Assembly: GCF_007997285.1 (NCBI RefSeq)
Contig: NZ_VORX01000008.1
Location: forward strand, 62,001-126,000
DNA length: 64,000 nucleotides
Direction of reading: 5' to 3'
Origin: Gelidibacter salicanalis
Lineage (GTDB): Bacteria > Bacteroidota > Bacteroidia > Flavobacteriales > Flavobacteriaceae
Notes under the pieces: generated by a model
The model's database searches: none
The model's input: the letters and a program-made list of their open reading frames with translations, nothing else
Told to the model about the DNA's origin: nothing
Made by a program: the position numbers and the translations under genes
Part shown: positions 1 to 64,000 of the stretch, piece by piece
Position numbering within the stretch: the first letter of the stretch is position 1
Layout: each line of letters begins with the position of its first letter

Positions 1-307
1 AAATAACAAAAGCTTACAATCGTCTTCAGGACTTATCTTTAGAGTTTTGGAAGATTATGAACCTCAAAATTTATTATTGCGACAAGCCTATACGGAAGTT
101 TTTAATCAGCAATTAGAGGAAGTACGTTTAAAAGAAGCATTTGAACGGATCTCTAAAAGCAAACTTATTCTTAAATTTGCAAAATCTTTCACACCTTTAA
201 GTTTCCCTATAAAAGTGGATAGTTTACGTCAATCGCTTACCAGTGAAGATCTGGATGCGCGCATCAGACGTATTCGTGATGACGTGATGAAGGAAATCCA
301 GATATGA
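1..307 (+). CDS. Ligase-associated DNA damage response DEXH-box helicase (Lhr-like), C-terminal end only
   Basis: An open frame enters from the left edge (first full codon at position 2) and ends at 307, giving about 101 C-terminal residues. Only the Arg/Lys-rich tail is visible, with no helicase motif. The assignment rests on the 4-base overlap with the downstream pdeM-type gene. In bacteria, the ligase-associated Lhr-type helicase, PdeM, an exonuclease and an ATP-dependent ligase form a known DNA repair cluster. The TTG at 47 lies inside the gene and should not be taken as its start. Family assignment is inferred from context and moderately secure. Confidence 0.72.
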   Translation, partial: NNKSLQSSSGLIFRVLEDYEPQNLLLRQAYTEVFNQQLEEVRLKEAFERISKSKLILKFAKSFTPLSFPIKVDSLRQSLTSEDLDARIRRIRDDVMKEIQI

Positions 308-954
308 CCATTATTACCAAAGATATTACTGTTAGGCATACCATTTTTACCCTTACCAACCAGCGCGCACTCTATTGGAAAGAGCATGAAACCTTAGTAG
401 TGTCTGATCTGCACATCGGTAAAACTGCACATTTTAGAAAAGCAGGGATAGCCATTCCGTCAGCAGTTCTCGATAGTGATTTACACCGTTTACAAACGCT
501 GATCGACCATTTTGTTGTGCGACATATTTTGATTGTGGGCGATTTATTTCATGCTGAAAACAACACGGATATCGATCAATTCCAAAGGTTTATGCAAGCG
601 AATTCAAGTGTTTCCTTTGAACTCATAAAAGGCAATCACGACCGTTTTAAGGATGCTTTTTATCAAACCATGAACATTGCGGTTTTTAAAACTCATAAAG
701 ACATAGATGAGGTCAGATTTGTTCACGATGAACAGCATTGCGATGCGGATATGTTCTGTATATCCGGACATACACATCCAGGAGTGACCATTAAGGGCAG
801 AGGTAAAGTTTTTATTAAACTGCCGTGCTTTGAAGTCTCAGAGCAGCGTTTAATCTTGCCCGCATTCAGTGAATTTACGGGATTGAATACCAAACGCACC
901 GTAGATTATGCAGTGTGTTATGGTTTTACGGCAAAATCATTGTTTGCGCTATAA
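304..954 (+). CDS. pdeM: Ligase-associated DNA damage response endonuclease PdeM (calcineurin-like metallophosphatase)
   Basis: 216 residues with all the metal-binding signatures of a calcineurin-like phosphoesterase: DLH at 35-37, GD at 79-80, GNHD at 110-113 and GHTHP at 155-159. PdeM proteins are cytoplasmic Mn-dependent phosphoesterases that sit with an Lhr-type helicase and a DNA ligase in a repair cluster. The ATG overlaps the helicase stop by four bases (ATGA), indicating translational coupling. No signal peptide is seen, which fits a nucleic-acid substrate. The ligase and exonuclease partners would lie left of the window. Confidence 0.88.
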   Translation: MTIITKDITVRHTIFTLTNQRALYWKEHETLVVSDLHIGKTAHFRKAGIAIPSAVLDSDLHRLQTLIDHFVVRHILIVGDLFHAENNTDIDQFQRFMQANSSVSFELIKGNHDRFKDAFYQTMNIAVFKTHKDIDEVRFVHDEQHCDADMFCISGHTHPGVTIKGRGKVFIKLPCFEVSEQRLILPAFSEFTGLNTKRTVDYAVCYGFTAKSLFAL

Positions 955-1020
955 ATTTTTTTTAATGCGTTACACGTCAATCGAATTTTGCAGTATATTT
1001 AATTCTTAAAATTTATAAAG

Positions 1021-1158
1021 ATGAAAAATATATTTAGAGCGCTTCTAGCAGGATGGGGAGCAAAAAAAGTTGGTGGTGGAAAATGTGGTTGTATTGGAAC
1101 CATAGTAGTTTTTATCATAATTTATGTACTCCTAGGTCCAGTATTCAATATGTTTTAA
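1021..1158 (+). CDS. Small single-pass membrane protein, 45 residues, unknown function
   Basis: An ATG at 1021 opens a 45-residue frame ending in TAA at 1156-1158. The peptide has an amphipathic N-terminus (MKNIFRALLAGWGAKK), a Gly/Cys patch (GGGKCGC) around residues 20-26 and one hydrophobic helix at about 28-44. It stands alone between pdeM and a convergent gene. An imperfect -7-like box (GAATTTTG) lies about 30 bases upstream. Composition and layout look like a real microprotein, but I recognise no family. Coding status rests on the clean start and membrane-like pattern only. Confidence 0.5.
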   Translation: MKNIFRALLAGWGAKKVGGGKCGCIGTIVVFIIIYVLLGPVFNMF

Positions 1159-1255
1159 GACCTAACTGCCTTAAACCCGTTAACTTAATAATATAGTCAG
1201 CTGAATTAAGTGTCTTGTGTCATCACATGGTCATTTTAATTCAGCTTGATCTGTT

Positions 1256-2437
1256 TTATAGCACCTTGTTAGCGATAATTACTATTTTTTCATTGTTCAT
1301 ATTGGTGGTAAAAAACAGGTACTGATCCCCACCATCCTTAATCTTAAAATTATTTCGGATATTTTGAACCGTTTCAGGAAAATTCCGTGTGGTGATGTTT
1401 GCTTTCGCAATTTTTAAACCCTTCACCTGCTTCTTGTTGTAAGGTATCACTTTAAGTATTTCGAAAGCTCTACCTGGGAAATTTAAAAGATGTTCACTGG
1501 TGTATAAATGTGAATGTTTGTGCAATTTAGAAACGCTTAAGACGCTCGTAAGAATATTAAAGCCTCCCGATTTTAGGATTGCTGCATTAGGCTCATAAAG
1601 GAAGTCTAATGGTTTGTTGAAATGATCTTCTGCGGCAGGTTCCTGATTCATAAAAAAATCAAAGTGCTCTACCAGTTGAGATTTGATATTGATCGTTTTT
1701 ATTTCTATTTCCCCAGTAAAGCCGTATTCTAATATCCATAGCAATTCCTTGACTTCATTATTCACCGCAACCACGTGAATTTTTTTCACAAATTTCAATT
1801 CACTTAAACCCACCGTAAGATCTAATAAAGGTGAGGTTTTAATCATGATGTTTTTAGAATGGCTCCAAAGCTTCACTAAATGCTCTGGAATATTTGGCAC
1901 ACAATCGTTTAAAAAAAACACTTTCCCTTTGCTGTCATGACGTCTTGAGGGATCAACATAAATCCAATCAAAAGTAGTTTGTGAACTCTGAAGATAAGAA
2001 AGTCCATCGTCACAAATGCAGGTAATATTTGAGACCTCTAATTGTTCATAATTATGCCGAACTATGGTGCTTAGGTCGCTATTCCATTCGCAATGTGTAA
2101 CTTTTTTAAAGTGTTTTGCAAAATAAAAGGCGTCTACACCAAAACCTCCTGTAAGATCAATCAGCGTTTTCCCGTTAATTAATTTCGATTTGTAATGTGC
2201 TGTAACTTCTGAAGAGGTCTGCTCAATATTTAATTTATTAGGGAAGTATATGTTAGGCTGCTGAAACCAAGTTGGCAGCTTTTTTTCTGATTTTGATTTG
2301 GCTTCAATTTGCTCTACCACTTCCTGAACCGTCACCTCATTAAAAGGCACACCTTTTAGAATTAGCGTAGTAGCATCTGTTTTAAGATGACCATTAATGA
2401 AATCTTGGACTTCAGGAGTTAAGATAGCAACGTTCAT
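1256..2437 (-). CDS. THUMP-like domain class I SAM-dependent methyltransferase
   Basis: 393 residues from the ATG at 2437. A TTG at 2446 would add MIV, but the ATG start matches the usual family start (MN-AIL). The middle holds a Rossmann SAM-binding region: LIDLTGGFGVDAF is motif I, a later acidic residue follows, and YVDPSRR is the catalytic-type DP motif. The C-terminal half matches the THUMP-like domain that follows the methyltransferase in Bacteroidetes proteins. It probably acts on RNA in the cytoplasm, with the substrate unknown. It is followed 26 bases upstream by the AI-2E family gene on the same strand. Confidence 0.8.
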   Translation of the reverse strand: MNVAILTPEVQDFINGHLKTDATTLILKGVPFNEVTVQEVVEQIEAKSKSEKKLPTWFQQPNIYFPNKLNIEQTSSEVTAHYKSKLINGKTLIDLTGGFGVDAFYFAKHFKKVTHCEWNSDLSTIVRHNYEQLEVSNITCICDDGLSYLQSSQTTFDWIYVDPSRRHDSKGKVFFLNDCVPNIPEHLVKLWSHSKNIMIKTSPLLDLTVGLSELKFVKKIHVVAVNNEVKELLWILEYGFTGEIEIKTINIKSQLVEHFDFFMNQEPAAEDHFNKPLDFLYEPNAAILKSGGFNILTSVLSVSKLHKHSHLYTSEHLLNFPGRAFEILKVIPYNKKQVKGLKIAKANITTRNFPETVQNIRNNFKIKDGGDQYLFFTTNMNNEKIVIIANKVL

Positions 2438-2472
2438 GACAATCAATTTGAAGCGAAAATATCAAAAAGTAA

Positions 2473-3561
2473 TTAGAGGTCCTTGGTCAAATGCTTGACA
2501 ATTTTATATTCAGATAAAAATTCTTTAGAAATCACCTTGAGTGTTGTGTAGACAGGTACCGCCATAATCATTCCAGGGATGCTGAAGAGAAGACCGCCAC
2601 AAATAATAACGATAAAGACTTCTAAGGGATGGGAACGCACGCTATGGCTAAAAATGATGGGTTGGGATACTAAATTGTCAATAAGCTGTGCAATCCCAAC
2701 ACCAATCAAAACCTTTACAAGAAGCGGTAGTAAATCTGACGAAAAATCGGCACCCAAATTGTTAGACACCACCACCAAAATCATCACTACGCCACCTAAT
2801 AACGGTCCTAAATAGGGTACAATATTAAGAAATGCGCAAATAATTGCTATCGCCAAGGCATTTTTAACATCAATAAACATCAGTAAAACAAGGTAAAATA
2901 TGGCCATAATGGTGGTTTGAATCATCAAACCAATAAAGTAACGCGATAGCAATTCCTTAACTTTATCCAAGACTCTAATAAACCGTCGTTCTTTCCCTTC
3001 TTCGGCGAACACAGCGACGGCATTGGAAATCATGCGCTCATCTTTTAATAAAAAGAACGATATGAATAACACTGAGAATAGACCGACAATGAAAGCAGTA
3101 ATATTATTGACAAAAATATCCACAAAACTTTCTACAATCTCTGAATCGAAATTTTTGACTGTATCTGTACGTTTAATGGCTTCGATAATATTGATTTTCT
3201 CTACGCCAAGATATTCACTGGCCTGAATATTCAATTCATTTAAATCGGTTTTTACCATCTCAAAATCAATTTCAGAGATGTTTTTGCTTTGCTCTAAAAT
3301 AATAGGAACAAAAATCCACAAAATTAAAGTGAAAAGGCCACCTATAATGAGCAAGGTGATAAATGCCGAAAGGTTTTTGCCAAGACGCAATCTATTTTTG
3401 AGAAAATAAACCACTGGTCTGAAAATCAATGAAATAACACCAGCAATAAATAAGTATAGAATAAGGGACTGTATTTGATAAAGAATATAAGCAAAGATTA
3501 TAATGCCAAATACAATGGCCAAGGTTTTTAAAAGCCCTTTAGAGATAGCGTTCGATTTCAT
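2473..3561 (-). CDS. AI-2E family transporter (PF01594 permease)
   Basis: 362 residues with about seven or eight hydrophobic segments: two at roughly 10-50, one at 62-85, one near 150-172, and a cluster from 205 to 340. The loop at 85-150 between the N-terminal and C-terminal helices is typical of the family. Members include the E. coli TqsA autoinducer exporter and Na+/H+ antiporters, so the substrate cannot be read from sequence. A -7 box sits 15-22 bases upstream of the ATG. The gene is likely co-transcribed with the methyltransferase that follows it. Confidence 0.86.
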   Translation of the reverse strand: MKSNAISKGLLKTLAIVFGIIIFAYILYQIQSLILYLFIAGVISLIFRPVVYFLKNRLRLGKNLSAFITLLIIGGLFTLILWIFVPIILEQSKNISEIDFEMVKTDLNELNIQASEYLGVEKINIIEAIKRTDTVKNFDSEIVESFVDIFVNNITAFIVGLFSVLFISFFLLKDERMISNAVAVFAEEGKERRFIRVLDKVKELLSRYFIGLMIQTTIMAIFYLVLLMFIDVKNALAIAIICAFLNIVPYLGPLLGGVVMILVVVSNNLGADFSSDLLPLLVKVLIGVGIAQLIDNLVSQPIIFSHSVRSHPLEVFIVIICGGLLFSIPGMIMAVPVYTTLKVISKEFLSEYKIVKHLTKDL

Positions 3562-3575
3562 GTTTTAAATTTAGC

Positions 3576-3583
3576 CAAATTTA
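3576..3583 (-). promoter_or_regulatory. Bacteroidetes -7 promoter box upstream of the AI-2E transporter gene
   Basis: Read on the minus strand this is TAAATTTG, an exact match to TAnnTTTG, ending 15 bases before the ATG at 3561. No good -33 TTG/TTTG stands at the usual distance, so the call rests on the -7 box and its position. Confidence 0.45.
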
Positions 3584-3646
3584 GGTTGCAGTTGCAAGAA
3601 ACTTTAACGGTTTTCGAAATAATACTAAAAAATTCGCATCAATTCT

Positions 3647-4150
3647 CTAATCAGTGAGTTGCCTGGTTATTTCATACAAGGCAATACTGGTGGCCTGTGT
3701 GACATTCATGCTGCTATTTTGTCCAAACATAGAAATGTGCAAAACCTGATCTGCCAATGTTAAACAGAACTCTGAAATCCCGAAATTTTCATCGCCAACC
3801 AATAATACTATCGGCTTTTTTTTATCAAACCTAGCAGTATGAAGTGGTTGGCTTATTTCGGTAATTTCAAGAGCTACCATATGATAACCAGCTGTTTTAA
3901 GTTTCAGGAGGATTTCAGAACTATCGTCGTGGGTTTCATAGGGCACATACTTTTCAGTAGATCGAGAGGTTTTGGTCATTTTCCTCCCCAACGGAATCGA
4001 ACTTCCACAAAAGATGATTTTCTCAATCCCGAAAGCATCAGCGCTGCGGAATAAACTTCCAATATTTGCTGCGTTTGTCACATTTTCACAGACGATTATT
4101 ATAGGAAATGTCTTAGCAGCGAATTTGGAAGTGTAGTGGGTGAGTTGCAT
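3647..4150 (-). CDS. TrmH/SpoU-family RNA 2'-O-methyltransferase
   Basis: 167 residues from the ATG at 4150. The three SPOUT/TrmH motifs are present: NAANIGSLFRSADAFG near residues 26-41, LLVGDENFG, and a C-terminal ISMFGQNSSMNVTQA block that forms the knotted SAM site. An upstream in-frame ATG at 4261 would add 37 residues. That extension is a translation of a seven-base tandem repeat (4160-4229) and looks like low-complexity Asn/Gln/Lys/Ser, so I reject it. It probably methylates tRNA or rRNA ribose; the exact position is unknown. Confidence 0.85.
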   Translation of the reverse strand: MQLTHYTSKFAAKTFPIIIVCENVTNAANIGSLFRSADAFGIEKIIFCGSSIPLGRKMTKTSRSTEKYVPYETHDDSSEILLKLKTAGYHMVALEITEISQPLHTARFDKKKPIVLLVGDENFGISEFCLTLADQVLHISMFGQNSSMNVTQATSIALYEITRQLTD

Positions 4151-4159
4151 GGGGTTGGG

Positions 4160-4229
4160 GATTGTTGATTGATGATTTTTGATTGATGATTTTTGATTGT
4201 TGATTGGTGATTTTTGATTGGTTATTTTT
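4160..4229. repeat. Ten-unit heptanucleotide tandem array (GATTnnT)
   Basis: Ten consecutive seven-base units occupy 70 bases: GATTGTT, GATTGAT, GATTTTT, GATTGAT, GATTTTT, GATTGTT, GATTGGT, GATTTTT, GATTGGT, TATTTTT. The array starts ten bases upstream of the TrmH-family ATG at 4150 and lies inside the longer in-frame extension of that gene. Seven is not a multiple of three, so a change in copy number would shift the frame of any product starting at 4261. Confidence 0.85.
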
Positions 4230-4300
4230 GAACTGAGAAAGTGATATTCAATATTTTTCACAAACTAAAGGAATTGCATCGGTACAAAAGTGCATGACGA

Positions 4301-4969
4301 TCAATTTATAAATACATAATTCACAATATTAGCTCCCATTTTTAGGGCTTTCTCTCTCACTTCAACAGGGTCGTTATGTACTTCTGCATCTTCCCAACCA
4401 TTGCCTAAATCACTTTCATAGGTAAATAAGAGTATTAAACGCTCGTTTTCGAAAATGCCAAAGGCTTGCGGCCTCTTGCCATCGTGCTCATGTATTTTAG
4501 GAAGACCTTCTGGAAATTTATAGGGGGCTTTAAAGATCGGATGGGTTTTGGGTAACTCAATCAACTCCTTATTTGGGAATACTTTTTTAAGTTCTTTCAC
4601 AATATAGGGTTCCATCCCGTAGTTGTCATCAATATGTAAAAAACCACCGCTGATAAGGTAATTTCTCAAATTTTCTGCATCTGTTTCGCTAAAAAATACA
4701 TTGCCATGTCCGGTCATATGAAGTAAAGGATACTGAAAAATATCAGGACTATCAACTTCTACGGTCTGTGGTTTGGAATTGATCTTAGTATTGATATTGG
4801 CGTTGCAAAATGCAATTAAATTGGGTAAGGCTGTAGGATTAGCATACCAATCTCCACCACCTTTATATTTCAGAACGGCAATATCCTGCGCAATTATGGA
4901 ATGTGTGGTACACAATCCAAAAACAAATACTAAGAAGAAGTGCATGGATAAGGTTCTGTTGCGTGTCAT
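4301..4969 (-). CDS. Secreted DUF4159 domain protein
   Basis: 222 residues. The N-terminus carries a signal peptide ending around IIAQ-D (residues 25-29), and the rest is the DUF4159 domain (glutamine-amidotransferase-like fold, function unknown). Family features seen are GGGDWYANPTALPNL near residue 37, HMTGHGNVFF, GGFLHIDDNYG and HDGKRPQAFGI. A second ATG at 4945 starts a cleaner signal peptide (MHFFLVFVFG). A -7 box at 4974-4981 lies only four bases from the first ATG, so the 4945 start may be the real one. No partner genes of the usual gliding or BatA-type clusters are adjacent. Confidence 0.8.
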   Translation of the reverse strand: MTRNRTLSMHFFLVFVFGLCTTHSIIAQDIAVLKYKGGGDWYANPTALPNLIAFCNANINTKINSKPQTVEVDSPDIFQYPLLHMTGHGNVFFSETDAENLRNYLISGGFLHIDDNYGMEPYIVKELKKVFPNKELIELPKTHPIFKAPYKFPEGLPKIHEHDGKRPQAFGIFENERLILLFTYESDLGNGWEDAEVHNDPVEVREKALKMGANIVNYVFIN

Positions 4970-4973
4970 ACTT

Positions 4974-4981
4974 CAAAAATA
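4974..4981 (-). promoter_or_regulatory. -7 promoter box for the DUF4159 gene
   Basis: On the minus strand it reads TATTTTTG, an exact TAnnTTTG. It stops four bases before the ATG at 4969. A start site six or seven bases downstream would fall in or next to that ATG, giving either a leaderless message or use of the internal ATG at 4945. Confidence 0.35.
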
Positions 4982-5153
4982 GAAATAAAAATAAGGAATA
5001 GGGCGATTACAGATCTATTTATAAGTTATTAAAATCATAATTATATAATGTTTCAAATACCATACAACATGTAATTAATTTGAGCTTTATGAGATTTTAT
5101 TATCGTAGTAATACGCTCATTATAAATCTATTATAACGCTTTATATTATCTTT

Positions 5154-5858
5154 TTATTCATTGGCATACACAACGCTATGGCAAGCTACAACTGCAGCTG
5201 TTTCGGTTCGTAATCGGGTGTTTCCAAGCGTTACCGGTTGAAACCCTTTGGATAGAGCAGAACTAATTTCCTTGACACTAAAATCGCCTTCGGGACCAAT
5301 TAAAATAAGCACATCCTGTTGCGGCTTTAGTACCATCTTTAAAGATTTGCGATCCGTCTCCTCACAATGGGCAATAAATTTTTGACCTTCAAAATCTTGC
5401 GCTATAAATTCAGAAAACGGAATTGCTTCCTGAAGTTCTGGTAAATAATTCTGCAACGATTGCTTCATGGCCGATTGCAAAATTTTTTCAAATCGGTCAT
5501 TCTTTATCACTTTACGCTCACTATGGTCACAAATAATTGGGGTAATGGTATCCACGCCAAGTTCCGTGGCTTTTTCCAAAAACCATTCATAACGATCGTT
5601 CATCTTTGTAGGCGCAACTGCCAGATGAATTTTGTAAGGGCGGGGCGCTTCATATGTTTTGGATAAAATCGTTGCTCGACAGTTTTTCAGGTCTGCACTA
5701 GTGATTTCTGCAATAAAAAACCCTCCCTGACCATTGGTAATTTGAAGTTGATCGCCAGTACTTTTACGAAGGACTTTCACGATATGCCTGCTTTCATCCT
5801 TTAAAAAGGCGATTTCAGTTGTTGTTTCGGTGATGGTGGGATTGTAGAACAGTTGCAT
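5154..5858 (-). CDS. rsmE: 16S rRNA (uracil(1498)-N(3))-methyltransferase RsmE
   Basis: 234 residues, the normal size for RsmE. The N-terminal PUA-like part (1-70) includes HIVKVLRK, and the C-terminal SPOUT domain carries IGPEGDFS at 187-194 and LGNTRLRTETAA at 211-222, the knot that binds SAM. RsmE methylates N3 of U1498 in 16S rRNA. It lies 14 bases downstream of tsaD on the same strand, so the two are very likely one operon. Confidence 0.93.
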   Translation of the reverse strand: MQLFYNPTITETTTEIAFLKDESRHIVKVLRKSTGDQLQITNGQGGFFIAEITSADLKNCRATILSKTYEAPRPYKIHLAVAPTKMNDRYEWFLEKATELGVDTITPIICDHSERKVIKNDRFEKILQSAMKQSLQNYLPELQEAIPFSEFIAQDFEGQKFIAHCEETDRKSLKMVLKPQQDVLILIGPEGDFSVKEISSALSKGFQPVTLGNTRLRTETAAVVACHSVVYANE

Positions 5859-5872
5859 GGCATCTGAGTAAT

Positions 5873-6895
5873 TTAAATTTTTAAACGTGAGGAAGCGGTT
5901 ACACTCTGTTCTGCAAAATCTTGTTCTAAATACTTCAGATAACCCACAATGGCAATCATTGCCGCATTGTCTGTCGTAAACTCAAACTTAGGCACATAGG
6001 TGGTCCATCCAAATTTTGCTTCACCATTTTTAAGTGCCTGTCTAATGCCGGTATTAGCTGAAACACCACCCCCAATCGCAATGTGAGTAAGACCAGTTGC
6101 CTTGGTGGCAAGCTTCAATTTGTCCATCAAAATTCCGATGATGGTGTATTGAATGGAGGCACAGATATCGTTTAAATGTTCTTCAATAAAATTCGGATTC
6201 GCTTTGATTTCCTTTTGAATAAAATAAAGAATAGCGGTTTTTAATCCTGAAAAACTGAAATTTAGGCCGTCAACTTTAGGCTTGGTGAATTTAAAGGCTT
6301 TTGGATTGCCCAGTTTGGCACGTCGGTCAATTTCTGGACCTGCAGGATAACCCAGTCCCAATAGTTTGCCACTTTTGTCAAAAGCTTCACCTACCGCATC
6401 ATCAATGGTTTCCCCAATGACCTCCATGTCGAAATGGGAGTTCACTCGTACAATTTGAGTATGTCCACCAGAAATGGTCATGGCCAAAAATGGAAATGGA
6501 GGTTTTTCAAATCCTTCCTCATCTATAAAATGCGCCAAAATATGTGCTTGCATGTGGTTGACGTCAATTAGGGGAATGCCGAGTCCGTAGGCCAACGATT
6601 TCGCAAAAGAAGTACCAACCAACAACGAGCCCATTAATCCGGGACCACGTGTAAAGGCAACGGCATTGAGTTGATTTTTGTCCACATTGGCCTTCTTTAA
6701 GGCCTGATCTACAACAGGTACAATATTTTGTTGATGGGCACGTGAAGCCAGTTCTGGCACCACACCACCATAGGCTTCATGAATACTTTGTCCCGCAACA
6801 ACATTGCTCAATATTTTGCCGTTAAGCATCACGGAAGCAGCAGTATCATCGCAGGAAGACTCAATCGCAAGAATATAAATATTTTGTATCGCCAT
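5873..6895 (-). CDS. tsaD: tRNA N6-threonylcarbamoyladenosine transferase TsaD
   Basis: 340 residues. The ATPase-like fold starts with ILAIESSCDDT, and the metal-binding HMQAH lies at 114-118. The GGGVSAN and TTDNAAM blocks are conserved near the C-terminus. TsaD works with TsaB and TsaE to make t6A37 in ANN-decoding tRNAs and is normally essential. It is divergent from tamB, an arrangement often seen in Bacteroidetes, and is followed closely by rsmE. Confidence 0.95.
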   Translation of the reverse strand: MAIQNIYILAIESSCDDTAASVMLNGKILSNVVAGQSIHEAYGGVVPELASRAHQQNIVPVVDQALKKANVDKNQLNAVAFTRGPGLMGSLLVGTSFAKSLAYGLGIPLIDVNHMQAHILAHFIDEEGFEKPPFPFLAMTISGGHTQIVRVNSHFDMEVIGETIDDAVGEAFDKSGKLLGLGYPAGPEIDRRAKLGNPKAFKFTKPKVDGLNFSFSGLKTAILYFIQKEIKANPNFIEEHLNDICASIQYTIIGILMDKLKLATKATGLTHIAIGGGVSANTGIRQALKNGEAKFGWTTYVPKFEFTTDNAAMIAIVGYLKYLEQDFAEQSVTASSRLKI

Positions 6896-6921
6896 TAGTA
6901 AGAATTAGGCACAATAATTGT

Positions 6922-6929
6922 TAATTTTG
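6922..6929 (+). promoter_or_regulatory. -7 promoter box for tamB
   Basis: TAATTTTG, an exact TAnnTTTG, in the tsaD-tamB divergent gap. It predicts a transcript starting near 6936, so translation of tamB must begin after that point. No clear -33 element. Confidence 0.45.
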
Positions 6930-7004
6930 GCTTCAAAGTTATAACTTTTAAAACGTATCAAAAAACTTTTAAAAATAGCATCTAAAATTGTAGCAATAAT
7001 CCTA

Positions 7005-10000
7005 TTGCTATTCATCATTTTGGTGCTGATTCTTTCTATTCCACCAGTTCAAACTTTTCTAGGAAAAAAAGTCACGCAGCGTATTAATGACACCTATGGC
7101 ACCCATATTTATATCAATAAAGTCGCCCTACAACTCAACGGCGATGTGGAACTCAAAGGAATTTTCATTGAAGATTTTAAGCAGGATACGTTAATTGGTA
7201 TCAACGAGTTGAATACGTCTATAAGAAGCTATAGAAACCTTATAAGTGGGAAATTAGTTTTTGGGGATATTGATGTTCAGGGTTTAACCTTTAATGTGCG
7301 CACTTATTTAGGGGAAGAGGAGACCAATTTAGACGTGTTTGTAGCGAAATTTGTTCAAGATAATCCGTCCAAAACTAGTGAGTTTCTCTTGTCATCCAGT
7401 GATGTTTCTATTTACAATAGTGTATTTAGAATGATTAATGACAATAAAGAAAACCCAAAACTTCTTGAATTTAACCAACTTAATCTCAATGCTACCAACT
7501 TTTTAATTAATGGCAGTGATGTAAGTGCCCGTATCAATACGCTTACCTTTAGGGACAGTAGGGGCTTGACCATTCAGAATATGGTAACGGACTTTGAGTA
7601 CACCTTAGAGTACATGACTTTTGCCAACCTTTCCATCAAAACACCCAAGTCCTTCCTAAATGGGGAATTAACGTTTAAATACAATCGAGAAGATTTTATA
7701 GACTTTACCAACAAAGTAGAGATTGTTGCCAGTTTTAAAGATTCTGATGTGATGCTGAATGAGCTGAATACCTTTTACAATGAATTTAGTAGTGATGATC
7801 ACGCCACCTTTAATGTCAATCTGACCGGGACCTTGAATGATCTCAATATGAACAATCTCCGACTCAACACCAGCAGTCAAACAAAGATTTATGGTGATAT
7901 CAACTTTAAAAACTTGTTTAATCCGGAAAGCAACTCATTTGTTATGGAGGGTGATTTCAGTAACCTTTCTTCAAATTATTACGATTTAAAATCTTTAATG
8001 CCCAATGTTTTGGGAGCATCTATTCCGAGCGTGTTTTCCAAATTGGGAGGTTTTACGGTATACGGTAGAACAAAAATCACCTCTACAGATATCTTTGCTG
8101 ATTTAAAAATTAATACGGCATTAGGCCATATAGAATCAAAGTTAGATCTCTTGCGTTTTAATGATATTGACAATGCCAGCTACAAAGGAAACATCATTGT
8201 AGAAAACTTTAATATTGGCGAACTTTTAAACGATCCTAAGGTTAAAGAAACCAGTTTTAACGTTGATGTGGACGGGAAGGGTTTTACCCTAGAGAATTTG
8301 AAGACGAACGTTAAAGGTCAGGTTTTTAGCATCAATTACAACAACTACAATTATAAAAATCTTGATGTTGCGGGAAAACTGGGTAACAAGGTGTTTAACG
8401 GTAATTTGGTGTCCCACGACGAGAATTTTAAATTCAGATTTAGTGGCTTAGCAGACCTATCAAAAACGGTAAATTCACTCGATTTTAAAGCAGATGTCGA
8501 ATACGCCAACTTAAAGGAATTGAATTTTGCCCAAAAGGATAGTATGTCGGTTTTTATGGGCACAATCGCCATGGACATGGATGGCTCAAACATTGATGAC
8601 GCTTACGGTAAACTGACGTTTACCAATACCACTTACATTAACGAACACGATTATTACCACTTTGATGATTTTGAGATTGTTTCGCGTTTTGAAGAACGGG
8701 AGCGTATTATAGAAATCAATTCTCCAGATATTGTACAGGGTACCGTTAGTGGTATTTTCAAGTTTAAAGATATTGGAAAATTGGTCGAAAACTCCATAGG
8801 CAGTATTTATACCAATTACATCCCGCATAAAGTGATGTCGGAACAGTACATGAATTTCGATTTTACCATCTATAACAAGATTGTAGAAGTGTTTTATCAT
8901 GATTTGGAACTGGGTAAAAACACCTCTCTTAAAGGACGGATTGAGAGTGATGAAAAGGGTTTCGATTTAAAGTTTAATTCGCCTCAAATAAAATTACTAA
9001 ATTATTTTGCCAATAATATTGAAGTTACTATTGACAATAATAACCCGCTTTATAACACCTTTATAGAAGTCGATTCCATTAATACGAAATTCTATAACAT
9101 TTCAAAATTCAGTCTGATTAATGTGACCGTTAGAGACACCTTATTCATCAAATCTGAGTTTGACGGCGGCACCTTAAATAAAGACCATTTCAATTTAAGT
9201 TTGTTTTACACTATTGACCAAGACAACAAATCAGTAGTTGGATTTAAAAAATCTGATATTCATCTGAAAGACAATAAATGGTTTATCAACGAAGAGAAAA
9301 ATCAATTGAATAAAGTTGCTTTTGACAGAGGATTGAAGGAATTCAACATTTCTGACATCACGTTCAGTCATGAGGATGAAGAAATCCTTTTAGCGGGCGC
9401 GTTGAGGGATTCCACCTATAAAGACATCAAGCTGCGCTTCAATGATGTCAATTTAAATAAGATTACCCCAACCTTAGACAGTCTTTCCTTTGGTGGCATT
9501 GTTAATGGTAATTTAGATGTGCTCCAACAGAACGGGGTGTATGTTCCCAATTCTAACGTTACAATAGATAAATTCAAATTAAATGAATATTTGATTGGTG
9601 ATCTGAAAGCAGATATTGTGGGGAATCAATCCCTTACAAACTATGAAGTCGATTTATTTTTACGGAACGACAACTTGAAATCCTTGCAGGCCGTTGGGAA
9701 TATTGATGTGAGTGCCAATAATTCCAGCATCGATTTAAGTATTGATTTTGATGAATTCGATTTAGAACCCTTAAATGTGTTTGGTGCTGATGTCATCAAC
9801 AAGATTCGCGGGCTGGCCTCTGGACATGTAGAAGTTTCCGGCGAGCTTAAGAAACCACAAATTGAAGGGAAATTAATTTTAGATAACGCAGGGATGGCCA
9901 TCCCGTATTTAAATGTCAATTATGAATTTGATTTTGATACGGAAGTCACCTTAAAAGAACAACGTTTTATCATGAATGACGTGGTGCTAACCGATTCAGA

Positions 10001-11408
10001 ATTCTTCTCAAAAGCCACCTTAAACGGCTATATGTCTCATCAGAACTTCTCAGATTGGAAGCTAGGATTGAATATTGATACCAACCGATTACTGGTTTTA
10101 AATACGGATGATGCTGAAGATGCCTTATATTACGGCACCGCATTTATGAACGGGACCGCCAGTATTTTCGGACCAACGGATCAGTTAGTGATTACCGTGG
10201 ATGGCAGCACCTCAGAAGGCACCGTTTTTAAAATTCCTTTAAACGATGTGGAAAGCTTTGGGGATAACTCTTACATTCATTTTTTAAGTCCTGAGGAAAA
10301 AGCTGCCCGATTACGAGGGGAAGTGATTACGGAAACCCAGGTTAAAGGCCTGGAACTTAAGTTTGATTTAGACGTCAACCAGAATGCAGATATTGAAATT
10401 GTTATCGATAGAAATTCTGGGAGCACCATTCAAGGTAGTGGTGAGGGCAACTTATTATTTGAGATCAACACTAATGGTAAATTCAAAATGTGGGGCGATT
10501 TCTCCGTCTTTAAAGGAATTTACAATTTCTCTTATGGAGGCTTAATTCAAAAAGATTTGGAGGTTGAGCCTGGCGGTAGTATCATTTGGGAAGGTGATGC
10601 CTTAAAAGCTCAAATCAATCTTAAAGCGATTTACAAAACCGAAGCCAATCCGTCCATATTATTGGATAATCCAATTAATAGAAGTATTCCCGTAAATGTA
10701 GAAATTAGTCTGACCGGGCAATTGGAGCAACCAACGCCAGACTTCGCAGTGACTTTTCCCAATGCGAGTTCCACCGTGAGATCAGAATTGGAATACCGTC
10801 TGGAAACCAAGGAAAGTAGAGAAAATCAGGCTTTGTTTTTATTGGCCACCGGATCTTTTGCCAGCGAAATCAGTTTAGGACAACAGGCCTACGGGACTAT
10901 TGCGGACCGTGTGAATAGTCTGTTTAATGGTCTATTGTCCAGTGATGATGATAAACTTAAATTTGGGCTTAATTTTCAAGCAGGGGAACAAACGCCGGAC
11001 TATAGAACCGATGACCGCTTAGGGTTAACTTTAAGCACTAAAATTAGCGACCGCGTACTCTTTAATGGTAAAGTTGGAGTACCCATAGGAGGGGTTAATG
11101 AAACTGTAATTGCTGGCGATGCCGAAATAGAGCTTTTATTGAATGAAGATGGTACATTATCAGCAAAATTCTTTAATCGGGAAAATAACATCCGAAATTT
11201 TGGTGAAGAAATAGGGTACACGCAAGGGGTAGGATTATCCTATAATGTCGAATTTGACACGTTTAGAGAATTACTTCGCATCATCTTTTCGGGCAAGAAT
11301 AAAAAGAAAGAAGATGCTCTTGAGGAAGAAAAAGCAGCCTTGAGAGAAGAAGAGCCACTCGTGGAGTATATCAAAATGAAAGCCAAAGAGGACGAAGACA
11401 ATTTATAA
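7005..11408 (+). CDS. tamB: Translocation and assembly module protein TamB (DUF490 domain)
   Basis: At least 1467 residues: one N-terminal membrane anchor, a long repetitive beta-rich body, and the TamB/DUF490 domain in roughly the last 400 residues, which includes the GNLLFEINTNG and FKGIYNFSYGG segments. TamB-like proteins span the periplasm and move proteins or phospholipids to the outer membrane. The TTG at 7005 is the only standard start after the stop at 6942, but it cuts into the membrane helix. The codons at 6945-7004 encode a natural-looking basic stretch (LLKRIKKLLKIASKIVAIILL) leading into that helix. The true start is probably upstream at a non-standard codon. Confidence 0.88.
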   Translation: MLFIILVLILSIPPVQTFLGKKVTQRINDTYGTHIYINKVALQLNGDVELKGIFIEDFKQDTLIGINELNTSIRSYRNLISGKLVFGDIDVQGLTFNVRTYLGEEETNLDVFVAKFVQDNPSKTSEFLLSSSDVSIYNSVFRMINDNKENPKLLEFNQLNLNATNFLINGSDVSARINTLTFRDSRGLTIQNMVTDFEYTLEYMTFANLSIKTPKSFLNGELTFKYNREDFIDFTNKVEIVASFKDSDVMLNELNTFYNEFSSDDHATFNVNLTGTLNDLNMNNLRLNTSSQTKIYGDINFKNLFNPESNSFVMEGDFSNLSSNYYDLKSLMPNVLGASIPSVFSKLGGFTVYGRTKITSTDIFADLKINTALGHIESKLDLLRFNDIDNASYKGNIIVENFNIGELLNDPKVKETSFNVDVDGKGFTLENLKTNVKGQVFSINYNNYNYKNLDVAGKLGNKVFNGNLVSHDENFKFRFSGLADLSKTVNSLDFKADVEYANLKELNFAQKDSMSVFMGTIAMDMDGSNIDDAYGKLTFTNTTYINEHDYYHFDDFEIVSRFEERERIIEINSPDIVQGTVSGIFKFKDIGKLVENSIGSIYTNYIPHKVMSEQYMNFDFTIYNKIVEVFYHDLELGKNTSLKGRIESDEKGFDLKFNSPQIKLLNYFANNIEVTIDNNNPLYNTFIEVDSINTKFYNISKFSLINVTVRDTLFIKSEFDGGTLNKDHFNLSLFYTIDQDNKSVVGFKKSDIHLKDNKWFINEEKNQLNKVAFDRGLKEFNISDITFSHEDEEILLAGALRDSTYKDIKLRFNDVNLNKITPTLDSLSFGGIVNGNLDVLQQNGVYVPNSNVTIDKFKLNEYLIGDLKADIVGNQSLTNYEVDLFLRNDNLKSLQAVGNIDVSANNSSIDLSIDFDEFDLEPLNVFGADVINKIRGLASGHVEVSGELKKPQIEGKLILDNAGMAIPYLNVNYEFDFDTEVTLKEQRFIMNDVVLTDSEFFSKATLNGYMSHQNFSDWKLGLNIDTNRLLVLNTDDAEDALYYGTAFMNGTASIFGPTDQLVITVDGSTSEGTVFKIPLNDVESFGDNSYIHFLSPEEKAARLRGEVITETQVKGLELKFDLDVNQNADIEIVIDRNSGSTIQGSGEGNLLFEINTNGKFKMWGDFSVFKGIYNFSYGGLIQKDLEVEPGGSIIWEGDALKAQINLKAIYKTEANPSILLDNPINRSIPVNVEISLTGQLEQPTPDFAVTFPNASSTVRSELEYRLETKESRENQALFLLATGSFASEISLGQQAYGTIADRVNSLFNGLLSSDDDKLKFGLNFQAGEQTPDYRTDDRLGLTLSTKISDRVLFNGKVGVPIGGVNETVIAGDAEIELLLNEDGTLSAKFFNRENNIRNFGEEIGYTQGVGLSYNVEFDTFRELLRIIFSGKNKKKEDALEEEKAALREEEPLVEYIKMKAKEDEDNL

Positions 11409-11544
11409 CGGTCCGATTTTAACAACAATTTGCAGATAGTTATTAACGAAAACGATTGAATTTAAGTCCACTACTCAAAATATGATAAATGCTACCTTTA
11501 TTATAATATATGTTTAGTAGTTTTACTTTCCTAACAAAAAATAA

Positions 11545-12531
11545 ATGTCAAACAGTATAAAAAAAATTGGGGTGATGACTTCTGGAGGCGATTCTCCGGG
11601 AATGAATGCAGCCATTCGTTCCGTAGTCCGAACCTGTGCATATCATAATGTCAAATGTGTGGGAATTTATCGCGGCTATGAAGGTGTTATGGATGGCGAT
11701 TTTAAGGATATGGACGCACGTAGCGTAAAAGATATTGTCAATAAAGGCGGTACCATATTAAAATCAGCGCGTTCTAAAGATTTCAGAACACCGGAAGGAC
11801 GCAAAATTGCCCATCAAAAATTAAAGAATGCAGGAGTAGATGCACTTGTGGTTATTGGTGGAGATGGGTCGTTTAATGGCGGACTGATTTTTAACCAAGA
11901 ATTCGATTTTCCAGTTATTGGAATTCCAGGTACGATTGATAATGATATCTTTGGCACCTCTCACACCTTAGGTTTTGATACGGCTCTAAACACCGTAGTA
12001 GAATGTATTGATAAAATTAGAGATACCGCCAGTTCACATAACCGCTTATTTTTTGTAGAAGTTATGGGGCGTGACGTGGGTCATATTGCATTAAATGCAG
12101 GCATTGGAGCAGGAGCAGAGGAGATTTTAATTCCGGAAGAAAATCTAGGACTGGAACGTTTGTTGGAATCCCTCCAACGCAGTAAGCGCTCAGGGAAATC
12201 ATCAAGTATTGTGGTGGTTGCTGAAGGTGACAAAATTGGTAAAAATGTTTTTGAATTGAAAGATTACGTTGAAACCAATTTAGACGAATACGACGTGAGA
12301 GTTTCAGTATTAGGTCATATGCAGCGTGGTGGTCCTCCATCGTGTTTTGATAGGGTGTTGGCGAGTAGAATGGGCGTTAAAGCTGTAGAGAGTTTGCTGG
12401 AAGGAAAATCCAGTGTTATGGTGGGTCTTAGTGACGGTAAAATGATCTTAACCCCATTAGAGCAAGCAGTTAAAGGAAAATCACAAATAAATAGAGAGTT
12501 ATTGCGCGTTTCAGAAATTATGTCTACTTAA
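11545..12531 (+). CDS. pfkA: ATP-dependent 6-phosphofructokinase
   Basis: 328 residues, typical bacterial PfkA length. It carries the ATP site GGDSPG at 14-19, GGDGS at 105-109, and the catalytic PGTIDND at 128-134. The Gly in GGDGS, rather than Asp, points to ATP rather than pyrophosphate as donor, a known family rule. PfkA phosphorylates fructose 6-phosphate in glycolysis. It is followed 84 bases later by gapA on the same strand, forming a glycolytic pair. Confidence 0.95.
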   Translation: MSNSIKKIGVMTSGGDSPGMNAAIRSVVRTCAYHNVKCVGIYRGYEGVMDGDFKDMDARSVKDIVNKGGTILKSARSKDFRTPEGRKIAHQKLKNAGVDALVVIGGDGSFNGGLIFNQEFDFPVIGIPGTIDNDIFGTSHTLGFDTALNTVVECIDKIRDTASSHNRLFFVEVMGRDVGHIALNAGIGAGAEEILIPEENLGLERLLESLQRSKRSGKSSSIVVVAEGDKIGKNVFELKDYVETNLDEYDVRVSVLGHMQRGGPPSCFDRVLASRMGVKAVESLLEGKSSVMVGLSDGKMILTPLEQAVKGKSQINRELLRVSEIMST

Positions 12532-12585
12532 TTTAAGACAATTTATAACGGGTCAATTTATAATTTGCCTGGCGCAATCACATAA

Positions 12586-13617
<1,032 letters not shown>

Positions 13618-13627
13618 CTAACTCACT

Positions 13628-13679
13628 AAAATCCGTATAAGATTTGCTTTTATTGTGTAGCTTAACTTATACGGATTTT
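13628..13679 (+). terminator. Hairpin terminator after gapA
   Basis: A perfect 14-base inverted repeat, AAAATCCGTATAAG at 13628-13641 and its complement at 13666-13679, with a 24-base loop and a pyrimidine-rich tail (TCTTATTC). It starts ten bases after the gapA stop. Confidence 0.75.
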
Positions 13680-13695
13680 CTTATTCTATACACAT

Positions 13696-14559
13696 ATGAT
13701 ATTAATAGTTGACAGTGGTTCTACAAAATGCGATTGGATTTCAGTAGACAGTAGTGGCAAACAAATTCAGGAAAAAATTCGCACCAGTGGTCTGAATCCT
13801 GAAATTCTAAAAGAAAAAAAACTCTACAAAATCATTCGCAAAAGTGAAGAGTTGATGATGAACAAACGCGACGTCACCCATATTTTCTTTTATGGTGCCG
13901 GATGCGGAACTGAAAATCCGAGACTCCTTTTAAAACGTGTTTTGGAAGATATTTTCATCCACGCCCAAGTTGAGGTTACTGAAGACACCATGGCGGCCGT
14001 AAGAGCAACCTTAAATCATGATGATGAAGCAGCGATTGTCTGTATATTAGGAACGGGATCCAACTGTAGTTACTACGATGGTTCAGCTATAGACCAACGC
14101 GTACAATCCTTAGGTTACACCTTAATGGATGACGCTTCTGGCAATTATTACGGCAAACAAATGATACGTGACTTTTATTTTAATCATATGCCGGAAACAA
14201 TTAAAGTTTCTTTCGCGGATAAATTTAATATGGATGCGGATTATATCAAATACAACCTGTACAAAAATCCAAGCCCAAACGCTTATCTCGCCAGTTTTGC
14301 AGAATTTATGTTCTTGAATATCGATTCAACATACATTCAAGAAATGATTAAGGAGGGTATTCGTCTTTTTACCAAAAACATGATTTTTCAGTATAAGGAA
14401 GAAATTAAAACCGCCCCGGTACATTTTGCCGGTTCAATTGCCTTTTTTGCTAAAAAGCAAATTAAAGAGGTCGCTGAGGAAATGGGCTTTACCACAGGAA
14501 ATTTTGTGCGTCGACCTATTGAAGGTTTAGTCGCATATCACACTAAAAAACTGAACTAA
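13696..14559 (+). CDS. N-acetylglucosamine kinase-like BadF/BadG-type ATPase
   Basis: 287 residues of the ASKHA ATPase fold. It carries phosphate-1 LIVDSGSTKCDW at the N-terminus, a second block CILGTGSNCSYYDG with the Gly-rich phosphate loop, and an adenosine-type VHFAGSIAFF block near the C-terminus. Flavobacterial members are annotated as N-acetylglucosamine kinases; related proteins phosphorylate GlcNAc or MurNAc from cell-wall turnover. It stands between gapA and a bidirectional terminator. The NagZ-type fusion at 25898 could supply its sugar, which is an inference. Confidence 0.8.
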   Translation: MILIVDSGSTKCDWISVDSSGKQIQEKIRTSGLNPEILKEKKLYKIIRKSEELMMNKRDVTHIFFYGAGCGTENPRLLLKRVLEDIFIHAQVEVTEDTMAAVRATLNHDDEAAIVCILGTGSNCSYYDGSAIDQRVQSLGYTLMDDASGNYYGKQMIRDFYFNHMPETIKVSFADKFNMDADYIKYNLYKNPSPNAYLASFAEFMFLNIDSTYIQEMIKEGIRLFTKNMIFQYKEEIKTAPVHFAGSIAFFAKKQIKEVAEEMGFTTGNFVRRPIEGLVAYHTKKLN

Positions 14560-14591
14560 TTATTGAGTTTCATTAAAAGTGAAAAAAACAT

Positions 14592-14622
14592 AAAGCAGTG
14601 TTCCGAATGGGGACACTGCTTT
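14592..14622. terminator. Bidirectional hairpin terminator between the amino-sugar kinase gene and ridA
   Basis: Arms AAAGCAGTGT (14592-14601) and ACACTGCTTT (14613-14622) are exact complements. A run of T follows on the plus strand and a run of A precedes on the left, so it can stop both convergent genes. Confidence 0.8.
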
Positions 14623-14647
14623 TTTTATAGTTTTGATTCTGTAATAT

Positions 14648-15028
14648 TTACTTTACAGCAATCATGCTAATTTCAACATTCACAAATTTTGGCAGGTTCG
14701 CCACTTCTACTGTTTCTCTTGCCGGTGCGGTTTCTGAATTAAAATAAGTGCCATATACGTCGTTGATCTGACCAAAGTTGTTCATGTCACTTATAAAAAT
14801 AGAGGATTTAATCACGTTTTCAAAAGTCATATCCGCAGCTTGCAAAACAGCTTTTAAATTCTCCATCACCTGCTTGGTTTCGCTAGCGATAGTGTCCAGA
14901 ACCAACTCATTGGTTGTCGGATCAAAAGCGATCTGTCCTGAAGTATATAAGGTATTCCCAGTTAAAACTGCTTGGTTGTAAGGACCGATAGGCGCAGGAG
15001 CATGAGGTGTATTGATGATTTTTTTCAT
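14648..15028 (-). CDS. RidA-family enamine/imine deaminase
   Basis: 126 residues, the usual RidA size. Family features are APIGPYNQAV near residue 12, LYTSGQIAFDP, PARETVEVANLP with the substrate-binding Arg, and the C-terminal VEISMIA. RidA proteins hydrolyse reactive 2-aminoacrylate-type enamines made by PLP enzymes, protecting them from damage. The gene is convergent with the amino-sugar kinase across a strong terminator and lies downstream of lptD on the same strand. It has its own -7 box at 15085-15092. Confidence 0.9.
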   Translation of the reverse strand: MKKIINTPHAPAPIGPYNQAVLTGNTLYTSGQIAFDPTTNELVLDTIASETKQVMENLKAVLQAADMTFENVIKSSIFISDMNNFGQINDVYGTYFNSETAPARETVEVANLPKFVNVEISMIAVK

Positions 15029-15084
15029 AATGACTATATTTTATAAGTTCTTAGATGCAATATAATGCATGCACTGTGCTTTTA

Positions 15085-15092
15085 CAAAGTTA
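15085..15092 (-). promoter_or_regulatory. -7 promoter box for ridA
   Basis: Minus-strand TAACTTTG, an exact TAnnTTTG, overlapping the last codon region of lptD and 57 bases from the ridA ATG. Confidence 0.35.
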
Positions 15093-17849
15093 CAAACGTT
15101 GGTCTGGTTCGCGGCGTTTATCGTATTTAATATCCTTTAATAAACTTGATTTAATACCGATAAAGAAGTTCCAAGAACTACGCTCACTAAAAGGGATCCA
15201 GCTAAAATTCATACGCCAGCTCATTAAGTCCCGCTCAAAACGCAATTGGGTATAGGTGAATCCTTGATTTTTAAAATCGTAACCTGAAGAGACTCCCACC
15301 GTCCAACGTGGTGACAAGTCAACATCGCCTGAAAACATAAGGGAATTGGAAGAAATTTCGTTCTGTCTGGTGTTGTTGGAATAGTTAACAGCATAGGCAA
15401 TCCGTAAACTCCAAGGAATGGAAAAATTATAAAATTCAGATGCTACTTCGTCCTTCTCATCCATTTCATCACCTAAACGATCATCAGAAAAGTCTTGAGG
15501 CTTCCCGAACAGATCATCCGCGCGACCTCCACTTCTAATCGATTCGTCAATGGCGCGCTGATCCGGTTCTTCCTTGCCTGAAAAACTGGTGCTGCTCAAG
15601 CTGTAGCTCAAATTCATGCTGGCAGAGGTCATACGGAACAAGCTACCACCATTTGTGATGTTGTATTGATCCACCCGACGGTTGTTGTTATCTAAGGCAT
15701 ACGGATCTAAAGTCATTCCAAAATTGACGCTCATTTTATTGTCAAAAAACTGCGTTCCTCCAGACACCCTGACTGGGCTCCATTGTAATGAATCGCCCGC
15801 AAAATTATAGGAGGTCGAAAAGTTGAGGTTGTTTAATAAAATAATTTTTTTAGGTTCGGTTTTTGTCGAATCGCGGTCTCTTACTTTTGCTTCAATATTG
15901 TTTCCTAAACTCAAGCCTAAGGAACTTGAAAAACTCTTGTTTGGCGCTCCGTAAAGTGATTCTTCAAATCGGCTGTATTCTGCTCTGGTAATATCGCCAT
16001 TAGCGGTAATATAATCGAACGAATCATAATATTCGTCAAAAGAGGGATTGATGTTATAACTGATGGAAGGCCTCATAATATGTCTGATGGCCTTGATTTT
16101 GGTGTCTTTCCCTTTTTTGTCCAAATTGAACATCCCATAAACCGTGGTTCCTACACTGGTGCTAAAATTATAGGTTCTAAAACTGTCAAACCCAGATAAA
16201 TCTTCAGTTAAAACCTCATTGGCTTCTTGGTCGTAATATTTACGAACGGTGTTTAACGTCCAATTTTCTTCAAAATTAGTATTGGCACTCACACTAAAGT
16301 ATTTGAACACCTTAAAGTTGGTAGAGAGCGGAATCGTTTGTTGTAAACCAATACGGGCATCATCAAACATTTCCTTTTTAAAGAACAGTGAATCGTTAGT
16401 ACTGATCCGGTTTTGGGCGTTGATGTTATATTGAAAGTTGATATTATCAATTAAACCTTTTTTGGTGCCCACTTTAGGCGCGAAGGGGAACACTCTACTC
16501 ACACTTCCTTGAAAGGTAGGCAAAGTCATGTCTATTTGCTGGGTACGGGTATTTTGGGAGTGGGTGGCGGTAACGCTCATGTTCACTTGCGGCTCTCCAG
16601 TAAAAGACTTGGCATAGGAAACGGAAGAGGACAGGGTGTTGTTTAAAAAATTAGAAGCGTTAATCTGGTTCACAGACTCCTGATAATATTTACTGCTTCC
16701 TAAGTTGACGGACGCAGAAAAACGGGAGCTGGGATTCGCTTTGGAATCTTGGGAATGTGACCATCGCAAATTGTAAATTGACGATTTTGAATAGTCTGGA
16801 AATCCGCGTTCGCTATTGATTAGATTTTCATATCTGAACCCAAAGTTTCCTCTAAATTTATAACGTATAGCGTAACTGCTCTCCGTTCTAAAACCGTAAC
16901 TACCATTCGTATAATAATCGGCATAGGCCGCCAAATCTACATAATCACTAATGGCAAAATAGTAACCTCCATTTTGTAAATTGTACCCACGCCTGCTATC
17001 CTGTCCAAAACTAGGGAAGAGGATGCCTGAGGTTTGTTTCTTGGTCAACGGAAAATAGGCAAAAGGCAATCCAATGGGCGTTGGCACATTATAGATGTAC
17101 ATATTGGTCAAGCCCGTCACTACTTTTTTGTTAGGAACAATTTTGGCCTTTCGCATCAAAAAATAAAATTCCGGATCTTCCTCATTTTCTGAAGTCGTAA
17201 ATTTTCCACGATTGATAAAATAGACGGAGTCGTTTTCCTTTTTGGTGATATCGGCGATAATGTAACCACCACTTTGTTCGGTTCTCGAATTAAAGATTAA
17301 GGCTTTTTTGGTTTCTGTATTAAAGATGATGGAATCAGGTTCTACCAAATTCGCCCCTTGTTTAAAAGTTGGCGCCTGAGAATACACCCCTGCAGAATCT
17401 TTTAAACGACCGGCATAAACCAAATTTTTATTATGATCTATGACAATGATGCCTGATTTGATGGCCATGTCCTGGTAATTGACTTCAGCCTGATCATATA
17501 AGGTGGTCTGTTTCAGCTTCTGATTAAGGGTAACATAGCCTAGCGCCTTGTAATTAACCACATCGGTTAAGAATTCTTTTTTCTTAGGAAGTGTATCTTG
17601 TACTATGGAATCCGTTTCTTTAAGATTGGCCGTGGGTTTTAGTAAAGAATCAACATCTATAGTCACCCTCATAGAATCTTTTTCTGTTTTTGGAAGGATC
17701 GGTGTTTGTGTTTTAGGAATATCTTGAGCGAACCCCAAAGTGTTAACAAACACTGTAAAACTCAGAAAAAAAAGAATATGAAAGCTATTTGTATGCAATG
17801 CTTTTAAGTGTATTTTTGTAAAAGTATGGCTCGGTTTTTGAAAAGTCAA
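15090..17849 (-). CDS. LPS-assembly outer-membrane protein LptD-like
   Basis: About 919 residues. A signal peptide (hydrophobic ILFFLSFTVFVNTLGF, cut near FAQ-D, residue 42) is followed by an OstA-type N-terminal domain. That domain has YQDMAIKSGIIVID, the metabolite-like NLVYAGRL and YIYNVPTPIGLPFAYFP. Then comes a long beta-barrel rich in alternating aromatic strands. LptD inserts LPS into the outer leaflet. The start is a TTG at 17849; a second TTG at 17798 would give a more standard signal peptide, and I cannot decide between them. It is divergent from an amidase gene, in a block with mlaD. Confidence 0.84.
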   Translation of the reverse strand: MTFQKPSHTFTKIHLKALHTNSFHILFFLSFTVFVNTLGFAQDIPKTQTPILPKTEKDSMRVTIDVDSLLKPTANLKETDSIVQDTLPKKKEFLTDVVNYKALGYVTLNQKLKQTTLYDQAEVNYQDMAIKSGIIVIDHNKNLVYAGRLKDSAGVYSQAPTFKQGANLVEPDSIIFNTETKKALIFNSRTEQSGGYIIADITKKENDSVYFINRGKFTTSENEEDPEFYFLMRKAKIVPNKKVVTGLTNMYIYNVPTPIGLPFAYFPLTKKQTSGILFPSFGQDSRRGYNLQNGGYYFAISDYVDLAAYADYYTNGSYGFRTESSYAIRYKFRGNFGFRYENLINSERGFPDYSKSSIYNLRWSHSQDSKANPSSRFSASVNLGSSKYYQESVNQINASNFLNNTLSSSVSYAKSFTGEPQVNMSVTATHSQNTRTQQIDMTLPTFQGSVSRVFPFAPKVGTKKGLIDNINFQYNINAQNRISTNDSLFFKKEMFDDARIGLQQTIPLSTNFKVFKYFSVSANTNFEENWTLNTVRKYYDQEANEVLTEDLSGFDSFRTYNFSTSVGTTVYGMFNLDKKGKDTKIKAIRHIMRPSISYNINPSFDEYYDSFDYITANGDITRAEYSRFEESLYGAPNKSFSSSLGLSLGNNIEAKVRDRDSTKTEPKKIILLNNLNFSTSYNFAGDSLQWSPVRVSGGTQFFDNKMSVNFGMTLDPYALDNNNRRVDQYNITNGGSLFRMTSASMNLSYSLSSTSFSGKEEPDQRAIDESIRSGGRADDLFGKPQDFSDDRLGDEMDEKDEVASEFYNFSIPWSLRIAYAVNYSNNTRQNEISSNSLMFSGDVDLSPRWTVGVSSGYDFKNQGFTYTQLRFERDLMSWRMNFSWIPFSERSSWNFFIGIKSSLLKDIKYDKRREPDQRL

Positions 17850-17936
17850 AATTACATATATTTTTTTGTGATTAATTATTATTCATTTAAAATTTAAAAT
17901 TAAAATAACCCGAGTTTTTTATTCGTTTAGACCTTT

Positions 17937-19082
17937 ATGAGAACGCACCTACATTACATTTTCGTATTACAGATATTTTTATTCACTAGTATTAGTTCCA
18001 CTGCACAAGCCTTTCAGAAAAACAAGGGTAAATTTGTGGTCGTTTTAGACGCAGGTCACGGGGGCACGGATCCCGGAAATACCGGAAATGGTTATAAGGA
18101 AAAAGATATTGCCCTCAATATTGTACTCACCGTTGGAAAAGCGCTAGAGAAACATCCTAATATTAAGGTTATTTACACCCGAAAAACCGATCTCTTTGTG
18201 CCATTAAGGGGTCGCGCAAAAATTGCAAACGACGCTGATGCTGATTTATTTGTTTCTGTGCATTGTAATGCCCATAATTCTAGCGCTCACGGTACAGAAA
18301 CTTTCGTACTAGGTTTACACGCCAACCAGCGCAATTTTGAAGTGGCCAAAAAGGAAAACGAAGTGATTTTCCTAGAGGAAGATTATAAATCGCACTATGA
18401 TGGGTTTGACCCAAATGCTCCGGAATCGTTTATTGGCTTGACGTTGATGCAGGAGGATTACTTAGATCAAAGCACACAATTGGCCCGCTTGGTACAGGAT
18501 AATTTCACCAACAGTTTAAAGCGCACGGACCGCGGTGTAAAACAGGCTGGGTTTTGGGTACTGCACAATACTTACATGCCAAGTATTTTGGTAGAAACTG
18601 GATTCCTAACTTACAAGCCTGAAGGCGCTTACTTAAATTCATCTAAAGGACAGAGTGAGATGTCCTTATCCATCTACAAAGGGATTATGGACTATAAAAT
18701 GATCCTCGATCGAAATGTAGGACAAAATGTTTATAAGGACGTAGCTGACATTGAGAGCATCAAAGAAGCGGTAAATGAAGAATTGAAAGTTGAAGACACT
18801 TCTGCCTTGGTGTATCCAAACACAGTTTTTAAAGTGCAATTGGCCGCAAGCTCAAATAAAGTTGAACCAAAATCATTTAATTTTAAAGGTCTGCAGAATA
18901 TTTCCCGTGAAAAAGAAGGTAAATTGTTTAAATATTTCTCCGGCTATACGTCTGATTATAATGAAGTTAAGAAACTTGCTGAAGTTGCCAAGGCTAAAGG
19001 CTACCCATCTTCTTTTATTGTAGCCTATCAAAATGGGGAGCGCGTAGACCTGTCTGAGGTTCTAAAATCTCCCGTAAATTAA
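17937..19082 (+). CDS. N-acetylmuramoyl-L-alanine amidase (Amidase_3) with SPOR-like tail
   Basis: 381 residues with an N-terminal signal peptide (cut near residue 24). The catalytic zinc site has His41 in VLDAGHGG, Glu55 in GYKEKD, His109 in SVHCNAH and Glu220 in ILVETGFL. An insert at about 120-170 is common in Bacteroidetes amidases. The last 90 residues (VFKVQLAASS onward) resemble a SPOR peptidoglycan-binding domain. It cleaves the MurNAc-L-Ala bond in the periplasm, probably at septation. It is divergent from lptD and followed by mlaD. Confidence 0.9.
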   Translation: MRTHLHYIFVLQIFLFTSISSTAQAFQKNKGKFVVVLDAGHGGTDPGNTGNGYKEKDIALNIVLTVGKALEKHPNIKVIYTRKTDLFVPLRGRAKIANDADADLFVSVHCNAHNSSAHGTETFVLGLHANQRNFEVAKKENEVIFLEEDYKSHYDGFDPNAPESFIGLTLMQEDYLDQSTQLARLVQDNFTNSLKRTDRGVKQAGFWVLHNTYMPSILVETGFLTYKPEGAYLNSSKGQSEMSLSIYKGIMDYKMILDRNVGQNVYKDVADIESIKEAVNEELKVEDTSALVYPNTVFKVQLAASSNKVEPKSFNFKGLQNISREKEGKLFKYFSGYTSDYNEVKKLAEVAKAKGYPSSFIVAYQNGERVDLSEVLKSPVN

Positions 19083-19106
19083 AAAGATTCTTAATATATT
19101 TATACC

Positions 19107-19114
19107 TAATTTTG
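19107..19114 (+). promoter_or_regulatory. -7 promoter box for mlaD
   Basis: TAATTTTG, an exact TAnnTTTG, 21 bases before the TTG start at 19136. No clear -33 TTG at the usual distance. Confidence 0.45.
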
Positions 19115-19135
19115 TGCATCTAAATCTCAAAGACT

Positions 19136-20128
19136 TTGAAAATATCAAGAGAAGTTAAAACTGCAATACTCGTTATCCTTGGGATTCTCCTTATGGTATT
19201 TACGATAAACTACTTAAAGGGTATTAACATCCTTAAAAAGCATAACCGTTACCAAACACAATTTGATTACAACGCATTGAGTACCGCTTCCCTAGTAACC
19301 ATTAAAGGGAATAAAATTGGGAAAATTGAAGAAATTACCTACGATGATAAAACGGGTAAAACAATTGTCACTTTGATAATTACTGAGGATGTCAAATTTT
19401 CTACTAACAGCAAGATCCGTATGTATGAGACTGGTTTAATGGGCGGAAATGCTTTGGCCATTGTGCCTATGCCCGGTCCTGAATTGGCTAAAGATGGTGA
19501 TTTCTTGGAATCAGAAATAGAAGAAGGACTCATCACCAGTTTGACGAAAAACTTTTCAGGAATCAGTAGTAATTTGGGCGTTACCCTAAAAGCTGCTGAT
19601 TCGTTGATGACCAACTTCAATAGTTTGATCGTTAGTGAAAATGAAGACGGTTTAAAAGCGGCCATTGCTGAACTGAATAAAACAATTGTTTCTTTTAGAA
19701 GCGTATCCACTGCTATGAACTCCTTGGTAGTTAAGAATGATAAGTCTTTGACCTCTGCGATTGATAATTTTGATACCCTTTCAGGAAATCTTGCCGAAAT
19801 CACTACTGAGTTCAAACAAGTTGAAATTTCTAAAACCTTTGCAAGTCTCGACAATACTTTACAGGAAGTTAATAACTTATTAGCGAGTGTAAAAGATGGG
19901 AAGGGCTCTCTGGGAAAATTACTTAATGAAGATCAGTTGTATGTTAACCTTGAATCGGCGTCCCTTCAGTTGGAGCAATTACTTCAAGATTTTAAATTGA
20001 ATCCTAAGCGTTATGTACACTTTTCTGTTTTCGGAAAAAAACCGAGACGTTTCGATGCGGAAGGCAATATTATTGAAGATGAAAAAACACAACCAGAAGA
20101 GATTCTTATAGAAGTAGACAATAACTAA
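19136..20128 (+). CDS. MlaD-family (MCE domain) lipid transport protein
   Basis: 330 residues beginning with a TTG. The N-terminus KISREVKTAILVILGI is the standard family opening, so TTG is the genuine start. A membrane anchor at about 9-29 is followed by the MCE domain (about 38-115, with GNKIGKIEEI and YETGLMGGNAL) and a helical coiled-coil-like tail to residue 300. MlaD proteins bind phospholipids in the periplasm as part of retrograde or anterograde lipid transport. No MlaE or MlaF gene is adjacent. It is 11 bases upstream of an Fe-S membrane protein gene. Confidence 0.9.
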   Translation: MKISREVKTAILVILGILLMVFTINYLKGINILKKHNRYQTQFDYNALSTASLVTIKGNKIGKIEEITYDDKTGKTIVTLIITEDVKFSTNSKIRMYETGLMGGNALAIVPMPGPELAKDGDFLESEIEEGLITSLTKNFSGISSNLGVTLKAADSLMTNFNSLIVSENEDGLKAAIAELNKTIVSFRSVSTAMNSLVVKNDKSLTSAIDNFDTLSGNLAEITTEFKQVEISKTFASLDNTLQEVNNLLASVKDGKGSLGKLLNEDQLYVNLESASLQLEQLLQDFKLNPKRYVHFSVFGKKPRRFDAEGNIIEDEKTQPEEILIEVDNN

Positions 20129-20139
20129 CCAACCACCTC

Positions 20140-21441
20140 ATGAATTACATTCCAAATATCCTTTTTGCTATAGCATTGTTTATAGGCATTGGTTATTTTG
20201 CAAAAAATGTAAAAAAGCTGATCCGCAACATTCAACTTGGTCACGATGTGGACGTGAGTGATAACACCTCACAACGTTGGAAAAACATGGCGATGATTGC
20301 CATGGGTCAGAGTAAAATGGTGAAACGTCCAATTGCTGGCTTTCTACATATTATAGTGTATGTTGGTTTCATTATCATCAATATTGAGGTTTTAGAAATT
20401 ATCATTGATGGTCTGGTGGGGACACATCGCATTTTCTCAGGTATCGGACCACTATACGGGGTGCTTATTGGTGCTTTTGAAGTATTGGCACTTCTCGTTT
20501 TTATTTCGGTAATTATCTTCTGGATTCGACGAAATGTTGTTAAAATCAAGCGTTTTTGGGCCAATGAGATGACCAGTTGGCCAAAGAGTGATGCCAACTA
20601 TATTCTTTATATTGAGATGGTACTTATGCTCTTGTTTTTGGTCATGAATGCCACTGATTTGCAGTTCCAGAACATGAATAATGGGAACGTGATCAGTCAA
20701 TTCATTACACCTTTGTTTAGCGGACTTTCAGAAAGCACAATTCATAGTGTAGAACGCACCGCTTGGTGGCTACACATTTTAGGAATTTTAGGATTTTTAA
20801 ACTATTTGTATTTCTCCAAGCATTTACATATCCTCTTGGCATTCCCAAACACCTATTACGGAAAAGTGAAACCTAAAGGCGAATTGGACAATTTGGAAGC
20901 CGTAACCAATGAGGTTAAAATGATGATGGATCCAAATGTCGATCCTTTCGCGGCGCAACCAGAAACTACAGAAGTACCGGCAAAATTTGGAGCCAGTGAT
21001 GTTCAAGATTTAAACTGGGTACAATTACTAAATGCTTATACCTGCACGGAATGTGGACGTTGCACAAGTGAATGTCCGGCCAATCAAACGGGTAAAAAAT
21101 TATCGCCTCGAAAAATCATGATGGATACTAGAGATCGTCTTGAAGAAGTAGGCAGAAATATAGATACTAACAACGGAGTTTTTAAAGAGGACGGTAAGCA
21201 ATTATTAGATGATTATATTACCAGAGAGGAACTTTGGGCCTGCACGACTTGTAATGCTTGTGTTGAAGCTTGTCCGGTAAGTATAGATCCGTTATCCATT
21301 ATTATGGACATGCGTCGCTATTTAGTAATGGAGCAGTCCGCAGCACCAATGGAGTTGAACACTATGATGACCAATGTCGAAAATAATGGCGCACCATGGC
21401 CTTATAATCAAATGGACCGACTGAATTGGAAAAATGAATAG
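20140..21441 (+). CDS. Membrane-bound (Fe-S)-binding oxidoreductase, HdrD/NarG-like type
   Basis: 433 residues. The first 240 residues hold about five membrane helices, with conserved histidines (for example HIIVYVGF, WWLHILG, KHLHILLAF) suitable for heme binding. The C-terminal part has two 4Fe-4S clusters: Cys302, 305, 308, 312 and Cys368, 371, 374, 378. It probably passes electrons between a soluble dehydrogenase and the quinone pool. The likely soluble partner is the CCG-domain protein at 22147, which makes a split heterodisulfide-reductase-D-like unit. Substrate unknown. Confidence 0.85.
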   Translation: MNYIPNILFAIALFIGIGYFAKNVKKLIRNIQLGHDVDVSDNTSQRWKNMAMIAMGQSKMVKRPIAGFLHIIVYVGFIIINIEVLEIIIDGLVGTHRIFSGIGPLYGVLIGAFEVLALLVFISVIIFWIRRNVVKIKRFWANEMTSWPKSDANYILYIEMVLMLLFLVMNATDLQFQNMNNGNVISQFITPLFSGLSESTIHSVERTAWWLHILGILGFLNYLYFSKHLHILLAFPNTYYGKVKPKGELDNLEAVTNEVKMMMDPNVDPFAAQPETTEVPAKFGASDVQDLNWVQLLNAYTCTECGRCTSECPANQTGKKLSPRKIMMDTRDRLEEVGRNIDTNNGVFKEDGKQLLDDYITREELWACTTCNACVEACPVSIDPLSIIMDMRRYLVMEQSAAPMELNTMMTNVENNGAPWPYNQMDRLNWKNE

Positions 21442-21651
21442 TCTACCCGCATTTCACATTTGATAAAATATATTCCAAATTTTAAAGGATACGCAACAGA
21501 GCTCAGGGATTACTGAGCAATATTGAAAACCCTGACAAATACAATCTTATTAAGGGCTATGTGAAAGAATAATATTAGTTTTAAGCTTGAGTTATTATAA
21601 ATCGAGAGTTTAATTAATAAAAATCCCGACAATATTTAGGGTGCGACAGGT
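21442..21651. other. 210-base gap with a possible degraded coding remnant
   Basis: The gap between the two redox genes contains overlapping fragments that read like protein: HLIKYIPNFKGYATELRDY in one frame up to a stop near 21515, then GLLSNIENPDKYNLIKGYVKE in the next frame, ending at TAA near 21570. A single frameshift would join them. I do not recognise the product, and chance cannot be excluded at this length. Confidence 0.25.
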
Positions 21652-22098
21652 ATGAAAAGAGAAGAAGCAGATAAATTTTTACACGATAAAGTTGAGAAAG
21701 GAGAGAAAGTCAGTCCGGTACTTCCTGAAGGTGTCAAAAACTATTTAATTGATATTGATGGCACGGTTTGCGACGATATTCCAAATGAAGAGCCAGAACG
21801 TATGCTGACGGCAGAAGTATATCCTGACGCTTTAGTAACCTGTAATAAGTGGTATGACGAAGGTCATATGATTTGTTTTTTCACCTCCCGAATGGAAGCA
21901 CACCGCGGATATACGGAAACTTGGTTGAAAAAACACGGATTTAAATACCACACTTTATTGATGGGCAAACCACGTGGCGGCAACTACCATTGGATTGATA
22001 ACCATTTGGTAAAGGCAACCCAATACAAAGGAAAGTTTACGGAACTTGTAGACAAAAATGTGACCATTCAAGTATTTGATGATGGGCACCATGATTAG
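21652..22098 (+). CDS. Small HAD-superfamily phosphatase-like protein
   Basis: 148 residues with the HAD motif I DIDGT (Asp34 and Asp36), a motif II-like FFTSR and a late KATQYKGKF lysine region. The end, VFDDGHHD, supplies acidic residues where motif IV is expected. Related Flavobacteria entries are sometimes labelled phosphoheptose isomerase, which the visible motifs do not support. The substrate is unknown. It is inserted between the two halves of an Fe-S redox system, and the same-strand tight spacing suggests one transcript. Confidence 0.75.
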   Translation: MKREEADKFLHDKVEKGEKVSPVLPEGVKNYLIDIDGTVCDDIPNEEPERMLTAEVYPDALVTCNKWYDEGHMICFFTSRMEAHRGYTETWLKKHGFKYHTLLMGKPRGGNYHWIDNHLVKATQYKGKFTELVDKNVTIQVFDDGHHD

Positions 22099-22106
22099 AC
22101 CAATCT

Positions 22107-22120
22107 CTTGCCAAGGCAAG
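22107..22120. repeat. Short perfect palindrome in the leader of the CCG-domain gene
   Basis: CTTGCC and GGCAAG arms around a two-base AA centre, between the HAD gene and the CCG-domain protein. It could be an operator or a weak hairpin; nothing else supports a function. Confidence 0.25.
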
Positions 22121-22146
22121 GTGAATAAGATATAAAAGAGTACACT

Positions 22147-22938
22147 ATGAGCAGTACATTGAAAGTGCCAACAATGGCGGAATTTATGGCAGAAGGAAAG
22201 CAACCAGAAGTCCTATTTTGGGTAGGTTGCATGGGAAGTTTTGATGATAGAGCAAAAAAAGTAACCAAAGCTTTTGTAAGGTTATTGAACCGAGCTAACG
22301 TAGAGTTTGCGGTATTGGGTACTGAAGAAAGTTGCACGGGAGATCCTGCAAAACGTGCAGGGAATGAGTTTCTTTTCCAAATGCAGGCAGTTACCAATAT
22401 TGAAGTGCTCAATGCCTATGAAATTAAGAAAATTGTCACAGCCTGTCCGCACTGTTTCAATACTATAAAAAATGAATACCCAGGACTAGGTGGCAACTAT
22501 CAAGTAATGCACCACACCCAATTTTTAAAGTCGCTTTTAGATGAAGGACGCTTAACTATTGAAGGAGGTCAATTTAAAGGCAAGCGCATTACATTTCATG
22601 ATCCTTGCTACTTGGGCCGCGCCAACGATGTGTATGAAGCACCAAGGGACTTAATCAGAAAGCTGGATGCCGAGTTAGTGGAAATGAAAAGTTGTAAATC
22701 TCGAGGTTTATGTTGTGGTGCCGGCGGTGCCCAAATGTTTAAAGACGCTGAACCAGGTACTAAAGAAATTAACGTAGCTCGTACCGAGCAAGCTATTGAT
22801 GTAAAACCACAAATTATTGCCGCTGGATGTCCGTTTTGCAATACCATGATGACGGATGGGGTTAAAGCCAAAGACAAAGAATCTGAAATTCAAGTGATGG
22901 ATATTGCTGAATTGATCGCCAACGCACAAGACCTGTGA
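22147..22938 (+). CDS. (Fe-S)-binding protein with two CCG domains
   Basis: 263 residues with duplicated cysteine-rich CCG domains: Cys28, Cys63, Cys100 and Cys103 in the first, then Cys154 (HDPCYLG), Cys189-190 (CCGAGG), Cys228 and Cys231 (GCPFC) in the second. These domains are found in heterodisulfide reductase B, GlpC and LutA-type proteins and bind Fe-S clusters. It likely forms a complex with the membrane Fe-S protein at 20140. The stop overlaps the next gene region closely, and the ATG of the following small gene starts one base after the TGA. Confidence 0.88.
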   Translation: MSSTLKVPTMAEFMAEGKQPEVLFWVGCMGSFDDRAKKVTKAFVRLLNRANVEFAVLGTEESCTGDPAKRAGNEFLFQMQAVTNIEVLNAYEIKKIVTACPHCFNTIKNEYPGLGGNYQVMHHTQFLKSLLDEGRLTIEGGQFKGKRITFHDPCYLGRANDVYEAPRDLIRKLDAELVEMKSCKSRGLCCGAGGAQMFKDAEPGTKEINVARTEQAIDVKPQIIAAGCPFCNTMMTDGVKAKDKESEIQVMDIAELIANAQDL

Positions 22939-22939
22939 T

Positions 22940-23137
22940 ATGCCTGAAGTTAGCAAAAAAAGAGTTCTGATTGCAGCATTGATAGGAGGCTCCATATTCT
23001 GTATTGTAGTGCTTATTTTTGATTATATCTTAGGACGCGGAATCCGGTGGGAACGCTTGGCATTTTATTTTCCGTTTGCAGTGGTAGTTTATGGTTATTT
23101 AAGCTATCGCAACTTTAAAAAGCAGCAAAAAAAGTAA
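22940..23137 (+). CDS. Small two-helix membrane protein, unknown function
   Basis: 65 residues: MPEVSKKRVLIAALIGGSIF then a first hydrophobic helix (10-30), a charged loop GRGIRWER, a second helix (37-56) and a Lys-rich tail (FKKQQKK). The ATG follows the preceding stop by one base, which implies translational coupling with the CCG-domain Fe-S gene. It could be a membrane anchor for the neighbouring redox pair or an unrelated gene carried in the operon. No family recognised. Confidence 0.6.
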   Translation: MPEVSKKRVLIAALIGGSIFCIVVLIFDYILGRGIRWERLAFYFPFAVVVYGYLSYRNFKKQQKK

Positions 23138-23167
23138 AGTTTTCTAAATTAATACGACACATCATCT

Positions 23168-23683
23168 ATGTTCACCAATCAGCAAATTAACTTAGATGCT
23201 TTGCCTACTATTGATGATCTCAATTATAAACCGGTTTCAAAACAATATCTCAAAATCATCATTATAAACCGGAGCGCTATTTATCTCATCATAATGGCGG
23301 CGTTATGGATTGCGAAATTGAAGGTCATGGACCACACGTTTCAAAACCTATTTTGGTACATCTTTGCAGTGGTTATTTTTATAGCTATTGTCAATTTAAT
23401 GTTTTGTATAATGGCATTTAAAACCCGTAAATATGCAATTAGAGAGCAGGATGTCATCTACACCAAAGGATTGTTGGTCAATTCTATAGCGGCAGTTCCC
23501 ATTTCGCGCATTCAACATTTAGAAATATCCCGAACCTGGCTGGCCAGAAAACTCAATTTAGCTACCTTAAACATTTTTACCGCCGGCGAATCTGGAATTG
23601 ATTTAAGCATTGAAGGTCTTGATCATAGCGAAGCCAAAAAAATCAATGACTATTTAAGTGAACGCGTCAATGGCACAATTTGA
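23168..23683 (+). CDS. bPH2-domain (DUF304) membrane protein, YdbS-like
   Basis: 171 residues with two membrane helices (about 38-58 and 65-85) followed by a bacterial PH-like domain (AIREQDVIYTKGLLVNSIAAVPISRIQHLEI region). The IPISRIQ-type motif is characteristic of YdbS. YdbS/YdbT pairs form a two-gene membrane unit linked in Bacillus to protection from bacteriocins. The gene overlaps the next one, and together they make a conserved pair. Confidence 0.85.
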   Translation: MFTNQQINLDALPTIDDLNYKPVSKQYLKIIIINRSAIYLIIMAALWIAKLKVMDHTFQNLFWYIFAVVIFIAIVNLMFCIMAFKTRKYAIREQDVIYTKGLLVNSIAAVPISRIQHLEISRTWLARKLNLATLNIFTAGESGIDLSIEGLDHSEAKKINDYLSERVNGTI

Positions 23684-25166
23684 TTTTTCACATCCAGCAC
23701 GGCAATCACCGAAAGGAATTATAATCATCTTTGCGCTAAACACCTATAAATTCGTGGCGCGTTTTTTCGTGCTTTTTTTAGCGTTAGGACTATCGCTATC
23801 CAAAAATGAATCCTTTTCCTTCCTGAACACGACTAACATCATTCTAATGCTGCTCGGTATCTTTATTGTAATATTAGGATTTGCAATTCTTAAATACCTC
23901 AATTTTAAGTTCTATCTCGATAAAGATGAGTTTCATTTAGCTACTGGAGTGTTCAATAAAGACACTACTATTCTTCCTAAATCGAAGATTCAAAATGTCT
24001 ATATCAAGCAAAATTTTATTCAACAAATAATTAATGTAGTATCATTAACAATCGAGACTGCTGGTGACGATAAGGCTGAAATAGAAATCAATGCCTTAGA
24101 TCGTGCCACAGCGCTGCAGCTTAAAGCCCAACTGTTTACTAATGCTCAATTAGAGAACTCAGACGTTCCAGCCGAAACTCCGCAACAAACTATCTTTTTT
24201 AAAGCGTCAGTGCAGCGGCTATTGTTAGAAGGGATTTCTCAGAACCACGTCAGGAGTTTTTTGATTATTATTTCGTTTGTTCTTGGACTCTTTAATGAAT
24301 TCGAAAAATATGTAGAGGACTATCAAATTGCCGATCGCGTAAAATCGACCATTAATCTGCAATCCGGTAGTTTCTTTAATGTTTTACTAGCGAATCTATT
24401 TCTGGTGATGCTCGCGGTCTTGGTCTCCATGCTATTCTCAATTATTAAAACGTTTATTGCGAATTACAATCTCGAAGTTGTTGAAAATAAAGACACTATT
24501 GAAATCAATAAAGGCCTTTTTAATAAGCTGTCGTTAATCTTAACGCCAATAAGGATTCAAAATCTGGTGATAAAAACCAACCGATTAAAATCTTTCTTTG
24601 GATTGCACACCTTATCGATAAAACAGGCCATGATCAATAAGAAGCAGCAGAAACACTTTAAAATTGTGGCTTTGGATAAACCGCAATTGGCGCATTTAAT
24701 TGAGAAAATATTTTCGCAATATCCAGGGGTGGGGGAGTTTCATAAACCAGATGCCTATTACAAACGGGTGCTGATCCTTCGGGCTGCGGTTATCGGAGTT
24801 CTCCTCAACATTCCTGCTTTTTTTATTATAGGCGATTATTTTTGGCTGATTAATATTGGCATTCTTGCGTGGATTGTTTTATTTGTGCATTTCACTTATA
24901 ACAAAGCAAGTTTTCAAATTACGGACGAATACCTCACCGTGACTAGTGGATTTATTGACCGGGTGCGGCAAATTAACCAGCTGCACAAAATACAATCTGT
25001 AGCGCTCAAACAAAGTTTTTTTCAGAAGCAACGGCAAATTGCTTCACTCCATATTGCAACGGCTTCTCATACAGTCAAAATCCCATATATTACAGAGAAA
25101 AACGCCAAATCAATTTACGATTATCTCTTATTTAAGATTGAATCTCAAGACCGAAATTGGATGTAA
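23670..25166 (+). CDS. bPH2-domain (DUF304) membrane protein, YdbT-like
   Basis: 498 residues from the ATG at 23670; a GTG at 23658 would add four residues and is less likely. Three repeats of the bPH2 domain occur, each preceded by a pair of membrane helices: about 20-130, 200-330 and 375-490. PKSKIQNVYIK, TPIRIQNLVIK and HKIQSVALK are the repeated motifs. It overlaps the YdbS-like gene by 14 bases. The role is probably membrane stress protection; the partner and ligand are unknown. Confidence 0.85.
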   Translation: MAQFDFSHPARQSPKGIIIIFALNTYKFVARFFVLFLALGLSLSKNESFSFLNTTNIILMLLGIFIVILGFAILKYLNFKFYLDKDEFHLATGVFNKDTTILPKSKIQNVYIKQNFIQQIINVVSLTIETAGDDKAEIEINALDRATALQLKAQLFTNAQLENSDVPAETPQQTIFFKASVQRLLLEGISQNHVRSFLIIISFVLGLFNEFEKYVEDYQIADRVKSTINLQSGSFFNVLLANLFLVMLAVLVSMLFSIIKTFIANYNLEVVENKDTIEINKGLFNKLSLILTPIRIQNLVIKTNRLKSFFGLHTLSIKQAMINKKQQKHFKIVALDKPQLAHLIEKIFSQYPGVGEFHKPDAYYKRVLILRAAVIGVLLNIPAFFIIGDYFWLINIGILAWIVLFVHFTYNKASFQITDEYLTVTSGFIDRVRQINQLHKIQSVALKQSFFQKQRQIASLHIATASHTVKIPYITEKNAKSIYDYLLFKIESQDRNWM

Positions 25167-25172
25167 AAGTTG

Positions 25173-25180
25173 TACTTTTG
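25173..25180 (+). promoter_or_regulatory. -7 promoter box for the 161-residue conserved protein gene
   Basis: TACTTTTG, an exact TAnnTTTG, 21 bases before the ATG at 25202. An upstream TTG at 25157 is 13 bases away, shorter than usual. Confidence 0.5.
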
Positions 25181-25201
25181 TAACTCATTAAAAATTTCAT
25201 T

Positions 25202-25687
25202 ATGCTAGTCGATTTTAATACCTTACCAGAAGAATCCCGTGTTTGGATCTATCAAGCCAACCGCTCTTTTACCGATGAAGAAATTGTAGAATTGGAATCA
25301 AAATTAGATACATTTATTTCTAACTGGACGGCCCATGGCAGCGATTTACAATCAGGATATCTTATTAAATATAAACGATTTATCGTTATTGCCTTAAATC
25401 AAAGCTTAACCAAGGCAACAGGTTGCAGTATTGATGCATCTGTTCATTTTATTCAGCAATTGGAAAAAGAATACACTGTTGATCTGATGGACAAAATGAA
25501 CGTGTCATACAAGCAAGGCGATTTTATTGCCTACAAAACCCTAATTGATTTCAAAAAAATGGCGAAAGACAAAGCGGTTTCAAAAAACACGATTGTCTTT
25601 AATAATTTGGTCCATAATATTGCTGAATTTAACGAAAATTGGGAAGTCCCGGCCAGTGAAAGTTGGCACAGCCGTTTTGTAAAATAA
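25202..25687 (+). CDS. Conserved flavobacterial protein, 161 residues (often labelled ABC transporter ATPase)
   Basis: The sequence begins MLVDFNTLPEESRVWIYQ and ends VPASESWHSRF, typical of a Flavobacteria-wide small protein. I see no Walker A (GxxGxGKS/T), signature LSGGQ or Walker B, so the common ABC-ATPase label is not supported. The internal CSIDASVHFIQQLE and the size suggest a soluble single-domain protein. A -7 box lies just upstream, giving it its own promoter after the bPH2 pair. Function unknown. Confidence 0.75.
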   Translation: MLVDFNTLPEESRVWIYQANRSFTDEEIVELESKLDTFISNWTAHGSDLQSGYLIKYKRFIVIALNQSLTKATGCSIDASVHFIQQLEKEYTVDLMDKMNVSYKQGDFIAYKTLIDFKKMAKDKAVSKNTIVFNNLVHNIAEFNENWEVPASESWHSRFVK

Positions 25688-25897
25688 CGGTCATTCACTT
25701 ATCTGGCATTCATTTTGGCTTCTCTTTTTGAGAACCAACTGCTTGCCTTTTTTTTATATCAAAGAGATATTTGTAGAGCACACTATGACCTGGCATTCTT
25801 CGTTATAAAACTATCTTAAAATTTTATGAACATCCGCTAAAAGTGGTATTTTGCCACCTGTTAAACCTAACACTTAGCTTAAAAGCCCCAAATTTAT

Positions 25898-28813
25898 ATG
25901 CGATTACTTTTTTCCCTCCTGTTATGTCTTTTTATTTTTCAAAGTTCTGCCCAGAACTCTAAAAATCCATTGGCAACCAAGGATGCAGCTGCACAACAGA
26001 AATGGGTGGATGACCTCTATAATTCAATGAGCCTTCGCGAACGCATTGGCCAGTTATTTATGGCTCGCGCGGTGTCTAACAATAATAAGGCGAATGAAGC
26101 GGAAGTGGCCAGGTTGATCAATGATCATCAAATTGGAGGCATCATCTATTCCTCTGGTGGACCGGTAAAACAAGCAAATTTGAACAACCGTTACCAAGCG
26201 ATTTCCAAAGTTCCTCTGTTGATTGGTATGGATGCTGAATGGGGATTGAGCATGCGTTTAGACTCTACTTATGCATTTCCATATAACATGACGCTTGGTG
26301 CAATTACCGATAATTCACTAGTTGAGCAAATGGGCAGACAGCTGGGCGAACATTGTAAACGGATTGGAGTGCATTTTAATTTTGCACCTGATGTGGATAT
26401 CAATACCAACCCAAAAAATCCCATCATCGGTAACCGCTCCTTTGGTGAGGATCGTGATAACGTAACCGCAAAATCCTTAGCGTTCATGAAAGGTATCCAA
26501 AGTGTTGGTGTTTTGGCCAATGCTAAACATTTTCCAGGCCACGGCGATACGGATACAGATAGTCATAAAACCTTGCCTACAATTAACTTTAATGAGCAAC
26601 GCATAGATTCCATAGAACTTTATCCCTATAAAAAACTAATTAAAGAAGGCTTATCCAGCGTGATGGTGGCCCATTTAAATGTGCCTAGTTTAGAACCTAA
26701 GGCAGGTACACCCTCATCGCTGTCCAAACGAATTATTACAGATTTATTAAAAGATCGAATGGAATTTGAAGGTTTAATTTTTACCGACGCTCTAGAAATG
26801 AAAGGCGTCTCTAACTTTAGCAAGCCTGGAGACATTGATCTGGCCGCTTTTATGGCGGGTAATGATGTGCTCCTTATTTCAGAAAACATTCCTGTGGCTA
26901 TAGATAAAATGGTAGCGGCTTATGAAACTAAAGTTTTTGATGAGGCACGTCTGGCGCATTCCGTGAAAAAGATTTTGATGGCTAAGTATAAAGTGGGGTT
27001 GCATAACTATGTACCAATAGGCACCAAAAATTTGGTCGCGGATCTTAACCGGTTAAAGGACGATTTGCTCTATGAGCAACTCATGGAAAATGCTATAACC
27101 GTAGTGCGCAATCAAAAAGAAATTCTTCCATTGCGACATCTCGAAACAAAAAAAATAGCTTACGTTGAAATGGGCGATGCTGTAGACAATTCGGCATACC
27201 TTGAAGAATTAAGGAAGTATACAAAGGTCCACGAAATTAAAGCGGATAAGCTTGATCAATTGTTGACCAAATTGCAAAATTACAATACCGTCATAGTTGG
27301 CTTCCATAAATCGAACGTCAACCCTTGGAAACCTTATCAATTTTCTGAACGCGAAATGACTTGGCTCTATGAAATTGCCCGGACCAACACTGTCATCTTA
27401 GATATTTTTGCCCGTCCGTATGCGCTTATCGATTTGAAGTCTATACAAAATATTGAAGGCATTGTGGTCAGTTATCAAAACAGTGAAATCGCCATGCGCA
27501 AGTCCGCTCAACTAATTTTCGGCGCTATTCCTGCTAAAGGTACTTTACCGGTATCATCTGGAGCAAACTTTAAAGTTGGTGACGGATTTATCTATAACAG
27601 CATCCAATCCTTAAGTTATGGCCTTCCTGAATCGGTGGGCATGAGTTCAGAAAAACTGAAAAAGCTGGATTCCATGGCTAAACTTACCATCACCCGTAAA
27701 GCGGCTCCTGGATTGCAATTGTTAGTGGCGCGAAGAGGCAAAGTTATTTACAATAAAGCTTTCGGGAAACACACCTACAATGGGGATGAAAAAGTGGATT
27801 TAGATGATATGTACGACGTAGCATCCTTGACCAAAATTTTAGCCACCTTACCCTTGTTGATGGAGTTGGAAGAAAGAGGGCTGGTGTCTACAGAAACAAA
27901 ACTGTCTCAAATTTTACCAGAATATAGAGAGTCCAATAAAAAGAATATCACCTTAAAACAAATGCTCTCGCACTACGCGCGACTCAAACCGTGGATTCCG
28001 TTTTATACGGCAACTTTAGATGCGGCCAAAAAACCTGATCCCAAATACTACAGAAGAACATCGAGCCCAATGTTTAGCATTAAAGTGGCGGACGAGATGT
28101 ATCTGAGACATGATTATCCGGACACCATTCAGAAAATCATTAGGGATTCAGATTTATTACCAAGTTTACGCTACAGATATAGTGATTTTCCTTATTTTAT
28201 CTTAAAGAAATACATCGAGCGTTATTATGATAAAGGTTTGGATGAGTTGGTCCAAGAACACTTTTACCAATCGCTGGGTGCCAATCATACCACATATAAT
28301 CCGTCTTCACAATTTAGTAACTCTCAGTTGGTGCCATCAGAAGTTGATGATTATTATAGGCATCAAACTGTTCAAGGCTATGTGCACGATATGGGTGCGG
28401 CGATGCAGAATGGTGTGGGCGGTCACGCCGGCATCTTCAGCAATAGTAATGATGTGGCCAAAATTATGCAAATGTACCTTCAAAAAGGATTTTATGGTGG
28501 AAAACGCTATTTAAAAACAGAAACCGTAGACAAGTTTAATACGTGTTATTACTGTGAAACAGGCGTCAGACGTGGCATTGGATTTGACAAACCACAATTA
28601 GGGACGGCAGGACCAACCTGTGGTTGCGTGTCCCTGAGCAGTTTTGGACATTCCGGATTTACAGGTACATATGCGTGGGCAGATCCGGAACAGGAAATTG
28701 TATATGTATTTTTATCTAATAGAACCTATCCATCTGCTGCCAACAATGTCTTATTAAAGGAAGGTATTAGGACTGAAATTCAACGATTGATTTATGAAGC
28801 CATTATGGATTAA
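25898..28813 (+). CDS. NagZ-type glycoside hydrolase family 3 fused to a serine hydrolase (beta-lactamase class C fold)
   Basis: 971 residues. A signal peptide (1-18, cut near QSSAQ) precedes an N-terminal GH3 domain (about 30-370). That domain has the NagZ loop KHFPGHGDTDTDSH at 210-223 and the catalytic-type Asp297 in FTDALEM. A linker GH3_C-like region (370-570) is followed by a beta-lactamase/esterase-like domain (about 590-960) with SLTK (Ser643, Lys646), Tyr761 in YSD and GHSGFTG. NagZ hydrolyses GlcNAc-anhydroMurNAc. The fused serine hydrolase may trim peptides, which is inference. It precedes bshA. Confidence 0.87.
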   Translation: MRLLFSLLLCLFIFQSSAQNSKNPLATKDAAAQQKWVDDLYNSMSLRERIGQLFMARAVSNNNKANEAEVARLINDHQIGGIIYSSGGPVKQANLNNRYQAISKVPLLIGMDAEWGLSMRLDSTYAFPYNMTLGAITDNSLVEQMGRQLGEHCKRIGVHFNFAPDVDINTNPKNPIIGNRSFGEDRDNVTAKSLAFMKGIQSVGVLANAKHFPGHGDTDTDSHKTLPTINFNEQRIDSIELYPYKKLIKEGLSSVMVAHLNVPSLEPKAGTPSSLSKRIITDLLKDRMEFEGLIFTDALEMKGVSNFSKPGDIDLAAFMAGNDVLLISENIPVAIDKMVAAYETKVFDEARLAHSVKKILMAKYKVGLHNYVPIGTKNLVADLNRLKDDLLYEQLMENAITVVRNQKEILPLRHLETKKIAYVEMGDAVDNSAYLEELRKYTKVHEIKADKLDQLLTKLQNYNTVIVGFHKSNVNPWKPYQFSEREMTWLYEIARTNTVILDIFARPYALIDLKSIQNIEGIVVSYQNSEIAMRKSAQLIFGAIPAKGTLPVSSGANFKVGDGFIYNSIQSLSYGLPESVGMSSEKLKKLDSMAKLTITRKAAPGLQLLVARRGKVIYNKAFGKHTYNGDEKVDLDDMYDVASLTKILATLPLLMELEERGLVSTETKLSQILPEYRESNKKNITLKQMLSHYARLKPWIPFYTATLDAAKKPDPKYYRRTSSPMFSIKVADEMYLRHDYPDTIQKIIRDSDLLPSLRYRYSDFPYFILKKYIERYYDKGLDELVQEHFYQSLGANHTTYNPSSQFSNSQLVPSEVDDYYRHQTVQGYVHDMGAAMQNGVGGHAGIFSNSNDVAKIMQMYLQKGFYGGKRYLKTETVDKFNTCYYCETGVRRGIGFDKPQLGTAGPTCGCVSLSSFGHSGFTGTYAWADPEQEIVYVFLSNRTYPSAANNVLLKEGIRTEIQRLIYEAIMD

Positions 28814-28887
28814 TTTGAGGTTGTTGTAAGATTTTTCCATTTTGATCGACATTGTATAGATGTGGTATCATTTAAGTTTAAAATCTT

Positions 28888-28895
28888 TAACTTTG
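28888..28895 (+). promoter_or_regulatory. -7 promoter box for bshA
   Basis: TAACTTTG, an exact TAnnTTTG, 49 bases before the bshA ATG. No -33 TTG at a usual distance. Confidence 0.5.
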
Positions 28896-28944
28896 CTCAA
28901 TCCACTTAAGTGTCTCTAGCACTTATCAACTTAATATTTAAAGA

Positions 28945-30084
28945 ATGAAAATAGGAATTGTATGCTATCCAACTTTTGGAGGTAGTGGTGTGGTGGCAAC
29001 AGAGTTAGGTCTCGCCTTGTCAAAAAGAGGTCATGAGATTCATTTTATCACCTATAGCCAACCGGTAAGGTTGGATTTATTGGGCACAAACGTGCACTAT
29101 CACGAAGTTACAGTTCCAGAATATCCGCTTTTTCTATACCAACCTTACGAATTGGCCCTGTCCAGCAAATTAGTCGACATGGTAAAACTGCACGGTATTG
29201 AAATATTGCATGTTCATTATGCCATTCCGCATGCCTATGCCGCCTATATGGCCAAAATGATGCTTCAGGAGGAAGGGATATATGTTCCCATTGTAACCAC
29301 GCTTCACGGTACGGATATTACTTTAGTGGGCAGCCATCCCTTTTATAAACCTGCCGTAACCTTCAGCATCAACAAATCTGATGCGGTAACTTCAGTTTCT
29401 CAAAGTTTAAAGGACGATACCATGCGGCTCTTCAATATTAAAAACAACATTGATGTCGTACCCAATTTTATTGATTTTAGCCGACACAAAACCCAGTTTT
29501 CAGAATGTCAGCGTCACATTATAGCTAACGATGACGAACGTATCATAACCCACATTAGTAACTTCCGGAAAGTGAAACAAATTCCGGACGTTATCAATAT
29601 TTTTTATAACATCCAAAAGCAGATGCCCGCAAAATTAATGATGGTAGGCGAGGGACCGGAAAAAATGGAAGCAGAGCGTCTATGTGAAAAATTGGGCATA
29701 GAAGATAAGGTGGTGTTTTTTGGAAACAGTAATGAAATTGACAAGATTCTTTGTTTTAGCGATTTGTTCCTATTGCCATCCCAAACCGAAAGTTTTGGAT
29801 TGGCCGCGTTGGAAGCTATGGCCTCCGGCGTGCCAGTAATTTCTAGCAATACAGGTGGAATACCGGAAGTTAATATAGAAGGTGTTTCAGGATTTTTGAG
29901 TGACGTAAATGATGTGGAAGAAATGTCTAATAATGCCATTTATATTTTAAGTGATGAAACCCGTCTTGACACTTTTAAAGTCAACGCCGCAAAAGAAGCA
30001 GCAAAATTTGGCATTTCCAAAGTGGTGCCGCAATATGAAGCCATTTATTTGCGTACGCTTGAAAATAGTATGTTAAATAAATAA
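28945..30084 (+). CDS. bshA: N-acetyl-alpha-D-glucosaminyl L-malate synthase BshA
   Basis: 379 residues, the usual BshA length. The family opening IGIVCYPTFGGSGVVATELG holds the donor site, with THLHGTDITLVG-type motifs near 115-130 and the C-terminal TESFGLAALEAMASGVPVISS as the EX7E nucleotide-sugar block. It transfers GlcNAc from UDP-GlcNAc to L-malate, the first step of bacillithiol synthesis. The later genes bshB and bshC are not in this window. The preceding gene is the GH3 fusion, an order common in Bacteroidetes. Confidence 0.93.
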   Translation: MKIGIVCYPTFGGSGVVATELGLALSKRGHEIHFITYSQPVRLDLLGTNVHYHEVTVPEYPLFLYQPYELALSSKLVDMVKLHGIEILHVHYAIPHAYAAYMAKMMLQEEGIYVPIVTTLHGTDITLVGSHPFYKPAVTFSINKSDAVTSVSQSLKDDTMRLFNIKNNIDVVPNFIDFSRHKTQFSECQRHIIANDDERIITHISNFRKVKQIPDVINIFYNIQKQMPAKLMMVGEGPEKMEAERLCEKLGIEDKVVFFGNSNEIDKILCFSDLFLLPSQTESFGLAALEAMASGVPVISSNTGGIPEVNIEGVSGFLSDVNDVEEMSNNAIYILSDETRLDTFKVNAAKEAAKFGISKVVPQYEAIYLRTLENSMLNK

Positions 30085-30087
30085 TAT

Positions 30088-30095
30088 TAACTTTG
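30088..30095 (+). promoter_or_regulatory. -7 promoter box for the AraC-type regulator gene
   Basis: TAACTTTG, an exact TAnnTTTG, 46 bases before the ATG at 30142. A TTG at 30059 is 26 bases upstream, slightly beyond the usual range. Confidence 0.5.
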
Positions 30096-30141
30096 TACTG
30101 TTCCTTATTTTATTTCTGGAAAGCCACAAAATTTATACGAG

Positions 30142-31164
30142 ATGTTGACAATAAAAGTGAATTCCTTACCAGTAGATCTGGTCATTCAAGATTTGGCTAA
30201 CGCTTTACAACTGACCTATCAATTAAACTGTAAAGAATATCATTTAGAGCTCACGGGAGATGTGGGTAGAGGCTATATTAAAGCCATGATGCTCGAATCG
30301 GGGTTAGGCATCATTGAATACAACTGCCAATTTAATATGGACGTTGAAATACAATTTGTTAAAGACCTTACCCATCCTTTAAAATTTCTATACTGTACTA
30401 AAGGCAAATTCAACCATCGCTTCTCCGATGAAGCCGAGCGTCATGATCTTCAGGAATACCAACAAGCTATAGTGGCCAGTAAAGACTACAATGGCCACGT
30501 GATTGCATTCAAGAAAGACCAGGAAATTAATCTGTATAGTTTGGAGATGGATAGAGAGCAGTTTACATTAGATGAGTCGTGCACCTCTGAACTTATCCAA
30601 TCTGATCTCAAAGCAATTTTTGCTGATGTTTTAGCCACAAAAAGCTTTTATCATGAAGGCTTTTACAGTTTGGCTTTGGCCAAAGTATTTGAAGAAATTA
30701 AGAGCTTTCAGAACAATTTCTTTTTGCGACGTATTTTTATGATCAGCAGTGGTTATCAATTATTAGGTAAACAGATTGTGCAATACCAAGACGACTTAAA
30801 TCGTGAAGAAAATCGGCATATATTAAGACAATATGAGGTTGGCCGTGTACGAAAAGCGGCAGAATTTATCAAAATCAACTTGGAGAAGGCTTATCAAATA
30901 AATGACATTGCTCAAGAAGTTGGACTTACGGAAGCAAAGCTTCAAGAAGGATTTAAGATCTTATACAATACCACCGTTAACAATTTTATAAACGAGGTTC
31001 GCCTAGATTTAGCGTCTACACTGTTGCGGGATACGGCATTGAATATCTCAGAAGTTGTGTATAAGACTGGACTCACAAGTCGCAGTTATTTTTCCAAAAT
31101 TTTTAGGGATGCCTATCAAATGACGCCAACCCAATACCGAAGTCTCCATTTAAACAAGACATAA
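30142..31164 (+). CDS. AraC-family transcriptional regulator
   Basis: 340 residues. The C-terminal 100 residues form a double helix-turn-helix: INDIAQEVGLTEAKLQEGF is the first and ISEVVYKTGLTSRSYFSKIF the second, ending in the family's PTQYR. The N-terminal 220 residues are an unrecognised sensing region with a YxxG-rich N-terminus and no membrane helix. The regulated genes are not known; the neighbours bshA and the small porin are candidates. It is convergent with the barrel gene across a strong terminator. Confidence 0.88.
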   Translation: MLTIKVNSLPVDLVIQDLANALQLTYQLNCKEYHLELTGDVGRGYIKAMMLESGLGIIEYNCQFNMDVEIQFVKDLTHPLKFLYCTKGKFNHRFSDEAERHDLQEYQQAIVASKDYNGHVIAFKKDQEINLYSLEMDREQFTLDESCTSELIQSDLKAIFADVLATKSFYHEGFYSLALAKVFEEIKSFQNNFFLRRIFMISSGYQLLGKQIVQYQDDLNREENRHILRQYEVGRVRKAAEFIKINLEKAYQINDIAQEVGLTEAKLQEGFKILYNTTVNNFINEVRLDLASTLLRDTALNISEVVYKTGLTSRSYFSKIFRDAYQMTPTQYRSLHLNKT

Positions 31165-31166
31165 AA

Positions 31167-31197
31167 AAAAACCATCAAAGCATTTTTGATGGTTTTT
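31167..31197. terminator. Bidirectional hairpin terminator between the AraC regulator and the barrel gene
   Basis: Exact 13-base arms AAAAACCATCAAA (31167-31179) and their complement (31185-31197) around a GCATT loop. The A-run before and T-run after let it work on both strands, right after the AraC stop. Confidence 0.85.
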
Positions 31198-31232
31198 ATA
31201 AATGTACTTCATAACAGAAGCATATTGTTGAA

Positions 31233-31733
31233 TTAGAATTGGTATCTGATCCCTAAGGCAATGTCAAAATCTAAATCGTTATTGTCAAAAACATCATTTC
31301 CAAAACCAAATTCTGGTCTAAAATCTAATGATAACATTAACGGGATATCAAAGTTGTACTCAATACCTACTTGTCCGGCAAGAAAAACGAAGGTTTCACT
31401 ATCGTCATCACGGAATTTCTTGTCATTATAATCATAACTATAACTTGCAAGACCTGCTCCAGGACCTGCATACCAGTTAAAACCACCATCAATGTTCCAT
31501 ACCCATTGGTAAATACCTGCTAGTTTGAAACCATCGTAATGTTTTCCATTTCTAATTCCTAAATCTAATTCTAAACGATTCTCTGAACCAAGTGCGCGTT
31601 GGTAAGAAACTTCTGCACCAAACCCGTCACTATCTCCCAAACGTAAACCGATAGCGTTTGGAGAAATGTCCTGAGCATTCATCATCATAGTGCCGCCAAT
31701 AAAAGCGACTGCAATTAAAAATATTTTTTTCAT
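31233..31733 (-). CDS. Small outer-membrane beta-barrel protein
   Basis: 166 residues with a signal peptide (MKKIFLIAVAFIGGTMMMNAQ) and a barrel of about eight strands with alternating aromatic and small residues. The mature protein ends in F, the standard outer-membrane C-terminus. OmpA/OmpW/OprG-like small porins have this size and pattern, and I cannot pick one. Acidic loops (DNNDLDFD, DDDSETF) face outward. The gene has the best-spaced promoter seen here, CAAA/CAAATGTA read on the minus strand as TTTG-21-TACATTTG. Confidence 0.82.
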   Translation of the reverse strand: MKKIFLIAVAFIGGTMMMNAQDISPNAIGLRLGDSDGFGAEVSYQRALGSENRLELDLGIRNGKHYDGFKLAGIYQWVWNIDGGFNWYAGPGAGLASYSYDYNDKKFRDDDSETFVFLAGQVGIEYNFDIPLMLSLDFRPEFGFGNDVFDNNDLDFDIALGIRYQF

Positions 31734-31756
31734 AATGTTAGTTTTTAAGTTTGAAA

Positions 31757-31789
31757 CAAATGTACATGTTGCAGATCATATTTAACAAA
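31757..31789 (-). promoter_or_regulatory. Complete Bacteroidetes promoter for the barrel gene
   Basis: Read on the minus strand it has TTTG, 21 bases, then TACATTTG, matching the -33 TTTG and -7 TAnnTTTG consensus with standard spacing. The -7 box ends 24 bases before the ATG at 31733. Confidence 0.75.
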
Positions 31790-31878
31790 ATAATACGCTA
31801 ACTTTCTGTTAAATTCGGTTAAATACACCTAATTTTAACTGCTTATTTTAACAACCGCACTGAATTTTTTAGATACCG

Positions 31879-34806
31879 ATGGTTAGCCACTCCAACATTC
31901 CATTTCAAGACCTTTATAATCAGCTCGAAGGCCAATTATTCACTGATGAATTGATGAAAGCGCTCTACGCTACAGATGCTTCTGTATACAGAAAGTTGCC
32001 TGTTGCCGTTGCCTATCCCAAATCTTCTAAAGATCTTAAAACCTTGATCGCTTTTGCTAGTACATATAAAATTTCGTTAATACCGAGAACCGCGGGTACC
32101 TCGTTAGCGGGCCAGTGTGTGGGAGAAGGTATTGTAGTGGATGTCTCAAGATATTTTACGAAGATTTTAGACATTAATGAAAAGGAGAGAACTGTAACGG
32201 TGCAGCCGGGCGTGGTGCGGGATGAGCTCAATAATTACTTAAAACCCTTCGGTTTGTTTTTTGGCCCAAATACTTCTACCTCCAACCGTTGCATGATTGG
32301 CGGGATGGTTGGGAACAACTCTTCGGGCACAACCTCAATTCAATATGGTGTTACACGGGATAAGGTTCTTAAAATGAGGACCATTTTAAGCGATGGCAGT
32401 GATGCCATGTTCACGAAACTTAGTAAGGACGAGTTTTTTGAAAAAACCAAACAAAATACTTTAGAAGGTCATATTTACCAAAATATTTATACAGAACTTC
32501 AACCAGTAAAGGTGCAACAGCGCATTGTTGCTAACTTTCCAAAGCCTGAAATTCACCGACGGAACACCGGCTACGCGGTGGATGAATTATTAAAAAACGA
32601 AATTTTCAGCGCAAGCTTAGAGCGTTTTAATATGTGCAAGTTGCTATCGGGGAGTGAAGGCACGTTAGCCTTTACTACAGAAATAACGTTGCAACTCGAT
32701 CTGTTGCCACCCACAGAAAGCATTATGGTGGCTGCCCATTTTAAGAGCATCGAAACTTGTTTACAAAGTGTCGCTATGACCATGGAGCATCATCTATACA
32801 CTTGTGAGATGATGGACAAAACCATTTTGGACTGTACCAAGCAAAATAAAACCCAAGCCGAAAACAGAGCATTTATTATTGGTGATCCTGAAGCAATTTT
32901 AATGTGTGAAGTCCGTGCCACCACGTTTGAATCGGTGCAAAGACAAGCCGACGCCTTGGTATTGGCCATCCAAGAATCTGGATTGAGTTACGCTACACCA
33001 GTGTTAATTGGCCCTGAAATTGAAAAAGCCGTAGAATTGCGCAAAGCTGGCTTGGGATTGTTGGGTAACATGATTGGCGATAAAAAATCGGCCGCCTGTA
33101 TTGAAGACACCGCTGTGGCTTTGCCTGACTTGGCCAATTATATCAATGAATTTACCCAATTGATGAAAGGCCACGGCCAAAAAGCCATTTACTATGCCCA
33201 TGCTGGCGCTGGAGAATTACATTTAAGACCTATTTTAAATCTTAAAAAGAGTGCAGATGTGGCCCTTTTTAGACAAATAACCACTGATGTGGCGCAGTTG
33301 GTCAAAAAGTATCAAGGCTCGATGAGTGGGGAACATGGCGACGGAATTGTCCGGGCAGAATTTATTCCACTGATGATTGGTGAAGAAAATTACGACCTCT
33401 TGAAACGGGTTAAAAATCTGTTTGATCCACAGCATATTTTTAATCCGGGAAAAATAGTGGATGCCTATCCAATGGATGAAAATTTAAGATATCAGCCAGA
33501 CCGTACGGAACCAGAAATAGAAACTTTGTTGGATTTTTCCGCTTCTTTAGGAATTCTGAGAGAGGCCGAAAAATGCAATGGGTCCGGAGACTGTAGAAAG
33601 CTGCCTGAATTTGGAGGAACCATGTGTCCGAGTTACCGAGCGACCAGAAATGAAAAAGACACTACCCGTGGTAGAGCCAATGCATTGCGCGAATTTTTAA
33701 CCAATTCGGAAAAGGCCAATAAGTTCGATCATCAAGAATTGAAAGAGGTTTTTGACCTGTGCTTAAGTTGTAAAGCCTGCGCGAGTGAATGTCCGAGCAG
33801 TGTTGATGTAGCAAGTTTAAAAGCGGAGTTTCAGTACCAGTATCAAAAAGCAAATGGGGTACCTTTGCGCACAAAATTGTTTGCCTACAACAATGATCTA
33901 AACACCTATGCCAGTATATTCCCCAAGCTTACAAATTTCTTTTTCAGCAACGGATTCACGTCCTCCATAATCAAAAACAGCTTCAAGATAGCCAAGCAAC
34001 GGTCTTTACCATTAATTTCAACTTCAAGTTTAAGTACCTACATTAAAAACATTGTAGATCAAAAACATACCAAGAAAATTATTAAAACTGTTTACTTTTT
34101 TAATGATGAGTTTACCAACTACTTGGACGCTTCAATTGGCCAAGATGCCATAGAACTTCTCCGTGCTTTAAACTACGAGATAAAATTTGTGAAACACGCC
34201 GAATCCGGACGCGCATTTTTATCTAAAGGATTGCTGGAACAGGCCAAAAAAGTAGCCAATGCAAATGTGGCCATTTTTAAAGATCTGATAACAGCAGAGA
34301 CACCCTTAATCGGGATTGAACCGTCGGCAATTTTAACGTTTAGCGATGAATATCCAAAACTTGCCGATGATAAAGAAGCCGCGAGACATATCGCAAAACA
34401 CAGCTTTCTTATTGAAGAATTCATCCAACAGGAGCTCCTTTTAAACCACATTACTACCTCACAGTTTACTACAGACAAAAAAACCATAAAATTTCATGGG
34501 CACTGTCACCAAAAGGCACTGCGCAATCAATTATCAAGTTTTGCAGTATTAAACCTTCCTGAAAACTACACAGCTACACTAATTCCTAGTGGATGCTGCG
34601 GCATGGCCGGAAGTTTCGGGTATGAAGCAGAACATTATGAAGTGAGTATGCAAGTGGGTGAGCAGACGTTGTTCCCAGCGGTGAGATTGGCCCCAGAAGA
34701 CACTATAATTTCTGCAAATGGCACCAGTTGTAGGCACCAAATTAAAGACGGCACCCAAAAAGAAGCCTTGCATCCCATTAGCATTTTAAGACGTGCACTT
34801 TTATAG
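31879..34806 (+). CDS. Fused FAD-linked oxidase and Fe-S protein (GlcD plus GlpC type, D-lactate/2-hydroxyacid dehydrogenase-like)
   Basis: 975 residues in one chain. Residues about 40-470 form a PCMH-type FAD domain with PP-loop PRTAGTSLAG (69-78) and the C-terminal FAD-oxidase region. The Fe-S section has Cys566, Cys572 and Cys583, then Cys628, 631, 634 and 638. The C-terminal 300 residues hold CCG-like motifs (HGHCHQKAL, SGCCGMAGSFG). Such fusions oxidise D-lactate, glycolate or other 2-hydroxyacids and pass electrons to quinones. Substrate unknown. A near-miss -7 box (TAATTTTA) is upstream. Confidence 0.88.
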   Translation: MVSHSNIPFQDLYNQLEGQLFTDELMKALYATDASVYRKLPVAVAYPKSSKDLKTLIAFASTYKISLIPRTAGTSLAGQCVGEGIVVDVSRYFTKILDINEKERTVTVQPGVVRDELNNYLKPFGLFFGPNTSTSNRCMIGGMVGNNSSGTTSIQYGVTRDKVLKMRTILSDGSDAMFTKLSKDEFFEKTKQNTLEGHIYQNIYTELQPVKVQQRIVANFPKPEIHRRNTGYAVDELLKNEIFSASLERFNMCKLLSGSEGTLAFTTEITLQLDLLPPTESIMVAAHFKSIETCLQSVAMTMEHHLYTCEMMDKTILDCTKQNKTQAENRAFIIGDPEAILMCEVRATTFESVQRQADALVLAIQESGLSYATPVLIGPEIEKAVELRKAGLGLLGNMIGDKKSAACIEDTAVALPDLANYINEFTQLMKGHGQKAIYYAHAGAGELHLRPILNLKKSADVALFRQITTDVAQLVKKYQGSMSGEHGDGIVRAEFIPLMIGEENYDLLKRVKNLFDPQHIFNPGKIVDAYPMDENLRYQPDRTEPEIETLLDFSASLGILREAEKCNGSGDCRKLPEFGGTMCPSYRATRNEKDTTRGRANALREFLTNSEKANKFDHQELKEVFDLCLSCKACASECPSSVDVASLKAEFQYQYQKANGVPLRTKLFAYNNDLNTYASIFPKLTNFFFSNGFTSSIIKNSFKIAKQRSLPLISTSSLSTYIKNIVDQKHTKKIIKTVYFFNDEFTNYLDASIGQDAIELLRALNYEIKFVKHAESGRAFLSKGLLEQAKKVANANVAIFKDLITAETPLIGIEPSAILTFSDEYPKLADDKEAARHIAKHSFLIEEFIQQELLLNHITTSQFTTDKKTIKFHGHCHQKALRNQLSSFAVLNLPENYTATLIPSGCCGMAGSFGYEAEHYEVSMQVGEQTLFPAVRLAPEDTIISANGTSCRHQIKDGTQKEALHPISILRRALL

Positions 34807-34899
34807 ACACGGTAAACCGGCATATATAACCAGTTTGAAATGAGTATCTATAGTGATTAGTACGTTACACATGAAATTTATAAAGATCTCATAATTAAA

Positions 34900-34923
34900 T
34901 TATTAGGTTATTAGGTTATTAAG
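34900..34923. repeat. Short octanucleotide tandem repeat
   Basis: About three copies of TTATTAGG (the last diverges to TTATTAAG) in the aroC upstream gap. Too short to be functional on its own. Confidence 0.5.
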
Positions 34924-34967
34924 AATGGATTTTTGCAATTTAAAATTCTTAAAAACTTTTAAAACTC

Positions 34968-34975
34968 TATTTTTG
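34968..34975 (+). promoter_or_regulatory. -7 promoter box for aroC
   Basis: TATTTTTG, an exact TAnnTTTG, 41 bases before the ATG at 35017. Confidence 0.5.
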
Positions 34976-35016
34976 TTTCTCTCAGAATACAATTACATTA
35001 GCATAAAATAAGAAAT

Positions 35017-36084
35017 ATGGCAGGGAATTCCTTTGGAAAATTGTTCAAACTCACCACTTTTGGAGAGTCTCATGGCGCCGCAATTGGTGGTGTAATTGAT
35101 GGATGCCCTTCAGGCATACACCTCGATTTTGAAGCGATTCAATTAGAAATGGACCGTCGCAAACCGGGACAGTCAGACATTGTAACCCAAAGAAAGGAAT
35201 CAGACTTTGTTGAATTTCTCTCCGGAATTTTTGAAGGTCAGACTACAGGTGTACCTATTGGTTTTATCATTAAAAATACCAATCAAAAATCGAATGACTA
35301 TTCGCATATAAAAGATGTGTACCGTCCGAGTCACGCTGATTACACCTATGATCAAAAATATGGAGTGCGTGATTATAGAGGTGGCGGTAGAAGTTCAGCG
35401 CGAGAAACGGCCTGTCGCGTTGTTGCCGGGGCCATTGCAAAACAAGTGCTTAAAGACGTTAAGATTCATGCCTATACATCCTCAGTGGGCGACTTGTTTT
35501 TAGAGAAACCCTATCAAGATTTAGACTTCTCATTGATTGAAAGTAACACTGTACGATGCCCTGATGAAACTATTGCAAATCAAATGATTGAACGTATCAG
35601 AGAAATAAGAAAACAGGGCGATACCATTGGTGGTACCGTGACTTGCGTCATTCAAAATTTACCTGCAGGATTGGGAGAACCCGTATTCGATAAATTGCAC
35701 GCTGAACTTGGCAAAGCCATGCTTTCCATCAACGCCGTAAAAGGTTTTGAATATGGCAGCGGTTTTTGTGGAGCGAAAATGAAAGGCAGCGATCATAATG
35801 ATCAATTTAATGCAGACGGCAGTACCAAAACCAACTTATCTGGAGGCATACAAGGTGGCATCAGTAACGGAATGGACATCTATTTCCGCGTGGCTTTCAA
35901 GCCTGTGGCCACCCTTATACAAAAGCAAGAAACACTCGATAATCAAGGGAATATCGTCGAAATGCAGGGTAAAGGCAGACATGATCCTTGTGTTGTGCCT
36001 AGAGCCATTCCTATTGTGGAAGCTATGGCGGCCTTGGTGCTAGTGGACTATCATTTGTTACGCAAGCAAGAGTTTCATAAGTAA
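35017..36084 (+). CDS. aroC: Chorismate synthase
   Basis: 355 residues. Signatures include TFGESHG near the start, [13 protein letters not shown], and the SARETA block [20 protein letters not shown]. It uses FMN and NADPH to convert EPSP to chorismate, the last step of the shikimate pathway. It stands alone on its own promoter; no other aromatic synthesis gene is in the window. The ATG at 35017 fits the family start ([19 protein letters not shown]). Confidence 0.96.
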
Positions 36085-36169
36085 TTAGAATTCAGCAGCC
36101 TTTTTCAACAGGACCTGCTGCACATTGAAAAGACTCCTGCCTTCGCTGGAAAAAAACATATTTATCTAC

Positions 36170-37621
36170 ATGAAAAAATTGGCATTACACTGGAAAATCA
36201 TTATTGGAATGGTCCTCGGTATCATTTGGGCATTAGTATCAAGCTCAATGGGATGGAGTGCTTTTACCATTAATTGGATTGATCCGTTCGGAACTATATT
36301 TATCAATTTATTGAAATTGATTGCAGTTCCGTTGGTCTTGTTTTCCATTATAAGTGGTGTTGCTAATATTGGAGATCCTAAAAGTCTAGGACGTATGGGG
36401 GGAAAGACCTTAGGGATGTATTTGGTCACTACCATTTTGGCCATAACCCTTGGTTTAGTTCTTGTAAATATCATAAAACCAGGAAAACTTATTGACGAAC
36501 AAAGCCGAATAGACAATCGGATTAACTACGAAATCTGGGCAGATTCCCAAGGGTATCAAATAAAAGACGGCATTAATTATTTGAAGGACCCTGCTTATCT
36601 TCAACGCGCACAGGAAATTTCTGATTTGACCAAAAAGGCTCTAAAAGAAGTGTCCGTATCGGACAAACTTGAAACCGCTGGCAAACAAAAGGAGACCACA
36701 CCGTTACAGCCTTTGGTTGATATTGTGCCCGATAACTTTTTTCGCGCCCTGTCTAACAATGGCTTAATGTTGCAGGTGATCTTTTTCGCTATTTTCTTTG
36801 GTGTTTCCTTATTGTTTGTCCCAGATGATAAATCAGAACCCGTTTTAAAATTAGTCGATGGCATTAATGAAGTATTCCTAAAAATGGTCGATTTGGTGAT
36901 GCAAGCGGCGCCGTTTTTTGTGTTTGCGCTATTGGCTGGTGTGGTGAGTAAAATGGCTGGAGATGATATCGGAAAAGTATTGGAAATTTTTAAAGGCTTA
37001 AGCTGGTACTCCTTAACTGTCTTATCTGGTCTGCTCATTATGATATTCATCACCTATCCATTGATATTAAAAGGGTTTGTTAAGAAGATTTCCTATTCAG
37101 GATTTTTTAAAGCGATGAGTCCTGCCCAAACCTTAGCCTTCTCAACTTCTAGTAGTGCTGCTACACTGCCAGTAACTATGGAATGTGTAGAGCAAAACTT
37201 AGGGGTAAATAAAAAAATAAGCAGTTTCGTATTGCCTATTGGTGCTACGGTAAATATGGATGGGACAAGTCTTTATCAAGCTGTGGCGGTCATCTTTTTA
37301 GCACAGTTACACATGATTGATTTAACTATAGGACAGCAAATCACCGTGGTGTTGACCACCACTTTGGCCTCCATTGGCTCGGCTGCTGTGCCAAGTGCAG
37401 GTTTGGTTATGTTAATTATTGTATTGGATTCTGTTGGATTAAATCCCGCTTGGATTGCAATTATATTTCCGGTTGACCGTATTTTGGATATGTTTAGAAC
37501 GGTGGTCAACGTTACGGGAGATGCGACCGTATGTTCAATCATTGCAGATGGTGAGAATATGTTGGACTATCAAGAAAAGAAAAGCCCGACCGATACGTTT
37601 GATCTTGATTCGAAATCTTAA
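36170..37621 (+). CDS. Dicarboxylate/amino acid:cation symporter (DAACS/GltP family)
   Basis: 483 residues from the ATG at 36170; the upstream in-frame start at 36125 adds an unlikely hydrophilic leader. About eight helices plus re-entrant loops are seen. The SSSAATLP loop carries the conserved serine-rich motif, and NMDGTSLYQ is the NMDGT substrate and Na+ site. A long soluble insert lies at about 125-195. Family members import glutamate, aspartate or C4 dicarboxylates with Na+ or H+. Its stop shares bases with the stop of the convergent RarD-like gene. Confidence 0.9.
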   Translation: MKKLALHWKIIIGMVLGIIWALVSSSMGWSAFTINWIDPFGTIFINLLKLIAVPLVLFSIISGVANIGDPKSLGRMGGKTLGMYLVTTILAITLGLVLVNIIKPGKLIDEQSRIDNRINYEIWADSQGYQIKDGINYLKDPAYLQRAQEISDLTKKALKEVSVSDKLETAGKQKETTPLQPLVDIVPDNFFRALSNNGLMLQVIFFAIFFGVSLLFVPDDKSEPVLKLVDGINEVFLKMVDLVMQAAPFFVFALLAGVVSKMAGDDIGKVLEIFKGLSWYSLTVLSGLLIMIFITYPLILKGFVKKISYSGFFKAMSPAQTLAFSTSSSAATLPVTMECVEQNLGVNKKISSFVLPIGATVNMDGTSLYQAVAVIFLAQLHMIDLTIGQQITVVLTTTLASIGSAAVPSAGLVMLIIVLDSVGLNPAWIAIIFPVDRILDMFRTVVNVTGDATVCSIIADGENMLDYQEKKSPTDTFDLDSKS

Positions 37622-38523
37622 ATATGAGCGGCACGCCATCGGTTGATTCTGTTTTTTATTGTGGCAAAGTTGAAAATAACAATGGAGATCACAATTAATA
37701 TGTAACAAATTGCCTCTAAAAAGCTGATTTCCTCATTAAAATAGAAGATGGCGAGCATAAAATTAATTAACGGATTTAAATAGATAAATACGCCAACGAC
37801 GGAAGAATTTAGACCTCTGAGAGCGTAAATATTAAGAAACATCGGGATGATTGTAAACACTACGGCAATTAAGGCCAACATTCCATAAAAGAAAGCCGTC
37901 TTTTCATTGGGCGCATCGTAAGTCACAATAAAAGGAAGCAGAAAGATTACCGCAAAAAACACCTGGCAGGTTAGGACTATAAACCGATCCAACTCTTGGT
38001 TCTTTCGTTGCAAAACCAAATACAGGGCGTAAGTAAGGGCTATAATCATACTGTAAAACAAATCCGTCATGTTCCCTATAGACAACAGTAAACAGCCAAT
38101 CAAACTTAATACAACGGCTACCCATTGCAATTTTAAAAGCTTTTCTTTCAGAATTAAATAGGCCAAAACCATGGTAAGGATAGGACAAATCAAGTATGCC
38201 AATGATGTAGCGCTCACACTGACGTTGTTCATGACATAAATAAAGATGTACCAATTGAGCGCCAAAAACAGTCCGCTTAAAATATTGACTACAATAATTC
38301 TCCGCTTGTCAAGTTTCCCTAAAGTTTTAAAAAGATTCAGATTAGATTTCAATGCTTTTGGTCGCAATACCAAAGTCACAAATAGCATGATCACTACAGA
38401 TCCCAAAGTGCGATAGCTCAGAATTTCGAAGGCTGTGAAGTCATCCAACGATTTCAGTACCACGCTAAAAAAGCCCCAAATACTAAAGGCGGTAATAACT
38501 GCAATGTAATATTTAGAGTTCAT
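37618..38523 (-). CDS. EamA-family exporter, RarD-like
   Basis: 301 residues from the ATG at 38523, ten predicted membrane helices in two EamA halves. MNSKYYIAVITAFSIWGFF is the usual opening. An upstream TTG at 38550 lies inside a -7 box (38548-38555) and is unlikely as a start. Drug/metabolite exporters of this type have unknown substrates. Its stop codon overlaps the symporter stop by three bases (TTAA, read on both strands). Confidence 0.86.
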   Translation of the reverse strand: MNSKYYIAVITAFSIWGFFSVVLKSLDDFTAFEILSYRTLGSVVIMLFVTLVLRPKALKSNLNLFKTLGKLDKRRIIVVNILSGLFLALNWYIFIYVMNNVSVSATSLAYLICPILTMVLAYLILKEKLLKLQWVAVVLSLIGCLLLSIGNMTDLFYSMIIALTYALYLVLQRKNQELDRFIVLTCQVFFAVIFLLPFIVTYDAPNEKTAFFYGMLALIAVVFTIIPMFLNIYALRGLNSSVVGVFIYLNPLINFMLAIFYFNEEISFLEAICYILIVISIVIFNFATIKNRINRWRAAHI

Positions 38524-38547
38524 GGTGACCGATTTGAAATAGGCTTG

Positions 38548-38555
38548 CAAATGTA
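38548..38555 (-). promoter_or_regulatory. -7 promoter box for the RarD-like gene
   Basis: Minus-strand TACATTTG, an exact TAnnTTTG, ending 25 bases before the ATG at 38523. The last three bases form the TTG that could be mistaken for a start. Confidence 0.55.
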
Positions 38556-38748
38556 TTTCAAAAACAGGAACAAGTATTCGTTTATTTCTAAAAAAATCAT
38601 ATCACCGACAGTGATAAAACGCGCGTTCTTCTTAAGGTTTTCTTAATTCCGAGCTGCCAGTCAGAAAAGGATACAATTGATATGATATGAGTCCACCGGT
38701 AGGTTTTATAAGTCTTAATTTTCATTTTTAAACCACTTTATAAGTCAC

Positions 38749-39579
38749 ATGCAGAAGTTAACGATAGAAGAGATCATTAAAAAAATAGAAGCTGAAGAAT
38801 TGTTTCGTGCAGTTGCCTCAGACTATTCCTTTACCATCAAAATTGACGATTATGTACCTTATGCCTGTGCGGCTGTACATAACGGACATCAATTCCGTAG
38901 GGAATTATGGCCAAAATGCCTGCATACGGAATACGAGCGTTGGTATGAAGAAGATCCAGAGACCGTAAATATGGTCAAACACCATCCGATTGTCATTTCG
39001 GGAATGGATTCTCGCTTTGAATATGATTTGAATCGCGATCCTGACAATGCTATCTATGAAGATGCTTGGGGAAAACAATTATGGAAAGAACCTTTGACCA
39101 CTGAAGAAAAATCTAAAAGTTTAGAAAAACATCGCAACTTTTATAAAGTCGTGCATGCACTCATCAAAACTTTAGAGGCTAAGTTTGGATGCTGTATTGT
39201 TTACGACATGCACAGTTACAATTGGAAACGTTGGGATAGGGAAGTGCCAACCTGGAATTTAGGGACTTCTAATGTCGATAATACACGTTTTAAAAATTCT
39301 ATAGAAGACTGGCGCCAAGAGTTGTCCGAAATCAAATTACCAAATGGCATTGCCAGTACCGCTAAAATAAATGATACCTTTCAGGGCAACGGCTATTTTT
39401 TAAAATTTATAACTGAAAATTTCGACCAAACATTAGTGTTAGCGACTGAAGTGGCTAAAATTTATTGTGATGAAGAAGGTCAAATTATCTACCCAGAAGT
39501 GGTATCAGCAATTCGTAAAGGACTTAGAACGTGTTTGCCAGAGCATGCTTCAAATTTTTATAATATATATTCCAATTAA
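38749..39579 (+). CDS. N-formylglutamate amidohydrolase-like protein (PF05013)
   Basis: 276 residues. Family signatures are ISGMDSRFEYDLNR and VYDMHSYNW, which hold metal-binding His and Asp/Glu residues, within a zinc-dependent amidohydrolase related to M14-type carboxypeptidases. N-formylglutamate amidohydrolase hydrolyses formyl-Glu in histidine degradation, but no hut gene is near. It is the first gene of a tight operon with a DUF1704 peptidase (zero bases between stop and ATG) and an ATP-grasp ligase, so its real substrate is probably a different N-acyl or peptide-like compound. That is inference. Confidence 0.86.
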   Translation: MQKLTIEEIIKKIEAEELFRAVASDYSFTIKIDDYVPYACAAVHNGHQFRRELWPKCLHTEYERWYEEDPETVNMVKHHPIVISGMDSRFEYDLNRDPDNAIYEDAWGKQLWKEPLTTEEKSKSLEKHRNFYKVVHALIKTLEAKFGCCIVYDMHSYNWKRWDREVPTWNLGTSNVDNTRFKNSIEDWRQELSEIKLPNGIASTAKINDTFQGNGYFLKFITENFDQTLVLATEVAKIYCDEEGQIIYPEVVSAIRKGLRTCLPEHASNFYNIYSN

Positions 39580-41418
39580 ATGAGTGAAGATTATCATATA
39601 GATGCCGAACTAGTTGAGACAATTTGTAAAAACGTTACAGAGAATGTGCCTGTAAATGTCGCATTGCCAAATAAGGGGCTCTTACATATTGATAAACTCT
39701 TGCCATATATTTGCGTTTACCGTTATAAGGATCGCGATGTGTATTTCTCTAGCTTACTGAAAACACAGGCATCCTATATGATTGTTGACGAAACCATTGA
39801 CATCTCCCACCTACTTGAGGCAATCAGATTAATTACATCAGAAAAATTTGAAACGTTTTTAATCTTAGAATTGTGGCCTAATGCAGATAGTTTAAAAAAT
39901 CAATTTCAAATTTACGGACCAAAAAATAAATCTTTAGAGACGGTTAATGCATTAAAAGAAGGGTTTAGTGAAATAAGAAAGACCTTATCTTACGTAAGCT
40001 CTGAAATTATACAAACGGAATTCCGCCATCCTAAACATTTATCACCGCTATTAGATGTTAATAAATCTAAAAAGCAAGGCGCCTTAGTAATTGGGGTCTC
40101 TGTACCTGTGGTTTATAAAAACACCACAACAGACCAACTGTTCTCTTTATTTTTTAGAAAGTTTTACACCGTTTTTTCCGAAACAATAAAAAGGGCAGTC
40201 TACGAATTTATAAGAGTGCAAACAACAGATGCTTTTGAAAATTACCTAATGCTCGGGAAAACCCATATTGATGCGGTTACCCTGTCCTCAGACACCAAAT
40301 TAGCTGAAATCAGTGAAGGCATGTCGTTTTTACTGAGAGTTACCCCCGTGAATAGCAATGAAGAATGGGACAAATTTGAGCAGAATAATTATGAGAAAGA
40401 ACCCTCTTTTAAATACCGACTACTAGCGGTTGATCCTGAGCTCGAAAAACGTAAACTTTTTAATATCCCTATAGATCTTATAGAAGATCCAACCATCGCC
40501 TTTATTTTAAGGGGGAAACGCCTTGAAATTGAAAAGCAACTGATCATGTTGGAAGAACGTGGCACCGACAATTTTAGGTTTATTGGTGAAAGTTTGTACG
40601 GGGTTATCCGCGAAGATATCTTGGAGATGGCAAAACACATCCTACAAGTGTATCCAACGGCAGAAACCGTCCAAAGCTCCAAACGCTATAACGGGATTGA
40701 GTTTGCTCAGTTTGCGCAAAAAGAAATGGACCATTATATCCAACAGTTTCCTGATCTCGATTTAGGTATTGAAATTAGAGATGATGTTGCCGGGATTATG
40801 GTTTCTAAATCGAAATTATTGATCAACGAAGAAATGAATTTGGATGTCAACCGATGTGATGCGCTCATTCAACACGAAATTGGCACGCATATTCTGACCT
40901 ATTGCAACGGAAAAAGTCAACCCTTAAAACAAATGTATGAAGGTTTTGAAGGGTATGATCAGCTTCAGGAAGGTTTGGCTGTAATTGCCGAATATTTGGT
41001 AGGTGGTTTAACCGTAAACCGTCTTCGTTTACTTGCAGGAAGGGTCATTGCCGTTCAATCGATGGTGGACAATGCTACGTTTATCGAAACCTTTAATCTC
41101 TTAAGGGAATCCTATGCGTTTCAGGATCGTGTAGCCTATTATATCAGTATGCGGGTGTATAGAGGAGGCGGACTTACCAAAGATGCCGTCTATTTAGCCG
41201 GCTTAATTGACTTGATGGCCTATTTAAAAGACGGTGGTAAATTGGAGCCCTTATATACTGGAAAGTTTAATGTAACACACATTAAATTAATTGAAGAATT
41301 ATTATACCGCGGGGTATTAAATCAGCCCATATTACCCAGATTTTTAGATCGTGACGATGTTCAGGTCCGATTGCAAAAATTACGTGAAGGCATAAATATT
41401 GTTGAACTTGTTAATTAA
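39580..41418 (+). CDS. DUF1704 (QEGLA motif) HExxxH metallopeptidase, flavohemoglobin expression-modulating type
   Basis: 612 residues, adjoining the preceding stop directly. The HEIGTH zinc site is at 432-437 with Glu433 as the likely catalytic base, and QEGLA is at 463-467. DUF1704 is the family of MATCAP (KIAA0895L), a eukaryotic tubulin tyrosine carboxypeptidase that uses the HExxxH motif. Bacterial members are known as flavohemoglobin expression-modulating QEGLA proteins with no clear substrate. The N-terminal half (1-400) is unassigned. It probably cleaves a C-terminal residue from a partner made or modified by the next gene; that is inference. Confidence 0.85.
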   Translation: MSEDYHIDAELVETICKNVTENVPVNVALPNKGLLHIDKLLPYICVYRYKDRDVYFSSLLKTQASYMIVDETIDISHLLEAIRLITSEKFETFLILELWPNADSLKNQFQIYGPKNKSLETVNALKEGFSEIRKTLSYVSSEIIQTEFRHPKHLSPLLDVNKSKKQGALVIGVSVPVVYKNTTTDQLFSLFFRKFYTVFSETIKRAVYEFIRVQTTDAFENYLMLGKTHIDAVTLSSDTKLAEISEGMSFLLRVTPVNSNEEWDKFEQNNYEKEPSFKYRLLAVDPELEKRKLFNIPIDLIEDPTIAFILRGKRLEIEKQLIMLEERGTDNFRFIGESLYGVIREDILEMAKHILQVYPTAETVQSSKRYNGIEFAQFAQKEMDHYIQQFPDLDLGIEIRDDVAGIMVSKSKLLINEEMNLDVNRCDALIQHEIGTHILTYCNGKSQPLKQMYEGFEGYDQLQEGLAVIAEYLVGGLTVNRLRLLAGRVIAVQSMVDNATFIETFNLLRESYAFQDRVAYYISMRVYRGGGLTKDAVYLAGLIDLMAYLKDGGKLEPLYTGKFNVTHIKLIEELLYRGVLNQPILPRFLDRDDVQVRLQKLREGINIVELVN

Positions 41419-41429
41419 ATTATATAAAA

Positions 41430-42470
41430 ATGAAAATAGCATTTATAATAAATGATCATGCCACAGAGAAGTGGAATTACACAACGCCTGCACTAGGGTT
41501 TGCAGCTTACAAAAGAGGACACGACGTCTATTTTATTGGGGTTGGCGAATTGTCTTATGCCTCAAAAGGACATTTGTCCGTGCGTTGTAAAACCATAAAA
41601 GACCGAACTTTTAAATCGGAAGAGACGTTTTTTAAAGCTGTCCAAAAAGAAGAGTTTACCACCTTATCGTCTGAAGATTTGGATGTTTTATTTTTGAGAA
41701 ACAACCCTGCCGATGAAATTAATGAACGTGATTGGGCCTATAATGCAGCCTTCATTTTTGGTGAAATTGCCATGAGTAATGGCGTCATTGTGTTAAATCA
41801 CCCAAGTAGTTTGGCAGGTGCGGTCAATAAAATGTATTTTCAGCATTTCCCGGAAATCATTCGACCAAAAACGATTATTACCAGAGATCATAATGAGATC
41901 AAGGAATTCTTTAAGGAGCAAAAACAAAAAATGATTTTGAAACCCTTACAAGGCTCTGGGGGGACCAATGTGTTTATGATGGATAAGAAAAATGAACACA
42001 ATCTGTCCCAAACGATAGACGCCATCTGTAGAGATGGATTCGTGATTGCTCAAGAATATCTCACCGAAGCTACAGGTGGCGACACGCGATTGTTTATCAT
42101 GAACGGGGAGCCATTGCAAGTTAATGGTCAATATGCATTAATGCAACGAGTGAATGCTTCGGGAGATATCCGAAGTAACATTCACGCAGGTGGAAAACCT
42201 GAGCTGGTTAAGATGACAGATCAGATCATGAAATTGGCCGATATCGTAAAACCTAAATTGGTCCAAGACGGAATGTTCTTGGTAGGAATTGACATTGTTG
42301 GGTCAAAGTTAATGGAGATCAACGTGTTTAGTCCTGGTGGGTTGAACGTGATGGGACAAATGTATGATTGTGATTTTGCAACTCCTGTCATTGAATCTAT
42401 TGAGCGAAAAGTGTATTATAAGAGCATGTACAATGATTATTTATACAACAGCCGATTGGCGACATTATAA
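41430..42470 (+). CDS. Glutathione synthetase-like ATP-grasp ligase
   Basis: 346 residues of the ATP-grasp fold. ATP-binding Lys171 (ILKPLQGSGGTN), the flexible loop 174-180, QEYL near 208-211, and metal ligands Asp288, Glu296 and Asn298 (MEINVFSPGG) are all present. The closest well-known relatives are GshB-type peptide ligases. A gene for gamma-glutamylcysteine ligase is absent here, and the species is predicted to make bacillithiol instead. The enzyme probably joins an amino acid or a peptide in concert with the two operon partners, 11 bases downstream of the peptidase. Confidence 0.86.
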   Translation: MKIAFIINDHATEKWNYTTPALGFAAYKRGHDVYFIGVGELSYASKGHLSVRCKTIKDRTFKSEETFFKAVQKEEFTTLSSEDLDVLFLRNNPADEINERDWAYNAAFIFGEIAMSNGVIVLNHPSSLAGAVNKMYFQHFPEIIRPKTIITRDHNEIKEFFKEQKQKMILKPLQGSGGTNVFMMDKKNEHNLSQTIDAICRDGFVIAQEYLTEATGGDTRLFIMNGEPLQVNGQYALMQRVNASGDIRSNIHAGGKPELVKMTDQIMKLADIVKPKLVQDGMFLVGIDIVGSKLMEINVFSPGGLNVMGQMYDCDFATPVIESIERKVYYKSMYNDYLYNSRLATL

Positions 42471-42521
42471 CAAACTTATTCTGTTAACTATAGGTTGAAT
42501 TTTCAAACATTTATAAACTAC

Positions 42522-42547
42522 AAAAAGTCCTCATCTGAGGACTTTTT
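42522..42547. terminator. Bidirectional hairpin terminator after the three-gene operon
   Basis: AAAAAGTCCTCA (42522-42533) and its exact complement (42536-42547) separated by TC, with A- and T-runs on both sides. It separates the ATP-grasp gene from the convergent DCC gene. Confidence 0.85.
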
Positions 42548-42566
42548 AAGTTTATGTACAATCAAT

Positions 42567-42983
42567 TTATAAAAATTTCGACTTCAATTCGGGCGTCGGG
42601 ATCATACACTCGTCCTTTTGACCGTACCATTTGTATCTGTTTTTAGCGATATAATCATATACCCAATTTCTGATGAAAGCTGGCACAATCAGAAAAATGG
42701 CTAACAAATTTCTTGGGAACCCTAATTTGGAGACTATTTTTAAGGCTGCTGTCGATTTATAGGAAATCCCATCAGATTCAGAATACAGCAGAATAGAATC
42801 TGTCTCATTCCGATCAATCTTGAAGTGCTCTAAAACCTCTTGCCCAATGGCACTTTGCAATGCGGTATACCGAAATACATCCTGTTGATCATTTTTAATG
42901 ACATATTGCACAGAAGTATTGCACAAATTGCAAACCCCGTCAAAAAGGATCAGTTGTTTATTTTTTTCTATAGGTATGGACAT
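42567..42983 (-). CDS. Thiol-disulfide oxidoreductase DCC family protein (DUF393)
   Basis: 138 residues with the signature Asp15, Cys18 and Cys21 (FDGVCNLC) that gives the DCC family its name. A second region RNLLAIFLIVPAFIRNW is a hydrophobic patch. The family is predicted to have thioredoxin-like thiol-disulfide activity; partners unknown. The ATG borders the seven-base tandem array at 42988-43118. It is convergent with the operon upstream across a strong terminator. Confidence 0.87.
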   Translation of the reverse strand: MSIPIEKNKQLILFDGVCNLCNTSVQYVIKNDQQDVFRYTALQSAIGQEVLEHFKIDRNETDSILLYSESDGISYKSTAALKIVSKLGFPRNLLAIFLIVPAFIRNWVYDYIAKNRYKWYGQKDECMIPTPELKSKFL

Positions 42984-42987
42984 TTTG

Positions 42988-43118
42988 TTTTCAGTTTTCA
43001 GTCTTCAGTATTCAGTTTTCAGTCTCCAGTTTTGTTTTCAGTTTTCAGTCTTCAGTATTCAGTTTTCAGTCTCCAGTTTTCAGTATTCAATCTGCAGTAT
43101 TCAGCGTTCAGTATTCAG
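42988..43118. repeat. Heptanucleotide tandem array with internal 47-base duplication
   Basis: Seven-base units of the form TnTTCAG (TTTTCAG, TCTTCAG, TATTCAG and TCTCCAG) run in order for about 130 bases. Bases 42983-43029 recur exactly at 43030-43076 (47 bases: five plus six heptads). It lies between the mutS2 stop and the DCC ATG, both on the minus strand. Plus-strand open frames here are translations of the repeat, not genes. Confidence 0.9.
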
Positions 43119-43125
43119 CGTTTGG

Positions 43126-43149
43126 TAGTTATGTAGTTATGTAGTTATA
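43126..43149. repeat. Octanucleotide tandem repeat next to mutS2 stop
   Basis: Two copies of TAGTTATG and one TAGTTATA, between the heptad array and the mutS2 stop at 43161. Confidence 0.7.
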
Positions 43150-43160
43150 GACAACACACG

Positions 43161-45323
43161 CTATTTCATCCGTTCTACCAATTCTAACTGCCCCATGTCC
43201 ACACTTGTTGTAAACATGCCGTAGTCAATAAATGCTTTATTTTTTTCGATTTTATCAATACTTCCAACCGCTCTACCGTCTTGTAAACGGACGCGATCGC
43301 CAATTTTAAAAGTGGGTTTAGGTTGAGGAGCTGCGTCAACTTTTATCTTGGCTGCTTTCTTTTTCTGGCGAATGACTTCCACCGTCTTTTCTGCTTCCTT
43401 AATCACTTTCTGTTCTTTGGCCTTCTGAACCTTCTTCACTTTAGCAGAAACTTTCTTTCTTTTGGAATTCTCTATCTGCACGAGCTTAAAGAGTTCGTCC
43501 ATGAGTTCTTTCTTTTTCTTATTGTCAAAGTATTTCTCAGACAAATCGTTCATCTTCTGTCCTAAATAAACCAATCGCTGATTGCTGTCGTACAATTCTT
43601 GATAGCTTTCCAGTTTTTTCTGAATTTTGAAATTTATTTCTTCCAATTTTTCCGCTTCAGATTGGGTTTTGCGTTCATTAATTTTTAAAGACTGTTCTGT
43701 TTTTTCAAGTTTGCTACGTTCCTTTTGAAGCTTTGCAATAGTGGCATCAAATCGGACTTTACCACGCTCAATTTTCTTTTTTGCTCGATTGACTAGACTG
43801 TAGGGAATGCCATTTTTTTGAGCCACTTCAAAGGTAAACGAACTTCCGGCCTGACCCAGTGCCAATTTAAACATGGGCTCCAGACTTTTTTCGTCAAACA
43901 TCATATTGGCGTTTTGCATAAAGGGCAATTCATTTGCTAATACTTTGAGGTTGGAGTAGTGGGTGGTGATAATCCCAAACGCTTCCCTATGGTAAAACTC
44001 CTCCAAAAAGGTTTCCGCCAAAGCGCCACCCAATTCAGGATCACTCCCAGTTCCAAACTCATCAATCAGAAAAAGCGTGTGTTTATTGCACTTTTTCAGA
44101 AAATAATTCATTTGTTTTAATCGGTAGCTATACGTGCTCAAATGGTTTTCTATAGATTGATTATCGCCGATATCAGTAAGAATCCTATCAAACAGACAAA
44201 CTTTACTGCGTTCATGAACAGGAATCAACATCCCACTTTGAAGCATTACCTGCAGTAATCCGACAGTTTTTAGCGTGATACTTTTTCCACCAGCATTAGG
44301 TCCGGAGATTACAATGATTCTATTTTCAGGATGCAATTCTATAGACTGCGGAAACGTGGTTTTATTCTTCTTTTTATTTGATAGATACAACAACGGATGG
44401 ATAGCCTCCCGGAGCACATAATCCTTAGTCTCCGAGATTTCAGGCAAAATACCATTAATGGATTCCGCATATTTTGCCTTTGCAAAAATCACGTCCAATT
44501 CTGTTAAAAATTGCTGATAATCCTGTAATAATTCTCGGAAGGGTCTGATAAAGTTAGTAAGCTGCTTTAAGATTCTGGTGACTTCTTCCTTTTCTTCAAA
44601 TTCTAAATTATTGAGTTCCCGAGTATATTTAAAAGTGGCTTCTGGCTCAATATATACTATACTTCCTGTTTTGCTGCCACCTAAAATTGCCCCTTTAACC
44701 TTTCGTCTGTACATGGCTTTTACGGCCAATACGCGTTTGTTTTCTACCACAGATTCTCTGATATCATCTAAATAATCTTGGCCACTATAGGCGGTTAATG
44801 CAGAAGCAAAACTCTGATTGATCTTCCCGCGAACCCCATTGATATCTTGACGCAAACGAAATAATTCGTCAGAAGCATTGTCTTTAACATCTCCAAAACG
44901 ATCGATGATTGCATCTATTTGGGTAATAAGATCAGTGGTAACGGTAATATTTTCAGCGTAGTCAAATAGATTTGGATAATATTCTTTAAACTTTTTTAAA
45001 AAGTTTATGATGTCATTGCTGGCTGCTGATATTGCTTTAATCTTTCTAAAACTGATGGTTTCTAAATATGAGTTTTCAATTTTAAGCAGTTTAATTTCAT
45101 TGGTAATCGGTTCAAACCCATGATTTGGAATGCGATTGTCATTGTCAAACGATGCTAAATAATCATTGGTGAGCGCTAATGCGTTCAGCAACTCGTGTTT
45201 TTTAGAATAGGGAACGGTCTGTAAGGCCTTTTCAGTGCCTAAGTGCGTTAGGCAATGCGCCGCCATTTGATCAAGGACGGTATAGAATTCAATATCTTTA
45301 AGGGTTTTCTCTTGAATGTGCAT
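43161..45323 (-). CDS. mutS2: MutS2-family protein without Smr domain
   Basis: 720 residues. The MutS core (lever and clamp helices) precedes the ABC-type ATPase with Walker A GPNAGGKS at 341-348 and Walker B FLIDEFGTG. A long Lys/Glu coiled coil (about 510-640) follows, and the C-terminus is a short KOW/SH3-like domain (IGDRVRLQDGRAVGS). The classical Smr nuclease domain of MutS2 (about 80 further residues) is absent; members of this phylum often end here. Known roles are suppression of recombination and rescue of collided ribosomes. Smr-dependent cleavage would need another protein. Confidence 0.88.
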   Translation of the reverse strand: MHIQEKTLKDIEFYTVLDQMAAHCLTHLGTEKALQTVPYSKKHELLNALALTNDYLASFDNDNRIPNHGFEPITNEIKLLKIENSYLETISFRKIKAISAASNDIINFLKKFKEYYPNLFDYAENITVTTDLITQIDAIIDRFGDVKDNASDELFRLRQDINGVRGKINQSFASALTAYSGQDYLDDIRESVVENKRVLAVKAMYRRKVKGAILGGSKTGSIVYIEPEATFKYTRELNNLEFEEKEEVTRILKQLTNFIRPFRELLQDYQQFLTELDVIFAKAKYAESINGILPEISETKDYVLREAIHPLLYLSNKKKNKTTFPQSIELHPENRIIVISGPNAGGKSITLKTVGLLQVMLQSGMLIPVHERSKVCLFDRILTDIGDNQSIENHLSTYSYRLKQMNYFLKKCNKHTLFLIDEFGTGSDPELGGALAETFLEEFYHREAFGIITTHYSNLKVLANELPFMQNANMMFDEKSLEPMFKLALGQAGSSFTFEVAQKNGIPYSLVNRAKKKIERGKVRFDATIAKLQKERSKLEKTEQSLKINERKTQSEAEKLEEINFKIQKKLESYQELYDSNQRLVYLGQKMNDLSEKYFDNKKKKELMDELFKLVQIENSKRKKVSAKVKKVQKAKEQKVIKEAEKTVEVIRQKKKAAKIKVDAAPQPKPTFKIGDRVRLQDGRAVGSIDKIEKNKAFIDYGMFTTSVDMGQLELVERMK

Positions 45324-45352
45324 TCGCTTTTTGTAGATCTTTTAATTATGTT

Positions 45353-45360
45353 CAAATTTA
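45353..45360 (-). promoter_or_regulatory. -7 promoter box for mutS2
   Basis: Minus-strand TAAATTTG, an exact TAnnTTTG, 30 bases upstream of the ATG at 45323, in the divergent gap with ung. Confidence 0.5.
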
Positions 45361-45439
45361 AGGAAATTTAAAGTTTTGGAATGTATATTTTAGCACAACC
45401 ATAAATCACCTTATTTTTATTCCAAACGATCAATTACAC

Positions 45440-46105
45440 ATGGAGTTTTACCTAGAGCCGAGCTGGAAAGCGCACTTACAATCCGAATTTGAAAAATCAT
45501 ATTTTAAGGAGCTAATGACTTATGTAGCGCAAGAATACGCGCAGCAGCAATGTTATCCAAAACAGGACGACATTTTTAATGCTTTTAAATGGTGCCCATT
45601 TGATGCGGTAAAAGTGGTGATTATAGGTCAAGATCCTTACCATGGACCTGGACAAGCTAATGGACTTTGTTTTTCAGTGAATGATGGCATCGCGCATCCA
45701 CCATCACTCAGAAATATTTTTAAGGAATTAGAAACTGACACACAGAAAACGTATCCAGATTCAGGAAATTTGGAAGCATGGGCAAAACAAGGCGTTCTGT
45801 TACTGAATGCCACTTTAACCGTTAGGGCGGGTATGGCCGGAAGTCACCAAAAGAGGGGATGGGAAACCTTCACCAATGCGGTTATAAAAACGATAAGCGA
45901 CCAAAAAGAAGATGTGGTCTTCTTATTATGGGGTGGTTACGCCAAGCAAAAAGTGAAATTTATTGAGGCTTCAAAACATCATATCATCACTTCCGGGCAT
46001 CCGTCCCCATTGAGTGCCAATAGAGGATATTGGTTTGGCAACCAGAGTTTCAGCAAAACCAATGTACAGCTGAAAAATCTAGGTTTGACTCCCATTGCGT
46101 GGTAA
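45440..46105 (+). CDS. ung: Uracil-DNA glycosylase (family 1)
   Basis: 221 residues. Asp65 in GQDPYHGPGQANG is the water-activating residue, and His187 in HPSPLS completes the uracil site; the LLNATLTV block is also present. UNG removes uracil from DNA as the first step of base excision repair. It is divergent from mutS2 and its stop is convergent with the binding-protein-fold gene. A near-miss -7 box is upstream. Confidence 0.96.
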   Translation: MEFYLEPSWKAHLQSEFEKSYFKELMTYVAQEYAQQQCYPKQDDIFNAFKWCPFDAVKVVIIGQDPYHGPGQANGLCFSVNDGIAHPPSLRNIFKELETDTQKTYPDSGNLEAWAKQGVLLLNATLTVRAGMAGSHQKRGWETFTNAVIKTISDQKEDVVFLLWGGYAKQKVKFIEASKHHIITSGHPSPLSANRGYWFGNQSFSKTNVQLKNLGLTPIAW

Positions 46106-46138
46106 ACTCTGAGCGAGGCTACTTATGATAATGTAAAA

Positions 46139-46993
46139 TTATACGTTTTTGACAATCTGATGGTAAGGCCGTTTTTCGGCAAGAATATCCAATTTTATTA
46201 ATTTCTGCTGTACTTTATTAACCGTAGCTTCATCTAAATGGCGTTGGGACCATTCAGTAAGCGAAAGCCATTCTTGTACGTCCTCTAATTCTAAGGCATA
46301 GCGGTTGGCAATCATTCGGTCAATACTAGGGATTTCCTTAAAATCGATCGTCGTATTATTAATGATTTCTAAAATGATTTTCACCAGATTTTCATTGGCT
46401 GCCAAAAATTCATCTCTAACCGCGATCACAAAACAAGGCCAAGGAGTAGGGCAATTTCCAATGCGTCTAAATACTCCAGAATCGACAATAGGTTTGGTCA
46501 TAAATTTTTCCCACATAAAATAATCTGCCTCGCCATTACTCAACGCTTTTACGGCGCCTTCTAAATCTTTAACCAATTCAAATTTTAAATCGGTGTCTAA
46601 ATTCCATCCGTTATTTTCGGCGTTAATATAGGCCATTAAGTGCGACCCAGAACCATATCTACTAATGGCACAGCGTTTGCCTTTTAAATCTTCAATCGAT
46701 TTAAATTCTGATCCATTTGCCACATGAATCCCCCAAATGAGTGGAGTTTCTACAAAAACTTGAACGATTTTACTCGGATTGCCTTCAGCGATATCTTTTA
46801 CGATGCCTTCAGTCAAAATCACCGCCATATCAATATCGCCGTTGCGCAAGGCTTCGGTCATGGCACCAGTACCACTATGGTAATCTTGCCAACGTAAATT
46901 GATTTCTTCTTCCTTATATTCGCCATTCTTCAACGTTAAATACCACGCTAAGTTGAAATGTTCCGGTACACCACCTATATTTACTGTCTTCAT
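46139..46993 (-). CDS. Substrate-binding-protein-fold protein without signal peptide
   Basis: 284 residues from the ATG at 46993 (a TTG at 46996 adds one residue). The type-II periplasmic binding fold is suggested by IGGVPEHFN, YGSGSHLMAY, and the NMT1/ThiY-like ordering of domains. There is no signal peptide, lipobox, or adjacent ABC permease or ATPase. Related cytosolic forms include MqnA/MqnD (menaquinone biosynthesis) and Thi5-type proteins, but no diagnostic residues let me choose. It is the downstream end of a minus-strand run with three tightly linked genes. Confidence 0.68.
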   Translation of the reverse strand: MKTVNIGGVPEHFNLAWYLTLKNGEYKEEEINLRWQDYHSGTGAMTEALRNGDIDMAVILTEGIVKDIAEGNPSKIVQVFVETPLIWGIHVANGSEFKSIEDLKGKRCAISRYGSGSHLMAYINAENNGWNLDTDLKFELVKDLEGAVKALSNGEADYFMWEKFMTKPIVDSGVFRRIGNCPTPWPCFVIAVRDEFLAANENLVKIILEIINNTTIDFKEIPSIDRMIANRYALELEDVQEWLSLTEWSQRHLDEATVNKVQQKLIKLDILAEKRPYHQIVKNV

Positions 46994-47076
46994 CAAAATG
47001 ATCTGTTAGCACTTCATCAATTCTCAAATTGAAAAAGTGTGTTAATTTAAGTTTTAAAGTGTTTAAAACTAGCTAA

Positions 47077-47946
47077 TTATTGCACTAATTTATCTAAGGT
47101 ATACGTAATTAATTTATTAATCAAACCTGAGGGGTCCTTGCTGAATTCGCCAGTCGCTCTATTGGCAATGATCGCATTCATAGAAACGGCTTTGTGACCT
47201 AAAAGTGCGGATAAGGCATAAATTCCAGCCGTTTCCATTTCAAGATTTGTAATAGGCCTATCTTGAAAATTGAAACTGGCCAATTTATCGTTCAAGCCCT
47301 CATCCTGCAAAGGAAGTCTTAAAACCCGACCCTGAGGTCCGTAAAAGCCAACATTTGTAGCTGTAAAACCTTTCACAGTTTGATCTGAATTCATTTTCTG
47401 GTACAAATCAGCATTACATTTAACAATATAAGGCTTAGATTTTAAAGGACTCCAATTGGTATGCTCAACCAGTGCTTCAGATATATTCAAATCTTGAATA
47501 GCGTTATTATCATAAAAGTGCAATAAACTGTCAAAGCCTGCTGCATACTCACTAATTACAAATGAATCTAAAGGAATATTTTTTTGAATAGACCCAGAAG
47601 TTCCTATTCTGACAATTTCCAAGGAGGTTAGGGTGTCTTTAATAATGCGTTTTTCTAAATCTATATTGACTAAGGCATCCAATTCATTTAATACAATATC
47701 AATATTATCAGTACCAATTCCCGTAGAAATAACGGTGATGCGTTTCCCTTTATAAGTCCCCGTTTGGGTATGGAATTCTCTTTTGCGTGTTTGAAATTCT
47801 ACGGTGTCAAAATGTTCCGTAACGCTGTCCACCCGATCTGGATCTCCAACCGTAATAATGGTGGTTGCCAAATGTTCTGGTCTCAAATTAAGATGGTATA
47901 CACTACCATCCGGATTTAATATAAGTTCTGATGCTGCTATAGCCAT
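47077..47946 (-). CDS. Nucleoside phosphorylase (PNP/UDP family)
   Basis: 289 residues. Family blocks are VGDPDRV near 33-39, GTGIGTDNI-type phosphate loop, RIGTSGSIQ, and NLEMETAGIYA, the substrate loop with the ribose-binding Glu. These enzymes release nucleobases from purine nucleosides or uridine. The ATG overlaps the upstream DUF1835 stop (TAATG). The three genes (SUI1-like, DUF1835, phosphorylase) form one translationally coupled operon. Confidence 0.9.
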   Translation of the reverse strand: MAIAASELILNPDGSVYHLNLRPEHLATTIITVGDPDRVDSVTEHFDTVEFQTRKREFHTQTGTYKGKRITVISTGIGTDNIDIVLNELDALVNIDLEKRIIKDTLTSLEIVRIGTSGSIQKNIPLDSFVISEYAAGFDSLLHFYDNNAIQDLNISEALVEHTNWSPLKSKPYIVKCNADLYQKMNSDQTVKGFTATNVGFYGPQGRVLRLPLQDEGLNDKLASFNFQDRPITNLEMETAGIYALSALLGHKAVSMNAIIANRATGEFSKDPSGLINKLITYTLDKLVQ

Positions 47947-48875
47947 TAGGTTGATGTTATAAGTTTGTTTTCAGTTTTACTGAACTGAAAATCTAATTTT
48001 TTTACGCCTCCAAAAATCATTAGGGACTTTATTTCTTCTGAAAAGTCACGTTCTCGTTTAATGGCTGCATTGCCTTTTTCATTCAGCACAAGCAATCCAT
48101 CTTCTTGTTCGTAAAAAATTTCTAACAGAGCAATCATACGGTTGATTTGAAGATCTCCAAATCCGTAATACCCTTGAAAATTTAAAATATAGCCTAATAA
48201 ATGTCGCTTTGACTTTATACTTTGATCCGCAATCATTTGAAGTGTGTGCGTTTCTAAAGTTGAAAGCCCCGTTACTGAATCGGGAAATCGTTCTAAATGT
48301 GCTCTCAAGCAGTTGCTCAAATATGGAAACGATGAATTTTGAACAATATAAGGTTTAAACAGGTTATGATCCTTACCACAGTAGATACGCCATAAAGAAC
48401 GCATCAAATCTGAATCTTCTGTTGATAATTTAATTCTATCGGTGTAATGTTGCTGCAGTTGTTCAAGTTTTAGTTCTGCCAACGCTTTCAATTCCTTTTC
48501 TCCTTTTACACGGCCACTGCACACCAAGTAGAGTGGAAGCTCAATGTCCTTTTGTCGTAGCAGGTTGATAATTGCCATCAGATTAATATGACAAAAAAGA
48601 TCATATTCAAACCACAATACAATCTCCTCAAACTGCTCGGTATGGTTGAGAATATCTATTTCCTCAATCAATTCTTCTTCATTGATTTCTATCTCATAAT
48701 AATCTTGAAGAAACTCCATTCTAAGATTGTAAAACTCCTGAGTGGCAATCCGTTCCGTTGTTGGGCCTTCGCATAACATTTCCTGCCACGTTAGGAAGTG
48801 GCCTTCATAGCGGAGTTCTTTCAAATAATCAGTCAGATTATTCCCGTTGGTAATATGTAGTGTTTTAGATGCCAT
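47946..48875 (-). CDS. DUF1835 domain protein
   Basis: 309 residues. The N-terminal DUF1835 region starts LHITNGNNLTDYLKE and is followed by HFLTWQEMLCEGP and the helical middle with EEIVLWFEYDLFCHIN, which matches the family. The C-terminal part (about 180-300) resembles the companion DUF3658. Function unknown. Its ATG overlaps the SUI1-like stop (TGATG) and its stop overlaps the phosphorylase start, so its product is probably made in step with both. Confidence 0.82.
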   Translation of the reverse strand: MASKTLHITNGNNLTDYLKELRYEGHFLTWQEMLCEGPTTERIATQEFYNLRMEFLQDYYEIEINEEELIEEIDILNHTEQFEEIVLWFEYDLFCHINLMAIINLLRQKDIELPLYLVCSGRVKGEKELKALAELKLEQLQQHYTDRIKLSTEDSDLMRSLWRIYCGKDHNLFKPYIVQNSSFPYLSNCLRAHLERFPDSVTGLSTLETHTLQMIADQSIKSKRHLLGYILNFQGYYGFGDLQINRMIALLEIFYEQEDGLLVLNEKGNAAIKRERDFSEEIKSLMIFGGVKKLDFQFSKTENKLITST

Positions 48876-49198
48876 CAGCCACCCACACGTTTAACTGCGA
48901 AACCTTTTTCTTTTAATAAGGTCATAATTTGATCTCCAAAATCACCTTGTATGATAATTTTATCGTCTTTAAAACTGCCTCCCACACTAAGTTTGGTTTT
49001 CAATTCTTTGGCGAGTAATTTAAAGTCTTCCGTAGCGCCCGTATAACCTTCTAAAATGGTAATAGGTTTCCCTTTGCGTTTTTCATATTTGCAGAGGATA
49101 GGATCATCCTGCAACCAAATGTTGGAGGGAGATTCTTCTGGGGTTTCTTCTGGGGTATGTTCTGGAAATAACTTTTTGAGTTGGTCTTCTAAATCCAT
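48875..49198 (-). CDS. SUI1/YciH-like translation factor
   Basis: 107 residues from the ATG at 49198; the longer 49225 start reads through a sequence matching the CAGT repeat family (MPTLKTERF). The C-terminal half is the SUI1 (eIF1) fold: GYTGATEDFKLLAKELKTK, GGSFKDDKIIIQGDF and FAVKRVGG. YciH-like proteins influence start-codon choice on leaderless or unusual mRNAs. Near it is a -7-like box (GAATTTTG with TTG 17 bases upstream). First gene of an operon with DUF1835. Confidence 0.86.
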   Translation of the reverse strand: MDLEDQLKKLFPEHTPEETPEESPSNIWLQDDPILCKYEKRKGKPITILEGYTGATEDFKLLAKELKTKLSVGGSFKDDKIIIQGDFGDQIMTLLKEKGFAVKRVGG

Positions 49199-49257
49199 AA
49201 ATCTTTCAGTCTTCAGTGTCGGCAAAATTCAAGCGAATAGCCCTGATCAATTACTGT

Positions 49258-50208
49258 TTATTTTTTAATTAATCCGAGTTCTATCAATCGTTCCGTTAAA
49301 AATTCGCCAGCAGTAATATCTTCAAATTGTTTTGGATTGTCTTCATCAATGCAGCTCTCCAAAACATCCAATTTCATTTCGCTTATGGGATGCATAAAAA
49401 ATGGAATGGAATACCGAGAGGTGCCCCATAATTCTCTTGGCGGATTGACCACACGGTGGATGGTCGATTTCAATTTGTTATTAGTATGCCTTGATAGCAT
49501 ATCGCCCACATTAATCATCAATTCATCCGGTTCTGCAATGGCATCAAGCCATTCGCCCTTATGATTTTGAACTTGCAGTCCGCGCCCTTGAGCCCCCATT
49601 AATAGGGTAATCAGGTTAATATCGCCATGTGCTGCAGCACGAACCGCCTCTTTAGGTTCTTCATGAATTGGTGGATAATGGATAGGTCTTAAAATAGAAT
49701 TGCCATTATGGATATAATTATCAAAGTATGTTTCTTCTAAATTTAAATGTAGGGCCAGGGCTCTAAGCACATATTTAGCGGTTTTTTCGAGCATCGCATA
49801 AGCTTCCTTACCAACTTCATTAAACCGTGGTAGTTCAGCAACATTTACATTTTCAGGATATTCTTTAGCACGTACAGGATCATCATCAACATATTGCCCA
49901 AAATGCCAAAACTCTTTTAAGTCGCCCTGTTTTTGACCTTTTGCACTTTCTTTTCCAAAAGATACGTAGCCACGCTGTCCGCCAATCCCAGGAATCTCGT
50001 AGGTGCGCTTCACATCGGTTGGGAGTGAGAAGAAGTTTTTAACCTCTCCGTAGAGATCGTCTACCAAGGCATCATCTAGAAAGTGACCTTTAAGGGCAAC
50101 AAAACCAATTTCTTCATAGGCCTTTCCAATCTCGTCAATAAATTTCTGTTTCCTATCTGGGTCGCCGGAGACGAAATCCTTCAGATTTACGCTTGGTATC
50201 ACATTCAT
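49258..50208 (-). CDS. Isopenicillin N synthase-family 2-oxoglutarate/Fe(II) oxygenase
   Basis: 316 residues. The iron facial triad is His194, Asp196 (AHGDINL) and His251 (STIHRVV), and Arg265-Tyr-Ser267 binds 2-oxoglutarate. The N-terminal DIOX_N region is present. In plants and bacteria this family hydroxylates small metabolites or makes ethylene; substrate unknown. It lies alone on the minus strand, divergent from the E1 fusion, each with its own -7 box. Confidence 0.9.
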   Translation of the reverse strand: MNVIPSVNLKDFVSGDPDRKQKFIDEIGKAYEEIGFVALKGHFLDDALVDDLYGEVKNFFSLPTDVKRTYEIPGIGGQRGYVSFGKESAKGQKQGDLKEFWHFGQYVDDDPVRAKEYPENVNVAELPRFNEVGKEAYAMLEKTAKYVLRALALHLNLEETYFDNYIHNGNSILRPIHYPPIHEEPKEAVRAAAHGDINLITLLMGAQGRGLQVQNHKGEWLDAIAEPDELMINVGDMLSRHTNNKLKSTIHRVVNPPRELWGTSRYSIPFFMHPISEMKLDVLESCIDEDNPKQFEDITAGEFLTERLIELGLIKK

Positions 50209-50242
50209 TGCTATATATGTTTTAGATTTAACTGCTTTATCA

Positions 50243-50250
50243 CAAAAGTA
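50243..50250 (-). promoter_or_regulatory. -7 promoter box for the 2OG oxygenase gene
   Basis: Minus-strand TACTTTTG, an exact TAnnTTTG, 35 bases upstream of the ATG at 50208. Confidence 0.5.
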
Positions 50251-50328
50251 ACGAAAAATACTGTAAAATGCGGTCGCAATAAAGTGCTAAAAAATTGAGG
50301 GTTTAGAGTCATTCTCTCTAATTTTATT

Positions 50329-50336
50329 TACATTTG
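50329..50336 (+). promoter_or_regulatory. -7 promoter box for the E1 alpha/beta fusion gene
   Basis: TACATTTG, an exact TAnnTTTG, 20 bases before the ATG at 50357. A TTTAG lies 23 bases upstream. Confidence 0.5.
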
Positions 50337-50356
50337 AGATTTAAAACGCTAACCTT

Positions 50357-52357
50357 ATGTTATCATCTATTAAAAGCGCGATTCACTTCGATAAAAAGAA
50401 TCTCGATAACAAGACACTTCTTCAACTCTACAAGTCTATGCTCAAGCCTAGATTGATTGAAGAAAAGATGTTAATTCTACTCCGTCAGGGGAAAGTTTCC
50501 AAATGGTTTTCCGGAATAGGGCAAGAGGCCATCTCAGTAGGTGTTACCATGGCTCTAAACCCGGATGAGTTTATCTTACCAATGCACCGTAATTTAGGGG
50601 TGTTTACCACGCGTGAAATTCCGTTGCAACGTCTATTTAGTCAATGGCAGGGCAAGGCCAATGGATTTACTAAAGGTCGTGATCGCTCCTTCCATTTTGG
50701 AACCCAAGAGTATAACATTGTAGGCATGATTTCTCATTTGGGCCCGCAATTAGGTGTTGCTGATGGCATAGCACTGGCAAGTAACCTAAAAAACAAAAAT
50801 CAAGTGACTGCTGTTTTCACAGGAGAAGGCGGAACAAGTGAAGGCGACTTCCACGAAGCACTTAACGTGGCAGCGGTATGGCAATTACCTGTAATTTTTT
50901 GCATTGAAAACAACGGCTACGGTTTGTCTACTCCTACTAGTGAACAATATTTTTGCAAGGATTTGGCCGATAGAGGAAAAGGCTATGGTATTGATTCCTT
51001 TATTTTAGATGGGAATAATATTCTAGAAGTTTACGGCAAAATGTTGAAACTTGCAGAAAGCGTCCGGAAACGTCCGCGCCCTATTTTGATAGAGTTTAAA
51101 ACATTTAGAATGCGCGGTCATGAGGAGGCCAGTGGAACCAAATATGTTCCGAGTGATCTCATTAAAGAATGGGAAGCAAAGGATCCTATCAATAACTATA
51201 GAAATTATTTGCTCAATTTAGGTGTGTTAAGCACGGAGCAAGATAACCAATTCCAAACCGAAATAAAGTCTGAAATTGACGCAGCTTTGAAAGCGGCAGG
51301 CGCAGAGGAAGAGATTATCGCTGATGCAAGTGTTGAATTAAATGACGTCTACGCTCCTTATGATTATCAGCACATTGAACCGAAGTCGAGTGGAGAGGAC
51401 ATTCGCTTTATTGACGCTATTTCTCAAGGTTTACGCCAGAGCATGCAACGCCATAAAGACTTGGTAATTATGGGCCAGGATATTGCGGAATACGGTGGTG
51501 CATTTAAAATCACTGAAGGCTTTGTAGCCGAATTTGGTAAAGAGCGTGTCCGCAACACCCCGATTTGTGAATCGGCCATTGTAGAAGCGGCCATGGGACT
51601 GTCCATAGCGGGAATGAAAGCCATTGTAGAGATGCAATTTGCTGATTTTGTGAGTTCAGGCTTCAATCCTATTGTTAATTATTTAGCAAAATCGCATTAC
51701 CGATGGAATGAGAATGCTGATGTGGTGATCAGAATGCCTTGTGGCGCTGGCGTTGCGGCGGGTCCGTTCCATTCGCAAACGAACGAAGCCTGGTTCACCA
51801 AAACTCCAGGATTAAAAGTGGTGTATCCAGCATTTCCTTATGATGCCAAAGGATTATTGGCCACTGCTATCAATGACCCTAATTCGGTATTGTTTTTCGA
51901 GCATAAAGCATTGTATAGAAGCATCCGTCAGGAAGTTCCTGCCGAATATTTCACCATCCCATTTGGACAAGCAGCACTTTTAAAAGAAGGTAAGGATATT
52001 ACCATTATAACCTATGGCGCGGCGGTACATTGGGCTTTAGACACATTAGCGAACAATGAAGATATTGACGCCGATTTAATCGATTTAAGAACGCTGCAGC
52101 CCCTAGATACCGACGCTATTTTCAAATCCGTAAAGAAAACCGGACGTGCGATCATCCTTCAGGAAGATTCCATGTTTGGCGGAATTGCTAGCGATTTAAG
52201 CGCTATGATTATGGAGCACTGTTTTGAATATTTAGATGCGCCAGTCAAACGAGTGGCGAGTATGGAAACACCTATTCCGTTCATCAACCAATTGGAAGAT
52301 CAATATTTGGCCAAAGGTAAGTTTGAGACAGAGCTACGAGCGGTCTTAAATTATTAA
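50357..52357 (+). CDS. Fused alpha and beta subunits of 2-oxoacid (branched-chain) dehydrogenase E1
   Basis: 666 residues in one chain: alpha-type half (about 1-330) with the thiamine site GEGGTSEGDFHEALN at 156-170 and ENN at 184-186, then a beta-type half (about 345-666) with MGQDIAEYGGAFK and VRNTPICESA. The fusion is widespread in Bacteroidetes. It decarboxylates 2-oxo acids, probably from Val, Leu and Ile, and feeds the lipoyl E2. The GDG of the usual motif is GEG here, which is common in the fused family. Ends at a perfect hairpin terminator. Confidence 0.92.
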   Translation: MLSSIKSAIHFDKKNLDNKTLLQLYKSMLKPRLIEEKMLILLRQGKVSKWFSGIGQEAISVGVTMALNPDEFILPMHRNLGVFTTREIPLQRLFSQWQGKANGFTKGRDRSFHFGTQEYNIVGMISHLGPQLGVADGIALASNLKNKNQVTAVFTGEGGTSEGDFHEALNVAAVWQLPVIFCIENNGYGLSTPTSEQYFCKDLADRGKGYGIDSFILDGNNILEVYGKMLKLAESVRKRPRPILIEFKTFRMRGHEEASGTKYVPSDLIKEWEAKDPINNYRNYLLNLGVLSTEQDNQFQTEIKSEIDAALKAAGAEEEIIADASVELNDVYAPYDYQHIEPKSSGEDIRFIDAISQGLRQSMQRHKDLVIMGQDIAEYGGAFKITEGFVAEFGKERVRNTPICESAIVEAAMGLSIAGMKAIVEMQFADFVSSGFNPIVNYLAKSHYRWNENADVVIRMPCGAGVAAGPFHSQTNEAWFTKTPGLKVVYPAFPYDAKGLLATAINDPNSVLFFEHKALYRSIRQEVPAEYFTIPFGQAALLKEGKDITIITYGAAVHWALDTLANNEDIDADLIDLRTLQPLDTDAIFKSVKKTGRAIILQEDSMFGGIASDLSAMIMEHCFEYLDAPVKRVASMETPIPFINQLEDQYLAKGKFETELRAVLNY

Positions 52358-52388
52358 GATTGCCGACTGTACTTCAATGATATAATTG

Positions 52389-52412
52389 GTGCCTGCAATT
52401 AATTGCAGGCAC
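52389..52412 (+). terminator. Hairpin terminator after the E1 fusion gene
   Basis: A perfect 24-base palindrome (arms GTGCCTGCAATT and its complement) followed by a T-run, 32 bases after the stop. Confidence 0.85.
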
Positions 52413-52612
52413 TTATTTTTTTTAGACACCCACAGTTTTGAATTATGGATAACTGGAGCGTTATTTGAGACATTGTTATCTAAAATAGACGGTTGGATTT
52501 AAAAATTAAAGCTTTTAAATTTTATCAGGAGAAAACTACGCACGCCAATAGTTCTATTTCTCTCTTTTTTGCTTAACTTAGAAAGATAAATCTCACATTA
52601 AAAATAAAACAT

Positions 52613-52816
52613 ATGAGCGACGTAAAAATATATTCAGGAAGTTCACAAGTAAGAATCATGGAAATCAAAAATATTCTTGAAAATGAACAGATCGATTATC
52701 AAGAACTAAACAAGTCTGATTCCTCTTTTTTAGTCATACATGGAGACATCGAAATATATGTTGCCCAGGCTGATGAACAAAGAGCGCTAGAGGTTTTGGC
52801 CAACAATAGATCGTAA
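52613..52816 (+). CDS. DUF2007 domain protein
   Basis: 67 residues with the DUF2007 pattern: VKIYSGSSQVRIMEIKNILENEQI then an acidic loop and a repeat-like second half (EIYVAQADEQRALEVLANN). DUF2007 domains fold like PII/ferredoxin-type small signalling domains; ligand unknown. No membrane segment or signal peptide. It stands alone with a terminator after it. Confidence 0.85.
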   Translation: MSDVKIYSGSSQVRIMEIKNILENEQIDYQELNKSDSSFLVIHGDIEIYVAQADEQRALEVLANNRS

Positions 52817-52837
52817 TTATAAAATTCCTTTTAAAAT

Positions 52838-52865
52838 AAAAAGTCCGCATGATGCCGACTTTTTT
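52838..52865. terminator. Hairpin terminator between the DUF2007 gene and the dipeptidase
   Basis: AAAAAGTC (52838-52845) pairs with GACTTTTT (starting 52857) around an inner GCATGATGC with one C-C mismatch. T-run follows; A-run on the left, so usable from both sides. Confidence 0.75.
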
Positions 52866-52885
52866 AGTTGTATATATCTCAATTT

Positions 52886-54202
52886 TTAGCTTTTTTGTAC
52901 ACTTTTAGCGTAAGCTTGCACTTCGTCTAAAACCCGTAGTAAATTACCACTCCATAGCATTCCGATTTCGTCTTCAGTGTAGCCACGTTTCACAAGTTCA
53001 AGCGTTACATTAAAGGTTTCTGAGGCGTCATTCCAGCCTACAATACCACCACCACCATCAAAATCACTGCTGATTCCTACGTGCTCGATCCCGATTTTCT
53101 TCACCATATAATCAATATGATTTACAAAATCAGCCACAGTGACACCTTCAGGAACATCTTTCATGCCCTTCATCTTGCTGGCCACAATCGGTCTTACTTT
53201 GTCCAATATCTCATAATATGCATCACGTTCCTCTGCGGAAAGGTCTTTCATATCACTCCATTCTAAATACGCCACATTCATTGAGTCCATAACCGTTAGA
53301 GCCACTTCCTTTTGAAACGCTGCATATTTTTCAGCTTTTTCAGTATTTAAATACGCCGCGAAAGCAACTGTTTGTACAACACCCCCATTTTCCTTAAGCC
53401 ATTCTAATTGCTCATCATCTAAATTTCTACTGTGATCGCATAAGGCTCTTGCCGAAGAATGTGAGGCAATGATCGGCGCTTCTGACAATTCAATCATAGC
53501 TTTCATCGCTTCTTTACTAGGGTGAGATACATCAATCATCATCCCCAACCGATTCATTTCTTTTATGACCTTTTTACCGAGATCACTCAGGCCATTGTGC
53601 AACCAAATAGAATCAGCTTCGCCTGTATTACTATCACTCAACTGGCTGTGACCGTTATGTGACAAAGACATATAACGTCCGCCTAAATTGTAAAATTTCT
53701 CCACGTTGGCAATGTCCTTTCCAACTGGGTAACCGTTCTCTATCCCAATCATGGCTACTTTTTTGCCAGATTTCACAATGCGTCTCACATCATCAGAGGT
53801 AACGGCCAGTTCTATTTCTGCAGGGGCAATCTCATCGACAAGTTTATGAATGGCGTCAAATTTACCCATGGCAGTTTTGTGCGCTTTTTTAAATCCTGCA
53901 TCCGTCAATTCCTCTTGCCCGGTGTAGACAATAAACCATGCCACATCTAAACCACCTTCAGTCATTTTAGGTAAAGTTACTTGTGAGGATAAATCTTGGG
54001 TATAATTAGTTTCGTCCGTAAAATTGGCAACATTAAAGTCGCAGTGCGTGTCTAAGGTAATAACGCGGTCATGAATAGCCTTTGCACGTTCTATAAGTGC
54101 AATGGAGTCTTGTTTTGCATCTGGTTGGGCCATTTTTTTGTTGTCGTCTTTACAGCTCATAAAAAGCGTTAGCAAACTTAAAGATAGAATCGTTTTTTTC
54201 AT
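52886..54202 (-). CDS. Membrane dipeptidase (M19) lipoprotein
   Basis: 438 residues. The N-terminus is a lipoprotein signal with Cys17 in LFMSC-K. Zinc ligands are His53 and Asp55 (THCDFN) with a bridging Glu in IENGYPVG and later His residues in DVSHPSK and ASHSSARA, as in renal dipeptidase. M19 enzymes cut L-L or L-D dipeptides in the periplasm or at the membrane. It may recycle cell-wall peptides with the amidase and NagZ fusion, which is inference. Confidence 0.93.
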   Translation of the reverse strand: MKKTILSLSLLTLFMSCKDDNKKMAQPDAKQDSIALIERAKAIHDRVITLDTHCDFNVANFTDETNYTQDLSSQVTLPKMTEGGLDVAWFIVYTGQEELTDAGFKKAHKTAMGKFDAIHKLVDEIAPAEIELAVTSDDVRRIVKSGKKVAMIGIENGYPVGKDIANVEKFYNLGGRYMSLSHNGHSQLSDSNTGEADSIWLHNGLSDLGKKVIKEMNRLGMMIDVSHPSKEAMKAMIELSEAPIIASHSSARALCDHSRNLDDEQLEWLKENGGVVQTVAFAAYLNTEKAEKYAAFQKEVALTVMDSMNVAYLEWSDMKDLSAEERDAYYEILDKVRPIVASKMKGMKDVPEGVTVADFVNHIDYMVKKIGIEHVGISSDFDGGGGIVGWNDASETFNVTLELVKRGYTEDEIGMLWSGNLLRVLDEVQAYAKSVQKS

Positions 54203-54278
54203 GGATTTGTATAATATATTTATAACTTGACAAGTTACAAAAATGAATTTATGATTCTATAAGTTGTATATTTATTTC

Positions 54279-54701
54279 ATGCAAATACGTTTTTTAGTAT
54301 TATTCTTAATAGTGATGGGCTGTGAAAAATCTACAAATGAAACGCCTCTAGAGATTTGGGATTCCATGACCGTTGATGCCAGCGCTTATAATTCTACCCC
54401 TGCCCAAACTAGCGGAAAACCACAATTTACCGCATTTGGAGACAGTTTAAAACCCGGTATGAAATATATTGCCGTATCGCGAGATTTGTTGCGAAAAGGC
54501 TTAAAACACAATACGCCCGTGCTTATTGAAGGCTTTGAAGGTGTGTATCTAGTAAAGGATAAAATGCATCGTAAATGGCGCAATCATATTGATATTTATA
54601 TGGGAAAAGATATTGACGCCGCAATAGAATGGGGGAGACGTACCGTATGTATTGATTACAAATTGTCAAAAGAAGTGATCCATAAAGCCACCAAAAGATA
54701 G
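54279..54701 (+). CDS. 3D-domain (double-psi beta-barrel) lipoprotein
   Basis: 140 residues from the ATG at 54279 (upstream ATG at 54264 adds MYIYF). A short lipoprotein signal has IVMGC, and the domain has TVDASAYNS, YIAVSRDLL, GVYLVKDKMHRKW and the IDIYMG and WGRR blocks of 3D/MltA-type proteins. 3D domains occur in lytic transglycosylases and Rpf-type proteins. This one is short and lacks a clear catalytic Asp pair, so activity is uncertain. Divergent from the dipeptidase; their pairing may reflect cell-wall function. Confidence 0.8.
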   Translation: MQIRFLVLFLIVMGCEKSTNETPLEIWDSMTVDASAYNSTPAQTSGKPQFTAFGDSLKPGMKYIAVSRDLLRKGLKHNTPVLIEGFEGVYLVKDKMHRKWRNHIDIYMGKDIDAAIEWGRRTVCIDYKLSKEVIHKATKR

Positions 54702-54882
54702 ATGAACCTCACCTCGTTAAAACTATAGAAAACTGTCATTTTGTTAGTTTTTAGAGGGTTAACTCTGTCAAATTGTCTTCGAATTTTTAAAAAATATCGC
54801 ATTAATTCCTAAATAGTGCTTTGGTATCCATTTTGAAATAGTGTTATCGAAATTAAAGTTTAACTTATAAATTTGATGAACC

Positions 54883-55377
54883 ATGAGTAGTTTAGCAACA
54901 ATTCAAAAAAATGGAAATGAGGTGTCTACACCAAGACACACAACTTCAAGAAACGCTACTTCATTGCCAAGACTTTCATCTTGGGTTGAAGATTTATTTG
55001 AAAGCGGCATGGGGACAGGTTTTTTGTCTAATTTTAATACCGGAATGACGCTACCAGCAGTAAACATTAAAGAAAATGCTGAGGAGTTCTTTTCAGAAAT
55101 TGCGGTTCCTGGAATGAAAAAATCAGATTTTAATATTGATGTAGACAATAAAATTCTTTCCGTATCTTCTGAAAGAAAGGAAGATAATACCACTGAAGGA
55201 GACAACTATACCCGCCGTGAGTTTGGCTATGCGTCCTTTAAAAGAACTTTTACATTACCAGACACTATTGAATCTGATCACATCAGTGCCAAATACGAAG
55301 AAGGTATTTTGACGGTACACTTACCTAAAAAGGAAGAAGCCAAGGAAAAACCGGCAAAACGGATCAGTGTTTCTTAA
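54883..55377 (+). CDS. Hsp20/alpha-crystallin small heat-shock protein
   Basis: 164 residues. The alpha-crystallin domain (about 60-150) has FFSEIAVPGMKKSDFNIDV, RREFGYASFKRTFTLP and the AKYEEGILTVHLPKK strand, and the C-terminal ISV tail is the IxI-type oligomer anchor. The Ser/Thr/Arg-rich N-terminal arm (1-40) is unordered. It holds unfolding proteins. Ends at a hairpin terminator. A TAAATTTG box lies only eight bases before the ATG, too close for a normal leader. Confidence 0.93.
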   Translation: MSSLATIQKNGNEVSTPRHTTSRNATSLPRLSSWVEDLFESGMGTGFLSNFNTGMTLPAVNIKENAEEFFSEIAVPGMKKSDFNIDVDNKILSVSSERKEDNTTEGDNYTRREFGYASFKRTFTLPDTIESDHISAKYEEGILTVHLPKKEEAKEKPAKRISVS

Positions 55378-55397
55378 AGTATGCACCTTAAAGTATT

Positions 55398-55428
55398 AAA
55401 AGGAGAGCCTTAAAAAGGTTCTCTTTTT
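55398..55428 (+). terminator. Hairpin terminator after the hsp20 gene
   Basis: A 13-base stem (AAAAGGAGAGCCT with AGGTTCTCTTTTT, two G-T pairs) and a T-run, 21 bases after the stop. Confidence 0.75.
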
Positions 55429-55551
55429 TATTGATCACAACGCCATTTGTCATCATATGTATAAGAAATGGAGAGTCTTAAAAGGCTGTTTTGATCTGTA
55501 TCAATTGTAAAATCTTTTCAACAAAGCGTCACTATAACTCTTATAAAGTCT

Positions 55552-55559
55552 TAATTTTG
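55552..55559 (+). promoter_or_regulatory. -7 promoter box for the first DEAD/DEAH helicase gene
   Basis: TAATTTTG, an exact TAnnTTTG, 28 bases before the ATG at 55588. Confidence 0.5.
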
Positions 55560-55587
55560 TGGAAATTTTCTCCGAAGTCCCTTTTTT

Positions 55588-57102
55588 ATGTTAGAAACCT
55601 CAGAACATTTTAACGACACCAAAACCAAAAAAAATCTCTACGATTATCAGCTTGCTGATCTCAATAAGATTTTTGAGGTATTGGAAACGTCTTCAGATAA
55701 CTATAATTTGTTGTACCAACTCCCAACGGGAGGAGGGAAGACGGTTATTTTCTCTGAGATTGTGAGACGCTACATAAAAAATCATAACAAAAAGGTAGTC
55801 ATTTTGACGCATCGTATTGAGTTGTGCAAACAAACTTCAAAAATGCTCACCAATTTTGATGTTCACAATAAAATTATCAATAGCAAAGTAAAAGAATTGC
55901 CAGACCAAGACCAGTATCAATGTTTTGTGGCGATGGTAGAAACTCTGAACAACCGTCTGAACGACAAAAAATTACGTTTAGAGGACATAGGCTTGGTGAT
56001 TATTGACGAGGCCCATTACAACTCTTTTAGAAAACTATTTAAATTTTTTGAAAACTGTTTTATTCTAGGCGTTACCGCAACGCCATTGAGTTCTAACATC
56101 AAATTACCGATGAAAGATAATTACCAAAAACTGATTGTTGGTGATGATATTTCAACCTTGATTAAAAATGGTTTTTTAGCAAAAGCAGAACTCTACAATT
56201 TTGACGTGGAACTGAATACGCTTAAAATTGGAATAAACGGCGATTATACCGTTAAATCTTCAGAAGCGCTCTATACCAATTCGCACATGTTGAGCAAGCT
56301 CATTTTTGCTTACGAAGAAATGTCTAAAGGGAAGAAAACGCTTATTTTTAATAATGGTATTCAAACCTCAAAGGAAGTCTGTTATTCCTTTAAACGGGCG
56401 GGATATGACGTACGTCATTTAGACAATACCTGTGGCAAACAAGAACGAAAGGATATTTTGAAATGGTTTAAAAATACACCCGATGGCATTTTAACCTCCG
56501 TCAGTATTTTAACCACTGGGTTTGATGAGCCTACCGTAGAATCAGTGATATTAAATAGGGCCACTCGTTCCTTGACTTTATATTTTCAAATGATTGGTCG
56601 TGGATCTCGCATCCTTGCCGACAAGAAAACTTTTACTGTTCTCGATTTAGGAAATAATGCCGTGCGTTTTGGACCTTGGGATCAATCTGTGGACTGGCAG
56701 CATATTTTTAAATATCCTGATCTGTATCTTGAAAACTTAAGAAACGACGAAGACATTGAGCGTGACTTTGTATACGTCATGCCAGATTCTATCCGAGAAC
56801 GGTTTAGCAATACAGAAGACATTGAATTTGACGTTAAGGAAGCTTATGAACAGGCGATTGCTGATGGTCAAAAATCGATTACTGCCATCGAAAAATCCAT
56901 TGAGCAACATTCTAAAATGATAATTGAGAATGTAGACAGCATTTTTGATGCCCGCGATATTATCAAATATCTACAAGATGATATTTCTTACCGTATCAAA
57001 CAATATTCTTATTGTATGATGAACAGTACTAAGAATTATAAGGATTGGCTTATGGAAGAGTATATCCGAAAGCTAAGACTCAGCTTCAACGGCAAGTTTT
57101 AA
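55588..57102 (+). CDS. DEAD/DEAH-box helicase (SSL2/COG1061 type)
   Basis: 504 residues. Walker A PTGGGKT at 46-52, DEAH at 140-143, SAT-type TAT at 163-165, and the arginine-finger motif QMIGRGSR at 334-341 complete the SF2 core. The C-terminal 150 residues (about 355-504) are charged and unassigned, without a nuclease motif that I can see. A near copy begins at 63115. Members of this class are found in restriction systems and in stand-alone use; no methylase or nuclease is adjacent here. Confidence 0.88.
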   Translation: MLETSEHFNDTKTKKNLYDYQLADLNKIFEVLETSSDNYNLLYQLPTGGGKTVIFSEIVRRYIKNHNKKVVILTHRIELCKQTSKMLTNFDVHNKIINSKVKELPDQDQYQCFVAMVETLNNRLNDKKLRLEDIGLVIIDEAHYNSFRKLFKFFENCFILGVTATPLSSNIKLPMKDNYQKLIVGDDISTLIKNGFLAKAELYNFDVELNTLKIGINGDYTVKSSEALYTNSHMLSKLIFAYEEMSKGKKTLIFNNGIQTSKEVCYSFKRAGYDVRHLDNTCGKQERKDILKWFKNTPDGILTSVSILTTGFDEPTVESVILNRATRSLTLYFQMIGRGSRILADKKTFTVLDLGNNAVRFGPWDQSVDWQHIFKYPDLYLENLRNDEDIERDFVYVMPDSIRERFSNTEDIEFDVKEAYEQAIADGQKSITAIEKSIEQHSKMIIENVDSIFDARDIIKYLQDDISYRIKQYSYCMMNSTKNYKDWLMEEYIRKLRLSFNGKF

Positions 57103-57192
57103 CATTTTCTTTAAATTTATAGTCAATATTAAGTATTAGTTTCGCTAATAGGTACACTTATTGATTAAGTATCTGAAACAGTTTTTAAACGT

Positions 57193-57855
57193 ATGGTAAC
57201 CTACAAATTTAAGCTTCTAGGCATTTTCTTTTTTCTAGCGATTTTTAATATGAACGCACAAGAATTTCCAATTAAGAGCATTCCCATACCTGCCGTCGAA
57301 AAAAAGGAAGAAAAGAAAACACCAGAGCCTACACCCATCAAAATAGATCCTATAAAAAAGGAAGAAACGGCACCAATTGATAATCCTATTAAAATAAAAA
57401 AACAGGAAAAGGAATTTTCAATGTTTGATGATTCAAATTTAAAAGATCCGGGTGAGATTTTCGACCAAAGATGGAATAGCAAAGCTGTAGAACAAGGCTT
57501 TAAAATGCCAAGCATGGAGGATCAGTTTTTGGGGAATTTCAGAATGACCGGAAAAAAAGCCAATATTAGATGTAGAGACCATGAATATCCTGATGGCGAT
57601 CGGGTGCGTGTGTTTGTAAATGGTACCGTATTTATTCCTAATCTCTTATTGACTGGTAGTTATAAAAGTTTTGATGTGCCGTTAGTAGAAGGCATCAATA
57701 AAATTGAATTTGTTGCGCTTAATCAAGGTGAATCCGGACCCAACACTGCCGAGTTTCAAGTTTATGATGACAACGGGGTGGAGGTATCCTCTAAAAAATG
57801 GAACCTCTTAACGGGCGTTACCGCCAGCATCATTTTAATTAAGGAAGGGGAGTAG
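57193..57855 (+). CDS. Secreted Lys/Pro-rich protein, unknown function
   Basis: 220 residues: a signal peptide (about 1-22, cut near NMNAQ), a low-complexity stretch to residue 75 rich in Lys, Pro, Glu and Ile with repeats of P-I-K, then a folded part. The end has beta-sandwich-like strands (RVRVFVNGTVFIPNLLLTG, INKIEFVALNQG). The pattern suits a periplasmic or cell-surface protein with a carbohydrate-binding-type fold, but I recognise no family. It lies between the helicase and a convergent small gene. Confidence 0.75.
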   Translation: MVTYKFKLLGIFFFLAIFNMNAQEFPIKSIPIPAVEKKEEKKTPEPTPIKIDPIKKEETAPIDNPIKIKKQEKEFSMFDDSNLKDPGEIFDQRWNSKAVEQGFKMPSMEDQFLGNFRMTGKKANIRCRDHEYPDGDRVRVFVNGTVFIPNLLLTGSYKSFDVPLVEGINKIEFVALNQGESGPNTAEFQVYDDNGVEVSSKKWNLLTGVTASIILIKEGE

Positions 57856-57857
57856 TT

Positions 57858-58121
57858 TTAAAACAGTGGAAAGAAAGGTGCTTTAGCAATGATATGAAAC
57901 CCTAAGGCTTTTGCTTTATCTTGTAACTCCGTCACGTGTACCACCTGATCTGTATGTACCGTAAAATCAAAAGGAGAATCATCTTCAAAAATAACCTTAG
58001 TCACCCCGTCAATTTCCATAATAGCGGCTTCTAAACGCGATTTCTCAGCGGGATCATCAGCATCAGATGTAAATTTTTTGCCGTAATTGCCTGGGATGAT
58101 ATTTTCAGTAATAAATGTCAT
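57858..58121 (-). CDS. Small HMA-like fold protein lacking the CxxC metal site
   Basis: 87 residues with a ferredoxin-like pattern: the segment KSRLEAAIMEIDGVTKVIFEDDSPFDFTVHTD resembles a heavy-metal-associated (HMA) domain, including the conserved GV.K between strands. The metal-binding CxxC is absent, so copper or zinc binding is unlikely. Convergent with the secreted protein gene; its stop is three bases from that stop. Function unknown. Confidence 0.7.
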   Translation of the reverse strand: MTFITENIIPGNYGKKFTSDADDPAEKSRLEAAIMEIDGVTKVIFEDDSPFDFTVHTDQVVHVTELQDKAKALGFHIIAKAPFFPLF

Positions 58122-58669
58122 TGTGATATAAATTGTTTTAGCTTGATTCTACCTATAAAATTAGATAAATAATTGCAATTCACCTAATGGAATCAGGCTT
58201 TATAGCTAGATTATATTTGCATTAAAAATGTTTCGTAATGCCTTATATTATAACTCTCTGATACTGTTTGATTCATGTAATTTAGACTGCTTACCCAATA
58301 GTTTTATAAGGCCAAAAAAACTCTTGCATTGTTTTGATCTTAGAGCATATGTGATCTTGAATTTTCTGATAACCCTAAACTTCGATTCTGTTCGTAGTAA
58401 AAAAAGAGAGGAACGCTAATATACACTTCTATAAACGTACAATTTGCGATTCATAGCATAAAGTTTAATGGAAGGACCGATGGCAAATTGAAATCAATAT
58501 CTTATATTTGTAAGGTATATAGATATTTAGAGACTTATTACTCTGAATAATTTATATGCATTGTAATTACTTGATTAATCCATAGACGTTTCAATTTCTC
58601 AAAATTGCTTATCTTAAGTATTGATTGGTATTTCAAAGTATAACCCTTAAAACATATTTAAAAAAAAGA
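58122..58669. other. 548-base gap with two -7 boxes and a long CSD leader
   Basis: The gap upstream of the cold-shock-domain gene is AT-rich. It contains TATATTTG at 58212-58219 and at 58503-58510, both exact TAnnTTTG. The second would give a leader of about 150 bases, a length known for cold-shock genes in E. coli. A 63-codon open frame at 58228-58419 follows the first box but has no coding character that I can see. Confidence 0.55.
58503..58510 (+). promoter_or_regulatory. -7 promoter box for the CSD-protein gene
   Basis: TATATTTG, an exact TAnnTTTG, 159 bases before the ATG at 58670. Another exact box is at 58212-58219. Confidence 0.4.
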
Positions 58670-59113
58670 ATGGCTAAGTCGCAACAGACCTTTAACAAAA
58701 TTGAAAAAGAAAAAGCACGTGCTAAGAAACGTGAAGATAAAAAAAAGAAAAAAGAAGCCCGTAAAGCGGAAGGTGGAACTGATGGTATCCAATTTGCTTA
58801 CGTTGATGCTTACGGCAATTTAACTGATACACCTCCAAATCCTGCAGACAAGATTAAAGTTGAAGCTGAGGATATTGTATTAGGTGTGCCTAAGAAAGAA
58901 GAAGGCGAAGAAGAAGATCCAATAAGACAAGGAAAAGTATCCTTCTACGATAGTTCTAAAGGCTTCGGATTTATCATTGATCTAGAAAATAATGAAAAGT
59001 ATTTCTGTCACGTAAGCGGACTCCTAGACGATATCGCAGAGAATGACAAAGTAACTTTTGAGTTAGAACGCGGAATGAAAGGCATGAATGCCGTTCGAGT
59101 TAAGCGCGTTTAA
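58670..59113 (+). CDS. Cold-shock-domain protein with Lys-rich N-terminal extension
   Basis: 147 residues from the ATG at 58670 (MAKSQQTFNK is the usual family opening). Residues 1-35 are Lys/Arg-rich, an acidic linker follows to residue 84, and the cold-shock domain is at about 87-147 with RNP1-like KGFGFI at 97-102 and RNP2-like YFCHV at 111-115. Such proteins bind single-stranded RNA or DNA and are common in Flavobacteria, where the basic tail probably adds affinity. It is convergent with the pseudouridine synthase gene. Confidence 0.93.
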   Translation: MAKSQQTFNKIEKEKARAKKREDKKKKKEARKAEGGTDGIQFAYVDAYGNLTDTPPNPADKIKVEAEDIVLGVPKKEEGEEEDPIRQGKVSFYDSSKGFGFIIDLENNEKYFCHVSGLLDDIAENDKVTFELERGMKGMNAVRVKRV

Positions 59114-59706
59114 TCTACCTTTAATTCATCCAATTTTATAACCTCACCTGGTGCCATTCTATTTAAATGAATGGTGCCTATACGTACACGTACCAATCTC
59201 AGTGTAGGAAAACCAACGGCAGATGTCATTTTACGCACTTGTCTAAATTTTCCTTCGTTTATCGTAATCGATAACCATGAGGTTGGCCCATGTCGTGCGT
59301 CCCTAATTTTTTTAGACCGTTCTGGTAATTCAGGCGGACTTTCCAAAGCAAATACCTTGCAAGGTTTCGTATCGTATTTAATTCCTTTGAAACCGATATT
59401 AACACTCGTTTGCAAAGCCGCTATAGCGGAGGGAGTGATGGCACCGTCTACCTGTACGTAATATTCCTTTTCTACTTGACTACTGTTGATTTGATTGCTT
59501 AAAAATCCGTCAGTTGTCAAAAGTAAAAGGCCTTCTGAATTTTTATCCAAACGCCCAACGGGCATCACGCCTTCCGGAAATTCATAAAGCTCACCCAAAA
59601 ATTTTTTATTGCGTTCGTGATTGGCATTACTCATAAATTGGCTTAAGTATCCAAAAGGCTTATGAAGCATATAGTACACATGCGTTTCTGCTTTAGATGT
59701 CTCCAT
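59110..59706 (-). CDS. rRNA pseudouridine synthase, RsuA/RluE family
   Basis: 198 residues without an S4 domain, like RluE. Asp54 in GRLDKNSEGLLLL is the catalytic residue, and LHKPFGYLSQF is motif I. The C-terminal part has REVRKM-type FRQVRKM. It modifies a uridine in 23S rRNA, the exact one unknown. It overlaps the topB stop by 14 bases, so topB and this gene are one operon; its stop overlaps that of the CSD gene by four bases. Confidence 0.9.
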   Translation of the reverse strand: METSKAETHVYYMLHKPFGYLSQFMSNANHERNKKFLGELYEFPEGVMPVGRLDKNSEGLLLLTTDGFLSNQINSSQVEKEYYVQVDGAITPSAIAALQTSVNIGFKGIKYDTKPCKVFALESPPELPERSKKIRDARHGPTSWLSITINEGKFRQVRKMTSAVGFPTLRLVRVRIGTIHLNRMAPGEVIKLDELKVD

Positions 59707-61993
59707 TTAAAATGCTATATACCAATTCTTTACTCATGGTTTTCCCTTTTGACTTTTGGCGAACCTCGTCAAAGGTAAATCTGAAATCACAACCTGATTT
59801 GTAGGCACTACACCCATAGGCAGTTTTGCCTTTTATCACCGTTCCAATTTTGCATTTAGGGCAAGTAAGCGTATCTGGGAGTACTTTTTTGGTCGATTTC
59901 TTTGGCTCCAAAACCAATTGAAACTGATCATCAAAACGAAGAAGGCCTTCCAATTCTCCAGCCTCCGTCTTAAATCCTTTTAAATTGACGGTAGAACCTT
60001 TTTGCAGTAATCTGATAAATTGTTTTTCTGAAATCTTTTTGTCCTTAAATTTAAAGGGTAATACAAAACGACATCCGTTTTTAAAGTCGCTACATCCAAA
60101 TGCCGATTTACCCTTAATTAAATAGCCTTGCTTGCATTTCGGACACTGCTCGGAAGTGATGCCTGCCTTCTTTTTCGTCTCCTTTTTAACAACAGTTTTT
60201 TCTACGGCTTTGGTGTGGGAAATGTTGGCACGATTGGTTTCGCTACGAACTTCATAGACCAAGGCATCCACCATTTTTTTCATGTTAGCAATAAACTGGG
60301 CCGCACTATAAGTGCCTTTCTCAATATCCTTTAATTGTTTTTCCCACATTCCGGTCAATTCCGCCGATTTTAAAAGTTCATTCTGAATGGTGTCAATCAG
60401 TTGGATCCCAATTTGTGTTGGCAACACCTGTTTTTTGTTTCGCTCAATATACTTGCGCTTAAAAAGCGTTTCGATAATATTTGCTCGCGTTGAGGGCCGG
60501 CCAATCCCGTTTTCCTTCATTAGTTCGCGCATCTCATCATCATCCACCTGTTTCCCTGCGGTTTCCATAGCCCGTAGGAGGGAAGCTTCTGTAAATTGAT
60601 TAGGTGGTTTGGTCTGTTTTTCTAAAAACGACGGCTCATGCGGGCCTTTCTCTCCTTTTAAAAAACCAGGCAGTAAATTTTCTTTGGCGCTGTTACTATT
60701 TGTACTGGAAGCACTTTCAAAAACGACACGCCAGCCTTTGCTCAAGATTTCTTTTCCTGTAGCTTTAAAATTAACGTCGGCCGCTTTTCCAATCACTGTG
60801 GTGTTGGATACCGTAGAGTCCTCATGAAAAACCGCTATAAATCGTCTGGTAATGATATCATACACTTGCTGCTGATTGTACTGCAACTGACTTTCCACAC
60901 CCGTAGGAATGATGGCGTGGTGATCTGTAACTTTTTTATCATTAAAAACCTTTGCTGATTTTTTAATCTTTTTATCTAAAAGAGGCGTTGTTAGTGGCGC
61001 ATATTTGGTCAAGTTCTTTAAAATTCCTGGAACTTTTGGATAAATATCATTCGGTAAAAAGGTGGTATCTACTCTAGGGTAGGTCACCACTTTCTGTTCG
61101 TATAACTTTTGAACGATTTTTAAAGTTTCGTCTGCTGAAAAACCAAACTTGGTATTGCAATACACCTGTAATCCGGTAAGATCAAAAAGTTTCGGTGCAT
61201 AATCCTTGCCCTTTTTCTTGGTAATGGAGACGATTTCAAACTCGTGTTCTTTTACTTTATTGGCAAGAAGTTCCCCATCTTCCATTTTCGTAAAACGACC
61301 TTCTTCATAACTGAACAAGGTATCTCGGTACATGGTTTGCAATTCCCAATAGGGCTGTGGTACAAAGTTTTCAATTTCCTTAAACCGGTTGACCACCATA
61401 GCCAATGTAGGCGTTTGCACACGACCAACGGAGAGAACTTGCTTGTAACCCCCGTGTTTTAGTGTGTACAATCGGGTAGCGTTCATCCCTAATAGCCAAT
61501 CGCCGATAGCGCGAGAAAATCCCGCATAAAAAAGATTATCATACTGCTCAGAGGGTTTCAGGTTTTCAAAACCTTCTTTAATGGCTTCAGAAGTTAACGA
61601 CGAAATCCACAAACGTTTCACCTTGCCCTTATAATTGGCTTGGTCCAATACCCAACGTTGAATCAATTCTCCTTCCTGCCCAGCATCTCCGCAGTTTATC
61701 ACGACCTCGGCACTGTCAAAGAGTTTTTTAACAATTTTAAATTGCTTCTGAATTCCAGCATTGCTCACCACCTTGGTTTTAAACTTTTCGGGCAGCATTG
61801 GTAAATTATTCAAATCCCAACTTTTCCAATGCGGCTTGTAATCATTCGGCTCCATTAAGGTACATAAATGCCCAAACGTATAGGTAACTGCATAGCCATT
61901 ACCCTCATAGTACCCATCATGTTTACTATTGGCGCCTAAAATAGCAGCAATTTCTCGGGCAACACTCGGTTTTTCGGCAATACAGACTTTCAA
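59693..61993 (-). CDS. topB: DNA topoisomerase III (type IA)
   Basis: 766 residues starting with a TTG at 61993; the opening KVCIAEKPSVAREIA is the family start, so TTG is genuine. Toprim domain (1-140) includes CGDAGQEGELIQRW, and the active-site tyrosine is Tyr305 in TYPRVDTTF. Two C-terminal four-Cys zinc-finger-like repeats are CPKCKQG...CSDFKNGC and CPKCKIG...CSAYKSGC. It relaxes negative supercoils and resolves single-strand links. Lies upstream of the pseudouridine synthase in the same operon. Confidence 0.93.
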   Translation of the reverse strand: MKVCIAEKPSVAREIAAILGANSKHDGYYEGNGYAVTYTFGHLCTLMEPNDYKPHWKSWDLNNLPMLPEKFKTKVVSNAGIQKQFKIVKKLFDSAEVVINCGDAGQEGELIQRWVLDQANYKGKVKRLWISSLTSEAIKEGFENLKPSEQYDNLFYAGFSRAIGDWLLGMNATRLYTLKHGGYKQVLSVGRVQTPTLAMVVNRFKEIENFVPQPYWELQTMYRDTLFSYEEGRFTKMEDGELLANKVKEHEFEIVSITKKKGKDYAPKLFDLTGLQVYCNTKFGFSADETLKIVQKLYEQKVVTYPRVDTTFLPNDIYPKVPGILKNLTKYAPLTTPLLDKKIKKSAKVFNDKKVTDHHAIIPTGVESQLQYNQQQVYDIITRRFIAVFHEDSTVSNTTVIGKAADVNFKATGKEILSKGWRVVFESASSTNSNSAKENLLPGFLKGEKGPHEPSFLEKQTKPPNQFTEASLLRAMETAGKQVDDDEMRELMKENGIGRPSTRANIIETLFKRKYIERNKKQVLPTQIGIQLIDTIQNELLKSAELTGMWEKQLKDIEKGTYSAAQFIANMKKMVDALVYEVRSETNRANISHTKAVEKTVVKKETKKKAGITSEQCPKCKQGYLIKGKSAFGCSDFKNGCRFVLPFKFKDKKISEKQFIRLLQKGSTVNLKGFKTEAGELEGLLRFDDQFQLVLEPKKSTKKVLPDTLTCPKCKIGTVIKGKTAYGCSAYKSGCDFRFTFDEVRQKSKGKTMSKELVYSILNGDI

Positions 61994-62073
61994 AATAAAA
62001 TTTGTTATTTAATTAAAGGTGCTTAAATTTCAAGGTTTTGAATCTATAATAAAGTAATTGGATTGAGTATTAA

Positions 62074-62103
62074 TATGGCGTTTAAGGCGCTATTCACGCC
62101 ATA
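62074..62103. repeat. Short hairpin downstream of the DUF1853 gene
   Basis: Eight-base arms TATGGCGT (62074-62081) and ACGCCATA (62096-62103). There is no T-run, so a terminator is not proven. It lies in the 203-base gap between the DUF1853 stop and the topB start. Confidence 0.4.
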
Positions 62104-62196
62104 AAATTTGCTGTGCAAAGTAAAACTTTTTGAGGACATCTGCCAAGAAATCTGATGAAACCCATAATCTATTTGGGAATGAATCGATTATAGTTA

Positions 62197-63003
62197 TTAC
62201 CACCAAACCACAAAGAATTTTTTTAGTGTTGTTCCAGTTCTGAGCCAGCATAATGGCGAGCGTTGATCCTTAAGCCACACCGTAACCTCTATTTTAAATT
62301 CATCATAATTGAGCCAGCAAACCGCATCGTGGGGATCCATAATCCAATCCATTTTCTGGGGAATAAAAAAATGATCGGCTTTAAACTGTGCCATATCAGC
62401 GCTATGGATGTAAAACCCTTTGACACAATCAGGATTTAATTGATCAAAAGCATCGTCTGAAAAATTTAGAGGTAAAAATAATTGCGCTTTAAAAAGTACT
62501 TGTTGTTGAATATCTGAGGCCTGTAGTCCTAATTTTTCAAGCAGTGGTTGTGTTTTTTTATGATAGAGTAGTGGCAACTGTTTTTCTTTCAGTTTGGTCA
62601 GTTTTTGCACTAACGCATCGTTTCGGTTAGGGCCAATCCAGTGCGATAATTCGGTAACGCCTGAATCAGGATCATACAAATAAAATTTATAGATAATTTC
62701 CAAATGTACGGCTCCAGTATCGGTCACCAGTAAAGCATCCAATTCGCCTATAGTTATTTTACCATCCTGAATCTGAATGTTTTCGGATAGAATTGAACAA
62801 AAAGCATCTGAAGCCAATTCATGGAACACAAATTGTTCCACCAGCTTCCCGAGGCGAAGTTTTTTATTGGGTAATCCGATAAAATTTTCCCCGCTGTGAA
62901 CACCCATCACAAAAGATTTTAGCCCGTAAATTGGAGCTTCCCCCAAAAGTTGAGATGTGTTGACATATCCTTTAAAATTGCGTAATAAGCTAGCTGTATC
63001 CAT
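62197..63003 (-). CDS. DUF1853 family protein
   Basis: 268 residues from the ATG at 63003; a TTG at 63018 would add MRRII. The opening LLRNFKGYVNTSQLLG and blocks LGKLVEQF-FHEL, EIIYKFYLYD, LSHWIGPNRND and MDPHDAVCWLNY match DUF1853. It has no signal peptide or helicase motif. Related proteins resemble nuclease-fold enzymes, but I do not see a decisive catalytic set and the function is unknown. It is divergent from the second helicase gene. Confidence 0.85.
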   Translation of the reverse strand: MDTASLLRNFKGYVNTSQLLGEAPIYGLKSFVMGVHSGENFIGLPNKKLRLGKLVEQFVFHELASDAFCSILSENIQIQDGKITIGELDALLVTDTGAVHLEIIYKFYLYDPDSGVTELSHWIGPNRNDALVQKLTKLKEKQLPLLYHKKTQPLLEKLGLQASDIQQQVLFKAQLFLPLNFSDDAFDQLNPDCVKGFYIHSADMAQFKADHFFIPQKMDWIMDPHDAVCWLNYDEFKIEVTVWLKDQRSPLCWLRTGTTLKKFFVVWW

Positions 63004-63044
63004 AATAATCCGTCGCAATTTACAAATATCTTTTAGACGAAATA

Positions 63045-63075
63045 TTGTAATACCCCTCTATTACACTTATCTTTG
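63045..63075 (+). promoter_or_regulatory. Complete Bacteroidetes promoter for the second helicase gene
   Basis: TTG at 63045-63047, a 20-base spacer, then TATCTTTG at 63068-63075, matching TTG-N17-23-TAnnTTTG. The -7 box ends 39 bases before the ATG at 63115. Confidence 0.75.
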
Positions 63076-63114
63076 TACCTTCTTACTAATCCAAACGCCT
63101 AAGCCACATTACCA

Positions 63115-64000
63115 ATGTCTGTAAAAACCCTTTCAGAAAATTTAGAACGTCAAACCGGAAAAGATTTATATAATTATCAGAAAAAGGCTATCGACAAGGT
63201 GTTTAAAGCTTTCGATGAGGCGCCTGAAGATTATCATTTACTTTACCAATTGCCTACCGGAGGTGGGAAAACGGTTATTTTCTCTGAATTTGTTAGACAA
63301 TATTTAAAGAATCACGACAAAAAAGTTGTGATTTTAACCCACCGAATAGAGTTGCTCAAGCAAACTTCACGCATGTTGACGGAATTTAACGTTAGCAATA
63401 AGGTGGTAGATAGCAAGGCGAATCTGGATGACCAAGCAAACTATAGCTGTTTTGTAGCAATGGTTGAGACCTTGAACAATAGACTTCAGGAGGAGATGCT
63501 AGATATCTCTGATGTTGGTTTGGTCATTATTGATGAGGCGCATTACAACTCCTTCACCAAACTCTTTAAATATTTCGAAAAATCTTTTATTCTTGGTGTA
63601 ACGGCAACCCCGTTGAGTTCTAATAAAGATTTGCCAATGAAGGATAATTACAATGAGCTGATTACCGGTGAAACTATCGAATCGCTTATTGAAAATAATT
63701 TCCTATCTCCGGCAGAAACCTATCAGTACAATGTTGGATTAACGTCATTAGAAGTGGGCTCTAACGGCGATTATACCGTGAAATCTTCTGAAGATCTCTA
63801 CACTAATACAGACATGCTAAGAAAAGTGGTGTATGCCTATGAGCAACACTCCTTGAATAAGAAGACCTTGATTTTCAACAATGGGATCAATACTTCTTTA
63901 CATGTGTATGATACCTTTAAAAGAGCGGGATATACCATTGCTCATTTAGACAATACTGCCACCAAAAAGGAGCGTAAAGCCATTTTGAAATGGTTTAAGG
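63115..64000 (+). CDS. DEAD/DEAH-box helicase, second copy, truncated by the window edge
   Basis: An open frame from the ATG at 63115 runs without stop to the end of the window (295 codons visible). Walker A PTGGGKT at 47-53 and DEAH at 140-143 align almost without gaps to the gene at 55588; over the first core block (LPTGGGKT to ML.F) 39 of 46 residues agree. The C-terminal part lies outside. The two copies are about 7.5 kb apart in the same direction, suggesting a duplication. The promoter is one of the best in the window. Confidence 0.88.
   Translation, partial: MSVKTLSENLERQTGKDLYNYQKKAIDKVFKAFDEAPEDYHLLYQLPTGGGKTVIFSEFVRQYLKNHDKKVVILTHRIELLKQTSRMLTEFNVSNKVVDSKANLDDQANYSCFVAMVETLNNRLQEEMLDISDVGLVIIDEAHYNSFTKLFKYFEKSFILGVTATPLSSNKDLPMKDNYNELITGETIESLIENNFLSPAETYQYNVGLTSLEVGSNGDYTVKSSEDLYTNTDMLRKVVYAYEQHSLNKKTLIFNNGINTSLHVYDTFKRAGYTIAHLDNTATKKERKAILKWFK

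Follow-up and report, generated by a model that had tools for sequence, protein, structure and literature searches.

Three adjacent genes of the marine flavobacterium Gelidibacter salicanalis, which encode an N-formylglutamate amidohydrolase (FGase)-like hydrolase (FG), a MATCAP-type metallo-carboxypeptidase (QE) and an ATP-grasp ligase (GS), form a widely conserved unit. We give an even chance to the reading that this trio is a make-and-break module, which would form and cleave the amide bond of a terminal amino acid on an acidic peptide or an N-acyl amino acid. The reading is supported by the linkage of the genes, by FG–QE fusions, by the alternation of FG with AstE/AspA-type genes, by the precedents of MATCAP and RimB and by the co-induction of such genes at low salt.

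The window, a stretch of 64,000 nucleotides of G. salicanalis DNA, carries the trio as three open reading frames, all on the + strand, with intergenic gaps of 0 and 11 bases; the ORF reading bears out the coordinates, strand and spacing given in the initial annotation. The features are the following.

38749..39579, + strand: FG, N-formylglutamate amidohydrolase-like Zn hydrolase, 276 aa (Pfam and AlphaFold2 model)
39580..41418, + strand: QE, MATCAP/DUF1704 (QEGLA) family metallo-carboxypeptidase, 612 aa, long form (Pfam and model)
39667..40224, + strand: FGase-like degenerate domain of QE, residues about 30-215, catalytic histidines absent
40330..41409, + strand: MATCAP catalytic domain of QE, residues 251-610
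40873..40890, + strand: HEIGTH (HExxxH) motif of QE, residues 432-437
40966..40980, + strand: QEGLA motif of QE, residues 463-467
41430..42470, + strand: GS, GshB/RimK-branch ATP-grasp ligase, 346 aa, NF009110 subfamily
42521..42548, both strands: intrinsic-terminator-like hairpin, bidirectional, stem of 11-12 pairs

The hairpin at 42521-42548, which agrees with the bidirectional terminator of the initial annotation, has the longest stem per strand among the terminator-like sites of the region 38400-42700, which holds 6 such sites against a mean of 3.5 in shuffled sequences.

The family survey covered 199 genomes of the host family; GS was counted only at E<=1e-30, and three FG rows, of G071, G117 and G156, were dropped as weak (E 7e-5 to 6e-4). 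GS without QE was found in 0 of 89 genomes, and ligase and peptidase are co-encoded as in RimBK-like systems, 100 of the 103 GS copies lying within 4.5 kb of QE and a same-strand GS standing no more than 4.5 kb away at 98 of the 107 QE loci. FG is linked to QE at 76 of the 107, and in all 76 it is upstream on the same strand. A second set, the named loci, consists of the best 80 of at least 579 confirmed matches and favours the long form of QE, because the loci were picked by likeness to the window protein; GS lies less than 1 kb from QE on the same strand in 77 of these 80, with a median gap of 5 bases. Alphaproteobacteria share the gene order, as do MAGs from several other phyla. One of 50,697 phage records gave a match, and that record is marked UNVERIFIED. 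The arrangement exceeds chance, and the trio, whose absence as a unit from related genomes had been named beforehand as a refutation, is conserved in them.

Neither FG nor GS accompanies QE at 8 of the 107 family loci, and stand-alone QE forms of ~427 aa occur in Pseudoalteromonas and Legionella, both of which count against the make-and-break reading. These stand-alone forms, together with the loci at which FG or GS is missing, would fit a loose peptide-salvage cluster, in which two hydrolases serve scavenged peptides and the ligase has an unrelated task; with FG–QE fusions, near-zero gaps and no GS without QE in the 199 genomes against it, this is the least probable of the explanations that we weighed. 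The neighbours of the 80 named loci, which were named by reading sequence and leave out the rows of about ten loci, gave no fourth constant gene, as the CorA-like, asparagine-synthetase-like and other recurring genes among the neighbours listed follow clades.

QE matches the MATCAP/DUF1704 model PF08014 in Pfam over residues 265-603 (E=9e-95, 318.1 bits vs a cut-off of 27) and falls under the cut-off of the QEGLA hypoth_equivalog TIGR02421 (312.7 vs 338.65). The metal site, which is built by the HExxxH motif and the glutamate of the EG motif, is present as H432, E433, H437 and E464. In 56 aligned long homologues H432, E433, H437, Q463, E464 and G465 are invariant, and HEIGTH (432-437) and QEGLA (463-467) had been correctly placed by the initial annotation. 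Human MATCAP/TMCP1 has an EEG motif, and E464 aligns with its second glutamate. The QE model (pLDDT 92.2) matches the MATCAP structures 7z6s/7z5g with a Z of 24.7 and an rmsd of 3.0 over 290 aligned residues, and as modelled the C-terminal domain has the MATCAP fold. According to PMC10499314, human MATCAP/TMCP enzymes remove C-terminal residues, TMCP1 cleaving off Tyr, Ala, Glu and Gly and TMCP2 preferring Glu and Ala. The link between DUF1704 and MATCAP made in the initial annotation is supported. The C-terminal domain of QE shares the family, fold, HExxxH and EG motifs of these eukaryotic tubulin carboxypeptidases, but QE is only about 20% identical to them and has an extra dead FGase-like domain. 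To our knowledge tubulin is not to be expected as a substrate in bacteria. Neither a substrate nor an activity is known to us for any bacterial member of the family, and the literature search gave none, which counts against the make-and-break reading.

The N-terminal domain of QE is a degenerate FGase copy, from which the catalytic histidines are missing in the residue table. Its residues, about 30-215, match FG in hhalign at 95.1% (E 3e-8; controls 0.6% and 0.3%), and the domain in the QE model matches 2q7s (Z 13.3, rmsd 3.0, 172 aligned). Fusions of FGase and MATCAP in which the FGase residues are intact occur in Photobacterium and in one Bacteroidota relative. FG itself matches the FGase model PF05013 of Pfam at superfamily level (E=4e-13; 50.4 bits vs a cut-off of 28.9), and its H44, R89, N95, R96, D153, H155 and E234 are invariant in 39 aligned homologues. 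The closest solved folds to its AlphaFold2 model (pLDDT 95.0) are 2q7s and 2odf FGase. FG has the fold and superfamily of HutG, but it scores far under the HutG equivalog TIGR02017 (20.9 vs 278.75 bits), and no histidine-degradation gene was recognised beside it.

Locus by locus, an AstE/AspA-type gene stands in for FG. Among the named loci (best 80 of at least 579), FG is present in 49 if counted anywhere in the locus and in 48 if tied to the longest QE, the AstE/AspA-type gene in 23 either way, both in 0 and neither in 8. The initial annotation had missed both this replacement and the degenerate domain of QE. The enzymes that give FGase and AstE/AspA their names act on N-acyl-Glu/Asp, small N-acyl amino acids. 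Homology between FG and AstE is not claimed from profiles, which gave 0.2% in hhalign whether 10 or 39 FG rows were used; this mismatch counts against the make-and-break reading, and the equivalence of the two therefore rests on position and on the chemistry of the name-givers. Both kinds of operon are found within some genomes, such as G012 (L034 and L058), and the AstE-like operons may therefore do something else. The fusions and the alternation narrow the search for a substrate to Glu/Asp-type acyl or peptidyl compounds, a range in which a long-unassigned family becomes testable with a handful of purified proteins; the make-and-break reading, if true, would place in a context the bacterial relatives within a family that includes human tubulin carboxypeptidases.

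GS matches GSH-S_ATP (PF02955, E=8e-52) and GSH-S_N in Pfam, and its D288, E296 and N298, which we take to be Mg ligands, are invariant in the alignment (A2) and aligned with E. coli GshB, in keeping with the ATP-grasp site that the initial annotation had read in this gene. By its sequence, GS belongs to the GshB/RimK branch and is not TTL-like. No TTL model was found for it at E<=0.001 in the Pfam search, and the parallel to TTL, proposed in the initial annotation, was rejected for that reason. TTL and GS have only the ATP-grasp fold in common. GS is also under the RimK cut-offs (TIGR00768, 87 vs 143.4; PRK10446, 41.5 vs 331). Its residues 22-327 show homology to E. coli GshB (E=2e-35), but GS is separate from canonical GshB in a quick tree, has SPGG where canonical GshB has SPT[GC] and lacks an E. 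coli-type GshA partner. The tree, which gave long-branch warnings, excludes ORFs <250 aa and matches <150 profile positions and omits 7 of 142 rows as repeats or presumed repeats (L001, L030, L147, L124, L126, L139, L131); L001, the window's own copy, is represented by L032, which is 96% identical. Two of its four gshB rows (L172, L175) are annotated as gshB and two (L171, L173) were labelled in this analysis. An RSN motif was dropped as a mark of trio ligases, as it occurs also in gshB and rimK rows, and SPGG was retained.

The trio could also belong to ordinary glutathione or gamma-glutamyl thiol metabolism, with GS as a true glutathione synthetase and the peptidases for turnover, which we hold to be improbable. 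GS is over the cut-off of the NF009110 'glutathione synthetase' subfamily (424.6 vs 408), and trio ligases are so annotated in Shinella and Aminobacter, but the window GS is below the glutathione synthetase equivalogs TIGR01380 (204.5 vs 299.05) and PRK05246 (214.1 vs 272). The second ligase (GS2) of L063 passes PRK05246 (279.4 vs 272), which favours glutathione and counts against the make-and-break reading, and fails TIGR01380 (235.1). Plain glutathione synthesis by GS is unlikely, to judge from these genomes, because E. coli-type GshA (PF04262) was found in 0 of the 199, the host genome included, with a model that is positive in E. coli and in a Bacteroides control. On one 'glutamate--cysteine ligase' model the sole GCS2 protein of the host genome reaches 350 of 409, a point for glutathione, but it scores 66 of 249 on gshA_cyano, exceeds none of the glutamate-cysteine ligase cut-offs and passes the carboxylate-amine ligase PRK13515 as its best match (533 vs 371). 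The host may have a GshA of another kind; it has also the bacillithiol gene BshC. GS of the host does not appear to be a plain glutathione ligase, a possibility that the initial annotation had set against its own proposal. Sinorhizobium sp. C101 has, besides the trio ligase, a second GshB-like gene (31.7%, unannotated), which groups with the annotated gshB rows; a search for S. meliloti gshB2 gave nothing. The label 'glutathione synthetase' is probably wrong for the trio ligases, and genes so named in genomes without E. coli-type GshA are probably a mislabelled group.

In the make-and-break reading, GS would join an amino acid to the free carboxyl group of an acceptor at the expense of ATP, and QE would take C-terminal residues off again, its dead FGase-like domain probably positioning the substrate or a partner. 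FG, or elsewhere the AstE/AspA-type deacylase, would hydrolyse the small N-acyl amino acid that belongs to this pathway. As acceptor we would most expect a peptide, peptide tail or N-acyl amino acid of the Glu/Asp type. The directions of the reactions, the Glu/Asp character of the substrate and the reversible cycling are inferred. Against the reading, a ligase and hydrolases that share an operon could also serve successive steps on different compounds.

The logic would follow the pairing of the ligase RimK with the trimming protease RimB, though with different enzymes, and RimK–RimB seems a better bacterial parallel than TTL, the trio resembling RimB–RimK–AstE. RimB is reported to take Glu off RpsF and to stimulate poly-Glu synthesis by RimK. 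Like the trio, rimABK co-encodes an ATP-grasp amino-acid ligase with a peptidase that removes the ligase's product, and a hybrid RimBK exists as FG–QE fusions do on the trio side. In the tree, however, GS does not fall with the two rimK rows; the Rim peptidase is a retropepsin, whereas QE is a MATCAP-fold metalloenzyme, to which the trio adds an FGase. A protease–rimK–AstE/AspA row, with the AstE/AspA-family gene after rimK, is present at 2 of the 5 rimK loci read; it was not seen at the other 3, which counts against the make-and-break reading.

In Photobacterium damselae at low salt, an annotated GshB–QEGLA pair is up 38x and 27.5x together with RimK (52x), and this published response, interpreted as glutathione synthesis (PMC10308900), may report the trio module instead. 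The salt dependence would also suit a one-way pathway, in which a peptide-like small metabolite, such as an osmolyte or a signal, is built by GS and no more than processed or salvaged by QE and FG; we regard this as possible, with clearly less weight than the make-and-break reading. Two ligases (GS2 and GS) flank FG–QE in L036, L063 and L066, as in multi-step synthesis, an asparagine-synthetase-like gene just upstream of QE in at least 6 of the 80 named loci fits one-way synthesis, and small N-acyl amino acids are substrates of AstE and FGase. However, the induction is at low and not at high salt, unlike that of an accumulated osmolyte, and no acyltransferase, amino-acid-making enzyme or exporter generally recurs among the neighbours listed.

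A bolder form of the make-and-break reading, which we consider doubtful, would make the trio a bacterial C-terminal protein-tagging cycle, in which GS writes, QE erases and the dead FGase-like domain reads the tail. Such a cycle would be switched by osmolarity together with RimK and would correspond to RimBK and to the tyrosination/detyrosination of tubulin, and MATCAP would descend from the eraser of such a bacterial pair. An ATP-grasp ligase and a carboxypeptidase work at a protein C-terminus in the LysW/LysX/LysK carrier-protein biosynthesis of amino acids, which has this pairing in common with the trio, but GS reaches only 45 of 275.6 bits on LysX.

A literature search on the trio and its family names found no description of the trio. 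The neighbourhoods of ATP-grasp amidoligases were reportedly surveyed by Iyer and colleagues in 2009, and the trio may be listed there. Among the matches listed for PF08014, most are Plasmodium papers that use PF08014 otherwise.

The operon of the window was confirmed by ORF reading, with its three genes on one strand and intergenic gaps of 0 and 11 bases, as the initial annotation had described. The proposed terminator is seen as a terminator-like hairpin, and the QE motifs HEIGTH (from residue 432) and QEGLA (from residue 463) were both found where reported. The proteins match PF05013 FGase, PF08014 MATCAP and GshB-type ATP-grasp, respectively. The window corresponds to C23:62001-126000 of a 3.78-Mb genome that lies close to Gelidibacter: among the matches listed in the species-genome scan, two Gelidibacter records share 90% and 89% identity with its QE.

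Features of the operon and its upstream neighbour
37618-38550, minus strand, EamA transporter gene
38749-39579, plus strand, FG, FGase-like protein of 276 aa
39580-41418, plus strand, QE, MATCAP/DUF1704 (QEGLA) peptidase of 612 aa, long form
41430-42470, plus strand, GS, GshB/RimK-branch ATP-grasp ligase of 346 aa
42521-42548, both strands, terminator-like hairpin

FG, QE and GS form a unit, as surveys of 199 family genomes and of wider taxa show. PF08014 is present in 96 of the 199 family genomes and is rarer in the phylum sample (19/395). FG is found in 77 family genomes, after removal of three weak rows, and GS in 89 (E<=1e-30). No family genome has GS without QE, and a single one (G010) has FG without it. 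Among 107 QE loci, partners within 4.5 kb are both FG and GS in 75, GS only in 23, FG only in 1 and neither in 8; linked partners always share the strand of QE, and linked FG is upstream in 76/76. Fisher p values for linkage, which ignore kinship, are 8e-35 (FG) and 8e-49 (GS). In the 80 named loci, the best of at least 579 matches, GS lies within 1 kb of QE on the same strand in 77, with a median gap of 5 bases. The FG–QE–GS order is found again in Shinella, Aminobacter and Sinorhizobium and, among the matches listed, in MAGs or genomes of Planctomycetota, Acidobacteriota, Gemmatimonadota, Calditrichota, Verrucomicrobiota and Poribacteria. QE and/or GS genes are repeated in planctomycetotal and verrucomicrobiotal loci (L084, L085, L136, L082, L074), L085 being ordered FG-QE-GS-GS-QE-GS.

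Gene orders of the module in the family, GS2 being a second ligase type
A: GS2 – FG – short QE (~387 aa)
A' (window type): FG – long QE – GS, in the slot of A
B: long QE – GS after a guaA-like gene (L033, L035, L037, L039, L040)
C: long QE – GS – AstE/AspA-type gene (PF24827)

Neighbour genes in the family were named by reading their sequences. Architecture A lies mostly in one slot, which has a glutamate-transporter-like gene with aroC on one side and a DCC1/mutS2/ung group on the other. GS2 is retained in front of A' in three loci (L036, L063, L066). In the window the EamA transporter gene, which is common to the Gelidibacter relatives L064, L065, L069 and L032 (85-91% identical), occupies the slot that holds GS2 in other genomes, which suggests that GS2 was lost or replaced here. 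Architecture B is followed by a bshC-like (bacillithiol) gene in four of its five loci (L035, L037, L039, L040). Among solved structures, the architecture C AstE/AspA-type protein is related to succinylglutamate desuccinylase and aspartoacylase. Per locus, though not per genome, FG excludes the AstE-like gene: in the best 80 of at least 579 matches FG is present in 49, the AstE-like gene in 23, both in 0 and neither in 8, and genome G012 carries A, B and C together. An asparagine-synthetase-like gene, also named by reading, lies directly upstream of QE-GS-AstE in L116, L124, L125, L126, L139 and L143.

At E<=0.01, Pfam recognises nothing in residues 1-234 of long QE. AlphaFold2 predicts a two-part structure for QE (pLDDT 92.2, pTM 0.89), in which residues 251-610 superpose on human MATCAP (Z 24.7, rmsd 3.0, 290 aligned). 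For residues 30-215 the best solved fold is the FGase 2q7s (Z 13.3, rmsd 3.0, 172 aligned); another FGase, amidases, phage poly-gamma-glutamate hydrolases and carboxypeptidases rank below it at Z 9-10. The QE N-terminal profile matches the FG profile by hhalign at 95.1% (E 3e-8), against 0.6% and 0.3% for the AstE-like and GS controls. FG itself is modelled as a confident FGase fold (pLDDT 95.0; TM 0.70 to 2q7s), and its H44, H155 and E234 are invariant in 39/39 FG proteins. At these places the QE N-terminal domains have R48 (55/55) or its neighbour, W99 (39/55) and E174 (41/55; Ser in the window); we placed H44 by interpreting the pattern, because the profile match starts only at QE residue 44. 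Two further columns are His-rich (38/55, 30/55) and lie off the FG catalytic places. As profile and predicted fold match FGase and the catalytic histidines are missing, long QE is most simply read as a fusion of an FGase domain, no longer catalytic, with a MATCAP domain.

FGase–MATCAP fusions of ~665 aa
L146:1450-3453, Bacteroidota relative of the same class, Pfam match to FGase retained
L164:6092-9095, Photobacterium sp. GJ3, Pfam match to FGase retained
L163:7314-9305, Vibrio sp. HDW18

Of 15 key FG residues, the L146 fusion keeps 15 and the L164 fusion, whose gene is overlapped directly upstream by a GS2-type ligase gene, all but H47, which is variable among FG proteins too. The Vibrio fusion has H155, D69 and R161 altered and so looks like a halfway stage in the loss of FGase catalysis; no GS was found beside it in the stretch read. 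A third, divergent PF08014 subtype (~425 aa; L165, L166, L144) scores low to both long and short forms, with no FG or GS beside it in L165 and L166. A 435-aa PF08014 relative is also found in a phage record marked UNVERIFIED (OQ572403.1, L169), where the gene may be host DNA.

FGase and AstE enzymes free an amino acid from the acyl group that it is bound to, and ATP-grasp ligases form bonds of the kind that FGase, AstE and MATCAP break. MATCAP enzymes are described as releasing an amino acid from a peptide end (PMC10499314). We propose that the module attaches and releases a terminal amino acid: the ligase would join it, and the MATCAP and FGase/AstE enzymes would release it. Such a make-and-break cycle, acting on a putative acidic peptide, tail or N-acyl amino acid, has about an even chance of being correct, and a one-way small-metabolite pathway appears rather unlikely.

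The window ligase scores above the cut-off of the NF009110 'glutathione synthetase' subfamily and below both glutathione-synthase equivalog cut-offs. A quick tree (135 rows, with long-branch warnings) separates three groups: the 4 gshB rows (98), the GS2 ligases together with the Photobacterium GJ3 ligase (9 rows, 92), and the remaining trio ligases (120 rows, 99). Near the C-terminal end of the active site, trio ligases have SPGG in 109/129 and SPG[AT] in 8/129, the pattern not being found in 12/129; gshB rows have SPT[GC] (4/4) and rimK rows SPGL (2/2). A role in thiol metabolism is improbable, as E. coli-type GshA, the only GshA kind covered by the family survey, occurs in 0/199 genomes; on its side, the GS2 of L063 passes the PRK05246 cut-off by 7 bits, so glutathione-like compounds may be substrates of some trio ligases. 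The window's genome has BshC and one GCS2 protein; this protein scores above the cut-off of the carboxylate-amine ligase model PRK13515 (533 vs 371) and, on one model for glutamate-cysteine ligase, reaches 350 of 409. Outside the window, L162 (G000:C8:346000-364000) holds an M17-like aminopeptidase, ATP-grasp-like proteins, a glutamine-amidotransferase-like protein and a carboxylate-amine ligase (PRK13515), partly named by reading sequences, and looks like another peptide-ligase system.

The proposed attachment and release of a terminal amino acid can be compared with RimB–RimK. A row of an 'ATP-dependent zinc protease' gene (the RimB family), rimK and an AstE/AspA-family gene is present at two of five rimK loci read and was not seen at the other three. 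Protease, ligase and AstE/AspA are also the three roles found in architecture C, and the profile of architecture C AstE-like proteins matches the AstE/AspA genes of both rows (E 2e-9, 3e-10). COG3930 is the QEGLA family. RimB is described as a protease that takes glutamates off RpsF and stimulates RimK (PMC11957791). Vibrio vulnificus clade-2 genes VV2_1203 (COG3930) and VV2_1204 ('glutathione synthetase') are listed consecutively (PMC3091676). In Photobacterium damselae at 1% vs 3% NaCl, GshB (RS17020) is up 38.4-fold, QEGLA (RS17025, the next locus tag) 27.5-fold and RimK 52-fold, and the authors treat GshB as glutathione synthetase (PMC10308900). From the arrangement in Photobacterium sp. 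GJ3, we infer that this pair is probably GS2 with the fusion form.
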